A program made the position numbers and the translations under genes. Below are positions 1 through 64,000 of a DNA stretch of 64,000 nt, piece after piece (position 1 is the stretch's first letter; the number at the start of each line of letters is the position of its first letter). The DNA comes from Allomyces macrogynus ATCC 38327 (Eukaryota > Blastocladiomycota > Blastocladiomycetes > Blastocladiales > Blastocladiaceae): assembly GCA_000151295.1 (NCBI GenBank), contig GG745364.1:18396-82395 (forward strand), given 5' to 3'. The notes beneath the pieces are model-generated. The model saw only the letters and a list, made by a program, of their open reading frames with translations. It had not been told where the DNA came from and did no database searches.

Positions 1-871
1 CCGGGCGTCGGGGACCGGCACCGCCAGCCTCCAGTGCCGGCGCGGGAGCGGGGACTTCGGCGACAGGTGCGGGTGCCGGTGCAGGTACGGGCGCCGGCTT
101 CTTGGGAATCCCCTGCGATGCGATCGCGGCCCAGTCCGGGCCGGTGGAGACAGGTGCACGGGTCGCGGCGCGCGCGCTGGTACTGGGCCACTCGTCCTCG
201 GCGGGTGCGGGGCGCGCTTCGCGCGCGTGGTAACCGCCTACAAGCAACGATCAAATCAGCGATCACCGATCATCGGAAGCACAGAATCGAGGGAAAAGAA
301 AAAGGAAATCGCACCAGACTGCCGGTCATTCCGGCCTCGTGGCGTGGACCGCGCGCCGCCCGTCGAAGCGTTGCCCGACTGGTAGCTGCGCGGTCCGCCC
401 GTGCCGCCGCGCGGGCCTGTCCGGTCGCGATGGCGCGGCAGGTGCGCGGCGGCGCCGTCGGTTGCGCCCGTGGAGGTCGTGGAGGTGGTGTGGAAGTGGC
501 TCTGTGCGAGCTCCTTGGCGGGCAGCAGCAGCTTCTTGTCACTCTTCTTCTCCTTCTTGGTCTTGGTATCGGTCCATCGTTGTGCGTGCCCTACAAAGGA
601 CGCGTTGCGTGATCAGATCAAGAGTACTGTCGTGAAGCAAGGGATATGATCGCATCAATCCACCAGTACCTTCCAAGATGCGCGTCGTCGCGAGCTCCAA
701 GTCGCCCGAGGCCTCGTCGAGCACAAACGCCAAGTCATCATTGCTCCATCCCGGGAAAACGGCAGCCAGCGACTTGACGCCGTCGCGGTACTTGGCGTGC
801 AGTTCGCCGACCGGCGATTGTTGGTGATGGCTGGCTTTTCCGCCCTTGGATTTCCGGAAACTGGAGGACAT
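1..871 (-). CDS. DEF1: DEF1-like RNA polymerase II degradation factor, N-terminal part (runs off window)
   Basis: Three exons are visible: 871-671, 590-315 and 237 to the window edge. Introns are 591-670 (GTACTG..TAG) and 238-314 (GTGCGA..TAG), and the frame stays open to base 1. The N-terminus carries a CUE-type ubiquitin-binding domain at about residues 30-68 with LAAVFPGWSNDDLAFVL and DLELATTRILEGHA, followed by a basic KTKKEKKSDKK stretch. Then comes a low-complexity tail rich in Pro and Ala ending in a PAPVPAPAPA repeat at the edge. This order matches fungal Def1, which promotes ubiquitination and removal of stalled RNA polymerase II. The C-terminal region is outside the window. The gene is divergent from the mitochondrial RNA polymerase gene. 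Confidence 0.75.
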
Positions 872-2230
872 GGTGATGACGGGGGAGGAGACGGGTGACA
901 GGCAACGCGATCTACGTGGATGCGCGGGCCCAAAGACGCGTCAATTGGACGGCTCGGCGCGGATCTAGCGAGAGGAACGCGACCGGTGCGGGCCCCGACG
1001 TGGAGAAGGGAGAAACGGGCGATGGAGAAGACGGACCGGTGGGTCGGGCTGCGGCAAGAATCAGATTGCTGGGCGGGCAAAGTAGCTCACTAGTAGGAAC
1101 GAGACAATGGCGGGCAGGTGGTCGGTCGGATGGTCAGTGTCGAACGAGGAGGATGGGCGACGTTTGAGTGCGAACACGGCGCGACTGTCCGTTCTGTCGT
1201 CGGGTCATGGGCCCGTTGGGCGACCACCCAAGTGACCCGGCGCCAATCAGCGTGCGAGCACGGTCAAGCCAACCATGACCAGCCGCGAAGAGAGAAATAC
1301 GAACAGACGAGCAGGCGCGGCAACAGCGGCAAGCGGACGGGGGTGGCGAGGGCGCGCGGAAGGGCAGCGGACGGGCCAGGTGTCGTCGTGGACTTGCGGG
1401 GCAGCGTATCGGTCGCTTGGTTGGCGGGCAGCGCGGGTTCCAGCACTTGGTTTGCGGCGAGTTAGAGCGTTTGCTCGCGTTCGTGTCGGTGTCGTCGTCG
1501 TGGTGGTGCGGTGGACGGCGAGAGAGCGTAGTGCGACGTCGTCTGGTGAGGGTGACGCGGGCGCTTGCTTGCTGAAGGACGAGGAGCACGGCCTGTCACC
1601 GAGACGACCTAAAAGAAATGACGGACCGCGCGAACCCGACAAGCGACACGTGCAAGACCCTGCCGCCAGCCTGGGCCAGAACCTAGGCGGAAATCACTCA
1701 AGTCGAGTTTGACCGAGTGCTCCAAGTGGAAACCTTGGCGCAAACCAGCTTGAAACCTGTTGTCCGAAACGCGTTCGAAATGTGCCCTGGCGTGACACGC
1801 GACAGGCAGATGCTGCTTGTTGACAACAGCACGTGGCACCACGCACTGTCAACTCCCACGCACCTGCCGCCGTCTGCCGCTGTGGCGCAGCAGTGACAAA
1901 GCCAGCGGGGCGCGGTGCGAGACGCGTCAGGTGCGTGCACGTGGCCCGATCAACAGTCTCGCACCTCCAACCGCTCGGCTCCGCTCTGCCTCGCGATCGC
2001 TTTGGCCAGCGATGGCTTGGACATCAACAACAACCCCGCATCAACAGCCCGAATTTGACCACAACACCGACGTCGACCCGCTCTCTAACTGCCGCCCGCT
2101 CGAGCCGCACCGAACCTGCCACCCGCCTGCCCGGCGCTGCTTCCCGCACACCGACCCTCTGCTCTCCACCATCCACCCGATCCCGATTTGCTGCACGGCC
2201 CGCTCCCTCAATCACCGACCACGACCAACC
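872..2230. other. Divergent intergenic region, DEF1 / mitochondrial RNA polymerase
   Basis: No gene is supported here. Open frames on both strands are GC-driven and match no family I recognise. The region must hold both promoters and 5' leaders. The frame upstream of the polymerase start is open from 1817, but its composition and the mitochondrial leader at 2231 argue that it is 5' UTR. Confidence 0.5.
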
Positions 2231-5200
2231 ATGATGCTGCGCGCCGCCACCGGCCTCCGCGCCGCCCGCCTACGCCGCGGGTCGCCGGCGTCGCCCTTGG
2301 TGCTGCCGCACCCGCCAAGGCCATCATCACGGTCCCTGCCGTTTGCCAGCTCCGCATTCTCGACCTCGCCCGTCCATTGCAACCCGCCAGCAACCGTCAT
2401 CGACGACGGCATGGGCGCCACGCCTTCGATGGTCCCGCCGCCGACGGGCATGCCCGCTGCTGCGACCGAATCTATGACCGCGCGTCTCGACTCGACGCGA
2501 GTCCTCTTGCAGCACGTTAACGCTCACAAGGCCTCGTCGGTCGCCGCGGACGCACGCATCGCACCTTCTGCTGTTCCTTCCGCTGCCGCTCCCGCTGCTT
2601 CGGCGACCGCGACCGCAAGACCGCCCGCCGCGCAACCGACCCCCGCAACCGCGCCCGCCTCGCCACTCGCCCCGCTCGACCCGATCATCCTGCCGCCCTT
2701 ACTCGCCGGGTCCAAAAAGAAAAAGGCGCCCGGCGGCCACCCCTACTCGCTGCTCGTTTTCCAAGAATACCTGGCCGTCCTGCACGCGCTCGTCAAGGCG
2801 CGGCAAATGGACCGTGCCGAGAAAATCTTTGCGCACTTGGCCAAAAAGAACCCGGCCGAAATGCGGCAGGTCATGGATACCGCCGTGTATAATGTGCTCA
2901 TCGAAGGATGGATGGACTGTGTGCGCCCGCCCGTCACCGCCACCGACACCGACGCCGACGCTGACGGGGAGAAGGTGCCCGCCGACAAGGTGCGCGCGCA
3001 GACGGGTGCGTTACGGTCCGGGCTCATGTGGTTTTTACGGATGAAGGGGGAGTCGGTCGTGCCGAACGCGACAACGTGGGCGTTGGTCCTGCGCGGTCTT
3101 CTCCGCGCGCACGAGTTGCAACTGGTCGCGCTGTACCTTGCCGAAGCGCGCAAGGCGTCGAAAGCGACTGCCGACGACGTGCTCTTCGGGCAAATCATGG
3201 CGCACGCGCACTTGACGACCGGGCTCGACGAACCGCTCGTGCCCATGTGGCACGCCGTCCTCAACAAGTCCGGGATCCGGTTACCGCAGCGCAACGCTGT
3301 CGGGATGATCCCGGACCTGGTCGCGCGCGCGGCCGGGGCCGAGGCATTGGCCGCGACGCCGACGGCGAAAGAGACGGTGCGCGAGGAACTGGCCGCGGTG
3401 TCGAGCGCGGTCTTGACGGAAGCGACCAAGCACGTGCTCGAGGCCGACCGGCAAAACCTGCCGCACGCGCTGCCCGTCGGGTCGATGGGGTTGGACTTGC
3501 TCAAGCGTAACTTGTCGGTCATGCAGGACCAGATTGGCTCGTCCGAGTTTTCGAAATACGCGCGGCAGTTGAAGCTCGAGGAGGAGGCGTATAACGCGGC
3601 GCTTGACCGATTGCGCGAGGAGAACAAGCAAATGGCCGATATGCCGCTGATTCGCAACGCGACGCTCAAGCGGTACATGTGGGACTGGCACGGCAAGTTG
3701 ACCACGGCGATTGACGAGGAATTGGCCGCGATTAACGGCATGGACTCGCCCGTGTCCAAGGCGACCGAGGTGCGCGACGAGCGCGAACTCTACGGCCCGT
3801 TGCTCACACAGCTTTCGGCCGAGAAGCTCGCCATGATCACGATTGTCGAAATGCTGCGGCTGCACGTGCCGTCGCAGGCGCAGACGTCGGACGAGAACGA
3901 GACGCAGATCAATGACGTAACCAAAGTGAACCGCGCCGTGATCACGATCGGCGCGGCCATCGAGTCGGAGATCAACGCGCAGGAATTGCGGTCGCGAATG
4001 AAGGCCAAGGGCAGCGGCGGTGCTATTCAGGACTGGACGGCGAGTTACTTGGACGAGCGGCTGTTTTCGTCGCCGCGGTTGTTCAACATGACCGTGCGCA
4101 AGTTGTACGCGCAGATGCAGGAGCAGAACGACGCGATGCTCGGCGACGGCATCGACGAGTCGAAGGCGCCCGACGGTCTCAGCTCGGGCATGTGGCTGCA
4201 CAAGTGGCCGCAGTCGACGCGCGCCAAGGTCGGGTCGGTGCTTGTGTCCATGTTGCTCAAGGTGGCCGAAATTGAGCGTGAAGTCACGGACCCGACGACG
4301 GGCGCGACCACGGTCGAAAAGGTGCCGGCGTTCCACCACACCTACACGTTCCACCAGGGCAAGTTGCTCGGCGTGATCAAGTACCACGCGACGGTGTCGG
4401 AAATGCTCTCGCGCGACCCCGTCAAGAACACGCTGTCGCCCAAGCTCCTGCCGATGCTCGTGAAGCCGCGGCCGTGGCTGACGTACATGTCGGGCGGGTA
4501 CCTGACTTCGCGGTCGCCGTGCATGCGCATCAAGGACGGGAACCCGGAACAGCTGGCCTACCTGCGCGCGTCGGCCAAGAACAACCGGCTCAACTACATT
4601 TTGGCGTCGCTCGATGTGCTCGGGTCGACGCCGTGGCGCATCAACGAGCAGGTGTTCAAGGTGGTCCTGCAAGTGTGGAACGAGGGCAAGGCGATTGCCG
4701 ACTTGCCGCCGCACGTCGGCGACGAGCTCAAGAACAAGATGATTCCGAAGGAACCCGAGTCCAAGGACCCGGTCGTGCGCCGCGAGTACTTGAAGAAGCT
4801 CGAGGAGGCCAACACGTTTATTCGTAACGCCTATTCGCTGCGGTGCGATACCAACTACAAGGTCGAGGTGGCGCGCACGGTACGCTTTCTTTTCGACTTT
4901 CCGGATGCGGGCGTACGGTCCCGTCGCTCTGAAACTGACGAATTCGTGACACGACTTGCTTATAGTTCCTGGGCGAGAACCTCTACTTCCCGCACAACAT
5001 CGACTTCCGCGGCCGCGCCTACCCGATGCCTGTGCACCTGAACCACATTTCGTCGGACCTATGCCGCGGCCTGCTCACGTTTGCCGAGCGCCGCCCACTC
5101 GGCGCGCGCGGGTGGTTCTGGCTCAAGGTGCACATGGCGTCGCTGCACGGGTACGACAAGCAGTCGTTTACCGCGCGCGAGCAGTGGGTCATGGACAATA

Positions 5201-6516
5201 TCGACAACATCTACGACTCGGCAGACAACCCGCTCGACGGCAAGAAGTGGTGGCTCAAGGCTGACGACCCGTGGCAGTGCTTGGCGACGTGCTACGAGAT
5301 CACAGCGGCGATGCGGTCGGGCAACCCGGAGACCTACCCGTCGTCGCTGCCCGTGCACCAGGACGGCACGTGTAACGGGTTGCAGCATTACGCAGCGCTC
5401 GGCGGGGACGTGCTCGGTGCCGAACAGGTGAATCTGATCAAGGGCGACCGACCGGCCGACGTGTACACGGCGGTCGCGATGCAGGTGGCCGAACTGGTCG
5501 CCAAGGACGCGGCCAACCCAAAGTGCAAGGAGCAGCACCTGGCGCAACTGCTCGACGGCCACGTCTCGCGCAAGGTCGTCAAGCAAACAGTCATGACCAA
5601 CGTCTACGGCGTCACGTTTATCGGCGCGCGGCAGCAGATCCAGAACCGGCTCAAGGAACTCAAGGAGTTTAATTCCGACCAGACCTACACGCTCGCGGCC
5701 TACCTCGCCCGCAAGGTGTTTTTGTCGATTGGCAAGATTTTCCACGGCGCGCAGCGGATCCAGGACTGGCTCAACGAGTCGGCGCGGCTCATTTCCAAGT
5801 CGGTGCCGGCGCAATACGTTGAGACGAACCCGGCCGCCATGTCGTCGGTGATTTGGACGACGCCGCTCGGGCTGACTTGCGTGCAGCCCTACCGCAAGGT
5901 ACTCAAGACGCAAGTCAAGACGGACTTGCAGACGATTATGCTCGCGGACCCCAACAACCCGGCACCGGTCAACGTGATGAAGCAGCGATCGGCGTTCCCG
6001 CCCAACTTCATTCACTCGCTCGACGCGTCGCACATGATGATGACGGCGATCAAGTGCCACCAGCAAGGGCTCACGTTCGCGTCGGTGCACGACTCGTACT
6101 GGACGCACGCGTGCGACGTGGACGCAATGAACGAGGTCATTCGCGACCAGTTTATCCAGCTGCATTCGCAGCCGATCATGGATAACCTCGTGCGCGAGTT
6201 CCAGTTGCGGTACAAGGGGTACATGATCCCGGCCAAGGCGCTCGAGAAGAAGGCCGCGAAACAGCCCGCAGGCGGTGCGGCAGCGAGCGTCGACGAGGAC
6301 GGGAACGAGGTCGAGGTCGAGGTCGAGGTCGAGACCGACGGTGCGGCGACGGAAGCGGCTGAGGAAGCGGTGGACGAGGCGCCCAAGCGCCGGACACGCC
6401 GCAAGAAGGGCGACCCGAGACCCGACGAGTGGGTGCCGCTCGTCCTGCCGCTGCTGCCGCCGCGCGGCAGCTTTGACGTGAAGAGCGTCAAGGAGTCGGA
6501 TTACTTTTTCCATTAG
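2231..6516 (+). CDS. RPO41: Mitochondrial DNA-directed RNA polymerase (T7-like, single subunit)
   Basis: Exons are 2231-4879 and 4966-6516 with one phase-0 intron (GTACGC..TAG, 86 bp), giving about 1399 aa. The start ATG at 2231 (context AACCATGATG) opens an Arg/Ala/Ser-rich presequence typical of mitochondrial import. A PPR-like N-terminal part follows (DTAVYNVLIEGW near residue 220). The polymerase domain has DFRGRAYP (about residue 895), HQDGTCNGLQHY with the first catalytic Asp (about 1014), MTNVYGVT of the fingers helix (about 1093) and HDSYW with the second catalytic Asp (about 1258). It ends in YFFH, close to the family's aromatic C-terminus. A Glu/Val-rich, basic insert of some 60 residues before the end is an oddity. 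It transcribes mitochondrial DNA in the matrix. Confidence 0.95.
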
Positions 6517-7680
6517 ATGACCGGGTCGCGGTCGTTGACGCGTGTATTTCGTTTCGTTTTTGATTTCGCGTGTATTCTGCCCTGTTCTCTGTTATTCGTT
6601 TTCCCCGTTTGCTTAGCTCTAGCTGTACCTAGTCATTTTCTATTTGGTGTGATGAATGAAACCGGTTTCTGGGTGATGTGCGTTTCGACGCCAAGTCACT
6701 TGCTGGGGATAGAGCTGGGGACATGTGTTTTCTGGATGATGTGCAGGCTTGATCCATGAAAATACCAGACATAAGACAAGGCAGCGACTTTTCATCTGAA
6801 TGGGCGGGGGAGCCAAGAGCGCCGTTCTTAACTTACCACTTGACCTTGTCACAAATAACTCTGGGCAGGCGCATTCATTCGTCTTGTGCGAGCCCCCATA
6901 CCTTTGCAGAACTCTCTCTCCCCCAAAGAAAGTCTTCGTGTCCTGACCCAAGATCACCGGCAGTATTCATGATCCCTGCACGGACGCTTGACGCTGCACT
7001 TGGATGCCCGAACACGATCCGAGACGCTCTGGCGCGGCAAAAGCACCAACTGTGCACGGCCGCATCCACGTAACATACTTGAAACTTGGCGCGTACTATC
7101 ATCGGGCAAGACGGCGAACCACGCGGACAACATAGATCGTTGCCAGTGCTTCAGTCGACAGTATCATCCGTAGCGCTGATATACTTGCTGCCAGCTGCCG
7201 CTAATACTTTCGCGCGTCGGACATGTAGACAGGGTCCAGCTGAAGTTTGAGAGCGATACATCGAAGGAAAGGATTGTTACACTGACATTCAAGCTCGCGT
7301 GATGCAGCAACTGTAGTGAAATTGTTTTGGTGTACGGTGGTCGGCCGTGCCCGAGTGCAACGGAGCGCAGATCGTGAGCAGGCCCATCCTGATCGAACAG
7401 AACCTTAGTGGGTCACAAATTGGCCGATCTGGCCAGCTTCCCCATTACCACGAGTACCCATTCGCCGGGGGGCAGTCCGGTTGGGCATAGCGCCCATAGG
7501 CAGCAGACATCCCGCCCGCACTACCATTCGGCATCCACGAAGGCTTGGGCTTGGGCTTGGGCTTGGGCGGTGGGGACGGACGACCAGAACCAGCGCGCAG
7601 ACGCGTTCGACGTGCGCGCCGATGCGCCTGCCGAGGGCGCAACAAGCGGCACGACCTTGGTCCCGGGCTTGGTGACAACA
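6517..7680. other. Convergent intergenic region, no gene recognised
   Basis: About 1.16 kb of lower-GC sequence lies between two convergent genes. Short frames show no domain or splice pattern I can support. A hexanucleotide run of TTGGGC units sits at 7543-7568, beside the 3' end of the next gene. Confidence 0.5.
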
Positions 7681-8283
7681 CTAGCGCCCGGCTGTCACGC
7701 TATCCTTGACGACCACCATTTCCGCGTCCTTGCGCGCAAATGCATGACACGCGCCGGCGGCGATATTGATCCATTCGCCAACGCACGACGTGGTCGTGAC
7801 AAGCACGTAAATCGGGTCGCTGGTCGGGCTCTCGACGAGGATACCGTTCGACGCGTCCGACAATTGCGCGAGCACGTCAAGAACGGGCATCGTGAGCGCA
7901 CGGCCCATGTGGTGCACCGCCACGTGCGGCCTGGTCGGCACGTATCCACCAATCGTGCACTTGCCCTGACGCACGAGTACGCCCTCGTTGCAATCAGGAG
8001 CGCGCACCCCCGCGACTGTTGTACTGGGCGCGAGCGTGATCCATTTGTCCGGCCGTGCCCCCGTACGGATGGTGATGTGCACGTCAATGTCCGTGGCCAT
8101 GGCATTCGACACGACAATGATTGACTGGTCGACGGTGATGGGCGCATGCAAGAGCGGCTTGGGGCCGACATAGGCGATGTTGGTGCCCGATTTGACCAGT
8201 ACCATGTCGTGCATGCCGAAATTGTCGCACTTGATGGCCACAAAATGGGCCCTCGACCAGTTGGCCGTGTTCGGGAACGTCAT
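7681..8283 (-). CDS. Hypothetical protein with internal repeats
   Basis: I do not recognise this protein. The chosen ATG at 8283 has a strong context (AGCACCATGA) and gives 200 aa; the frame is open further upstream to 8517, but that part is AT-rich and looks like 5' UTR. The protein is beta-rich in appearance with repeated modules that pair a Trp-Ile motif with a hydrophobic strand (WITLAPSTTV, WINIAAGACHAF, MVVVKDSV). There is no signal peptide or membrane segment. The stop at 7681 follows VKDSVTAGR. A one-base shift just before it would extend the protein through VVTKPGTKVVPLVAP, so the C-terminus may be affected by a frameshift. Confidence 0.55.
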   Translation of the reverse strand: MTFPNTANWSRAHFVAIKCDNFGMHDMVLVKSGTNIAYVGPKPLLHAPITVDQSIIVVSNAMATDIDVHITIRTGARPDKWITLAPSTTVAGVRAPDCNEGVLVRQGKCTIGGYVPTRPHVAVHHMGRALTMPVLDVLAQLSDASNGILVESPTSDPIYVLVTTTSCVGEWINIAAGACHAFARKDAEMVVVKDSVTAGR

Positions 8284-8529
8284 GGTGCTGCCCGCCGCAA
8301 CGCACACAAGACGAGGTGGGGACCAACAGAGGCCGTTTGTGCCTTGCAATCCATTTCTTACAATCAAGGGTCCCCAAAAACCTGTCTGCTCTGGATCATC
8401 ACAATTTGACAACAAAATCGGCCAGCGAGGTCTGACAAACAGACCCAAGTCCTCGCGAGGCACAAAATACAAACTCTTCACTCTTGCGCCAGCCGCATGC
8501 ACGTCCGCCCATCGCAAACTGTGCTCGAC

Positions 8530-10660
8530 TTAATGCTTCTTCTTCCCCTTCCCATGCGCGTGCGCCCCACCCTTCTTCTTCCCCGCCGGCGGCTTCTTGG
8601 CCGCCTGCGTCTTCGTGGCCGCCGCAGCTGCCGGCTCCGCGTGCGTCGCCGACGACGACGCCGTACCACCCTCAATCAAAATCCGCGCACTCCCAGTCCC
8701 CCCAACCCCCACGACCTCGGGCGCCGGCACACTGCCATCATCCATCCCGCCCTGGTGCCCACCCTTTTCCATTTGCTGCGCCTGCTTCTTCTTATTCTTA
8801 CGGTGCCCCTTGGCCGCATTCGCGCGCAACCGTTTCGGCAACCACCGGTCCGGGTCGGGCATGACGTTCGGGTCGTAGTTCTTAGGTAGCCGCGGCTTGC
8901 GCTTCTTCTTGGTCTTCTCCTTGGGCTTGGGCGTCTCGGCCGTGGCGTCGGTCACGGCTGCCTTGAACCCGCGTTCGGCCACAGCCGCGTCCACTTCTTC
9001 TTCGTCGGCAGCAGCGGGCAGCATGGCCGCCGCGTACTTCGCGGCCGCGTGCGCGTCGCGACTTGAGAGTGCGGCAATCCATTCGGCGACACGAACGGGG
9101 TCGTCGCCGAGGTCGCGCACGAGCTCGGCCCACAGGTCCGCGTCGTTGCGGAGTGCCGCAAGGGCGTCGCGTGCGTTCACTGCCTCGAGAACGGTCGCGG
9201 CCGCGTCGAGCTCGCCCTGCGCGCGGAGCAGGCGCGCGTGCAGTGCAGCGAGCGACGTGACGTGGGGGAATTGCGACGTGGCCGTGGCGAGGGCCGCGGT
9301 CAGGTCGTCCCAAGAAGTGTGGGTCCACAATTGCTGCAAGTGGCAAAGGGTCGGCAGGAGCGACGGGGTGGTCGGAGCCGGGACCTACAACAAGAGGAGT
9401 TCGAGGTGAGTGAAAACTTGCATGAGCCAGGGTCGACAACAGGAAAGAATGGCACGTGTACCGGCTCGCCCTTGGCCAGCTGGCGGAACCCCTCGTACAC
9501 TGCCTTCTCCTCCTCATCCTCAGCGACGCGCTCCATGGCCACCGCGACATCCGCATCCTTGCCGAGCGCCAGCGCGACCAAGAATGCATTCCGCTCCACC
9601 AACTTGGCCTGCCACTTAGGCACGCGTTCCGCCGCGACCACTTTGGCCACACGCTTCCATTGCTTCCCCCAATCGTACGCGCGCGCATCCGTCGCCAGAC
9701 TCATCGCGTTATTCACGGCCAACGCCCATGCGATCCCTTTGTTCCCGAGTGCCGCAGCCCCACGAACCGTGTTCACGGCCTCGATCGTGTGACCAGCGGC
9801 CTGGTACGCAGCAGCGAGTTGCACGGCGATCGGCGCGATTTCGCGAGCGAGAATCGACTTGTCGCGCGGGTGTGAGTATTGTTGCGCGACGAGCGTGCGA
9901 GCGGTGGCCAGGTGCGTAATGGCGAGCAGCGGCTGGCCGACGGCGAGGGCCAGAGTGCCGGCGTTGAAGTGTGCCTCGTACGAGTCGAGCGCGGCGGGGG
10001 TAATGGGCGTGGCCGGCGGAGCGACTGCGGTCGAGGTGGAGAAGGCGCGTGCGGCGAGAACAGCGTGGTGGTTGGTGCGCAGGTCGTCGTAGTCGGGGTG
10101 GACCTGGTTGTTGGAGAGGTTCCGTCTTAAGCAACGGTATCTAGATCAACAACGCGGCAAAAGCGACAAGGCATACCTCGGGCATGGCCTCAACCATGGC
10201 GTCATGCAGCTGGAGGCATGCGTCCCACTCTTCGAGCCGGTAGAGAATCTGCGCCTTGAGCTGCTGCACGTTCGCATCGTCCTGGTCGAGCCCGTCGACG
10301 ACCAACAGGGCATCGTCGAGCCGGTTCAGCCTGTAGAGGCAGTAGGCGCGCTCAAACGCTTGGGCTGGAAGTACGCCAAGCACCTCGAGCGCGTCGTCGT
10401 ACCGCTCTAGGCGGATCAGCGCCACGGCGTGCACGTGCTGGATGACCGGGTCAGCTATCGACAGAGCCGCGCGTCAGAAACGACGAATAACGGGTGGAGA
10501 CGTCCGCGGAGAGCTTACTCGAATTCGCGCACAGCGCAACAGCATCGGCATACCGCTCGCGGTCGAGCAAAGGCTGCAGCTGGGCGCGCAGGGCTGCGGC
10601 GGCGTCGGCGGCAGCCATGGCCGCAGCAGCGGCAGACTTGGACTTGTTCTTGGGCGGCAT
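8530..10660 (-). CDS. SRP72: Signal recognition particle subunit SRP72
   Basis: Exons are 10660-10519, 10454-10177, 10103-9462 and 9384-8530, with introns starting GTAAGC, GTATGC and GTACAC and ending TAG, CAG and TAG; the product is about 638 aa. The N-terminal two thirds are TPR-like helical repeats (RLNRLDDALLVVDGLD, QLAAAYQAAGHTIEAVN). The C-terminus has the SRP72 RNA-binding signature KKKRKPRLPKNYDP then DPDRWLP at about residues 505-530. A Lys/His-rich tail follows. SRP72 binds SRP RNA with SRP68 in the cytosolic particle that targets secretory proteins to the ER. The second intron's acceptor is the least certain join, because an earlier upstream AG leaves the wrong phase. The gene is divergent from NDUFA13. 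Confidence 0.93.
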
Positions 10661-10993
10661 GATCTTGATCCAATGCGGGCAGTGCGCTGTTGCAGGCGCG
10701 GCACGTCGTGAATAACCGCGGATGCGCGCCGTCGCGGTGTCGCCGTTGCGACTCGTGGCGGCTCGGCCAGCGCCGGCCGACACGAGGGTGAGGATCACGT
10801 CAATCGCACGTGTCGCATCAAACTGTCGATGTCGCTTGCCACCACGGCCAACCGCTCGCCCGACCATCGATCAGCACGCTCTCGGCACCGTCACGCCGAC
10901 CCGACTCGCTGCAATCCACGCGCGATCGCGTCAACCGCCCCATTCCCGGCCCCACAACCGACCCCGCCGCTCGACCTCCGATCTCCAAGCACC
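10661..10993. other. Divergent promoter region, SRP72 / NDUFA13
   Basis: This 333-bp gap between two divergent start codons has no open frame with family similarity. I see no clear TATA box, and it is presumably a shared bidirectional promoter. Confidence 0.5.
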
Positions 10994-11468
10994 ATGTCGG
11001 CCCCGCAGCAGCCCTACGTCCAGGACATGCCTCCGCAGGGCGGCTTTGCGCGCGTGCAGTACAAGCGCAACATCCCCGCTCGTGGCCCGTCGGGTGCCGC
11101 GCTCTTTGCCGGCCTCACCGCCATCGTCGCCTACGGGTGGTACTGGAACATTCAGGGCATTCGCGAGCGCCGGTATGGCCATGTCTTTCACGCATACGTC
11201 GTGACCGCGAAGCCGCGCTGACCACGGTGCTCGATTGCATAGTGAAATCCGCCGCGAACAGACGTGGGCGCGCATTCACCTCGTCCCGATGCTGCAAGCC
11301 GAGCAGGACCGTCACGAGGCGCGGATGCTGGCCCAGCAGGAAGAGATTGAGCGCAAGGCCATGAAGGACGTGCCTGGGTGGAAGGTTGGCGAAAAGGTCT
11401 ACCACACGGACCGTTATGTGCCACCGACCGTGCTGGTCGCTGACAACAAGTTCCTCAACCTGTTCTGA
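10994..11468 (+). CDS. NDUFA13: NADH:ubiquinone oxidoreductase (complex I) accessory subunit NDUFA13/GRIM-19
   Basis: Exons are 10994-11172 and 11243-11468 around a 70-bp intron (GTATGG..TAG, phase 2), giving 134 aa against about 144 for the human protein. The sequence opens with MSAPQQPYVQDMPPQGGF. A single transmembrane helix follows (GAALFAGLTAIVAYGWYW, about residues 34-51). The charged run IRERREIRREQTWARIHLVP crosses the splice junction, and the tail has GWKVGEKVY. This matches the B16.6 subunit, which sits in the inner mitochondrial membrane with its C-terminus in the intermembrane space. Confidence 0.93.
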
Positions 11469-12678
11469 ACCAATTCGTGACGGGAAATACAGCTGCGAAT
11501 TAGTTATGCGTCGTTGATTGCTCTTCGTTTCATGCTGCGGGACATGATGGGGGAGAGAGAAAGAGCACGTCCTGGAAGGTTTGATCACATCGCTAAACGA
11601 CACATCCAGAATCACTGCTTTTCGAGCAAGGGGAGTAGAAACGGCTTGTGGGCAGAGTCGGGAATGTCAGCTCCTTGTGTGTGTGCAGTGCGACCCAAGC
11701 GCACTGCTCGCGCCTCCTTCACTGTGAACAGGAAGAATGGACGAGAGTCGAACGCCCCGCGAACATCTTCCATCGTCGCGACTGCCTGTGTGCGCCTACT
11801 TTGCTGTGCACAATGCGCGGGAGCGATGGTAGAATGGAACGCACCACCAGCATTCCATCGTTGCGCCTGCCTGCGTACACGGCAAGTCACAGTGGTGAGC
11901 AGGGTGTAAAATGCAGCATCAGCTGCGCTTGCTTGGCAGGCCGAGCACGATCGCCAAGTGCCAACCCCATCCGTGAACATCAACACGGCCAGCCTGGTCG
12001 TAGATCCCGTTGTCGCAAATGTCGCCGCCAAGCAGACGACGCCCAAGGGGAACTCGCTGGCCGGACAGCATGCACGACACGAGACATGACCGTGCACTCT
12101 CATTCATTTTTGAAGCCAGCTGTAGTATGCTGTGGCCATTCAAGAATACCCAACTTGGAGCGCTGCGAAATCATGATGAACGTGCATCAAGCAAACTTAC
12201 AGCTAGAGAAAAAGCTCAGCGCCAGCCCCAAGTCTGACAGAGACAACCTCGCTGTAAAGGGAGCTTGATCGGCCTGACATTGACCTTGATCAATTGACTG
12301 GGGTGGAGCGAAGCAGCCAGCCGAATCACTTTCGACGCTCCATTCTCCTTCGAGCGCGCGAATGATGTGTTGAAACTGGCACACCACCAGACGAATCAAT
12401 CGATAAATCTGGACGACGCGACCCGCCACATCAAGCGCGCACAAACGACGCGTGCCCATGTGATCACCACACCGGCCACTAACCACTTTGCGACTGAATG
12501 CCAACTGCCGGCAGAACACCACATCGCGCGTCAGAGAACAACGAGATATATGGAACTGGCAACAGAGAACAATCCAACCGCGAATTTGAGCAAACCATAC
12601 CGCGAATTTGAGCAAACCGTCAGATGGCTGACCACACCACTATGTCTGGCTCACGCCCGCAATTCGATTCCAAGCCTC
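11469..12678. other. Convergent intergenic region, no gene recognised
   Basis: About 1.2 kb lies between convergent NDUFA13 and GTF3C5. The longest frame (11648-12268, plus) is Cys/Arg/Ser-rich with no domain and no conserved pattern, so I do not call it. Two imperfect copies of a GAATGGA..CATCGTTGCGCCTGCC-like segment lie around 11735-11880. Confidence 0.45.
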
Positions 12679-14582
12679 TCACAACTCATCCCCATCATCC
12701 TCGTCGCTCTCGTCACTACTCTCCTCCTCAATTTCATCCGCCTCGGCCATCTCCGCATCCTCGTCCTCATCCTCGGACGTGCGCACACCGCCCACCTGAT
12801 CATTCTGCTCCTCGTCATCCATCAACCCCATCAGTTCTGCGTCCTCGCCAAACACGTTCCACGGATCCGCATCCTCGACAACAGCCGCACCGGCCCCACC
12901 ATCGAGCGACCGCATCAGGTCGTCGACTTGCCGCGCGACCGCGGCCGGGTCGACGAGCGGGCCCGTGGGCGGCGCTGGCGCGTCAGCGTCGTCGGAGTTT
13001 TCGTCTTGGTCGGGTTCGTCCTGCGCGTCGTTCTCGTTGCCGTCCATGACAACTTCGAGGTCGTCCTCGGGTGGGGGCGCGTAGGGTTTACCGGAAGCGA
13101 GCGCGGCGCGTTTCGCGCGAAGCCGCGCGCGCAGTTTCAGGATGACGCCGCGGAAGTACCAGCCGTCGACGGGCTAGGATCGTTGGAACCGGGGGTGAAT
13201 GAGTGAACGGGTGGAGAACGGAGACACAGAACGGCATCGAACGTACATGGCACGCCTCGCGCAAATACTCTTCCGAGTCCACCAACTCCTTCAAAATTGG
13301 GTCCGTCAAATCGCACAGTTGGAAGAGCGACGTCATTTGATGCAGCCGCTGGCCGTCAAACAAGTGCGCGCCCGTGCCAGTACCGTCATTCTCCCCCTCC
13401 GCCGCCGGCCCCGCCGCTGCCGCCGCCCCCTCTGGCTCATCTTGCGCCGCCGTTGCCGCTGCTGATGCATCGGGCGCGACCGCCGTCGCCGCCGTCGGGA
13501 CCAACATCCTACGTTTCGCGCGCACCCATCCGGCCTTGAAATGATTCCTCGTATCCAAGATCTGGAACACGCGCGTCTCGCGATCCACTTTCGGATCGAA
13601 CCCGAACCGCACCCACGTCATTTTCCACGGCCCGGACGTCAGGTAGTATGCGACCGACGGCAAGATCCGTTTCAGTTTGCGCACGGCGTCGGCGCCGTCC
13701 ATCTTGTTGGGCAATGCCTGCAACGCGTTGACGAGCGCGAGTCGCGTCCACACGGGCCGCGCGTCGAAGAGCGCGCGGACGGCGGTGACGGACGCGGGGG
13801 GAATGTTGTGCAGCGCGTCAAGTTGCGGCTTGTCGGGCGCCATTGGGATCGGGTGGAAATGTTGCACGGACGTGACGAGCATGCGTTGCGTTTTCGACCG
13901 GTTCACGAGTTTGGTCGCGGTGGAGCCGTCGGCCGTGGGCACGGCGACCTGCACGACCGCGGGGTTTTGGCGGAAATCGTAGTGCAGCGGCATTTCGAGG
14001 CCCGAGAAGAGCGGCGGCGGGAACTGCCGGAGGTCCTTGACGGGTAGAGTCTCGGCGTGCGGCGTATCGAGTGCCAAGTCCGCAAGAGCGGTCAAGTCGA
14101 GGTCGCGCATAGCGTTGCGCGCTTTTGAGACTGAGTCGTTTGGGTCGGGAATCCACTGGTAGTCGGCAAGCGACCGGAACCGGCCAGTTTCCGCGACGAT
14201 CCCTTCCACGGCGACCGTCGTCTTGGTCGCGCCCGTTGCGCGGTGCCGCTTGCGCACGACCTTGACGAGCAGGTTGCATGTCGTCATGACTTCGCCGGCG
14301 AGCGGGTGCGCAAACGGGTCGGTCGCGCGCAGGCGTACTTCGAGCGGCAAGCGCACTTTTTGGTCGGCGGGCACGGGCGCGTCAGGCAAGGCCCGTGCGA
14401 TGGCGAGCGGGCCACCGAGCGCGGCGAGCGCGGCATCGCGGTTTTGCACGATGCCGGGGAATTCGACGGCGACGTAGCGTCGCGAAGCGGGCGCGCTCGT
14501 GAGGTAGGCGCTGGACTTTGGTGGTGGACGTGGCCGGGGCGGCAGCGCCGACCGCGGAGCGGCTGCCAGGTGCGGGGTCCAT
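12679..14582 (-). CDS. GTF3C5: General transcription factor IIIC subunit 5 (TFC1/Sfc1, tau95-like)
   Basis: Exons are about 14582-13247 and 13173-12679, with a 73-bp intron (GTACGT..TAG), giving about 609 aa. Family features in order are YVAVEFPGIVQN near the N-terminus, VRLRATDPFAHPLAGE, CNLLVKVVRKRHR, LADYQWIPDPND, YDFRQNPAV, KMTWVRFGFDPKVDRETRVF and, after the intron, VDGWYFRGVILKLRARLRAK. It ends in a strongly acidic tail (EDEDEDAEMAEADEIEEE). The family binds the A box of tRNA genes as part of TFIIIC. The only plausible ATG (14582) is one base out of frame with the body, near an AAA run at about 14520; no in-frame ATG lies upstream of the conserved block, so the start is unresolved. Confidence 0.85.
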
Positions 14583-14982
14583 GGCGGATCGGGATGCTGT
14601 TGCAGCTGTGGGAGCGGGTCGTTGCCGTGCAGCGGCCGTGGTCGTCGTCGTCGTCGATTTCGTCGTGGTTGTCGTCGTCGTTGCGATGACCAGCGATCAC
14701 GATGTCGGCAGTGAGCTCGAGGCAGTGGGCCAGGGCGAGGCGCCGGCTGCCTCGCTCTCCCTCCCCGTGCAAGTCACGACAAACACGTGCATTGGCCCAT
14801 GAAACGTGTCAAGAGAGTGTGTCTCGCGTCGACCGTCTCGCGCCTCCATCCACCGTGGCGCGCTGTTGTGCGACGCGATCCAGCGCGACGCGCCGTGCGT
14901 GCACTCTGTCCCTGCCGCCGCCCGCCCAGTGCTCTGAGCTCGCGACCCCCCGCAACCGCACGCTCGCACTTCGCCCCGCCCA
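14583..14982. other. Divergent promoter region, GTF3C5 / CABLES-like
   Basis: This 400-bp gap separates two divergent genes. It contains a GTC/GTT trinucleotide-rich stretch at about 14640-14690 and otherwise nothing I recognise. Confidence 0.4.
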
Positions 14983-16852
14983 ATGATCGACAGCCCGCGC
15001 CGCGTCGCCGCCCTCGCCTTCCTGACCAACGTGCCTGGCGCGCCCGACACGCCGCCGCCCTCGCCCGTTCACCAGCAAGCGCGAATACCGTCGTTACCGC
15101 GCACCACCTCGCCGCGTCCGCTCTCCACCATCTCGGCCTTCTCGACGTCCAGCTCGTCGACCGCAAGCTCATCGTCCAGCTCACGGTCGTCGCGGTCGCC
15201 AAGGGACCCGCGCTCCACGACCACATCCTCGTCGACATCCTCGAGCTCTTCGTCTCGGTCATCCGTCTCCTCGTCTTCCTCGCAATCCAGCTCGACGACA
15301 TCCACCCCACCCAGCAACCAAAATGCCGCGCCACCGCCCGACCCCAATGTCGCCAACGGCGACCTGGCGCCGCCACCCCCGCCCCCACCACCACCACCAC
15401 GCGCTCAGTCACCCGTCCAGCCAACCCTACCTGCGCCTCGCCCACCCCTAGCCCCGCCGCCACCACCCGTCCTCCCGTCCCTACCCGCCGACGGTGGTGC
15501 GCGCCCGTCATCTGCAGACCGAGTCCGCCGTGCCGTGGAACGCGCGCTGAAATGGGTCGCTGCGCACACGCCGGGCCTGCACCACGATGACGACCACCTG
15601 CCGATGCCCGCGCGGTCCACAACACTGAGTCGGGCGCCGACGGCCAACGGGATCCTCGGAACCGGACCGGCGAGTTTGGCGGTGGGGGAGGAACGGGACA
15701 TGGACCCTGAAGGAGACGGGCAGGGTAACGGCCACCACCATCGGCACAAGCACCACCACCATCACCACCATGGGCACAAGCATCACCACCACAAGCACCA
15801 CCGGCACGCCTCGACCGCCGCGACCGCGGCCGAACCGATCCCGATCCACCCGCCCACCCGGCGTGGAACCCGGCACGCGCGCCGTACGCTCACCGGCACC
15901 TCGCTCGCCGCGCGCGGGTCGACCGCATCCAACTCGGCCCCGGCCATTTCCTACGCGCACTGCCTGTTCCCGACCGGCAGCCTCTGCCCGACGGGCTGCA
16001 CATTCTGCACGCCCACCTCGCCGAACCTCTTAACCTACGACCCGGCGTACGTGCACGCGGCCGACTCGGCCGTAGCCACGGCTCGGTCGGGGTCCGATAC
16101 GTCTTCTCGGCGGTCGTTACCGCCGGACGTGAAACATGAAGTGAATCGCGCGTTCCATGTGGCACATCCGAGCGTGGATGCGAGCGTGGCCTGGACGCAT
16201 GTCCGGTCCGTGCACCGGCGGTTGCGCGAGGTCGGGATGAGCATGGGTGTGGAAGTCGCGACCTTGGTCTTGGCCATGGTCGCGTTCGATCGGTTGGTGT
16301 TGCACGGGATCGTGCTCAAGGCGAACCGGAAACTGGTCGCCGCGATTTGTTTGTTGTTGGCGGTGAAAGTGAATGAGCGCAAGGAGTTTGCGTATGGGCC
16401 GTTGGTGGATGTCCGTTCTCACCCTCCTTGGTTTTGCCATATCCGTTGGCATCGTGTAAGGACTTACTCGCGAATCGTGACTAGGCCATGGCCAAGACGT
16501 TCGACCTGCACCGATCGGCCATTTATACGCACGAATTCACTGTCTTTGCCGCGCTCCAATTCCACCTGCACGCGCCCATGGACGTATTTTGGCCGTATTT
16601 CGACAAGGTGTTTGCCGCGACTGGTACCTACCTCCCTCCCGCCGGCCGTTCTCTCTTCTCCGAACCTGACGCGCCTTGCATCTGACCGCGTCTCCCTCCA
16701 TTGGCTTAGATTACGCGTCGGTCGCCGAGCACTTTGGCTCCGCGATCCCATTCTACGCGTCCCCACCGCCGACCACAAGCGAACCCGTGGCGGTGAACAC
16801 GACAGGCGCTAGTGGTGATGCGGGAACGGACGCGTTGGCGTCCGATGACTAG
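14983..16852 (+). CDS. CABLES-like cyclin-box protein (Cdk5 and Abl enzyme substrate family)
   Basis: Exons are 14983-16410, 16485-16623 and 16710-16852 (introns GTCCGT..TAG and GTACCT..TAG), 569 aa. The N-terminal RRVAALAFLTNV (residues 6-17) matches the CABLES signature. Low-complexity Ser (about 54-105), Pro (128-165) and His (251-275) tracts follow. Then come ISYAHCLFPTG and LLTYDPAYV (about 323-356). The cyclin box spans about 380-530, with EVATLVLAMVAFDRLVLHG, ANRKLVAAICLLLAVKVNE, PLVDAMAKTFDLHR and THEFTVFAALQFHLH. In animals CABLES links Cdk5/Cdk2 and Abl kinases. A partner here is inference. The His tract is unusual for the family. Confidence 0.85.
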
Positions 16853-17402
16853 ACGACACCAGGGGGCGCGTGTCATGCCGCGTCGATGGCGGTTGCGCGG
16901 GACCGGCGGCGCCGTGCGGGAATGTGGGGCGGTACGACATCTCTCCACCCCGCGAAGTGAACAACGAGGAATCGACATCTGTTTTGTTCGGCTGCGCATG
17001 AACAACTGGAACTGGGTGTGTCGGAGTGCGCTGCATCGTGGTGCTCACGGCAGGTTGGCGTGCAAAGTACCGGCTGCTCGGGCGGAGCACGGCGCGCGAG
17101 CCGTCGAAGTGGCCCGCGATCGAGCATAGACAGAGTCGCGGCATCGGCACCGAGCATCACCTTTGTTTCTTCCTCTTTCGACTCTGAGCGAACCATGAGT
17201 GCACCTGTGCGTGTATGAACGACCATTCTGCTCCACCCGAAACCGAACGAAGGGATGCGATGGTAAATTGGCCGGCACATATATTGACCAGCAGCCATCA
17301 ACACCAACCGACGCAGGGCACAACATAAATTACCGCAGGGGGGGCACAGACACTTGGACACCAACCGACAGGGGCGCACTGCACATACGATACGAGCAGA
17401 AA

Positions 17403-17432
17403 AACAACAACAACAACAACAATAACAACAAC
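17403..17432. repeat. AAC trinucleotide microsatellite
   Basis: About ten AAC units with one AAT interruption, in intergenic DNA. Confidence 0.85.
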
Positions 17433-17525
17433 GGGGAAATAGCGAAGGGGATCCACAACAACAAAAAAACTCGCAAACGGGAGCCAAAATGAAGGTCACA
17501 GCACAGCTACGAAGCAAGAGAGAAA

Positions 17526-17553
17526 GTGTGTGTGTGTGAGGGGGGGGGGGGGG
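17526..17553. repeat. GT dinucleotide plus poly-G tract
   Basis: A short GT run is followed directly by fourteen G residues. It is prone to slippage and sequencing error and lies outside any coding exon. Confidence 0.85.
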
Positions 17554-17591
17554 TACGCGCTGCAAGGTGCGACACGCGTGTCGAGCCAGAA

Positions 17592-19913
17592 CTAGACCTC
17601 GTCCGCGTGCGACTCCGCCATCACGGTCGTCCCGCTCTCAGTGGCAAGAGTAACCTGGACCATCACCGCGTCCGGGACCGGTGGGACCAGAACCATCTCC
17701 TCGCCTCCTTGGGGCAGCATCGCGTCCGGATCTCCTCCCACCACCACCCCCTCATCACCCACCACCCGCGCCGGCACGACCGCGCTCATCGGCCTGCCCC
17801 TTACCGACCGCGCGCCACGCCATCCAGCCAGCGGCGATGGCGCAACGGGAGACCAATTCCCACCTCGTGCCGCACTCCGCCCGGCCGTCGGCGTCGCCGC
17901 GGTCGCACCGCTCGCGACATAGGGAGACCCCGGCGGCGTCGTCTGGGTATGGAACAGCGTCCCCGCCGACGACGCGCGAGACCTAGCAAATTCCCGCAAC
18001 GGAGAGGGGGCCGGTGACATTGAGGTCATGGGGACCACGGGCAGCGGCACCGGGAGTGACGGGGACGACGGGACGGTCGGTGGCCAGTCGAGCAAGTTTG
18101 CCGGTGGAGCGAGCGGAGTTGGGGCCGGGGTCGCGTCGGACGGCGACGCCGCGGGCGTAGTCGCCGTGGAAGGGACCGCGGGCACGGGCGGGACCGCGTG
18201 CATACTCGGCGTCGCTGCGCGTCGAGACCGGGTCGATCGGCCCGACCGCATCCCGGGCGTACGTGGGGTCGTGCGCGGAACGTGTCGCGGGGTCATGGCC
18301 CACGCGGGCAAGCCCGACGGCGACGCTGGTGCCGACACTGACGCGATGGTACGGGATCGGGGCGTGCCCGCAGCGTCGGCCCAAGCGACGCTCGGTGACG
18401 AACCCGACAGGAGGAACCCATCGGCCGAATCGGCCGTGGCCGTCCGCCGATGGTGCAGTGTCGCCATACTTGACGCGGTCGTCGAGTTCAGCGTCGTCAA
18501 TGAAATTGGGAACACGCCGGCCGAGTAAAAATGCACTGCGGCAGCAGCGGCAGACGCGCCAGGGGTGCCTGGGAGGAATGCGCGGGGCGTGGGCAGGTCG
18601 AGGGCGCGCACGCCCGCGGGAACGGGCGAATCGTTCGCGTGCGGCCACCCGACTGGTGGAGTGGGTGCGGAAAATGGGCGCGGCCAGGTTATGCTCGGGT
18701 CGGACGCGGCGAGGTTCGAGGGGGTGCGCGCGAGTGGGATGGGCACGCGAGGGGTCGCGCAGAGGGTGGCGGCACCGGATTCGGCGCTACCGTGTCGCAC
18801 ATGGCCGGAGCTGGGGAGGGCCGACGGGATGCTGCTGTCAGCGGGGTGGTCGAGGGTCGGGTCGGGCAAAGAGACGCGGGAGCCGGTGACGGCTTTGGTG
18901 AAGGAGGTCGGGATCGGCCAGGGTTTAGCGGGCGCGGGCGTGAGGGTGGCAGATGCGGTCGGGTGGTCGCGCACGCCGTGCCCAACGGGCGGAGTCGCTT
19001 CGTCGTTGTCCTCGACTTCCACGTCGTCATCCTCGTCGTCACGGTCCGGCACGGGAATGGGCTCGCCACCATCGCTTCGGCGTACTGCGTCCTTGGATGC
19101 GCGCCGTAACATGCGCAAAATCCCGTGCGTCGCCGGTTTGCCGCCACCACTCGCGACCACGTCGGACGGAGTTGCTGCTACCATCGACGTACTGCTGCCC
19201 TGCCGGCCGCGCCACGACCGGCTGGCCAGCGACGAGAGCGTCGACCGGAACGATCCGACGGCCGCAGCCGGGAACGACAGGCCCGACAACGCTGCAGGGC
19301 TTGGGGAGGGCGTGGTCGCGAGGAGGACCGTGGCCGGATCGGCGGCGGGCACGGGACGTGGCGTGCGGTCGTTGTCGTCGTTATCGTCCTGGTCACTGGC
19401 GTCAGATGACGCGCTGGATGCGGCAACGGGCGGGGTACTGCGCGGTACAGCGGATCCGGCACGCAACGCGCCCGACGACGACGCCGATCGTAACGACGCG
19501 GCCGATGCGCGTGCGGCTGCAGCCAATACGACCGTCCCGGGCAACGACGTCATGGACAGCCGTGCTGCACTGGCACCGGCACCGAGCGACGACGGCCCGT
19601 GTCCACCCCCACCTCGTACAGTGCCCGGCGGGGTCGAAATGGGCGACGAGACGCAGATCGAACGTGACGAGCGTGCGCGCGACGGACTTGGTGGTGCGCG
19701 CAGCGCCGCTTCCTCATCGTCAGGTATCAGCGGATGATGCGAGCTTGGCGTGGAAGACGCGAGCGATGCCGGTCGTACGCCATTGGATGGTTGATTTGGG
19801 CGTCGTCGGCGGCGCAGAACGCAGACGAGCACGGCGAGGGCGAGGACGGCGAGAACGATTGGGGCCACGAGAGCGGGCACGACCCAGGCGGGCCAGGCGT
19901 CAGTGTCGGCCAT
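17592..19913 (-). CDS. Single-pass membrane protein with long Ser/Thr/Pro-rich tail, hypothetical
   Basis: I do not recognise the family. The single open frame gives 773 aa from ATG 19913, chosen because its context (GGCCATGGCC) is strong; an upstream in-frame ATG at 19991 would add 26 residues. A short N-terminus is followed by one hydrophobic helix (VVPALVAPIVLAVLALAVLV, about residues 12-31) and a stop-transfer RRRRR cluster. The remaining roughly 730 residues are disordered, rich in Ser, Thr, Pro and Ala, with an acidic patch (RDDEDDDVEVEDNDE) mid-protein. The layout suggests a short outer segment and a large cytoplasmic signalling or scaffold tail. No signal peptide is seen, so a missed 5' exon is possible. 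Confidence 0.6.
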   Translation of the reverse strand: MADTDAWPAWVVPALVAPIVLAVLALAVLVCVLRRRRRPNQPSNGVRPASLASSTPSSHHPLIPDDEEAALRAPPSPSRARSSRSICVSSPISTPPGTVRGGGGHGPSSLGAGASAARLSMTSLPGTVVLAAAARASAASLRSASSSGALRAGSAVPRSTPPVAASSASSDASDQDDNDDNDRTPRPVPAADPATVLLATTPSPSPAALSGLSFPAAAVGSFRSTLSSLASRSWRGRQGSSTSMVAATPSDVVASGGGKPATHGILRMLRRASKDAVRRSDGGEPIPVPDRDDEDDDVEVEDNDEATPPVGHGVRDHPTASATLTPAPAKPWPIPTSFTKAVTGSRVSLPDPTLDHPADSSIPSALPSSGHVRHGSAESGAATLCATPRVPIPLARTPSNLAASDPSITWPRPFSAPTPPVGWPHANDSPVPAGVRALDLPTPRAFLPGTPGASAAAAAVHFYSAGVFPISLTTLNSTTASSMATLHHRRTATADSADGFLLSGSSPSVAWADAAGTPRSRTIASVSAPASPSGLPAWAMTPRHVPRTTPRTPGMRSGRSTRSRRAATPSMHAVPPVPAVPSTATTPAASPSDATPAPTPLAPPANLLDWPPTVPSSPSLPVPLPVVPMTSMSPAPSPLREFARSRASSAGTLFHTQTTPPGSPYVASGATAATPTAGRSAARGGNWSPVAPSPLAGWRGARSVRGRPMSAVVPARVVGDEGVVVGGDPDAMLPQGGEEMVLVPPVPDAVMVQVTLATESGTTVMAESHADEV

Positions 19914-20851
19914 GGCCGGCCGCGGTGGTCGCAAGTGGTCGTTGGTGGTCACGGTGGTCGTGGTGGTCGCTTGTGGCCGTCGACGTTGCACTTGGCAAAG
20001 TTTGCGATTGGTGGTCGCGTCACAATCTCGACGGGTCGATCACCTTGCGCTTGGCCAGGACTCGAGCATGGAATCGGGCACGCCGGCTTGTCGTCGTCGT
20101 GTTCTTCGTCGTGGTCGCCGTCGTGGTCCTGTCCTGGTCGCCGTCGCGATGCAGGTAGATGTGCTGTTGGTCGGTTGCTGGTGGTTGGTCGGTAGGTGCA
20201 CCAGTCTTTCCCCGACGCCTTAGCTCCACTTCGAGAACTGCAGCGAGCGAGAGCAACAGCACGAGCGCGCAAACACGCAACAGCAGCAAGTCGCAACAGA
20301 GCAGCACAGACACGCCGACACGCAACCGACGCAAGCGCGGACAGGCAGACAAGGAAGCGCGAACGTGGCGACAGTGGCGTGCCAAGGAAGTGCGCGCGTG
20401 TCAGGCGGACTGGCCTTGCGCGACGTGCGACGCTGGACGCCGAAGGAGCCGTCCCAGGCAACGAGAGGGATGCGACGGGGTGGAGAGACATCGTCGGTCA
20501 TGAAACGAACATGCAGCATGTAAGAGTGTGCCCACAAGCACAACGTGACCGCGTCTCAAAAGCGGGTTTGACGTGAAGTCCAGGCGAAGACGAGGCGTGC
20601 AACACTCATGGCGTCTGCCAACAAGCCAACACTTGCGAAGGATTTTGCGCCAAAGCGTCGTCCATGACGCGCTTGATCAGCTTGGCCTGCTTTGTCTCCT
20701 GATCGTAACAACACTTCAAACACCATGACCAGCACCGGAGCATTCTTGATCGACAAAAAATGGTGCTTGTGGGGTCACACCACAAAGTGACAAAAAGCGG
20801 CAACTCTTGCTTGTTGGTCATGTAGATGAAACAACGCCCAGGTACTTGTGC
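19914..20851. other. Intergenic region, no gene recognised
   Basis: This gap separates the membrane protein's 5' end from tRNA-Gly. A minus-strand frame overlapping the tRNA (20606-20953) has an ordinary-looking C-terminal part (KQAKLIKRVMDDALAQNPSQ) but no family match, so I leave it uncalled. Confidence 0.4.
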
Positions 20852-20922
20852 TGCGCCGTCCGGGATTCGAACCCGGGCCACCACCTTGGGAGGGTGATAT
20901 GCTACCCCTGCACCAACGGCGC
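20852..20922 (-). tRNA. tRNA-Gly (anticodon CCC)
   Basis: The 71-nt cloverleaf has a 7-bp acceptor stem (GCGCCGT with ACGGCGC), D stem GTGC/GCAT, anticodon stem TCACC/GGTGG with loop CTCCCAA (anticodon CCC), T stem CCGGG/CCCGG with TTCGAAT, and discriminator A. Internal A and B boxes are intact. No intron. A T5 run about 60 bp downstream on this strand could end Pol III transcription. Confidence 0.96.
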
Positions 20923-21388
20923 CTGGGTACATCGACAGTTTAATTCGTTTCATCGAACAGTCTGGTCACTTCGCGCCATGGCATCACCCTTGTGGCTCTC
21001 CATCCGGACCGAAGCGATGATTTTGGCACGCGGTCACGTTCGCCACCAACCAGCCAGCCGGCAAGTAGGCCGTTCGCGTCGGCGCGCTGCCAGGTCTGAA
21101 TTTTCGACCTCGTTTCGATCGCTCGGCAGCGTCGCGTAGTGAACTCAAGTGAGCCGGCCCGGAACGCCCGGCCGCCGCGCGCCTGACGTAAAAAACGCCG
21201 ATGCTCGCATTATAAATCTGGCGCGCTCCCACCGCTGTCTCTGTCGCGAACCGAGACCGAGGACCGACTCGAAGCCCACGCTCCCGCTCCTTGCCTTGCG
21301 GCTGCCGCTGCGACACAACTGCCCGCAACCCAACCGATCGACACCTTGGACAAGCTCGCTGCGACTGCCACCAACACCAACCAACATC
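20923..21388. promoter_or_regulatory. 5' region of b5-ACAD gene with TATA-like box
   Basis: A TATAAAT element lies at 21211-21217, about 175 bp before the start codon of the plus-strand gene. Nothing else is recognised in this gap. Confidence 0.45.
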
Positions 21389-23084
21389 ATGGCCGCCATC
21401 CGCACCTTCTCGCTCGACGAGGTCGCCAAGCACAACAAGCCCGACGACTGCTGGGTCGTGGTCGACGGCAAGGTCTACGACGTGACGGTACGCACGCCCG
21501 CCGCGGGCGCACGCTTTTGAGCGACTTCCTCGTCGTACCGAGCGCAGCGCGCTCACGACCTCTTTTTCCGCCGTGAACCAGAAATTCCTCGACAAGCACC
21601 CAGGCGGCCGCAAAATCCTGCTCAAGCATGTCGGCACCGACGCGACCAAGGCCTGGATGAACTTCCACAACCCGATCATTCTCGAGACCGTCGGCAGGAA
21701 GCTGCAAATCGGCATTGTCGGCGACTCTTCGGCCGAACCCGCTGCCGCCGCTGCTGCGCCCAGTGACCGCCCGACCGTCGACGCCGACCTGCTCGAGGGT
21801 CCCTTTGGCGACCTGATCCCGTACACCGACCCGTCGTGGTACCAAGAGTTCCGCTCGCCCTACTACAAGGACTCGCACCGCCGTTTGCGCGCCTACATGC
21901 GCGCGTTTGTCGACAAGGAGCTTATGCCCTACTGCCACGAATGGGACGAGGCCAAGCAGATTCCGCGCGAGGTTTACCTCAAGGCCGGCCGCGCGGGCAT
22001 CTTGCAGGCGGTCTGCGGTAAGCTCGCGCCCGAGTACAACAACGTGCCGATGCCTGGCGACGTGGATCCGGCCGAGTGGGACGTCTTCCACGAGTTTATT
22101 GTCGCCGACGAACTGTCGCGCACGGGTTCGGGAGGTGTGGTCTGGGGTCTCACGGGAGGGCTCGGGATTGGTTTGCCGCCGGTGCTCGCGTTCGGGTCCA
22201 AGTACCTGAAGGAAAAAGTGGTGCGCGCGTGCTTTGCCGGCGAAAAGAACATTTGCCTGTGTGTCACGGAACCGCATGCCGGGTCGGACGTGGCTAACTT
22301 GAAGACCGAGGCGAAATTGACGCCCGACGGCAAGCATTTCATTTTGAACGGCGAGAAGAAGTGGATCACGAACGGCGCGTTCGCCGATTACTTTACCGTG
22401 GCCTGCCGCACCGGCGGCGAAGGGATGGGCGGGATCTCGCTGCTGCTCGTGGAGCGCACGATGCCCGGCGTCAAGACGCGCCGGATTGATTGCTCAGGCG
22501 TGTGGGCGTCGGGGACCGGTTACATTACCTTCGAGGACGTAAAGGTGCCTGTGGAGAACGTGATTGGCCAAGTGAACAAGGGGTTCAAGTCGATCATGTA
22601 CAACTTCAACCACGAGCGGCTCGGGATTGTCATCCAAGCCACGCGGTTCTCGCGCGTCTGTTTCGAGGAGGCCATCAAGCACGCGAACCGCCGGCGCACG
22701 TTTGGCAAGAAGTTGATTCAGCATGACGTGATCCGGCACAAGTTGGCGAACATGGCCGCGCGCATCGAGTCGGTGCACGCGTGGATGGAGTCGCTCATGT
22801 TCCAGGCGCAGCACATGTCCGAGCAGGAACAGATGCTGCGCCTCGGTGGGCCGATTGCGCTGTGCAAGGCCGCGTCGACGCAAATGTTTGAGTTTTGTGC
22901 GCGCGAGGCCGCACAGATTTTCGGTGGGCTCGCGTACTCACGCGGCGGGCAGGCCGAGAAGGTCGAGCGGCTCTACCGCGAGGTCCGTGCCTACGCGATC
23001 CCCGGCGGGTCCGAAGAGATTATGCTCGATCTCGGCATTCGCCAGTCGCTCAAGGTTGCTCAGGTGCTCGGCGCTAAGCTGTAA
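21389..23084 (+). CDS. Cytochrome b5 - acyl-CoA dehydrogenase fusion
   Basis: Exons are 21389-21487 and 21582-23084 around a 94-bp intron (GTACGC..CAG), 533 aa. Residues 1-85 form a cytochrome b5 domain with haem ligands His39 (HPGG) and His62 (WMNFH). An Ala/Pro linker leads to an acyl-CoA dehydrogenase domain from about residue 110: [50 protein letters not shown] and [14 protein letters not shown]. The C-terminal loop reads [10 protein letters not shown] where many ACADs have a Tyr-Glu-Gly-Thr motif carrying the catalytic Glu; fungal b5-ACADs share this variant. Fungal members act in fatty-acid or branched-chain oxidation, with the b5 domain probably passing electrons on. The compartment is not clear from the sequence. 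Confidence 0.93.
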
Positions 23085-23556
23085 GGCGTCGTTGTCCGTT
23101 GAGTTCTTTATTTTGGTTCGCGTTTGCTACCCCTCTCCCTCTCCAGACGTGCTCAAGTAGGGCTGTGTCGGGTTGGAGTCCCATTTGGTTCAATCCCAGT
23201 TATCGTGTAAATGAAATTGGGAACGCCGTCCGCGGCCGCTGCTCCTGAATTCGCGCAAGAGCGGACGCGTGGCGCGTCCAATGCTCTCTGGCGAGGGGGC
23301 GGCACGAACTGACGTTCCGCTGGCCTTTGGTTGCTCATGTCCTTTTAGAGGCGCTGATGCATAACCGTCCAGTCAGCACCTCGGTCCACGGCCAACCTCG
23401 CAGCTGTTTGGTACATCGCAGCACAACACAGGGCACGGGAGCCGCGGACGATCGCCACAAGCACAACCATTTCGATGGATTACTGAACGAGACCAGCCCA
23501 CCCTCTCGTAGCCAGTCCACCCCAAAAGTCTCTCTCACTCCGCTTGTCGCGTCCGC
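23085..23556. other. Convergent intergenic region
   Basis: This 472-bp gap separates convergent b5-ACAD and the ankyrin gene. No coding or RNA feature is recognised. Confidence 0.5.
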
Positions 23557-24593
23557 TCACGGCGACACGGGCGTCGTCGTGAACAGCGCTTGCATGTCGG
23601 CGTCGTCGACAACGTCGATGGGTGTGAAGTTTTTGCTGTTCTTGATGGTCCTGTTGGGTCGAGTCGAGGGGAAGGGGGTCAGCGGCATGTAGATGAGGAT
23701 GGGAAGGTTGGAGTGGTGGGGGGGGGGGGGGGGGAGGCATACCGGTCGGCACCGCGCTCGAGCAACTGCTTGACAATGTCACGGGACCCGAGCAGTGTCG
23801 CGAGGTGCAGGGCTAGTCGTAGTGCGGGGAGACGGGAGGGTCAGGGGATGCGACGGCATTCGGGCCCGGACGAGGTTTGGTGGAGGGTTGCTAGCCCGTG
23901 AGCGGTCCTGAAGACATGACACGGTCCGCGCGTCGTCACGTACCCGTGTTGTTTCCCTACGTGAATCGAGACCGAACAAGGTGAGGATGGGGTTCATGGC
24001 GGTGGGGAGGAAACATAGGAGACGGAGACGTACGCCGCACTTTTCGTCGAGGTCCTCCTTGAACATGGCGTCGATAATATCGTGCGCGATCTTGTCGTGG
24101 CCCGTGAGCACGGCGTACTGCAAGCCCGTGAGCGATCCTGTGGACGCGGTACAGTCACGGTCAGTGTTCAGCGACATGGAAGAAAGCGAGCGGGCGCGTG
24201 CGCGCGAAATCACAAACCAATGTAGGCGCCGAGGAACTTGAACGCGTCTAGAGAATCAAAGGACGACGTCAGCCACACCGTGTGCCAGAGATCCGCATGC
24301 ACAGTGAAGTGCGGGACTCGATCGTACCAAGCTCAAAGTCCTTTGGGTACTTATACTCGCCGCGACGCTTGGCCTTGGTCAAGTCGCGGTCCTTCGCGAT
24401 CAGTGCGCGCACGGTCGCGGCGTCGCCCTGCTCGATCGCGTGGAAGAGCTACGATCGCGCGGCCGCGGTTGGTAGGTATTCCCGTGCATCGCATCGGCGC
24501 CCACAGATCGCGACGAGAATCGCGCTGCCGGGAGCCAAGTGTAGTGGAGAAGCATGACGGTACAGTTTCCGTGTCGTTGATGGCTTCGGGCAT
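23557..24593 (-). CDS. Small ankyrin-repeat protein, seven exons including a 13-nt microexon
   Basis: The assembled exons are 24593-24564, 24448-24328, 24247-24218, 24137-24034, 23956-23944, 23812-23743 and 23650-23557, totalling 462 nt and 153 aa. All phases agree and all introns are GT-AG (77-131 bp). The repeats read LFHAIEQGDAATVRALIAKD, TGLQYAVLTGHDKIAHDII and NNTALHLATLLGSRDIVKQL, each with the TPLH-like and hydrophobic helix pattern of ankyrins. The 13-nt exon supplies GGNNT between two repeats. The last intron contains a long poly-C run (poly-G at 23718-23735 on the plus strand). Ankyrins bind other proteins; the partner and role are unknown. Confidence 0.8.
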
Positions 24594-25670
24594 GGTGGAT
24601 GTCGTGGGAGATGCGGGCAGTTCGGGTACAACGCTCAGGATTCGTCAAGCGGCTTGCAGCAGCTTGAGGGTCTTGACCAAGCTGACAGGTGGAGCACGCG
24701 TTTGCGTGCGGTTGCAGCAAGTTGGACGGTCACTTGCAGCGAGGTAGGTGGTCGCGACGGTTGGTGATCGCAGCGCCAGAGAGGCGGTGGTGATCACGCA
24801 AACGACGAGTGGGAACGGCACTTGCCTCCGCTCTCTGCACATTATGAAGTATGTAGCAGAAAAGGGGGGTCCAGCTTCCTTGTTGTCCGCGCGACACCCA
24901 GCCAGACGCATGCCCCGCGCCCTCATGCGCGACTTCAGCGGCCATGATATCGTTTGCGCGCGCCGTCAACGACAGCAGCTGGCCGCCTGGCTCGTCGACT
25001 CCGCGCACAGAGACGAACAACGCGCTTGATTGCGAGACAAATCAATCACGCGTAAATCACGCTGCTCACGCCTTCCCATTGTGCGTATCACGCGCCATTT
25101 CGTGATCCGTTGCTGTGCACCTTCCCGCACCATCAAAAGCGCGATCGCTCCGCGCCCGCGTGCGCGAGTTCCTTAACCAAGAATTCATTTTTTTGGCTGC
25201 CCTCTACAATAAGCTTGCCGCCTCGCCTTTGGCCTCCACGGGCGGCAAGTTACGCATGAGGGTAGATCATCAGGGCTGATATTCAGGTGCGGCTGGAGTT
25301 TTAATGCAGACGTGTCTCTACGAACGGTCCGACATGCACGACTGTTGTGTTGCTGGATTTATGAGCGATTGGTAGTCTCATCGCTGGACGTCGTATGTTG
25401 CTGTGATCATGTCCGGTGCGGCTGTCGGAAAGGAGACAGGGGAGCGGAGATGAGCCAGAGAGGCCACAATCGAGAAGTAAATCAACTACAGTGTATGGTT
25501 ATATCCTCACGCACCCACCGCCGCCATCCACCATTCGGGTATAAATAAAGAGGGAGGCACGCGCGCGGTACGGCAGAAGCCCCCCAACAGCGGTGATTGG
25601 CGGCACGTCGATGCGCTCGACGAGGCCGTCCGAAAGTGAAGAGCGACCATGTTCGAGGCGCTGGGCCAGC
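24594..25670. other. Intergenic region with a strong inverted repeat
   Basis: About 1.1 kb separates two minus-strand genes. The notable content is a nested hairpin: CTTGCCGCC at 25214-25222 pairs with GGCGGCAAG at 25241-25249, enclosed by CCCTC (25200-25204) and GAGGG (25258-25262). A TATAAATAAA string lies near 25541 on the plus strand with no gene to serve. No protein gene is recognised. Confidence 0.4.
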
Positions 25671-26818
25671 CTACTTGTGCTTGACATACGACAAGTACGC
25701 GTTCCAGAACACCTACAGCCATGCACCGCACGTTAACCTCTCCTCTCATCTTTTCCGTGTGCAACCGAGCGGAACGTACGTTCACAGCGTTCACAAACAC
25801 GGGCTGCAGCGGCACCGGCACGACCTTGAAGTTGACCAACTGGATCGGCGCCCACACGGCCAGATCCACCTTGTACGTCGGCCAAAAATCGCGCCGGTAC
25901 CGCCGCGCCGTGTCGCTCGCCGAGTGGCCCGAGAACATGTTGGTCGCGACAAGGAAGAGCGACAGGTAGGGCGGCTCGAAGACGAACTGTGTGGACGGAG
26001 CGAATCGTCAGCGATTTGGGTCGGATCAAGGGAGATGAGGAGAGAAGCGAATGTACCAGGTCGCCCACCAGCTTGGTCGTGGCCACCGACATGGTCACGG
26101 CGCCGTGCGCCGAAGTCATGGCGGCGGATGACGCGGCGGCGGCTGTGATGGTGGTGGACGTTGCGGGCCGTGCGGCACGGAATCGCGCAAACAGGTGCAG
26201 GACGGTGCGGTCGAGCGTCGAATACCACCACGTGTAGAGCGGACTGTCGGATTCGGAGAGTTGGTGGTCAGCATGACATCGTTGCGAGAATACGCCAGAA
26301 ACGAGCGTGAGCAACGTACCCTGCCAAGCACAGGCCGAACCCGGTCATGACCCCCACTACGAATCACAGAGAATCAGCAAAATGCAACGACGAAGAGTCC
26401 ATCCTACTCTGCCAATGAACGTACATCGGTGCCAATCCACGCGGAACGTGCGCGCCGGCGCCAAATCCGACTCCCTGCGGCTCGTCGGATCAATTTCGCC
26501 GATGTGTGTCGGACTGAGTGCAACACCGCCACCACCGAGCATGGCCGGTGCTGTTGCCGACGGCTCGCAGTGCGTCGTCGGAATCACCGAATGGCCACCG
26601 CCGGAATCGGAGGTGCGCCCGTGGTGCTCAATGGCTTGGCTGAGCAGGTCGCCAGTGCACCAAAGGGTGGCTGGATCGGGTACGGAATGAGATGCAATTC
26701 CTGGAGGCGTGACAACGACCAGTGCGCGGGTGGACAGCGTACCGGCCGTGATGCACTGCGTCTTGTAGGGGTGCACTTCGAGCAGGCGGTTGTAGCGGCC
26801 GAGCAGCGTGCGGAACAT
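25671..26818 (-). CDS. Mpv17/PMP22 family membrane protein
   Basis: Exons are 26818-26743, 26670-26425, 26356-26320, 26243-26057, 25986-25780 and 25712-25671; all introns are GT-AG (67-76 bp) and phases agree, giving 264 aa. Family features are YNRLLEVHPYKTQCI at the N-terminus, WCTGDLLSQAIEHHG, VDWHRLGVMTGFGLCLAGP across two junctions, YTWWYSTLDR, and the C-terminal block FWPTYKVDLAVWAPIQLVNF then VFWNAYLSYVKHK. Four membrane helices are expected. Members sit in peroxisomal or inner mitochondrial membranes and affect permeability or mtDNA upkeep; which organelle is not evident here. A Gly/Ser-rich insert of about 55 residues follows the first helix and is not typical. Confidence 0.9.
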
Positions 26819-27454
26819 GGTATTGAGGTTGAGAGAGAGTGGAGGGCAGTTGTCGAGTCGAGAGTCAGGCTGCAAAGAGGGACACGGCAAGAGGGCCGGA
26901 ACCGGGTCAGCGTATCTGACCAAGGCACCTGCCAAGTCGAGGCGTGGGTGGTCGTGGGGGGAGTGTTGCTGCAGCTGTCGATGGTGGTGCAACACGTCGG
27001 GCGGCTCGCGGCAGGGACCGGCGTCGCGTCTGTCGCAGAATGGTGTCGATAAGTGGCCGGGGGCGGGTACTCACAGGATGGACAGCAAAGTTGCGGTGGG
27101 TGCCGAGGTCCAAGTCGGTCTAGTCGGGAGAGAGCAGGGCGGCAGGCGGAAGGAATCGATTATCGTGCGGTTTTGGTGGCCGGACCGGTGGGTTGGAATA
27201 AATCACGGTCAGGTGATCGTGATGTTGCTGGATCACTTGTGGACGTCGCGGCACGTCCGCTGCACGTCGCTGCAAATCGCGAGCCGGCCAACCATCTCGC
27301 AGTCTCCCGCTCTCGCAGCCATCACAGCGCGTCAGCGACTCGCTGCAATCACAGCAGATCGCTCGGAGACTTGCTCGGCGGCATCTGGCACGGTGGTCGA
27401 GGCCTGATCGCTCAGCTCCATCGCGGTGCCCCTCCCGACCAAGTTCTCTCCATC
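26819..27454. other. Divergent promoter region, Mpv17-like / BK-like channel
   Basis: No gene is supported in these 636 bp. The frame upstream of the channel start is open from 27053 but lacks coding character before the ATG at 27455. Confidence 0.45.
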
Positions 27455-30400
27455 ATGAACGGACCCGGGATCAATCTGACCGCGGCCCTGCCCGTGCACC
27501 GCCGTCTCGTCGACGCCGTCGTCAACCAGGCTGCGCACCCGCAGCCGCACGACACGGACCGCGCGCAGGCGCGCCCGAACTCGTCGTCTACCGCAAACTT
27601 GTCCCCGCACCGCGTCCCTCTGCCCGGTAGCGCACACCCATCACCCTCGTCGTCGCGCCGTGATCTCTCGAGTTCCATACGGTCACGATCGGCAAGTCGC
27701 GTATCCGTTCACGAGACGCTCGCTGTGCCCACGTCGGTCCCCGTGCCGTCGACGATCCCACGTGCAGAAGGTACTGGCGGCAGCGACGCGACACTGAGCG
27801 AGATTACGCACCGTCACCGTAACCGGTCGCTACAGATGCACCCGGAACGCGCTGGGTCGGTCGGGTCGCCAAGTTCCCCCAAGTCGCACTTGTCGGCCAC
27901 GGCGCCCTCATCTCCCGACCAGCCATCAAGCGGCTCGTTTCTCTGCAAGGAGCTCTTTATCGCGTCGTCACCCAACCTGACGGCAACCGAACCAAGCACG
28001 GCCGTGGGCCACAACGAGTCGTCCGTTCCTAACACCAACGGCATCAGCAATGGGGACATGCGCGACCGGTCCGGATACATTTCGCTCATGGCGAGCACAG
28101 CGACCATCACGGCCAACGCTTCGCCCGCCAAGCCGGCAAGACTCGCGAGTACATTCAATGACACGAAACAGCCGATTCTCGCCCCTCCGCCCTTGGACAC
28201 GCGTAAGGAGCCGACGTTTCAGCAGAAACTCGCCTTCTACCTGGATACGTCGCGTACTGGGCGTCTTCTCGAGCTGTTTGATGCGATCCTATCGCTCGCG
28301 CAGTGCGCGCTCTACGTCTGGAACTCGACTTACGTGCGTCCAGCTACTCTGCTCGATACGAGCAGCGCGATTGCCATGGGCGTGCAATCAGCCGCCGACG
28401 AGACGAGTTTTGCCGGCGCCATGGCCCAAATGGGCCTCTTCACGTCATCGTCATCGTCGAGTGTCGCCGAGGAACTGGCCACGACGACCGCGATTCCCCT
28501 GCCCCGGCTCAACCTGACGCTCGAACTGATTCTCGCGTCGCTGCTCGTCCTTGTCTTTGCCTTCCGCCTCTTCGTCGCACCAATCCGGGCCAGCTTCCTC
28601 ACCTCCACCTACTCGCTCCTGACGCTGCTGAGCTCGGTGCCCATCTACTTTGCCGCCCTCTTCCACGCGCACCTCGCGCACAGCTACATGTCTGCGGGTA
28701 ACCTCGTCTACCTGTACCCGGCGCGATGGGCGCGGCTGCACGCGACCATCGACATGGTGTTTATGCCCGTTCAGGACCCGTTGTTCCGAATTTCGGCGAT
28801 TGCGCGCAAGGTCATTTCCGTGACGTGCGCAATTTTGTTTACGCTCTTGACGGTCGCCGCGTTCATCCACATCACGCTGTACCGCGAGGCGAAGCCAGGC
28901 GCGCCGGCGCCGTCGTTCATGGACGTGTTCTACTTTGTACGTGAGCGGTTTGTGGTCTCAAGGCGGGGTGGGGCGTGGTGCTCACTCGGATGTGGGATAG
29001 ACCATCATGTCGTCGACGTCGGGCCAAAACGCAACGATTCAGGCCGACAGTTGGTTCACGCGCGCGTTACTATTGTGCATCATGATTGCCGGTACGCTAC
29101 TCCTTGAGCAAACCACACGCTAGTTTGCTCAACCAACTGACCACGCGCGCTACGAATCCTAGGTGCCTTCTACATCCCGACCAACCTGTCGGAACTGCTC
29201 ACTATGGTGCGCAGTCGGTCCAAGTTCAACAAGCCGCACCTGTCGACGGCCAGCCAATCGCATGTGCTCGTGACCGGCACATTCGACGGCCACTCGATTC
29301 TCGAATTCCTGCGCGAATTTTTCTGCCCGGACCACGGCCCGTCCACCGTGACTACGCGCGTCGTCATGCTCAACCCGAACGAGCCCTCCGAGGAACTCGT
29401 TGCCGTACTGCACGACCCGGCCTACACGTCCCGCGTCACGTACGTCCTCGGTACGCCGACCTCGTTCCGGTCCCTCGACCGAGCGGCCGCGCGGTCCGCG
29501 AAAGCCGTGTTCGTCTTGACCGCCAAGGACTCGTCCGCGGCGATGGCCGAGGACGCTGAGACCGTGATGCGTGCGCTCGCGATTAAGAAGTATCATCCGG
29601 CCCTGCGCGTCTTTGTCGAGTCGATGTTGCCCGAGAACCAGGCGCAGTTTTACTACCTCTCCGACCAGATTTTGTGCATCGAGGAGTTGTCCATGGGGAT
29701 TCTTGCGCAGGCCGTGCGCGTGCCCGGGTTCCCGACGCTGATTGCGCTGTTGTCGTCATCGATGACGGACGAGTCGCGGCGGGTGCTCGTGCAGTTGGCG
29801 GAAAAGCAAGAGTTGAAGTGGGTCAAGCCGTATATTCGTGGGGCCAGGTACGTTCGCCCGCTTTCTGTTGGCCGTTTTCGGTCCCGGGACTGACCCATTT
29901 CCCGTCTCACAGCCAGGAAATGTACGCGTGCCACTTCCCGCGCGCGCTGGTGGGGATGGCGTTCAAGGACGTCTCGCGCGTCCTGTTTGGCCGGTTCGGT
30001 GCGTGTTTGATTGGGCTTGGGGCCAACGCGACGCGCGAGGATTTGCCGACGTCGCAGCAGTTCCATATCGTACTGAACCCGGCCGAGTACGTGCTGACCG
30101 GGTGCGAGATTGGGTTTCTGATCGCGTCCGAGTCCGAGGTCGTGGATGACATTATGAAGTTTACGGGCGAGACCAAGGAGAACGACGCGAGCGATTCGGA
30201 GAGCGACGATGACGAGGACGAGGAGGAGGCCGAGGAGGAGGCCGAGGAGGAGGAGAAGCTGCTGCTCAAGAAACTCGCGCCGGGTGACGACGACAAGAAC
30301 GACGACTTGGTCGCGCCGCGCGTGACCGTCGACGTGCAGGACGTCGACCCGACACCGCACACGAGCGTGAGCAACATGGCGCGCATGAAGCTCTTGACCT

Positions 30401-31502
30401 CGTCGCAAATCAGTCTCGGCCCACGGACCTGGTCCGAGTGCGACGGGCTCGATGCGACCGACGACACCGACCTCAACACTGACTTTGACCGTCCGCGCCG
30501 GATGGAGGGGCTCGGGACTGGCGCGCTGTTGCACACGGCGGGTGACCGCGTCGTTGTTGACGACACGTCCAATTTCGACCTGTCCGCGCTCGACCCGAAC
30601 ATCGAAGACCATATTATTCTCTGCGACACGAACCCGGACGCGTCCGTCGGCGCTTTGCTCGACTTGTTCCTGCACCCGTTACGCGACCCGTTGATTGCTG
30701 ACCCGGTGCCCGTCGTGATCCTGTCGCTCGCGGACGCGTCGCCGGCGCTGAACCGGTTCACGGACGTGTTTCACGTGCACGGCAATCCGCTGAGACGGCA
30801 GGATTTGCTTAGGGCGGGGATTGATCGGGCGCGGAAACTGGTGATTCTGTCGTCGGCGGGGACGAAGCCCGGGTCGGATCCGCGGAGTGCGGATGCCGGG
30901 TCGATCTTGTGCGCTTTGAATGCCGAGAGCGCGGAATTGCGCCGGCCGTTTGTCGTCGTGCAGCTGCACAAGGAGAATTTCAAGTTTATTGGGCAGACCG
31001 AGGTGTTGCACGGCGTGCAGGATCCGTCGGGTTCGTTCTCGTGTCTCTTTCTGCTCGCTCACCGTGGGCTCACGAACTGAAGCTCATTGATTCCGTAGCG
31101 CAATGCATTCTCCGCCCTTCGTTCATGGCGGGCCACGTCTTTTCCGCGTCGCTCCTCGACGGCCTGCTTGCGCAAACCTACTACTCGGGCCACGTTCTCT
31201 CCGTGATCAAGCGGCTCATTTTCACGGGCCGTAAATCGCTTGTCGAAAAGCTGCGCGCGCATGGGTCGTTGCCGGCGCAGCACACGTGCGTGCACTCGTT
31301 ACCCGTACCCTCCCGGCTGATGGGCCGGACCTACCGCGATTTGTACTCGCACTTGGCGCACCAAAGCATGGTCCCGCTCGGGTTGTATCGGAAGGTGGCG
31401 GCCGAGAAGGGGCCGCTGTGCATGACGATTATCAATCCGCGGCCGAAGATGGTGGTCAGGGGGGAGGATATGGTGCTGGTGTTGACGAATGAGGCGATGT
31501 GA
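27455..31502 (+). CDS. BK/Slo-type (calcium-activated potassium channel alpha-like) channel with atypical pore
   Basis: Exons are 27455-28936, 29001-29091, 29163-29847, 29913-31030 and 31099-31502; introns of 64-71 bp, four of them in consistent phase, giving about 1259 aa. A disordered N-terminus of about 245 residues precedes hydrophobic segments from about residue 260 to 535 (LILASLLVLVFAFRLFV, VISVTCAILFTLLTVAAFI, LLLCIMIAGAFYIPTNLSEL). Two RCK domains follow: SHVLVTGTFDGHSILEFL, AIKKYHPALRVFVESM, SQEMYACHFPRALVGMAF and later IILCDTNPDASVGALLDL, SFMAGHVFSASLLDGLLAQT. This order is that of BK channels, which sit in the plasma membrane. The pore loop reads VFYFTIMSSTSGQNATIQAD where the family has a T-V-G-Y-G-D filter, and the Asp-rich calcium bowl is absent. 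Potassium selectivity is therefore unproven. Confidence 0.9.
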
Positions 31503-31771
31503 GCGAAGGGGAAGGGACTGGATGGGATTGGGTGGAGACTTGCGACAGTGGTGAGACTAGATATTTTATCAAGCGATAGCCGGCTTTTGCTTCATGCTTT
31601 TGCTTGAGGTGCACGAGATTTGGTCCAGCAGATTGAAGCAGCCTTCACCGCTTGTTTGACCGCGCCAAGATCACCAGAAGCTTGAGCCCTAAACGAGAAC
31701 GTTTGGGCGTTGCGCGACAAAGGGTAAAGGAGGGGGTGGGGGGCAAAGGACGAGAGCAATCAAAGCAAGGA

Positions 31772-32264
31772 AGGGTGGGGACGTGGAGTGGGTGCTCAAG
31801 GGCGTGTTGACGGTGCTGGCTGGCGCGCGTGTTGCCGTTATGGGACGGACGGGGAGTGGGGTGCGTATCTTCGCTTTGTGAGCGACCACGTCTGCTCACG
31901 ATGACTGGTTTTGAGCGCCCGCGATGGAAATCGAGTCTGGTCGGAGCCCTTAAGCGCATGTTGCCGTAACAGACGGGCAAGATTGAGCTCGACGGCGCGC
32001 CCGTGACGGAGTTGGGTCTCCAGTCTGCGGTCGCAGTGGGGCTTTGTGAACAAAGTTGCGGGTCCTCCTCACTGCCCCTACTCTCGCTCGGACGCAACAG
32101 GTAACTGGCACCAGCGACGCGCTAGAAAGCTACTTGCTCAAGGGCACGCCCCGCGACAACCTCGACCCGACCGGCATGCGCGCCGATGCCGACTTGCACG
32201 GTTTGCTCGACCCGTTCCGCGCGCAACTGCCGTTTGGTCTCGACCACCCACTCGACTCGCTGGC
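31772..32264 (+). pseudogene. Relic of ABCC transporter second nucleotide-binding domain (partial duplicate of 62090-62572)
   Basis: The segment aligns base by base with exon 6 end, intron 6, exon 7, intron 7 and exon 8 start of the ABCC gene at 57951-63029. It keeps the Walker A coding stretch (GGACGGGGAGTGGGG) and the exon 8 stretch TACTTGCTCAAGGGCACG. Damage includes loss of the intron 6 acceptor (TAG to TGG before AAATCGAGTCTGG), a TAC to TAA stop in the conserved PYQTGK motif, a 2-base loss near the LSLQYLR equivalent, and no upstream or downstream ABC sequence. Retained introns mean it arose from genomic DNA, not by retroposition. Confidence 0.9.
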
Positions 32265-32716
32265 GATGGAATCGAGGCATCATTGGAATCACATTGGATC
32301 ATCAGCATTTGCGAATATATACAAAGAAGTTGTTTGCATTCAACAACCTCGACGTGACGATCGAGTGAACGAGAAGGACAAGAGCAACATGGCGGAGCAA
32401 TGCCTGCACTGAGATTTACCAAGCCGTTTTCATTCAATCAACGTTGATTATCTCGCGGAAAAACTCCATCACTTCAAGGGTATGGTTGGTTCGGGCCTTC
32501 AGCTGTTTCAACGACTTGCAGCAGCAACTCTCCTGAGGAGGTGTCAGTTCTGCCGGCGTGCGACACAGTGTGTAGAGTTCCTGACCCAATCCAAGCAACG
32601 CATTCTCCACGCTGTTTCAGCCAAACCGCATTGATTGTTGTCACGTCGCATGCAGCACGAGACCGTCACCTTTGTCGCGTCTCGACACCGCCGCCCATTC
32701 CACAGTCCATGCTCCC
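32265..32716. other. Intergenic region
   Basis: No gene recognised in about 450 bp of moderate GC between the ABCC relic and the 3' end of the next minus-strand gene. Confidence 0.45.
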
Positions 32717-33517
32717 CTACTTTCCCGTCACCGTTGACTTGCGCCGCCCCGCCCCCGCCTGCGGCGCCGCAGCCGGTGGAGTCGTCGGTGCCGCTGCCGC
32801 TGCCCGTGTCGGCGAGCTACTCGAGCCCTTGGCACTGCCTATACTTGCATGCAGTCCGTGCGGATCAGACCCGCTCCCATTCGGCGCCTGGATCGTGACC
32901 GTGCCTCCGCCGCGTGCCGTGCGCTTACTAGCCGCGGCAGGGCCTTCAGCAGAACCCGTGCTGTCGGCGTCTGCAATCGTGCTTGCGGCGGCGGTGGAGG
33001 AGTGCGCGGGGAGGGTGCGCGGTTTGGTCGTGGTGGTGTTGCGGCGTGCGCCTGTGCGGGTGGTGGCAGATTCGGTCCGTGAGCACGGGCGACGCGGTCC
33101 CAACGAGCGATGTGTGGGCGAAGAATGCTCGACAAACCCCCAGCGACACGGAACCGGTCTGTGGCCGCGTTATCGAGGAGCGGCACGTAGGCCGTGCTGC
33201 CGTCGTCTTCGTCTACCACTCGACGCGATACGCCGTCAGCAGATCCATCACGCGAAGTGCCAAGGGTAGCGTGCACCCCCACCTTGCACAACCTTGAGCA
33301 GCGTGCATACGGCGCGCGGCTCGATATACTTTTTCGCGTACTCGCGCGGCTTGCTGGCGAGGTCGAGCACGTCCCCCGAGTCGAGCGCGAGGTCGACGGG
33401 TTCCGGGAACGTCAGCTTGAGCGCGGCCTTGATGTGGCCGAGCAGGACCGTGTTAAGGCAGTTGCTGTTGAAGAGACGCTCGTCATTGTCGCCGTACTTG
33501 ACGGTGAAGAAGGTCAT
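32717..33517 (-). CDS. CXorf65-like conserved protein
   Basis: Exons are 33517-33283, 33212-33138 and 33051-32717 (introns GTGGGG..TAG and GTTTGT..CAG, both phase 1), 214 aa. The N-terminal 90 residues resemble the CXorf65 family: MTFFTVKYGDNDERLFNSNC, VDLALDSGDVLDL, EYAKKYIEPRAVCTLLKVV, then DGSTAYVPLLDN. The rest is a disordered Ala/Ser/Thr-rich tail ending RRKSTVTGK. The molecular role of this family is unknown to me. The fold looks ubiquitin-like or RA-like from strand spacing, which is inference. An AT-rich ATAATATATT element lies about 85 bp before the start. Confidence 0.7.
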
Positions 33518-33679
33518 GGTCGCGGTCGTTGAGCGTGGGCCGGAAGATTGCAGCGAGTTGGTGCACTGTCGTGGTTGATGTTGCGGTGTGCGCCAGCAGA
33601 AATATATTATCATGGCGCTCTTGCAGCACAGTGATCAGCGTTTCGAGCTGGCTGACCACTGTTAATTGTCCGGTTCTCC

Positions 33680-33855
33680 CCAGCTCACTGCTTCACTCCA
33701 AGCCATGAACACCAAGAAAAGCCCTGGCATTTTCAGACAGCACTTAATGTGTGTCCACAAATTGACGGGGGCCTCGAGACGTTCTAGGCGATCCAAGACG
33801 AGCGTTCCCGTCCACTTGGCGAGCGCCATACACTTGAAGTTGGTCAGTTGTGGCA
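33680..33855 (-). repeat. Partial copy of the F-box/LRR gene 3' end
   Basis: This 176-bp segment matches 34262-34437 with only about six differences and encodes the same C-terminal stretch (NFKCMAL, TGTLVLDRLERLEAP). It lacks the rest of the gene. The tRNA-bearing unit lies exactly between the two copies. Confidence 0.9.
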
Positions 33856-34257
33856 ACTGACGTTTTTCCTTAAATCACTGCCACCACAGCCGCCACCGTC
33901 GCTACCTGCGACTGTCCGCCTGGGCGCACGCCAACACAGCCATAGCAAACCTAGTGCGGCGCGTGCACGCAGCTGCCAGCACCTGCCCAGCGCCGGGCCG
34001 ACAGGGTGGAGTTTGGGGGTGTGTGTGCACTACAATATTGCCCCTCCCTGACCCTTCTCCACCACGCGCTGCGCCGCATACCTTCCGCAACAAGCAACTT
34101 GCAAAAAATCGACTTCAACAAAACTCGGGAGAGTGGGATTCGAACCCACGTTTCCGGAGATTCACAGTCATGTCGTGATGCCTTAGACCACTCGGCCATC
34201 TCCCCAGTGAAAACTCTGGCCTGAGGGTGTAACTTTGGTGTTCCACACCTTAACTGA
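33855..34257 (-). repeat. 403-bp tRNA-bearing repeat, copy 1 (inverted relative to 43917-44319)
   Basis: Nearly identical over its whole length to the reverse complement of 43917-44319. Both ends carry AACTGA(C/T)G. Outside these points the flanks of the two copies differ. It holds one class II tRNA gene and about 250 bp of unique spacer. Confidence 0.9.
34125..34205 (-). tRNA. Class II tRNA gene, identity uncertain (anticodon position reads ATG)
   Basis: The 81-nt sequence folds as acceptor GGGGAGA/TCTCCCG (first pair G-G mismatched), D stem GCC/GGC with a Ser/Leu-type loop GAGTGGTCTAA, anticodon stem TCACG/TGTGA, a 12-nt variable arm ATCTCCGGAAAC, and T arm GTGGG-TTCGAAT-CCCAC. A TTTT terminator follows at once. 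The 7-nt loop ACATGAC puts ATG at 34-36 and C at 33, which suits neither Ser nor Leu. It may be a diverged Ser/Leu tRNA or a non-functional copy. Confidence 0.7.
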
Positions 34258-36419
34258 TGTCCCAGCTCACTGCTTCACTCCAAGCCATGAACACCAAGAA
34301 AAGCCCTGGCATTTTCAGACGGCACTTAATGTGTGTCCACAAATTGGTGGGGGCCTCGAGACGCTCTAGGCGATCCAAGACGAGCGTTCCCGTCCACTTG
34401 GTGAGCGCCATACACTTGAAGTTGGTCAGTTGTGGTATCTTGGTGTTCCATTGGCCTGCATTGGTAATGGTCACTTCATACAAAACACGACGGATTGTGC
34501 TCCATTTCAACTGCTGCATCTTGTACTGCTGAAATTCAGCAACGATTGGAATATCAAGAGATGCCAACTCTGGCACAGTCAGAACAGAGAGCATCCACGA
34601 CATCACATGACCATTGAATCGAAACACATCACAGTCAGCGCCAAGGCCAATCCTTGCCGCCGTGAGCACAGGGAACATGCGATGAGCAAGTAGCATGAAG
34701 AACGTGGATGATGCGAAAACGGTGCAAAGCCTTGGGAAGACCGCATCAACCAAATCAAGGTCACGAAGTGCCTTGGCACAGGCCAGCCCGTGTTGTTGAC
34801 AACAATAACCCATTCTTTTCAAGAGTCCGGCTGCAAATCTGGACCTCGCGTGTGCATGAGCATGACGTGGTGCGGCATTGAATACATGGCTGAAGGTGTC
34901 ATTTTCCAAGCGCCTATCTTGAGTGTCGTCCTTCTTCCACGCTCTCAGGTCCTCCAGCGCTGGCAAGCATGCCAGCGCAACAACATCAGCCAAGGAAAGC
35001 CCGACATCCGTCACCATGAGCTGGATCAAATTCGTCATGATGGCCCATGGCAGCAAAGTAGCGTGACTACTCACAAACGATTCATGGTTGAAGGCGTTCA
35101 AGTGTTGGACTTGCATCAAGTGCGCGGTGGGGACCCATTTGTGAATCCATTCGATCGGTGCACAATTATGGCGCAACTGACTGGTTGGTGCTGGTGCATG
35201 AGCGGTATTCATGCCATCCAGAGAGCGAATGACCCAGCAAGCACCATCGCGTACTTGCACAAAGCGCCATGGTTCGCGTTGATCCGGGATTACTTGCAGC
35301 GATTCGATGCGAGCAAGATACTCGTCCTGGTACCGTTGGGCGCCAACAGAATCCAGGGCAACAATATCTTCGAGTGCCAATGAGCGGAGTGCTGGCGCGT
35401 TGGGAAGAGACGACAGCGTGGGTTTCTGACCTAGTACATCCACTTCAAGTTGGCACAGCCGGGGGAAGGTCAGGGCGCCAATCCAGGGTGGGAGGCGACT
35501 TAAATCGAGACACGAACAGTCGTAGAGACGTGCTCAAGAAGAGCCCGCATTTTCGTGTCCTTGACATCCCAGCTGATCGTGATCTGAGTCAGCGACGCCA
35601 AGAACGGAGGAAGGGCCAGTGGAAAGATAGCTGTGCCAAGGGAAACGCCCTTGCCCCTCCAGTCATCGTTGATCCAATCCTCTTCCTCCTGAATCCTCGT
35701 GATTTTCTTCCTCCTCGAATAATTCCTCCTCGCTGTCTTCGTTCTCCGATGATTCTTCTGCATTTTAAGCTTCAGATGGACTCAGAGCCAGATTCAACTT
35801 CAGATTCGTCGCTTATTTCCTCTTCCTCGTTTTCGCCGCCGGATGTAACAATTGTCGTTGAATGTAGCCACGACAAGGGTACCCGAAGCGTCGCCACATA
35901 CTCTCTCTCAACAGAGACTGCTCGAATATCAGCGAGCGCGTCATCTGACAGTGCCTGGTCGGGGATAACCAAGTACAGCGCGGGTTCCCGCTTCTCACAA
36001 GGGAAAGTTATCATGTGCTTGAACTGGCGCCCGCCTACGATCCGCGTCTCCAGAAAATCGGCGAACAGTGTACACAGCGCGATTTGGCTAAGGCGGCGAC
36101 TGTGAGCGAGCGCGAAGAGACTTTAGTCGTGGTCGGGTGTGAGAAACGCCGTGATGTGGTCCAGGGGCTCGACGGGTAAATTGGTCAGAATGCTCGCGCG
36201 GGCGCCGCGAGGGTGGTGGTGGTCATAACTGATCTGCCGGATATGGGCACGGGGCGAGCATGGGCCAGGAAATGGTTGAGTCTGAGAGCTCGTGGGCACC
36301 CAGTCTTTATACCGTTTGACCAAGTCAGTTGGCGGAAGAGCATGGCAACGAGCTGGCTTGGATTTGACTGACGTGGGAGGCCGTCGATTTCTGGTTGAGT
36401 AGTTGAGCAGCGATAACAT
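34250..36419 (-). pseudogene. F-box/LRR-type gene, broken
   Basis: Read on the minus strand, a possible F-box (ILTNLPVEPLDHITAFLTPD) near 36150 is cut by an in-frame TAA at 36125-36123. The same frame continues (SLFALAHSRRLSQIALCTLF) to a TGA at 35774-35772. An acidic stretch then uses a second frame, and EEEDWINDDWRGKG through LLEH a third. From about 35540 to 34250 one long frame encodes leucine-rich sequence (LSRLPPWIGALTFPRLCQLE, ALRSLALEDIVALDS). At least three lesions break a single ancestral gene of about 700 residues. The final stop codon lies inside the tRNA-bearing repeat. GC is clearly lower than in neighbouring genes. Function was probably substrate recognition for a ubiquitin ligase. 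Confidence 0.7.
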
Positions 36420-36542
36420 TCATACGTGCGTTCATTTCTGCCATAACGCAGCCTGATCCCGTCACCCGCATCAAGTTGACCATCGCGAAACTCAAGTCAC
36501 TCCTCTCCCTTCCCTCCAACCACTCCACCCACAACACGCGAC

Positions 36543-37413
36543 TCAGAACGACGGCGGGGGAGGCGGTGGAGGTGGCAACGGCGCACCACCACCCCACGCA
36601 TCCATCATCATCATCGGCGGCGGCGGTGGGGGCGGCGGAAGCCCCATATCAAGGCCTGGCGGAAGCGGAGGCGGTGGGGGCAAATCCGCGCCCCACACAC
36701 CCCCATCCATCATCACAGGTGGAGGGGGTGGCGGCGGCGGGAGCGCTCCCCACCCGTCAGCACCGGCCGGCATAGCTGCCATCGGCGGTGGCGGCGGTTG
36801 GAACGCGGCAGCGAGCGCGGGTGGCGGTGGAGGAGGCGGAGACGGTGCCGCGGGAGCGTCTTGGTCGTCGTCGTCATCGTCGAGCACGGTGACAGCGGGC
36901 CGGTCGGGGGTCCCGGCGACGGTTTCCACGGGGGTTGCAATGCGGATAGCGGCGGGCGCGTGCGGGGAGAGCGTGGGGACGGCGAGGAGCAAGTTGTCGG
37001 TGGACGGGCTCCCGTGTGTATTGACGCCGTCATCGACGAGCAGGGCCGATCTGTCGTCGGCCAGAACGATATTCCACTACACAGGCACGGCTTGGAGGTG
37101 AGGATCGCGACGGCAGGAGAACGGCGGCGAGGTAGGGGCCACGTACGCGCTGCTCGAGGAACAGTGCTTGCCGCTCGAGCTTGGCGAGCCGCGCGTCGAC
37201 GTGCGCGAGCTTGCTCGATGCTGTGTGTTCTATTTACCGCGTCGTCATTGTTGAACTGTGGTTGACGGCGCCCTTTCCACACGAGATCGTGGTTGTACCG
37301 AATGCATTCAGGAACATGGCGAGCCGCTTGATCGCTGCGGTCAGGTCCTCAACGACTTGGCGCTGCCGCGTGTCTTCGGACACGGCGCCTGTTGGGCCGG
37401 CTTGGACGGGCAT
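36543..37413 (-). CDS. BRK1/HSPC300-like protein with long polyproline tail
   Basis: Exons are 37413-37299, 37229-37147 and 37076-36543 (introns GTACAA..TAG and GTACGT..TAG), 243 aa. Residues 20-66 match the BRICK1 coiled coil: VVEDLTAAIKRLAMFLNAFE then HTASSKLAHVDARLAKLERQ and ALFLEQR; using the TAG acceptor at 37230 gives the same spacing as BRK1. BRK1 is a subunit of about 75 aa of the SCAR/WAVE complex that drives Arp2/3 actin nucleation. Here about 175 more residues follow, with an acidic patch (LDDDDDDQD) and four or five blocks of 5-8 prolines separated by Trp/Met/Asp-Gly segments, suited to profilin or SH3 binding. WASHC3 is a weaker alternative for the coiled coil. Confidence 0.72.
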
Positions 37414-37783
37414 AATGGCTTGCAGGGTGCTGGAATCGGCCAATGACGCGGATCACTGGGCTGGAAGGGTGCCGTGCTGCAGATTGCGGGCAGTTGCTGG
37501 AAGTCGGGTGCTTATTTGAGGTCAGCGTGCTGTTATGCAGATCGTGCACGACGATATGTAGAAGTGAAGAGGCAAAAGTCGCCCCGCGTGATCGCGTGCG
37601 AGTCTTGTCTGTTCGCTTTCCCTTCTCTCTTCGATCAGCAATTCCGAGCTGAACTACTCGTCAAGCGCCGCGAACCTCGGATCGGCAAACCGACACCATC
37701 AAATCGCAAAAAGATAATCGGGCATCTATGGAATCACGACCACGTCGACGGCTTACGCACGTACCCTCGTCACATTCCCCACC
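37414..37783. other. Intergenic region
   Basis: Short gap between the BRK1-like start and the 3' end of the lipase gene. Nothing recognised. Confidence 0.45.
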
Positions 37784-39338
37784 TCACGCCGCGCAGAACT
37801 GGCTCACGACATAGTCGACCACCGGCTTCCCACTCGCATGCATCTTCGGATTCCGCACGACCACATGCGCGTGCGTGTGCACCCACTCGCCCAAATCCAC
37901 ATCGATCCGCGTCATGTCCGGCAACGCCGCGTTCAAACTCTCCACCATGGCCGCCACATACTCCTCTTCCGTCAAGCCCTTGCGCGACACCTGGCCGCGC
38001 AGGACCTCGATATCGCGGAGCACTTGGTCCTCAACGGTGGCGAATCGCGTGCGCGCTTTCTTGGTCGTGTAAAAGGCCCAGGGGGACATGACCGTCCAGA
38101 CGACAAAGATGAGCGGCATGATGAGGCCGAAAAAGACAGCCATGCGCGCCATGTCCTCGCGCGTCATAGATTTTTCGGGCAGCGGGATGGCTTTTTCGTG
38201 ATCGTCGCGTAAGACGGGGCGAATGATCACGGACGTGTCGGAAAGGACGGGTTCCGAGGGGCTCGTCGTGTAGGGCGATTCGAGTTGAATCGAGGCGGTC
38301 AGGTAGGGTACAGTGCGGTCGCCGGTCTGGAGCGGGTGCGAGGAGGTGGGGAAGGTCAGTCGTGGCCCCCAAAAGAGCGTCATGGGTTGAAGGGGGCGGC
38401 AAACGCGGCGCGCACCGTATTGGCAACAATCAAGTGCTGTTTGAACCGCGCCAGACCCTGCAAGAACGGTAGTTGCGGGTCGGCAAGGACCCACAGTAGC
38501 GGTGCGTCGTAATCCCGGTCCTTCATGACGCACTGTTGTGCGGATCGGCATACGAGAATGTCGGCGAGTCGGCGCAGTCGTGGCGTGCTCACACCGAGGT
38601 GCGGCGTTGCCATGGTCACGAAGTTCTGGTGGAGAGGAACGACGGGGTCAGCGACAGTGCTCGAGGAATGCGGCAAGTTGGTCACGAGAGAGAGGAGGCA
38701 GACCATGGGCTCAACCGTGTCGAAGAAGTTTTCCATGTGCAATCGACCAATTGCGAACCGGACAATGAGACCGCCGAGCGAGTAGCCGAGAAACGAGATT
38801 CTCGTGACCTTGTTGTTTTCGCGGTAAGTGTTGAGCTTGAGGCAGGGAAACAGACGGCACGACGGTCGCAAGTCAGTTGACATTGCTCCAAACGAGAGCG
38901 ACCAGCACTTATGGCTTGCACGAACCTCCTTGATCAGCCTCTCCGCGCAGGTATCGACGCCATCGAGGGTGAGGTCGTTTGCGTAGCACGAGACGTTGAG
39001 CTAAACGAGGCAAAATGAGCTTGTTCAGCCGCTGCTCGTCCTCCATTCTACGCAACCACGACCCCAATCCCGACGTAGCGCACCACGTCAAGCAGGTCCG
39101 GGTATGCAGCCTTGAACGCATCGGCAAGGTACTGCGTGTGCGAGTTGTTGCCAAATAGGCCGTGACTGATAACGAGCAAATGGCCGGCTCCACAGGGTGG
39201 GGCATTGGCCGGATGCGGCGTGTCCTTGTCGGTCGCGGCGAGCGACGTCGTGTCCGTGTCGGCAGGGACGGGTACGTCGACGTGCGCCGACGCGGGCGGT
39301 GATGGGATGGGCGACTCGTGCGGGAGTAGGTCGGCCAT
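37784..39338 (-). CDS. DUF676 serine esterase/lipase (LPL1/ROG1-like) with C-terminal membrane helix
   Basis: Exons are 39338-39084, 39000-38926, 38835-38704, 38625-38416 and 38326-37784, all introns GT-AG and phase 0, giving 404 aa. The alpha/beta-hydrolase core shows HLLVISHGLFGN (oxyanion His), LNVSCYANDLTLDGVD, the nucleophile elbow FLGYSLGGL, VTMATPHLGV and GDRTVPY with the likely catalytic Asp. A His-rich segment near the end (WVHTHAHVVV) probably supplies the catalytic His. A hydrophobic helix (VFFGLIMPLIFVVWTVMSPW, about residues 295-315) suggests attachment to a lipid droplet or ER membrane. Family members hydrolyse glycerophospholipids or monoglycerides. A TATA-like ATATAT sits near 39421, some 80 bp before the start. 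The 90-bp second intron has no in-frame stop, so retention would only add 30 residues. Confidence 0.88.
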
Positions 39339-39933
39339 GATGGTTGGCTGGGAGCTCGGAGAGAATCAGCTGGCAGTGTCGGCGAGCGGGTGGGGGCAGT
39401 ACAGCGGGTGCGCGTGGTCCATATATGGTGCAGGTGCCGGCGCGATGAAGTGCGCGATGAAGTGCGCGAGCATGGAGTGTGGTCGGTGCGATCGTGGACG
39501 TGCGGCCAGTTGGATGACGAACGCCAAGGCACAAATCGCACCGGCGGAGTGCACGATGACAAACGAACCCTGCGAGGGGCAAACTAAAGGAAATTAATCG
39601 CGGTCAGCAGAAACACATGAGAGACGCGTGCATTATCAAGGGTGCGTCTCGCGCCGCCTCGCGCCGCACCGCACCTCTCCGGTCTGCCTCGGCGACTACA
39701 GCGCCGGCCTGCGGTTTCCCGCCATGCTGCGGCGCCCAGAGATCGCCTTGAAGTAGCGCACGCCCTTTGATGCCTTCGTTCGGCTGTCCTCAACGACCCG
39801 GCCGTATCAACGAGCTTGAAGCCAAACAAAATGTCTGCAAGCTAATGGTACTCTCCCACCTTCCGCTACCGGCCGACCAGCGGCCATTACGAACGCACAG
39901 CTCACATCTCTACCCTCTCCACCCACCCCCATC
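39339..39933. other. Intergenic region with lipase promoter
   Basis: Contains the CATATATGG element at about 39420 on the lipase upstream side. No other gene recognised. Confidence 0.45.
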
Positions 39934-41398
39934 TCACCACCACCGCTGCAGCTTGAGCACGCTGCGCGTCATCACCATAATCTGCGCCGGCCGCAACCCG
40001 GCCTCGCACCCGCGGGCCACCGACGCGCCAATCGCGGCCACGGCACCATCCACCGCGCCCGTCGCGCGTGCCGCCTGCGCGACCATTTCGTACTACGCAT
40101 CGACCATCTCAGCGGCGCTCTCATTCGCGACCGTCTCCGCCAATGCGTCGAGCGCCGGCGTCGCTGTCAAAGCCGATGCGGGCGCCGCGAGCGGGAAATC
40201 CGGCCCGGCCTGCAACGCGATCGATGCCGCGGCAGCCACGGCCGCAGCGCGACGGCGCTTGCCGGTGCCCGTGTTGGCCGGTGTCGCGTCCGCCTGTGTG
40301 ACGGCTTTCGCCACTGGCGCTGCACGCTATTCCCTTGGCCTTCGACGTGGTTGCCGCAGACGTGCACGAGCGCTTCGTGACGCGCGTGATAGTCACCCCC
40401 TCGTCGTTGCCGTCGTCGTCCTCGTCGTCGCCGTCCGCCGCGGCCGAGGTCGCGGCCACATGCTTGATTTTCTTCCCCGCGACAAGCGTCGCGCACTTCC
40501 CGCGGGCATCATCGGAAACGAGTCCGGCAACCTCGCCAGGTCACGAAACGCGACCTTCCCCGTCGTCCACTGCAAGACGTGCGGGATCCGTCGCACAATC
40601 ACAGTCGTGTGCGGCGCTTCGGGCACGCCGAACTCGGCATACACCGGCCGCGTCGCGTCGCTCGGACGTGGCAGTTGCGCGACATAGTCTTCGACTAGCG
40701 CTCGCACGTTGTCGGTGAACGTGCTCATGTCGCGGTACACGTTTCGCGCCGTGACCAAGCCCGCGACCGGCATGTCCTATAACGCGTAGAGGACGACGCG
40801 CTGCCGCGTTTGCGCGTATATCGGGTGGTGGACGCCGGGCGGGCCATGCCGCTGGTGCAGCGTGACAAGCGGCATCTTGGCTGGAGTTGGGTCGACGGCG
40901 GCCAGGATTGCCGCGGTGATCACCGACGTCGCCGTGGCGGACGTGTCTGCCGCGCGAGGCAGTCGCGTCGCGGATTTGCGCGGCGCGAACCGCGCCGTAG
41001 ACGATCCCGGCGAGGTTCACTTGGCCGACCCACGCGTGGATGGCGGGTTCCGCTGGGGGCAACGTGGTCTCGTCGTCAACGTCGCTGGTGGGATCGGCCT
41101 CCTCGGTCGATGTCGGCGGAGCGAGCGGGTCGTGCACGGACGCGTCGTCGGCGATGGCGGCGGTCGCGCAGGGGTACATGGGCGCGGGCACTGCGCGGCC
41201 GTGATCATGCGCGCCATCACGGCCCGAATGGCCGGTGTTGTCGTCCTCGTCCTCGTCGCCCAACTCGCTCTCGCTCTCTGGGACCGTCACGGACCCGCCG
41301 GCGCCGCTTCAAGCACGTAACCGGGCCGAGGCGCGCGTTCCGGGTCGTCGTGCGAGGGTCGCGGCCGATGTTGTCGCGCGCAGTTCGAGTGGGATCAT
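39934..41398 (-). pseudogene. Broken gene of unknown family
   Basis: Coding-like GC-rich sequence runs through alternating frames. It starts at ATG 41398 (MIPLELRATTSAATLARRPG), meets an in-frame TGA at 41311-41309, continues in frame through an acidic part (VPESESELGDEDEDDNTG) and AWVGQVNLAGIVYGAV, shifts frame near 40960, meets TAG at 40779-40777 between VVLYAL and DMPVAGLVTARNVYRDM, shifts near 40520 to DDARGKCATLVAGKKIKHV, shifts near 40310 to VAKAVTQADATPANTG, and meets TAG at 40095-40093 before YEMVAQAARATGAVDG. It ends at TGA 39936-39934. Three stops and three shifts make a working gene unlikely, yet the frames remain clean, so decay is recent or the sequence has errors. Family not recognised. 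Confidence 0.6.
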
Positions 41399-41790
41399 GC
41401 CGGCAGGCTCGCGGTCGTGTTTGCGGATTGTTCCGGGCGGTGCTCAACGCGGTCGGTGCGAAGTCGTCGGTACTTGAACCGAGAAGGGAGGATGGACGAG
41501 GGAGAGGTGGTCGGCACCCTGCCAACGGAATGATGGAAGGAGAAGAGCGCCAGAGCAACAAACAACACGCGCAAGCGAGATGGTCGACACTGCATAGTGT
41601 GGAATAAAGATAGATCGTCGATTGATACATACAAAGGCCACAGGATACGCTCTAAAAAGAATACAACCCAAAAACGAAACGACACGATGACGGCAACAGT
41701 GACCTCTCTCCTCCTCTTCTTCGCCGTGGTATCTCTATCCCCTCGCTCTCTTCGCCGCAACACTGACTAACCGACGCGCTAGTAATCGCC
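41399..41790. other. Intergenic region
   Basis: Gap between the broken gene's 5' end and the aldolase 3' end. Nothing recognised. Confidence 0.45.
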
Positions 41791-43233
41791 TTAGTACGTG
41801 TAGTTGGACACGTAGAGCGACACGCCGGCCTCGGCCATAGCACCGGCCAGCGACCCTTGGTACACACCACGCGCGGCCTCCCAGTTGGCCTTGGCGCGCG
41901 TGAGCAGTGCGCGCTGTGCGGCCGGCACGTTGGCCGGCTGTCCGCGCCAGACCTTGAGGACCGTCGCCTGCAGCGCGCGGCCGTACGAGAACGTCAGCGC
42001 CCACGGCCGCTTGAGGTCGACGCGGTTCATGGCGTCGAGGTGCAGCGTCGCGGCCTCCTCGGACTGCCCGCCTGACAGGAAGGTCACGCCAGGCACCGCC
42101 GGCGGGACCGTGCGCCGCAAAACCGTAACGGTCGCCTCGGCCACTTCCTGCGGCGTGTACTTGGTCGCGCAGTTGACGCCGGCCGTGACCATGTTGGGCT
42201 TGAGCAGTGTGCCCTCGAGGTAGACGTGGTGGTCCGACAACTTCTTGTACACCGCGGCCAGGACCTTTTCAGCGACGTACATGCCACGCGCCAGGTCGTG
42301 GTCGCCGTCCATCAAGATCTCGGGCTCCACAATCGGCACGAGCCGGTTCGCCTGGCAAATGGACGCGTACCGCGCGAGCACGTTGGCGTTCTCGTCAATC
42401 GCCACGGGCGACGGCTCGTTCTCCCCGATACGCAGGACACATCGCCACTTGGCAAACCGCGCGCCGAGCGAGTAGTACTCGGCACACCGTTCGGCCAGGC
42501 CGTCGAGACCGAGCGTCGACGTCTCAAACTCGGTGCCGTGGATCGGGCACGTGCCCTTGTCGACCTTGATCCCGACAAGAATGCCGCGGTCGCGCAGGAT
42601 CTGCGCAAAGGACCGGCCGTCGGTCGCTTTTTGACGCAGCGTCTCGTCGAACAGAATCACACCGCCAATGTACTGGTCGAGCTCTGTTGGCAGGTAGGGT
42701 GGGCGGCGGGGGAGATGATGTCAGCCTTGATCGTGTTGCAAGCACGTCGATTTTCGGCATCGCACGTAGTGCGAGCGAAAAAGAAGAACAAGAGGTGAGC
42801 ACGCACCAGAAGGCGCCGTGAAGAGCAGCTGCCGGTAGGCCTGGCGGTTGGCCTCGGTGTTGGGCACGCCAATCGCGTCAAACCGCTTGCCAATCGTGCC
42901 CGTCGACTCGTCAGCTGCGAGAATACCTGGAAAAGCACAAAATTTTAAATCAGATCCGTCGCGCTTGTCGTGTTCACGGTACCGGGTCGTCAACGGCGTA
43001 CCCTTGCCGTCAGCGACGATCTTGGCCGCGTTCTCGCGCAGCTCCTTGCGGCGCTCCTCGTCGATCACGACACATGCCGTGTAGTTGTTGGCGGGCGCAC
43101 GCGCCGTGCTCGCGGCCGCGGCAACAGCACCGGCGGGGACTTCGCGTGAGGATTCTGCGCCGGGTGCTTCGGGCTTGTCGGCAATGGCCTTGGTCGCGTG
43201 CGGGCGCTTGGACGGGAAGCAGAAGCAGCTCAT
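41791..43233 (-). CDS. Fructose-bisphosphate aldolase, class I
   Basis: Exons are 43233-43002, 42926-42807 and 42683-41791 (introns GTACGC..CAG 75 bp and GTGCGT..CAG 123 bp), 414 aa. Class I signatures are [18 protein letters not shown] spanning the first junction, [35 protein letters not shown], the Schiff-base Lys in [12 protein letters not shown], and [15 protein letters not shown]. It ends in the conserved Tyr (SNYTY). The enzyme cleaves fructose 1,6-bisphosphate to glyceraldehyde 3-phosphate and dihydroxyacetone phosphate in glycolysis. An N-terminal extension of about 50 residues begins [11 protein letters not shown], where the two Cys could be lipidated (inference). Most fungi use the metal-dependent class II enzyme instead. 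Confidence 0.96.
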
Positions 43234-43916
43234 GGTTGAAGAAGTAGTCGGGTCGTCTCCTCGTCGTCGAGTCGGCGTGCTGGCAGTGCTGGCAGTGCTG
43301 CTGCTGGTCTATTCGGGCGCAACGAGGGGGTTGCTGATCCACGGCGAGGTCGAAGTCGAGGACGAGGACGAGAGAGAGGAGGGACCGCGGGCCCGGCCGA
43401 CGCGCGCTAAAACACCAGAACGGTCGGTCGTCATGGCGAGTTTGCTCGTGCTTGCTGAGCGGGCGAGCGATAGCAAGTCGAATCCAGCGCGGGCTCGTGC
43501 TCTTTCCTGCCATCACGCCGCCGCGGGACACGCGCTGGGATGAGAGCATGGGTCCCCACGATGAATATTGGAGCACGGCGCCGCCGCCACCTGTGAACGT
43601 GCAAGTGCAAAAATGCCAAAAGAATGCGGCGCGTCTTGTTCGGGCGGGGAGAGCAGTGATGTGAGGGCTGGCATGGGCTGCAGGACGCATGTTGCTCAAA
43701 GCTATCGCCTGCTGATTCGCCAGTTATCACAACGCATTCCGCCACAATAATTGGGCTTTGTCTTCGATTGATTGCTGTTCTCGACCGAAAAAAGAAAGAA
43801 TGAGAGTTGTTCCTCCTCCACTCTTGAGCTTTCCGTGCTTCTCGTTTTCCGGCGTCGTCGTCGACGATGGGGTGTGTGGGGAGGGTGTGGCGATGGTGGC
43901 AACGACGGGGCCGCCG
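43234..43916. other. Aldolase upstream region
   Basis: About 680 bp between the aldolase start and the tRNA-bearing repeat. No gene recognised; it should contain the aldolase promoter. Confidence 0.45.
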
Positions 43917-44319
43917 TCAGTCAAGGTGTGGAACACCAAAGTTACACCCTCAGGCCAGAGTTTTCACTGGGGAGATGGCCGAGTGGTCTAAGGCATCACG
44001 ACATGACTGTGAATCTCCGGAAACGTGGGTTCGAATCCCACTCTCCCGAGTTTTGTTGAAGTCGATTTTTTGCAAGTTGCTTGTTGCGGAAGGTATGCGG
44101 CGCAGCGCGTGGTGGAGAAGGGTCAGGGAGGGGCAATATTGTAGTGCACACACACCCCCAAACTCCACCCTGTCGGCCCGGCGCTGGGCAGGTGCTGGCA
44201 GCTGCGTGCACGCGCCGCACTAGGTTTGCTATGGCTGTGTTGGCGTGCGCCCAGGCGGACAGTCGCAGGTAGCGACGGTGGCGGCTGTGGTGGCAGTGAT
44301 TTAAGGAAAAACGTCAGTT
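43917..44319 (+). repeat. 403-bp tRNA-bearing repeat, copy 2
   Basis: Inverted, almost identical copy of 33855-34257, about 9.7 kb away. The flanks (CCGCCGTCAG on the left, TTTGAGCAAA on the right) do not match those of copy 1, so the unit ends near the AACTGACG-like termini. Confidence 0.9.
43969..44049 (+). tRNA. Class II tRNA gene, second copy (anticodon position reads ATG)
   Basis: Identical to the tRNA at 34125-34205: Ser/Leu-type D arm, 12-nt variable arm, intact T arm and a TTTT terminator right after GAG. The A box (TGGCCGAGTGGTC) and B box (GGTTCGAATCC) are both good. The same C33 and ATG triplet are present. Confidence 0.7.
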
Positions 44320-44700
44320 TGAGCAAAAATAGAATATGCCATTGCAAGCAATTGTTTCTCTTCATATTATTGTGCTTAGTTTGCGGTCGAGAAATGGAAG
44401 TGATTCCAATAGCCGGCCGTGATGTGTGAGGTGTTCTGATGCATGCTGTGTTGTCACGATGTTATCATGTGAATGTGCCCGGAAATTGAGGTTTGCTTGT
44501 CACGACTCCAGAGCTGTCTTCACGGCCTGGGCTCTCCGAACGTGAGCGCCGATTCCACCTCAACAAGACTTCGAAATGAGCAGGTCAATAATGGCAATAA
44601 TGTTGTACAAAATCCACGCTACATGCTGGTAACTATGGTGGGGTGCTGCAAGACAAGACAAGCGAAGAAAGACGGCAAATGTGCCCGTCAGGCTGCTCCA
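44320..44700. other. Intergenic region
   Basis: Lower-GC gap after the tRNA repeat, ending at the NDUFA4 stop. Nothing recognised. Confidence 0.45.
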
Positions 44701-45200
44701 TTACCACTCGCGCTTGAAGTCCTCGGTGAGCGCCTGGTTCAGGTTCACGAACTTGGTGTTCTGGTGCGACTGGATGCGGTTCCACGGTTGCCTGCACAAA
44801 AGACGAAAATGACGGTCAGAATCGGCCCAAGTCTCGACGGATGCGCACAGTTGCCCGAAACGTACGGGTTTTCGCGGGTCCAGACGACCTCCTGGTGGCG
44901 CGCAAGGCGGGCCACGTAGAAAGTTGCGCCCGAAACGGCCGCACCGACGACGACGACAATCGGGAGGACCTGGAGAAATTGACGGCGGTCGGGTCAATTT
45001 CGCCGTACAGTGCCGGAGGTGCGCGGCAGCGACCGGCCGGCTCGCAGCAAGCGATACTGCTGGAGCGGTCAAAAATCGCCTGCAAGGATCATCGAGATCA
45101 TGGGACGCGAGCGTCCGGGGCACGGTCGGCAAGCAGCGGAAAGTACGACAAGTACCTCGTGGCGGTACCACGTCTTGAAGAACGAGCGAGCGGCCGACAT
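44701..45200 (-). CDS. NDUFA4: NDUFA4/COXFA4-like respiratory-chain subunit (MLRQ family)
   Basis: Exons are 45200-45156, 44969-44866 and 44791-44701, giving 79 aa. Introns are 186 bp (GTACTT..CAG) and 74 bp (GTACGT..CAG). The protein reads HEVLPIVVVVGAAVSGATFY then VARLARHQEVVWTRENPQPW, the pattern of the MLRQ family: one membrane helix followed by a conserved W-x-R-x-N-P-x-PW motif. The human protein is 81 aa, so the length agrees. It belongs to cytochrome c oxidase (formerly assigned to complex I) in the inner mitochondrial membrane. Confidence 0.9.
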
Positions 45201-46167
45201 GGTTGGTTACAAGAACGAACGAGGCTCGAGACGAAGGGTGCCGGGAGGGACGGGAGTCGGGGGAGAGAGAGAGCGCTTTGGCGGGCGCAGGCAGCTTCAT
45301 GTAGCAAAGGGACGACTAGGCTTGGGCGCGCGGCCCCAAGGCTCATTTCATGCCCGCGGAGGCGCCCGTGATGAACCTCTCCGTGAGCATTTCGAAGCGG
45401 ATTTTGCCTCGAAAGTGACCATGGTTTCTGGCTGGGTTCGGGTTCAGGGATGGTGGGTACGGGCAGGCAACTTAAGGGGACCAAACTTTGTCGCGACGAT
45501 GGTCCCTGAGACGGCGTGACGCGGCGGCAGGGATGAGGCGGTCGTGATGGACGGGACGGGAGCACGGCAGGGCCAGCGCAGAGCGCGAACGCGCCGTCGA
45601 CGGAAAAGTGCGAGGCCGAGGAGCAAAAGGAGGAAGTGGAAGTGGTGGTGCGACGCGTCGCGCGGGAAGGTGCAGAGATCAATTGCAGAGATCACTCGCG
45701 CGATCGCCGCGACAAGCGCTTTCCTCAGCGGCGACTTCCACCCCGCGCAGCGTGCTGGTGGGGACGAGCATCCCACATTCTCGCTCTTGGAGTCTCGTCG
45801 ACCCAGAGCTGCTGGGAAATAGGTATTTCATTGTCGGTGCGCGTGTTGAGGGCTCGAAAGAGAGGGCCTCGCTTTCGTGTCCCAGCCGTTGGGCATCGCG
45901 AGCGGTGCAACCCAAGCCCCTCTGACAACAGGCGGCGTGACAAGCGCGCAATGATCACCTTTGCTGCCCGCCTGTCCCTGCCCAATCCTTGGCCACCACC
46001 GCCAATCCGTCCATCCACATCCGCCAGATTCCTGACCAACGCAGATCAGTCAGCAACAAGGCGTGCACCAGAAGCGCAAATCCACCAGCACCGGTCCAAC
46101 CGTCAAGATCCACACCGACTGCCCGGCCACCTGCTTCAGCTGCATTCTCCCCGCCGCACCAGCAAGC
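45201..46167. other. Divergent region, NDUFA4 / TTC27, with unexplained coding-like segments
   Basis: The gap holds both promoters. On the minus strand, two stretches look coding: GTIVATKFGPLKLPA around 45465-45510, and KIRFEMLTERFITGASAGMK ending at a TGA at 45345-45343. They could be joined by a 53-bp GTACCC..GAG intron, but I find no start or upstream exon, so I do not call a gene. Confidence 0.35.
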
Positions 46168-48680
46168 ATGATCGCTGCAAGCCCGGATCTGCTGCTCGTC
46201 AACCTCGCGCCCGCAGCGCTCGGCGACTGGGACGCGCGCCTCGTCAACGGCGAGTACCTGGCCGTGCTCGCCGCGTTCCTGCCCGCCGACTCCACCCCGG
46301 CCGAGCCGTTTGCCGGTACGGCCGCGCTCTGATCTCGCCGCTCAACGACCCAACATTCATCACGCCCAAAAAATCACGCGCCCACAGATGCCCTTTCAGC
46401 TCTGTCCGCTGCCCTCGCTGCACCCCGCGCGCGGCTGCACGTCGCGCTCGCGTCCCTGCTCCTCTTCGTGCAACTCAACTGGACGGGTCCGGATTTGCCC
46501 GAGTCGACCACCCTCCCGTCCATCTTCACGCACGACGCCGACGCGCTCGCGCAGCTCACGGCGGACGGCGAGCCGGCGTACCACCGGACCCGCTTTCCCG
46601 CGCTTCTCGCTGTCGCCCTGACCCTCCTGTGCGCACCGTACAAGGCTGCCGACGTGTGCGCGACAGCTAACTGGTGGCACGCGCGCGCCGTGCGGTTGCA
46701 GCAGCAGTTACTTGATAACCCGGCGGCGAGTTTGCGCGACGTGCAGCTCGACCTGTTGACCCGAGTCTCCGCCGAAGTGCCGGAATTGCACGCTCTGCGC
46801 GCGGTGTTGGAACTGGAAATCGCGCTGGCGTACCAGCAGTACAAGGACGACCGCGACGCGGTGGAGCACTTGGAAAAAGCGCAGACGGCGTCGGGGTTGA
46901 AATTTGAAGTGTCGGGATTGCTCGGTCGGCGCACGCGGTTCCAGGAGAACAGTATCACACAACTGGTGGTCTTGGCCGAGTCGGCGCGCGTCGACGAGGT
47001 CAAGGAGGTCGGGGTCAAGACGTTGGCGTTGAATGACGATACGGTGCTCGAAAAGCCGAAACTCGAGGGGGATACGGCGCGGGCGACGCAAAACTTGAGT
47101 GTCTTGGACCAGTGCATTTTGTTGAGTTACTGGTATGCATCCCTCTTCTCTGTTTGTTTGCGCGAAGCGATCGATGTGCCTATTCTGACCAGTTGCACAG
47201 CGAGCACGTCAAGAACACGAACCCAGCCGACGAAATCACGACCGAGCAAATGTTCCCGTTTGTGCGGCGCATTCTCGAGAACCCCAACAACTGGACCGTG
47301 CACTCGATGGCCCTCCTGCTCCGTTCGCGACTCGAATCCAACAAGACGCGCACCGTCGAGCGCGCGGCCCTGCAAATCCAGGCGCTCGTCGACCAAATCC
47401 CACGGTGCGACGTGACCAAGGACGACGCGCCCGTGTCCGTTCGCCTGCAACCGATTTTCGCCGTTTCAACGCCGACGCGGTGGGCGCTCGAGGCCGAATT
47501 GGCCGATAAGATGATGAGTCTTGGCGTCGTCCGGACCGCGCTCGATATTTTCGAGCGGCTCGAATTGTGGGAAAAGGTGGTCGTCTGCCACATGCTCACA
47601 GAACGCAAGGATAAGGCCGAGGCGCTCGTGTTGCAGTTGTTGGAAAAGACGCCCAAGGACCCGAAATTCCTGTGCATGCTCGGCGACATTCGCACGGACC
47701 CGTCGCTCTACCAGGAGGCATGGGACGCGTCGAACGGCCGGTTCTCGCGCGCGATGCGAGCGCTCGGCGGGCACCACTACAAGGCCGGGCGGCATGCCGA
47801 GTCGGTCGACTGCTGGCTCAAGGCCTTACGCATCAACCCGTTGTTTGACGACGCCTGGTTCATTTGCGGGTGTGCGGCGCTACACGTTGAGAACTGGGAT
47901 GTCGCGATCGAGTCGTTTTCGCGGTGCACGGCACTCGATTACGAGAATGCCGAGGCCTGGAATAACTTGGCCACCGTGTATTTGCGGCAGAAGCGCAAGC
48001 CGGAAGCCTACCGCGCACTACAACAGGGGATCAAGGCCAAGTACGACTCGTGGAAAATGTGGACGAATTACATGTACCTCGCGGTCGACTTGGGCCACTT
48101 GGACGAAGCGATGCAGGCTATGACGCGCGTCCTCGAAATTCGCGGCAAGAACGCGCGTGGGAACGCTGAGCTCGAAGCGTCCGCGCGTGCGTCGGCCGAC
48201 GCGCTCGTCGATGCCGAAGTGTTGCGCATGATTGTGGACGGGATCTTGCGACTGCATGCTGAGCAGGCCGTTCCGAAACGGATCGTGCGGTTGCGCGAAT
48301 TGGTCGCGCTCGCGACCGAGGTCGGCGCGACCAACGCTGGTGCGTGGAAGATCGCCGCGTACTTCTACACGCAGACGGGCGCGCCGAGGGAGGCGATTGA
48401 TGCGCATGTGCGTGCGTACCGGTGCGTCGCCAAGGACCGGTACTTGGAGTACGCGCAGTTTGAGGCCGCGGTTGATGCGGCTACCGAGTTGTTTGAGGCC
48501 TACCGCGACTTGGGCGAGCGTGAAGTCGAGGAAAGTGGGGAGATGGCCTGCGCCGATTGGGTCTACCAGAGCAAGCTGATTGTGCGCGCGTTGTTGGGCC
48601 GCGGTAAGGATTTCGAGGGCGAGGCCGCGTACGACAAGGTCCAGGAACTCATGGCTGAGATCAAGGACCTGTCGCGGTGA
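46168..48680 (+). CDS. TTC27: TPR protein TTC27/EMW1
   Basis: Exons are 46168-46315, 46388-47132 and 47201-48680 (introns GTACGG..CAG and GTATGC..CAG), 790 aa, near the usual 840. The start MIAASPDLLLVNL has an in-frame continuation upstream, but the ATG at 46168 begins the conserved part. Diagnostic sequences are FVRRILENPNNWTVHSMALL, FAVSTPTRWALEAELADKMM, LGVVRTALDIFERLELWEKV and FLCMLGDIRTDPSLYQEAW. TPR units follow: SVDCWLKALRINPLFDDAWF and AEAWNNLATVYLRQKRKPEA. Yeast Emw1 is essential and affects cell-wall integrity; in animals TTC27 acts as a co-chaperone in assembly of large complexes. Confidence 0.93.
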
Positions 48681-48796
48681 TTTCGAGACGAGTGCGATTG
48701 GAGGAGCGAGAACAGTTTTTTTTTGTCTGTCTTTGGTTGCATGCGTCCACAATCTATCTATCTATCCGAATACATACGATTTAGCACGATCTCCAC

Positions 48797-50218
48797 CTAC
48801 TCCACCACACCCGACACTGATACACTCCCTTCCTCTGCCGCAACCGCCGCCATTTGCTGCTGTCGCCGGCGCTCCTTGCGCCGCTCCACCGAATAGACCC
48901 ACTCGAACGCCGTCTCTGTTACCAAAAATGCAGCCGAAAGCAGCGACAACGCCGCGACCTGAATCCGAGCCGGAATCGCATCCACCAAAACGACGGTCAA
49001 GAACGCCGTCCAACCGCCGAGGAAGAGCAGGACCAGCACCCGCATCGCGCGCATCACGGGAGCCGCACGAACGCCCGTCGCTGAATCGGAGCTGTCAGTC
49101 GACGTCGACGACGCGCACGCGACTTGCGGTAACGTCGTTGGCGGCGGGCTCAGTACGTACGACGCGCTCGCCAATGCAGGGACCGAGCCCGGCGCGGGCG
49201 CAGGAAATTCGGATGGCGGTGGTGGCAGTGGGATCGGTCGTGGCGGACTCGTCGATCGCGGTCCCGGGCGCGACGTTGACGTCGCGGGGCGCTGACCTTC
49301 CGCCTCGACTGGCGCAGGCGGGACCGGCGGCATCCAACTTGGCGCCGCAATCTCATCCGTATTCGGCGTGCCTGAAACACTTGTCGCTGCCGCGCCGCCA
49401 TTCCCCACGCGCGACGTGGACGGACCCGCGATCCCGCGCCCGCCGGGTCGGAACGCCGACGGCAGTGTCCCTCGCCTGCCGCCCATCCCAGTCGTCGCCG
49501 TCGACGACAACCGGCCTTTCGTCGGCCTCCTCCTTCGCTCGGGCACTGCCGATTCGACCCGGTGCGGTCTCGCACTGCGTAGTTCCGTGACCGTCGGCGG
49601 CGTATCCCCCGCGAGCGTGCCCAAGACCATTTCCAACGCCCACGACGACCCAAACGTGGCGAGGACGGGCAGGACGGCGAGCGGAGCCGCCGTCCATGCG
49701 GGGAACCGTAACGTCATCGCCCAATTTTCCGGGTCGTCGCGGCGGAGCGCGTCGACAACAACGAGCGACTCGACAGCGACGAGGACCAGCGCGCACAGGA
49801 CGTACGTGCCAACCAGGAACCGTTTCCGTAACGCGGGCGAGACGACAACGAGGCGCGCAACGCGGTGCGCGGTGGCCAGGGTGATCAGGATCGGCGACGG
49901 GGCCGTGGTCAGCAGGAGGGGCACGAGGTACGGCCATTTCCATCCCTCGGGGGGTGTGGAGTGGGTGACGAGTAACCGGACGGCGAGTGAGATTTGGTTG
50001 ATGCCGGAAATGCCGAGGAGGGCCGCGACCACGAGGAGGAGGAGGGCACGTGCGGTTTTCTTGCCGGGGATCCGGCGCACCCGGGGGAGGGTCGTATGGA
50101 GGGAGGCGAGCGCGAGGGCGAGGGTCATCGCGGAGAGGACGATCGTTGTCCATAGATTGCCGGGGCATGGTGGTGTGGGCGGGTCGGCGTCGAGCAAGCT
50201 GGCGGGATCTGGCGGCAT
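48797..50218 (-). CDS. Seven-transmembrane protein with proline-rich loop, hypothetical
   Basis: A single open frame gives 473 aa from ATG 50218; the frame is open farther upstream but that part is Arg-rich and without hydrophobic pattern. Hydrophobic helices fall at about residues 21-44, 57-84, 96-118, 135-155, 175-200, and two near the C-terminus (MRVLVLLFLGGWTAFLTVVL and VAALSLLSAAFLVTETAFEW). Between helices 5 and 6 lies a loop of about 190 residues rich in Pro, Ser and Arg. Seven helices with a long third cytoplasmic loop is the layout of a GPCR, but I see no conserved receptor motif, so the assignment stays open. The C-terminus is basic and Gln-rich. Confidence 0.65.
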   Translation of the reverse strand: MPPDPASLLDADPPTPPCPGNLWTTIVLSAMTLALALASLHTTLPRVRRIPGKKTARALLLLVVAALLGISGINQISLAVRLLVTHSTPPEGWKWPYLVPLLLTTAPSPILITLATAHRVARLVVVSPALRKRFLVGTYVLCALVLVAVESLVVVDALRRDDPENWAMTLRFPAWTAAPLAVLPVLATFGSSWALEMVLGTLAGDTPPTVTELRSARPHRVESAVPERRRRPTKGRLSSTATTGMGGRRGTLPSAFRPGGRGIAGPSTSRVGNGGAAATSVSGTPNTDEIAAPSWMPPVPPAPVEAEGQRPATSTSRPGPRSTSPPRPIPLPPPPSEFPAPAPGSVPALASASYVLSPPPTTLPQVACASSTSTDSSDSATGVRAAPVMRAMRVLVLLFLGGWTAFLTVVLVDAIPARIQVAALSLLSAAFLVTETAFEWVYSVERRKERRRQQQMAAVAAEEGSVSVSGVVE

Positions 50219-50543
50219 GGTTCTCGCGTTGGTGCTTGTGCGCGACCTTGGCGTGAGGCGACCGGACAGGATGGTCGAGAGTTGCACGACCGACCGAAGT
50301 GCTGTCGCGCGCGTACGAGCGGGTCGGGCTGCGTCAAGTCGCGCTGTGCAGAGGCGAGAGTGTTGGTCGCGATGTCGGACACGAGAGATGGGAGTACTTG
50401 AGTTGCCAGCTGAGCGAACCCGCTGCTCCCGCGTCATCTCGCTCCGGGTGCTTCCCCGGCGCGTGCACAGGCAGCGCGAGACGAACAATAAGCGCGCAGG
50501 CAGGGCGTAGAAGCGTGCGCGCATACGAGCGGCGCGCGCGCGT
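50219..50543. other. Short intergenic region
   Basis: Separates NAA38's 3' end from the seven-TM gene's start, same strand. Nothing recognised. Confidence 0.45.
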
Positions 50544-50959
50544 TTATTCTCCGTGGTTCGATGCGGGCGCGAGGTCCGCCTGGTCGACGAGCAGCGGAAG
50601 CGCGGCCACAGCCAAGGCCTCAACTTTCGTGAGGTGCTTGCCGGGCACCATGACCATGGCAACGTGGCGCTCGTCGCCTAACGAACGAACCGGGAGAACC
50701 ATTCGTCGGTCAAAAACGTCGGGTCGTACAAGGAACGGTCGGAAGAGCTGACCGGACCTTGCGGAGTGATCTCGACCGTTTCCGAGAGCACCAGGTTGCG
50801 GTCGCGGTCGGTGCACTTGAGCTTGCCCGCGAACACGCGGCCGTCGGTGACGTGCACGCGCAGGACTTGCTCGAGCAGCGCGTGCAAGGGCGTGGCGACG
50901 GCAGCGGGGCCAGTCGCTCGTGGTGGAACGGGTGGAGGGGTGATGCTGGTTGCTGCCAT
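50544..50959 (-). CDS. NAA38: N-alpha-acetyltransferase 38, NatC auxiliary subunit (LSM-domain protein)
   Basis: Exons are 50959-50758 and 50677-50544 (80-bp intron, GTCCGG..TAG), 111 aa. After an Ala/Pro-rich start, the Sm fold is clear: LLEQVLRVHVTDGRVFAGKL, KCTDRDRNLVLSETVEITPQ and, across the splice site, GDERHVAMVMVPGKHLTKVE. This is the Sm1 and Sm2 pattern of LSMD1/NAA38 (yeast Mak31). It binds Naa30 and Naa35 in the ribosome-associated NatC complex that acetylates Met-Leu/Ile/Phe N-termini. Intron retention would instead end the protein after RSLYDPTFLTDEW. Confidence 0.9.
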
Positions 50960-51413
50960 GGTCGGTCGGTTGGTCGGCAGAGATCACGCCGTTGATGGTG
51001 TTCTTGTCGCTTCGGATGCCCGACGCTGGCGCCGTTGATGTGCCGCGAGTCGTCGTGGTCCTCGTCGTGCGCCTGGTCGGCCGAGTTCTTGACTCGCAGA
51101 GGGGAAAAGGAGCAGAGCAGACAGCAAGCGACAGCAAACTGCAAGGGGCTGCAGCATCATGATGAGGTCCGACGAAAGTCCATCACTCGCATGATCGACA
51201 ACGGAACCGAAGCCAAGGCTGCAAAACCAGCTCTTTTGTCGCTCCGAAAATACTGCTCGCTATGATTCCGTTGCCGGTATAGTCTCAAAGTCGTTCTTCA
51301 CCCACCCTCAAGTCCACGTGCCCACGTCCCACGGCCTTCATGCATGACGACGGCCCTCTGCGTCGTCCTGCCCAGCATCCATACCAAGAGCATCTCCCAC
51401 GGCCTGCCCAGGA
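50960..51413. other. Intergenic region
   Basis: Upstream region of NAA38 and 3' region of the glycosyltransferase. No gene recognised. Confidence 0.45.
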
Positions 51414-52764
51414 TCACCGCGACTCTTGCACCCGCACGGCGATCCACATGTCGCCCAGTTGGCCCATCCGTTTGCCATGGCGTGCGAGCTCAACTGGTCA
51501 ACGAACACAAGGTCGCTGCTACCCGCCGCTTGCCGAATCGACCCCGGCAAGACGCGCGCCTTGGACACGGCGCGTTCCGTGGCAACAGTCGATGTACACA
51601 CGGACGCTGGGATCACATCATGCTTGTGCCCGTGCGGCCGCGGCGCAAGCACGGCAAACTGGTGCGCGCTAGGTTCGACCCACGTCGCGCCAAAGTCGGC
51701 GAGCCAGGTCCCGATCAGAGCTACGAAGTGGTGGAGAGGGTCGGTGAGGGCCAGTGAAATCGTAACACAAAGAAAGCAGAGCGCACGGACCGTTGTCGTC
51801 GACCGCCGTCGACCGCCACCAGTTGTCGGCCCCCTGGGCCGCAATCTCGTCAACCAAGTCACGCGAAATCAGAAACGCCGAGTCGCGCGCGGGCGCCCGG
51901 TTCGACCGTGCCGTTGCGCCCTGCGGCGTGGCCATGATCACGCGCGACGACGACCGGAGCAGCATCATCTACGTCGTGCCCGTTCGTCAAAAACGTCCTG
52001 CACCTACAATCAACCCCGAACCCGTTCCGTACCTGCGCGCGCAACTGCCCCGGATGCAACAATACATGGCTCTCCGCCTTCACGACCCAGTCCACATTCT
52101 CCGATGCGCTCTCCGCAATCGCCTGGAACATGGCGACCACGGGCGACGAGCCGCGCCCGGACCCACCAAGCATCGGCCGAATATCCGACTCGCCGCGGCG
52201 CCGTGCGAGCAACACCGGTTTTGCGTCCTCGGCAAAAAACACCAAACACATGCCGTGTGCTTTCAAGAGGCGCGCGTCGGCCCACGTCTCACGCACGACT
52301 TGCCGCGCCTCAATCTCGCGGTAGTCCCCGAGCCGCGTCGGGATTGCCACGACTAGGTCCACATTGGGGTCCTGGCACGCGACGGGGAGGTCGGCAGTCG
52401 GGTAGAACGCGCGGGCAGCACGGCCGCGTGGGGCGGTGGCAGCGCGACGTGCCGTTGGAGATGCGGCGCGAGTATCGGCGTTGCGGAAGAAGACGAGTGC
52501 GAGCGTGACGAGCAGGCCGCCGACGACGAGAAGGAACAGTGTGCGGCGCCGCCGGACGGGGTAGCTCGACCAGTAGCAATCCATGGCCGTGACACGCGCG
52601 ATTTTGGCACGGTCGGATGGTGACCAGTGCGCGTGTCTGCCAGTGCCGCCGCCGATGGGTAGCGTGGGGAAGCACCCGGGCGCGGCGCGGTCGGGCTTGG
52701 TCTTGCCGGACGTGTCCATTTCCTTGGGCAGTGCTCCGTGGCCGCATTCGAGGTCGTGGTCCAT
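51414..52764 (-). CDS. Type II membrane glycosyltransferase, GT31 (beta-1,3-galactosyltransferase)-like
   Basis: Exons are 52764-52066, 51968-51791, 51720-51598 and 51493-51414 (introns GTATTG..TAG, GTCCGT..TAG, GTACAT..CAG), 359 aa. A cytoplasmic stretch with RRRRT precedes a signal anchor (LFLLVVGGLLVTLALVFF, about residues 82-99), the Golgi type II layout. The lumenal domain has DLVVAIPTRLGDYREIEARQ then VVRETWADARLL, the GT31 R-x-x-I-R-x-T-W type motif. AESASENVDWVVKAESHMML occupies the place of the K-x-DDD metal site, and GTWLADFGATWVEP that of the family's E-D-V-x-x-G block. The Asp-rich motif is therefore altered to KAESH, and activity is uncertain. The start could also be at 52842. 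Confidence 0.68.
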
Positions 52765-53190
52765 GATTACGATGTGGAAAGTGGGGATGAAGAGTGGTGG
52801 AGGTTGGCAGGCAAACGGGTTGGCCGCTGGAGAGGGTTGCAAGAAGTGCCGAGGGCGTCGCGCGCAGCAGGAAAAACAGACGACGCGTCGTCGTCGTCGT
52901 CGTCGTCGTCAAAGTCTGAGCGTTTCGTTGCTGCCGGTTGCAAGTGGCTGCGGGCGGGTTGGGTCGCTACGCTTGAGATCAGCGCTTTGCAGCCGACAAA
53001 AGCCGGCCAAGGTGAAGATTAGCGTGATGTTGATCAAAGCAGCTCATGCTTGTTCATTCGAATGATGGCTGTGACAGGTTTTCATTAATCAAGCAGCCCC
53101 TGCCTAAACCACACCACCGGCCCAAGTGGCCCAGCAACTCCGCGCTGCTTTGATCCTCCTTTTCGAGCACGTCCTTCGAGAATCCTCACC
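52765..53190. other. Divergent promoter region, glycosyltransferase / RPLP2, with CGT repeat
   Basis: Includes a CGT trinucleotide run at about 52884-52911. Pyrimidine-rich sequence precedes the ribosomal protein start, as expected for such genes. Confidence 0.5.
52884..52911. repeat. CGT trinucleotide microsatellite
   Basis: About nine uninterrupted CGT units in the divergent promoter region. Confidence 0.85.
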
Positions 53191-53985
53191 ATGAAGCACA
53201 TCGCCGCCTACCTGCTCGCCGTCCTCGGTGGCAACGCCTCGCCCTCGGCCGCCGACGTGTCGAAGATCCTCGCCGCCGTTGGCGTCGACGCCGACTCGGC
53301 CCAGCTCAACAAGGTTATTGCTGAGCTCGACGGCAAGAACGTCGAGGAGGTCTGTAACCAGCACACTGCGATCTCGATTTTCATGACCAGCACCACCGCA
53401 TTCGGCCACGCACGTTCGACCCGGCACCGTTCATTTCGCGCTCGCACGAATGCCTGTGGAAACGCTGCTCGAAGGCGTTTCATCGGTGCCGGGTTGCTCG
53501 TGGCCGAGTTGCCGCTTTTTGCCCCAACGCCAACGGATGGACGGGCGTGACTACCTCGGTGGTCCACCGATTCGTGCCGACCGGCCTGCTCCATCCGTTG
53601 CAAATCGGCGCAAATCGCTGTGGAAACGCTCTCCAAATCGTCCATGTGGGGAATTGCTGCCCGAATTTGCGATGCTGACCGAAATGCCGCTCGTTGTCCC
53701 TTCCCTCTCGCACGCACGATTTTCGTTCCTCTTTCCACCAGGTTATCGCCGAGGGCATGACGAAGCTCGCCTCGGTCCCGTCGGGTGGTGCCGCTGCTGG
53801 TGCCGCTGCCGGTGGTGCCGCCGCCCCGGCCGCTGCCGCGGAGGCTGCCCCCGTCGAGGAGGAGAAGGAGGAGTCGGACGACGACATGGTGCGTTTGCTC
53901 GCAATTTTGGCCCTTGTTGGCGCTGAACGGACTACTGACGAGTCTTTTTTCCACGATTTTCCAGGGCTTCGGTCTCTTCGACTAA
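53191..53985 (+). CDS. RPLP2: 60S acidic ribosomal protein P2
   Basis: Exons are 53191-53349, 53742-53888 and 53965-53985; introns 392 bp (GTCTGT..CAG) and 76 bp (GTGCGT..CAG), 108 aa. The protein starts [20 protein letters not shown] and continues [20 protein letters not shown]. An Ala/Gly hinge and an acidic tail ([11 protein letters not shown]) follow, joined by the last exon to GFGLFD, the universal P-stalk C-terminus that contacts elongation factors. P1/P2 dimers bind P0 in the GTPase-associated centre. The first intron is about five times longer than typical for this window. The last exon encodes only six residues. Confidence 0.97.
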
Positions 53986-55237
53986 GCGATCTAGTCGGCC
54001 GAGAATGTTGCGGTTGCGCACGGGTCTTTGTCCGACCGGTCGCATGCCAATACACTTTTTTGAAACACATCGCTCTGTCGTTTGCGATCTTTCGTGCGAT
54101 TCCTCGAATCGGTCAGCACGCCCGCGTGCGCATCGCTGTCTTGCTTCTTTCTTGATCCCTGGTTTGGGCACAACACCGTTCTGCTTCGTCTACGTCTCGA
54201 CCCTCGTCCGCGGCTTGCTTGCCAGGTGTGCGAGTGGTTCTCGAATTGCAACGGCGCTCGATCCATGAACTCGTCCCCAATCCGTTCACGGTTCCATCCC
54301 GACTCTACTTGCAACTTGCAAGCGCATCGTGCAATCTCGGACCCCGCTTCACCCTTCCTTCCTGCTGCTTTGCACTGGCGGTTGGGTTGCACATCCGTCG
54401 TCACTCTGCAACGGAGGAAAGTTTGATTTGGGGGGGAATTTCAGGAGGCAGATATCGTCGTTTTTGCGAGCTGAGAAGCAGAGCAGCAGCGCAAGCTGTT
54501 GCGAGATGGAGCACGATTACCAGCACAATATATTGCGGTCACATGTGTAATAAATCTGCATCCACCGCACTTTGGCAAACGTCCGAACACTTCAAATCGT
54601 TCAGCACACCAGCCGTTCCCAAGCGCGCCGTGAACCATGGCTCGCACCAAGTTGCAACTGGCCGCAATCCGCCTCGGCGCGCATAATATCCAGCTGGATA
54701 GCGCCAGATCACGGCTCGAGATGACTTGCTTCTCCTCCCTGGCTGCTCCTCCACCACCACTTCTGTGCTGATTTGCGGCCGACTCGCACGCTACGCAATT
54801 CCTAGACGCCCGTCCCTTTGACTGGCCCCGCTCCACTCTTGCCCACCCGCCCACCCTTCCACGCGGACCCTTTGATCCGCCCGCCCAACTTGGCGCCGCC
54901 CTCGACTCCAGCCCGACTCGGGTGATCCAGCTGACCGACCGACCGACCGACCGACTTGCCCACTCGCGACACCCCCGACGTGATTCTCGCTTCGATTCGT
55001 TTCGTTTTTCCCCGGCGCGGCCTCTGTCGTCGCCGCCGTAGACTGCCGGCTACTTGCGCTCGACGCCTGCATTGCGTCTCGTTTGCTCGGCCTGCCCATC
55101 AATCAACCCGCGGCTGCTTCATTTTGCTTGCCGCCCGTCCGGCCGCCCGTGCATTCTTTCCCGCTCTCGCGCGCTCGGTCCTCTGTCGACTTTCTCCTCT
55201 CCGCTCTTCAACCACCCGCCGCGTGCCCCGCACCACC
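53986..55237. other. Intergenic region between RPLP2 and CFAP210
   Basis: About 1.25 kb with no convincing gene. A short GACC/CCGA tandem (about 54930-54955) and a pyrimidine-rich stretch before the CFAP210 start are the only patterns I noted. Confidence 0.45.
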
Positions 55238-57361
55238 ATGTCGACCGCGTCCGCGATCCCTGTGCAAAACGGCCCGCCGACGGGGATCAAGCCCGCGGCC
55301 AATACGCACAAGGCCACGCGGTCCCTGCCGACGCCGGGGTACTACACCGGTACATTCCACCCCCTCACTTCCCACCCCTCTTCCCCTCCCCCACTCTCTA
55401 ACCCAGCCCCCTCCCCCTCGCTAGGCCTCGGCGGCAAACCCGGTAGCCTGACCAAGCTGCCCGTGCCCGGCAGCGCGCGCACACGGCGCCCGATCAGCTC
55501 GATCACGCCCGCGGGCCACGGGAAGCGCGCGCGCAGCGAGACCCCCGGTACGGCCGGCGCGTCGATTCCGTTGGTGTCGTATGGAGGGCGCAAGGAGGAG
55601 GTGGGCAAGGAAGGTGGGGCGGTGGAGGTGGGCGAGCCGTACACGCCGAATTGGAAGTTGCAGGAGGAGTTGCAGGATGAGGCACGTTCACGCGATCCAC
55701 TTTGAGAAGAGGAGAGGCAATGGGACTCACCTGGCGGTGGTGGCATGTAGAAACAACGGCTGCACGACCAGTCCGTAGCCATGGTCGCGCAGTGGCATAA
55801 CACGATTGCCGGGCAGCGCCGCCGGCGGCTGTATGCGCACAAGGAGCGCGAACGGATGGCCGAGGTACGCACTACGCCGTGCAAAAGTTGGACGACGTCG
55901 AGAGATGGGGTACTCACACCCGCGTGCACGGACGATAGATCCAGCGCCAGGAGATGGACAAGGACTGGGAGGCCGTAAAGGCCGCGGAACGGCAGGCGCT
56001 CGTCGACCGCGCCAAGAACATGCAGTACCTCGAAGACGTGCGCGTGCGGCAGCTCAAGTCGCAGGCACTGATCACGCAGGTGCTCAAGGTACGCTTGATG
56101 CTGTTTCGAGATTGGCACCGGACCGGCGGGCCCATTGTGAGCATGAGCTGACGCACACACCGATCGCCATTCTACTAGGAGCGCAAGGCGCAGCTCGAGT
56201 ACAAGTCGGTCGAGCAGGCACTCAACCAGGAGCGCGCGCAAGACGAGCTCGCTGCCGAACTGGCCCGTCTCGCCGCCGCCGACAAGGAAGCCGCCGAGAT
56301 GCAGCGTAAAGTCAAGACGATCATGCACGAGACGGCGCAGACGAACCTGCAAATGTCCGAAGCCCGTCGCGCCGAGCAAGAGCGCGAAAAGGCGCAGTTG
56401 CGCGAATGGTTTGCGGCACAGTCGGAAAAGGCGCTCGAGGACGCGCGCGAGCTCGAGGAGCGCGAGCTTTTGCGCAAGCAACAGCAGACCAAGGAACTCG
56501 TCACGATGCTCGACTGGGCGATTCAGGATAAGCAGGAGCGCGAGAATGAGGCCGATGGCGACGAGTCGGAACTCGATCGGATCAATGAGCATATCATGCG
56601 CATCAAGGAACGGATCGCGCTGAAGCGCAAGGAAACCGAGGCGGCCTTGATTCGGTCGCGCGTGTTGCGCAACGAGTATGTCGCGACCAAGGCCGTGCCG
56701 ATCCAGGACCAGTTCCGCAAGACGCGCGACGAGTTCTTGCATAAGATGGAGCACGCGCACGAGGGCGAGCTCGAGCACCGGCTGCGCGCCGAGGCCGATC
56801 AGCGGAAACGCGATATGCAGGCGTGCGTCGAGGCGATGCAGCGCAGTGTTGAGGACCGCCGCCGCCAGCAGGTCCTGGAAAAGTTTGAGGCCGCCGAAGT
56901 GCGCAAGCAGTCCGAGGAGCTGGCGCGGAACGCGGCGCGGTCGGCGGATCGTCGCAAGGATCGGACCAAGAAGATTCAGGCCGTGTTTGGCAACGACTAC
57001 CGCCGCGAGATTGTACGTTTTTTTGTGTCGCTCGGTGTGATACGACCGGGTTCGACTTTGGGAGCACAACCTGATCGCGCTTGCTCGATCCTTGATCGAC
57101 TAGTCCGAGCATGTCAACGTCAACGCCAGAGTCAAGGCCGCGCACAAGCAAGAGTACTCGCAGGCTGTGGAAAAGCAGCTGCAAGAGGACAGGCAGTTCC
57201 ACCAGTTTGCAATGAAGTTGTGCAAGGACCTGCGGTCTATTGGCAACGACCCGGCGCCCGTTGAGAAGCGGCTGGCCGAAATGGACCTGGATCCGCGCGC
57301 GCGGCAGCCGGTTGCGAGCGAGCGTGCCTCCGACACGTTCCACCGGCTCGGGTTCCAATGA
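55238..57361 (+). CDS. CFAP210: CFAP210/CCDC173-like axonemal microtubule inner protein
   Basis: Exons are 55238-55349, 55425-55685, 55779-55864, 55939-56088, 56179-57012 and 57104-57361; introns 74-93 bp, 566 aa (human about 550). The N-terminal 120 residues are basic and disordered. A continuous coiled coil follows with the trichohyalin-plectin-homology character of the family. WEAVKAAERQALVDRAKNMQ and YLEDVRVRQLKSQALITQVL align with the CFAP210 block W-E-x-x-x-x-x-E-R-Q-A-L-x-D-x-A-x-N. CFAP210 lies inside the doublet microtubules of motile flagella, so the organism should make flagellated zoospores. The junction between exons 2 and 3 (55685/55779) is the least certain, chosen by phase. 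Confidence 0.82.
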
Positions 57362-57950
57362 GCGGTAGCGATGACGACTGGCGAAAAAGATGGCGAGGAG
57401 GGAGCGCGTGTACAACTTAAACGGACGGACGCAGAGGGGGAGGTACAGGAAGGGTGAGCAGGTGGACTCTTGCTAAGTAAACCTTAGTTTGGGCGCGTAA
57501 TTTCTCGGTCTGGTTGTTGTTGACGTTGCGAGGATTTTATCGACAGCTTCATGCAGCGTCGTGTCTGTCGTGCTGATGGTTGTCTTTCGACAGTGTCGAG
57601 AAACGTCTGAGTGTCGTTGGCACTTTCATTTCGACTTCTTTCTGCTCTCTCTCCTCTGTGCCTGCCAGGCTGGCCCACAACGCCACATCGCGCTGTGTCA
57701 TGATCGACTCTTTTTCGACTCGATGCCGGCGCCCTGGCGGTAGACGCGTGACATGGCCATTCGCCATCAGTGCCAAGATTTTCGACAGGGTGCTGTGGTT
57801 GCTGGTGTTACTGCTCCCCAATTACTTAAGAACACCACGTCCGCCACTGCCAACTTCGACTCGGCGCAATCTCCTTGCAAATCGTCGTCGATCACGGTCT
57901 CCGTGCCCAGCTTGGCACGTCAAATCGACGTTTGAGTCTTCGCACCAGCC
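57362..57950. other. Intergenic region
   Basis: Upstream region of the ABCC transporter. No gene recognised. Confidence 0.45.
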
Positions 57951-60900
57951 ATGGACGCCAGCAGCATGCCGGTTGTGCTGCAAGTGCAGGTCATCACGCC
58001 CGCCAACGCAATTTTGGCTGTAGCAGACGATCCGTTAGGTGCTCTATCGCCGTGGACGGCGTGGTTGATGGCTCGCGCGACCTGGGAATGCATGGCCTGG
58101 GGCTGGTTTGCGCTCGTGCTGTTCGGTGCCGCCGTGCAGTACTTTTGGACCACCCGTGTGCCGTCAACGGTGGCCCAACGTCGCGCGCGCGGCTATCTAC
58201 CGGTTGCCACGGCGCCGGACAGCAACGCTGACGACGACGATGCCGTGAACAACGATGGCGAGAAACCCGACCATTACGTCGCGCGCATGTGGACGCTCGA
58301 GTACTCGCTCATCGAGCGCATCGCGGGCGCTGTTCAAATGGTCATCATGGTTGCATACACGGCGTGGCGCGCATTGTATTGTGTCCCTGCTGCGCTTCCG
58401 ACGCTGGATACGCTCATCGGCGGGCAGGCAAATGTCGTCGATGCGATCGTTTGGGTGCGTTTGTGCAATCTCTTTGCGGCAGGCCGATCAAGGATCTGAC
58501 CACGAGTACGACCGCGAATTCCACGCACGAAAGACTTTTGCATCGCTCATTTGCTGCATCGACAACATCCCGCGCCTTCCCGCGACTGTCGAGCTGCCGA
58601 CGCCACGCCCCGTCGCTATTACGCGCGGCTTGGCGCTCGGCGGGTTCCTGCTCCTGTCGCTGCACGCGGCCACGTTCCAGCTCTTTGACGACCTCGATTT
58701 GGGTGCGAACGACCACGGTGATGGCACGCACGTCGCGCTGCTCGTGCTCCTGCTCGTCCTGCACGGCGTTGCGCGCCGCACGTCGATGGTCGACATTCCA
58801 GCCATGCGCGAGCGCGGGAATGTCGCGTCGCTGTGGGAGTCGCTCACATTCCGGTGGATGTGGCCGACGGTTCGGCAAGCGCTCGTCTCGGACCGGCTCG
58901 AAGACGAGGATTGTGCCGACATTTACTGGGCGGATAACCCGGCCAAGGCCTACCGCCAGTTCCAGGAGATGCGGTTCGTTTTCCCGCAACCTCGGGTGGT
59001 ACGTAGTCCTCTCCACTCACACGATTCACATTCTCCAGTGCACGCGGCTTTGGATTGGCAGCGTCCATGTTCCGCACTTGCCGCGGCATGTTTTTCGGGT
59101 CGTTTTTCCTCAACTTTATGTATTTCCTGTCCGAGTTCCTCTCGCCGGCCATTGTCAACCTGTTCCTGCAGTTTTTGCAGCGCCGCGCCGCCATGTCCGA
59201 GACCGAGACCGATATCGCGCCCGACGACCAGTCGACGGTGAGTTTCGGGTACCTGCTCTGCACAGCCCTCTTTGTGGTCGCGGCGCTGCGCACGCAATTC
59301 GAGTGCCACGCGACCTACCTTGGCCGGCGCGCCGGCTGGCGCGTCATGACGTTGATTGGCATGGTCGTGCCCACGACGCTGCTCGCATCGACGCAGCCCG
59401 CGACCCAAGTCGCCAACGCCGTGAACTTGATTGCCGCCGACGCGCGCCGTATGGGGCTCGTGATCGGCAGCACGCCCATGATGTCGCTGCTCATCGTGCG
59501 TCTCCTGCTCGCGCTCGGGTTCCTCGTCGTGATCATGGGCTGGCTGCCGATCTTAGCCGGGTGTGCGGTCCTCGCCGTGACGGTGCCGTGCAACATGTGG
59601 CTCGCCGCGCAAGTCAAGAAGACGCAAAAAGACGCGGTCAAGGCGACCGACCAACGACTCGCCGTGGTCGCGCAAGTGCTCGAGGCGATTCGGCTTGTCA
59701 AGGTGCAAGTCTGGGAGTCGCTAATGCAGGGCAAGATCGACGCGTTGCGCGTGCACGAACTGGCCCTGATTGTGCGGTCGATGGTCTGGACGTCGACGCT
59801 CGCCGTGCTCGCGAGCAACACGCCCGCGGCAGTGACGATTGTCGCGTTCTTTGTTCGCGCGTGGCAGACGAGTTTGCCGCCAATGACGCCCGCCGACGTG
59901 TTCACGGCGCTCTACTTGTTCTACATGCTCGACTGGCCAATGCGGTATATTCCGGAGACGTATGGCCGCGTGTTTGTCACTGGCAAGATTGCGTGGAACC
60001 GGATTCGCGATTTTGTCGAAGAGTCGATGGCCGCGTCGGCCAAGTTAGCGCCTGAGCAGGTCGTAACCGAGACGGAGGACTTTGGGTTGGAGGATGCCGT
60101 GCTCGCCCGGTCGCCCATCTTCAAGCTGAGCGTCTCCACCATGTTCCCGCGCGGCCGACTGTCGGTGATTTTGGGGCCCATGGGCGCGGGCAAGACGAGC
60201 CTCCTGATGGGGCTACTTGGCGGTGCGTGAAGCGGGGATTTTGCATGGGGCTTGCGCTCTTCGGTTGTCTCACTCGCAGCCGACGACAATGTAGAGCTTC
60301 CAATCGAGTCAGGCCGTCTTCATCGCCCAGCGGGCTGGTCGACTGCGTTGGTCGAGCAGACTGGTAGGCGTAGCCTCTTTCTTGCGAAAGCGCTGTCCCG
60401 ACACTCACTTCCTCGGTGCCATGACATCCAGTCTTCATCCTCAATGCCTCCTTCCGCGACAACGTGACGTTTGGCTGCCCCTACGACCCCGCGCGGTTCT
60501 CCCGCGTCATGGCCGACTGCGCGCTCACGCAAGACCTCGCTACGCTTGCTGACGGCGACCTGACCCTGATTGGCGACCGCGGCGTGAACCTGAGCGGTGG
60601 GCAGCGGCAGCGGCTTGCGCTCGCGCGCGCTCTCTACGCCGACACGGACATTATTCTTGCCGACGACGTGCTCTCGGCGGTTGATGCCGTCACAGCTTCG
60701 CACCTCTACCACCGCGCACTGGTCCCGGCGGCGCACAAGTACGGCAAGACGGTCGTGCTCGTGTCGCACGCCGTGAGTTTGGCGCTGTCGAGTGCTGATC
60801 ATGTCGTGGTCCTGGACGCGGGGATCACGACGTATGCGGGCCCGGCGGCGGCGCTAGCGGCTGAGCAAGTGCGTCAGTGGGACGCGCAGTGGCACGAGAC

Positions 60901-63029
60901 GGCAAATGCGGAACCGGAGCCGACTACGACGCGAAATGACGGACCGGTGCGCGTTGAAGAGTTCCGGTCGACGGGTTCGGTCCAGTGGGCGCATTACCAG
61001 CGGTACCTGCGCGCGTTTGGCATGCCTCTGGCCGTCGGCGCTCTCGCGGCGGTTGTTACGTACCAGTGGCTCACGGTTCGCGCCGACCTGTACTTGAAAG
61101 ACTGGGCCGCCGGTGCACCCGTCTCGGCCCTGGTCCTGTTTGCTGTCCTCCGCGGGACGGGCGTGCTCGTACAGGCCACGCAACTGGTCGTGCAGTACCT
61201 CGGGTCGTACCGCGCGTCGCGCCGGCTGCACCACGAGCTCGTCGCACACGTGCTGGCACTCCCCATCTGGTGGTTTGACGCCAACCCGCAAGGCCGCGTC
61301 TTGACGCGATTTTCTAAGGACTTTGCCGATCTCGACTCGAGCTTGGTCACGGATTTTGTCGATTTTGCGCGGCAGACCATGGCCAATGTGGCCGCAATTT
61401 CCGCGATTTTGATCACGGCGCCGATTGTCATGGTGTTTGCGTTCCCGGCGTTCCTCGGGATGGCGTGGACGGGCAAATGTTACCTGCGCACGTCGCGCGA
61501 TACGCGGCGCATGGCGAGTACGGCGTTTGCGCCTGTGGTGCAAGCGACCAAGGAGTTCCACACGTACGTTTTCCCAGTTCTCGACCTTGGGACGACCAAG
61601 AATCTGATTGGTCTTTTTTCAATGCAGGGGCGGCGCGTGCATTCGTGCTTTCGGCCGCACCGACGTCTTCACGGCGCAGCTCTCGCGCACCATGATGCAA
61701 TCACTGATCCCGACCATCAACAATACTGCGGCTAACCGGTGGCTGATCGTCTACGGCGACACGGCGTCGGCGCTGTTCCTGTTCACGCTCGCGCTCGGGT
61801 TCCTGGTCCTGCCCATCGTCCAAGGTGGCCCGCCCATGGACGCGGCCTGGGCCGGGTTTGCGCTCAATTACGCGCTGATCATGATCGACACGGTCCGGCT
61901 CGGCGTCTGGGCTTACTCAACGGTCGAGATTGAAATGAACAGTGTTGAGCGGATTGGCGAGTACCTGGCGCTCACAACCGAGGAGGACCCGGAGCGTCGG
62001 ATCGAAGATGATGTGCCCGGGTGGCCGACGGCTGGGCCGCTGGTCGTGGAGAATTTGTGCGCGGGGTACAAGCGCCGCGGCGAAGAGGAGGGTGGGGACG
62101 TGGAGTGGGTGCTCAAGGGGGTGTCGATGACGGTGTCGGCCGGCGCGCGCGTTGCGATCATGGGGCGGACGGGGAGTGGGGTGCTTACCGTTTCATGGGT
62201 CTTGATCGCAGGATTTCCCGACTAACTGCGAGTGAATACGGTAGAAATCGAGTCTGGTCGGCGCTCTCATGCGCATGCTGCCGTACCAGACGGGCAAGAT
62301 CGAGCTCGATGGCGTGCCTGCCTCGGAGCTGAGCCTGCAGTACCTACGGTCGCAGTGGGGCTTTGTGAACCAAGGTACGCCCCCTTTTCTGCTCCTGCTC
62401 TCCCTCAGTTCCGACCTGACACGTCCGACTTCCTAGAAAACTACTTGCTCAAGGGCACGCTCCGCGACAACCTCGATCCGACGGGCACGCGCGCCGACGC
62501 CGATCTGCACACGTTGCTGGACCCGTTCCGCGCGCAATTGCCGTTCGGCCTCGACCACCCGCTCGACTCGCTCACTGACCTGTCCAAGGGCCAGGCGCAG
62601 CTGATTGGACTGCTGCGGTCGCTCGTTGCGGCGCATGCCAAGCATGCGCGCATGTTCCTCTGGTCCGTGCTTATTCTCCCCACCTTTCTCTCGCTCGCTC
62701 AAAACTAACGCACATTTGATTTCATCAGCGACGAACCCACATCGGCGGCCGACGCGCACACCGACCGCCAATTCTGGTCGGTCTTCCGCGAGACCACTGG
62801 CCAGGACGCGACGGTACTCATGATTGCGCACCGCGTGCGGTCGCTCGTCGATCTCGGGTGCGATCTGGCTATTGTCATGGATAGCGGCCGCGTCGTCGAA
62901 ATGGGCCACCCAAAAGTGCTGTTGCAGGATGTGAACGGGTGGCTCTCACGACTCGTGCGCGAGGCGGGTGGGACCGACGCGCAGGAGGTGTGTGGGCATT
63001 ATGGCGCAACGAACGGGCTGATGGAGTGA
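57951..63029 (+). CDS. ABC transporter, ABCC (multidrug-resistance-associated protein) type
   Basis: Exons: 57951 to about 58433 (donor unresolved, 58383 or 58434), 58483-58973, 59039-60222, 60280-60363, 60432-61563, 61628-62180, 62245-62374, 62437-62662 and 62729-63029, about 1510-1527 aa. Two membrane domains alternate with two nucleotide-binding domains. NBD1: Walker A GPMGAGKTSLL, signature LSGGQRQRLALARAL, Walker B DIILADDVLSAVD, H-loop VLVSHAV. NBD2: Walker A GRTGSGKSSLV split by intron 6, Q-loop QWGFVNQ, signature reduced to LSKGQAQLIGLLRSL, Walker B MFLCDEPTSAAD, H-loop LMIAHRV. NBD1 has Asp in place of the catalytic Glu, usual in ABCC, so NBD2 should be the hydrolytic site. It probably exports conjugates or drugs across the plasma or vacuolar membrane. 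Confidence 0.93.
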
Positions 63030-64000
63030 AGATTCGTAGACGGACGATGAATGATGGGTTTGGGTGATACATGCAGTGAAGTTGTAGGGGAGAGCGCATC
63101 AATACAGACATGCGTTCGTTAATTTCAGGTTCGAGGCGGTTGTTCGTCAGCTTTGATGACCACTCCAGGCCCACTTGGCCCGATGATTCCACGAAGCGAC
63201 GGCTGGAACTGGACGCCCTTGATCCCCTTGCCTTGGTCTGCAACTGTTTGGCACGTTCTTATTGAACATAACTGTGGAATCATGTTGATGCTGTTTCAAC
63301 AGATGACTTCCCACTCGGTCGAGCCGGCCAAGTGGGTCACGTCAATCCCGGCGGCAAGATGGACTGGTCGCGTCGTGGCGTGCAAATCCTGGCTATGCGC
63401 CGTACAAACGGATCGCGTACGGGCGTTGCCGTGCACCCAGAAATGGTTGTGCGTCTTCGGCTGAAGTGGTCCCCGTTCTGACCGTTTTCACTCTCAGTCC
63501 CTGTGAAGTTGTTGGCTGCCCAGACGCCATAGATAGAGGTTCAGCGGTGGCCAGTTCTCGGCAACCACTGAACCGATCTGGATGATATTTAATGGAGAGT
63601 AATTCTGGACCATATATTTTTGATGCTGGCAGTAAAAACTGCAGTGGCTGAGTGGGGAGTACGGGGTGAGTGGCAAAAAATTGAGAAGCGTCCAGATGGC
63701 ATCCACCATACCACTCACAGTTTACCGAGGCCTAGCGAGATGGTCAACAAGGTTGCAATGCAGGTCGCCATCGCTGCAATGATTGTTTGCTGCAATCATT
63801 CAACTAACAGACCGGCTTCACCGCGCCAGAATGGAAACGACTAAAGGTCCGGCGATTTATTCCCCAGACACCAAAACAGGAACACTTCCCAAGATTCCTC
63901 TGTTCGTGACGCCCACCACGCGTGCGCTGCTGTTGCCATCGCGCGTCACCAAGACAATTGTGGATAAACACCAACAAATTGCCGCCTGGCACAATCGATT
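63030..64000. other. 3' flank, no gene recognised
   Basis: About 970 bp of lower-GC sequence after the ABCC stop to the window end. Only short frames occur and none has a domain or splice pattern I can support. Confidence 0.45.

What the first reader, a model, noticed from the sequence alone, without database searches (positions are those of the whole stretch)
28985..29162. BK-type channel whose pore lacks the GYGD selectivity filter
The gene has BK architecture (membrane core, two RCK domains, GASQEMY block), but exon 2 encodes TIMSSTSGQNATIQADSW where BK channels have T-M-S-T-V-G-Y-G-D-V-Y. The splice junctions around it are canonical and in phase, and flanking sequence aligns well (VFYF before, ALLLCIMIAGAFYIPTNLSE after), so this is not a mis-chosen frame. 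The protein may be non-selective, non-conducting, or a regulatory subunit.
Basis: partly seen in the sequence, partly recalled or inferred. Interest (0 to 1): 0.75.

Follow-up and report, generated by a model that had tools for sequence, protein, structure and literature searches.

The report
Fungal BK-like channels with replaced filter
A gene in this fungal genome encodes a relative of animal calcium-activated potassium channels whose potassium filter has been swapped for a different sequence, and relatives from many early-branching fungi carry a similar swap, which suggests an overlooked calcium-controlled channel that may pass something other than only potassium.

Summary
The window gene is Allomyces macrogynus AMAG_15038; my splice model equals the deposited protein. 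No forward frame of the gene region holds a GYGD-like motif. The homeolog and a second paralog pair also lack it; five other BK_channel_a loci keep TVG[FY]GD.

Three protein searches gave 48 family members from chytrids, blastoclads, an aphelid, zygomycete-grade fungi, AM fungi and one ascomycete. Where the filter can be read (38 of 48), neither GxG glycine is present (0 of 38, near-copies included). The usual block is S-S-T-S-G-L-S-T-x-I-x-P-D. A tree without the filter columns makes 32 tested rows one clade (95/93), nearer Slo1 than Slo2. BK RCK1 Ca2+-site positions are kept (E and D 48 of 48, E 46 of 46). Homeolog dN/dS is 0.089.

Best reading (0.5): one ancient replacement turned a Slo1 K+ channel into an RCK-gated channel that is no longer K+-selective, analogous to but not a member of plant CASTOR/DMI1. 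Conduction and selectivity are inference. No description of the family appeared in the listed results of nine literature searches.

The parts
27455..28936 (+). exon 1: start codon, long low-complexity N-terminus, S1-S5 and turret, ending ...SFMDVFYF
   Evidence: identical to P0003
28937..29000 (+). intron 1 (GT-AG), no filter motif in any of six frames
29001..29091 (+). exon 2: end of pore helix, substituted filter, outer mouth, first part of S6
29019..29036 (+). S-G-Q-N-A-T, at the place of T-V-G-Y-G-D
   Evidence: ungapped family-profile alignment to Drosophila Slo and MAFFT alignment
29046..29048 (+). outer-mouth Asp (family: D 41 and E 2 of 45 rows; K in human Slo1, but E in fly Slo)
29092..29162 (+). 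intron 2 (GT-AG), no filter motif in any of six frames
29163..29847 (+). exon 3: rest of S6, linker and most of RCK1 (PF22614 best stretch at residues 556-676)
29315..29332 (+). RCK1 Ca2+-site positions: Glu 29315-29317 (BK D362 position) and Asp 29330-29332 (BK D367)
   Evidence: site roles recalled
29848..29912 (+). intron 3 (GT-AG)
29913..31030 (+). exon 4: GASQEMY block (Glu 29917-29919 at BK E535), acidic linker, much of RCK2
31031..31098 (+). intron 4 (GT-AG)
31099..31502 (+). exon 5: end of RCK2 and stop codon

Best explanation
AMAG_15038 belongs to one ancient clade of fungal Slo1-derived channels in which the K+ filter T-V-G-Y-G was replaced, in most rows without a length change, by S-G-L-S-T (S-G-Q-N-A here), followed by an Asp at the outer mouth. 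Shown by computation: homology, Slo fold of two relatives (one of them fold-searched), single-clade loss among the rows tested, a recurring replacement, purifying selection, kept RCK1 Ca2+-site positions. Inferred: four subunits assemble as in BK; cytosolic Ca2+ binding in RCK1 pulls on S6 and opens the pore; the pore, lined by Ser/Thr hydroxyls with four outer Asp, passes cations without K+ selectivity (monovalent, possibly Ca2+). Opening would then depolarise the cell or admit Ca2+, the reverse of what a BK channel does.
For: Gene model exact. Pfam Slo-like_RCK 145 bits, BK_channel_a 77.4 bits. Window protein against solved chains: human Slo1 E 3.3e-40, Slack 2.1e-29; family profile: Drosophila Slo 5.1e-103, Slack 2.1e-81. 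AlphaFold models of two relatives show S1-S6 with a pore helix; the P0008 model matches Slo chains over residues 84-1144. 0 of 38 readable members keep either filter glycine. In 32 rows: pore+1 S 29 of 32, pore+5 G 29 of 31, outer D 31 of 32. Eleven-column block mean identity 0.48, whole core 0.41 (30 rows). One clade 95/93, 99/98 with six rows removed. RCK1 positions kept. dN/dS 0.089 whole gene, 0.018 for S6 plus linker. Precedent: an LjCASTOR pore-plus-ring construct without TVGYG is Ca2+-regulated and Ca2+-permeable (PMC6697748).
Against: No electrophysiology, expression or localisation data. The four columns at G-Y-G-D are only 0.45, 0.34, 0.36 and 0.18 identical in the family, on average below the core mean of 0.41, unlike a strictly kept filter. 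The pore stretch 487-513 has dN/dS 0.126, above S1-S5, S6 and RCK1, though two of its three counted changes are steps of a Ser-to-Ser codon change. The filter loop has pLDDT under 50 in both models. Fly Slo also has an acid at the outer position, so that feature alone is not new. M513 and R514 of the BK RCK1 site are not conserved, and the Ca2+ bowl is not evident. The block has no acid at the place of CASTOR D265. Sampling: only proteins sharing exact words with the queries, 7,987-7,990 candidates scored per search.
Confidence: 0.5

Rival explanations
1. Non-conducting pseudochannel: a Ca2+ (or ligand) sensor that keeps the Slo1 fold but passes no ions and acts through its gating ring or partners.
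For: Both filter glycines absent in 38 of 38 readable members; the columns at G-Y-G-D vary more than the core average; passages of PMC3283738 say changes of the second glycine eliminate K+ selectivity and function.
Against: The pore helix, the eleven-column block and S6 are on average at least as conserved as the core (0.49, 0.48 and 0.45 against 0.41), and S6 plus linker has dN/dS 0.018 between homeologs; a dead pore would be expected to drift.
Confidence: 0.24
2. Silent or modulatory subunit that co-assembles with filter-bearing Slo channels; the same genome has five BK_channel_a loci with TVG[FY]GD.
For: Filter-bearing loci exist in the same genome.
Against: The two of those five loci placed on the tree (C26 and C39:208824) fall with Slack, away from this clade; the other three were not placed. 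Co-assembly untested.
Confidence: 0.13
3. Still K+-selective through a non-canonical filter.
For: TMEM175 is called a K+ channel with little similarity to other K+ channels (start of abstract of PMC10216561 in the listing).
Against: Neither GxG glycine is kept; the one RCK-ring precedent without TVGYG read here is not K+-selective (PNa/PK about 2).
Confidence: 0.1
4. Annotation or sequence artefact: an unseen GYGD exon or an assembly error.
For: I saw no transcript evidence.
Against: No such motif in any + frame of the gene region; same or similar block in the homeolog, the C47 paralog and other species.
Confidence: 0.02

Closest known systems
Slo1 / BK (KCNMA1, KCa1.1)
   Same: S1-S6 core with P-loop, S4 arginines, tandem RCK domains, RCK1 positions D362(E)/D367/E535; nearest solved relatives by sequence and, tied with Slo2, by fold
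   Different: TVGYGD replaced by an SGLST-type block; opposite human QDDDDDPDTE the window protein reads QTEVLHGVQDPSAQ, with no acidic run; no confident helix at an S0 place
Plant CASTOR / POLLUX / DMI1 nuclear channels
Slo2 / Slack (KCNT) and the filter-bearing Allomyces loci
   Same: Same superfamily; C26 locus best matches Slack
   Different: Keep TVG[FY]GD; the two loci placed lie on a separate branch with Slack
Kinetoplastid 'GYX' K+-channel homologues (PMC3283738, passages read)
   Same: Filter glycine lost, called possibly non-selective or non-functional
   Different: Only the second glycine is changed (GYRD, GYSD, GYSE); KCa2/3-like with predicted calmodulin-binding tails; protozoa

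Membership tests
Slo1 / BK channel | Slo-type RCK plus BK_channel_a domains | tested here: met
   PF22614 145 bits and PF03493 77.4 bits, both above cut-off
Slo1 / BK channel | Slo-family fold: S1-S6, P-loop, tandem RCK gating ring | tested here: met
Slo1 / BK channel | K+ selectivity filter TVG[YF]GD | tested here: not met
   SGQNAT here; 0 of 38 readable family members have either glycine
Slo1 / BK channel | RCK1 Ca2+-site positions D362/D367/E535 (roles recalled) | tested here: met
   E 48 of 48, D 48 of 48, E 46 of 46; M513 and R514 positions vary
Slo1 / BK channel | acidic Ca2+ bowl in RCK2 | tested here: not met
   By inspection of one alignment, window protein only: QTEVLHGVQDPSAQ opposite QDDDDDPDTE
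Slo1 / BK channel | extra N-terminal S0 helix | tested here: inconclusive
   Residues before S1 are of low confidence in both models, apart from one short helix
Slo1 / BK channel | closer to Slo1 than to Slo2 | tested here: met
   Split from Slo2 95/85 but 87/76 with six rows removed; sequence scores also favour Slo1. Outgroup was my choice
CASTOR / DMI1 family | AD(S/A)GNHA filter | tested here: not met
   Usual block is S-S-T-S-G-L-S-T; CASTOR filter read in PMC6697748
CASTOR / DMI1 family | Ca2+-permeable, Ca2+-gated current | not testable with these tools
   needs electrophysiology

The most novel reading that the evidence does not exclude
Early in fungal history a Slo1 K+ channel was converted into a Ca2+-gated, Ca2+-permeable channel (a CASTOR- or ryanodine-receptor-like role built on BK architecture) that zoosporic, zygomycete-grade and arbuscular mycorrhizal fungi still use for Ca2+-induced Ca2+ entry or release.
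Probability: 0.25. Interest if true: 0.92.

Novelty: new variant of a known kind. Interest (0 to 1): 0.72.

Why it matters
It would be a natural replacement of the K+ signature filter on an otherwise kept BK gating machine, shared across much of the early fungal tree, so it shows which parts of a K+ channel can change together and gives a ready natural variant for selectivity studies. It also offers a candidate for Ca2+-driven signalling in fungi: PMC4685582 (2016, passages read) notes that flagellated Spizellomyces lacks a Cav channel and asks how its flagellar beat is controlled, and SPPG_01198 of that fungus is a member (P0037). An earlier survey of cation channels in pathogenic fungi kept only K+-channel hits covering the filter (PMC3410928, passages read), which may be why the family was passed over.

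Tried and rejected
Hidden GYGD exon: rejected, no such motif in any + frame of 27401-31600 or in six frames of introns 1 and 2. Decay of one copy: rejected, homeolog and other species share the block. Several independent losses inside the fungal clade: not supported, one change on the tree. The tardigrade row Hypsibius also lacks the motif and lies with animal Slo1; it was labelled canonical in the group table, left out of its count of changes, and removed, so a separate animal-side loss is not counted. Register: the HMMER profile alignment is ungapped and so is MAFFT for most rows, but Aarb_B, Paraphysoderma and Saitoella carry a one-residue insertion and Martensiomyces a gap, so a one-residue shift (TSG as TVG) cannot be excluded there. 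Filter geometry from structure prediction: low confidence in both models, so nothing is claimed. The second model was not fold-searched.

Literature: nine full-text searches aimed at this family or its hosts and one at CASTOR. Listings were capped (for example 25 of 510 papers, 12 of 114), and I saw only listed rows; none described this family. Papers outside this library were not searched. PMC3410928, PMC3283738, PMC4685582 and PMC7935092 were seen as passages, PMC6697748 as passages and one section, PMC7213984 and PMC10216561 as listing and start of abstract.

Rows dropped: searches returned 56 distinct proteins. Two weak hits (P0031, P0032) were left out; five carry GYGD/GFGD and one is Hypsibius, leaving 48. 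Ten of the 48 have no readable filter because of truncated models or gaps. The trees used 32 of the 48 and 31; the 16 left out are near-copies or truncated models. One search used 30. Phylum and order names come from my own knowledge of the genus names printed; P0012 and P0033 have no name.

Full report
What is there. The gene runs on the + strand from 27455 to 31502 in five exons with four GT-AG introns. Its 1259-aa product is identical to AMAG_15038 of Allomyces macrogynus, and the model of the copy on contig C52 is identical to AMAG_11196. The protein carries Slo-like_RCK and BK_channel_a domains, and its best solved relatives by sequence are human, Drosophila and Aplysia BK channels. Exon 2 (29001-29091) encodes TIMSSTSGQNATIQADSW where BK channels have the TVGYGD filter. 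No GYGD-like motif occurs in any forward frame of the gene region, and introns 1 and 2 hide none.

Not one odd gene. The C52 homeolog has the same block with silent codon changes and one amino-acid change, F513L, in residues 487-513. Between the two copies dN/dS is 0.089 overall, 0.055 in S1-S5, 0.126 over residues 487-513 (two of three counted changes are steps of a Ser-to-Ser codon change), 0.018 in S6 plus linker, 0.04 in RCK1 and 0.044 in RCK2. A second pair (C47, C42), 70% identical in RCK1, reads TVMSSTSGLQNASVTADSW in C47; C42 has one extra base that opens a stop there. The other five BK_channel_a loci in the genome keep TVGFGD (four) or TVGYGD (one). Two of these five were examined further: the C26 stretch best matches Slack, and C26 and C39:208824 fall with Slack on the tree.

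A clade across early fungi. Three protein searches returned 56 distinct proteins. After leaving out two weak hits, five GYGD/GFGD proteins and one tardigrade protein, 48 remain, from blastoclads, chytrids, an aphelid, Kickxellales, Harpellales, Dimargaritales, Entomophthorales, Umbelopsis, Calcarisporiella, arbuscular mycorrhizal fungi and the ascomycete Saitoella, with two unnamed. In 38 of 48, near-copies included, the filter positions can be read, and 0 of 38 have glycine at either GxG position. In 32 aligned rows the replacement recurs: S at pore+1 29 of 32, G at pore+5 29 of 31, L, M or Q at the first glycine 27 of 31, Asp at pore+13 31 of 32. In 30 rows the eleven-column block has mean pairwise identity 0.48, against 0.33 for S5 and turret, 0.49 for the pore helix, 0.45 for S6, 0.41 for RCK1 and 0.41 for the whole core. 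But the four columns at G-Y-G-D are 0.45, 0.34, 0.36 and 0.18, so what replaces the filter itself is looser than the core average, kept mostly to small or polar residues after the first of them. The profile alignment to Drosophila Slo is ungapped here, T-V-G-Y-G-D against S-G-L-S-T-D.

One origin, nearest Slo1. A maximum-likelihood tree of the S5-RCK1 core with the filter columns removed puts all 32 rows on one side of a branch (95/93, one change), with animal Slo1 nearer than Slo2 (95/85). Leaving out six rows (five flagged as long, and Hypsibius) raises the support for the clade to 99/98 but lowers the split from Slo2 to 87/76. The exact sister is unsure, because one long GYGD metagenome row sits between in the first tree, and early branching order inside the clade is weak. 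The set holds proteins that share exact words with the queries, so a canonical fungal Slo1 could have been missed; against that, more distant GYGD proteins were found by the same searches.

How it probably works. Shown: a constrained Slo1-type machine with kept RCK1 positions and a replaced filter. Inferred: Ca2+ binding opens a tetrameric pore lined by Ser and Thr with four outer Asp, passing cations without K+ preference. Fly Slo also has an acid at that outer place, so the Asp alone does not argue for a new selectivity. The precedent is an LjCASTOR construct (pore plus RCK ring) without TVGYG, with PNa/PK about 2 and PCa/PNa about 30 (PMC6697748, section read). It is a functional analogue: its filter is AD(S/A)GNHA. 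Non-conducting and silent-subunit readings remain open; I put the cation-channel reading at 0.5.

Prior work. A survey of cation channels in pathogenic fungi counted K+-channel hits only if they covered the filter (PMC3410928, passages). Kinetoplastid homologues with a changed second glycine have been described and called possibly non-selective or non-functional (PMC3283738, passages). Nine searches of the library held here showed no description of this fungal family in their listed rows.

Noticed in passing
L013 (G000:C42), pore exon, about 3066-3160: One paralog copy has a single extra base against its homeolog on C47, which opens a stop in the pore exon; a degraded copy or a sequence error.
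   Followed up: partly
P0030 (Hypsibius exemplaris): A tardigrade Slo1-like protein of 1844 aa also lacks GYGD (LLDLSG at that place), on the animal Slo1 branch and so apparently independent; gene-model error not excluded.
   Followed up: no
window 34124-34206 (-) and 43968-44050 (+): Two identical 83-nt tRNA genes called tRNA-His(AUG) although the length is that of a Ser/Leu-type tRNA; four 85% relatives on contig C5, of which the one in L027 is called tRNA-Leu(AAG).
   Followed up: partly
window 33690-33860 and 34250-34440: Near-identical direct repeat on both sides of a tRNA gene, seen by eye; not run through a repeat finder.
   Followed up: no
window 31700-32400 (+): Fragments resembling an ABC-transporter nucleotide-binding region in broken frames just downstream of the gene, seen by eye; the resemblance is from memory.
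   Followed up: no
G000 contigs C26, C32, C39 (two), C52: Five further BK_channel_a loci with TVGFGD (four) or TVGYGD (one) in the same genome; the two examined look Slo2-like.
   Followed up: partly
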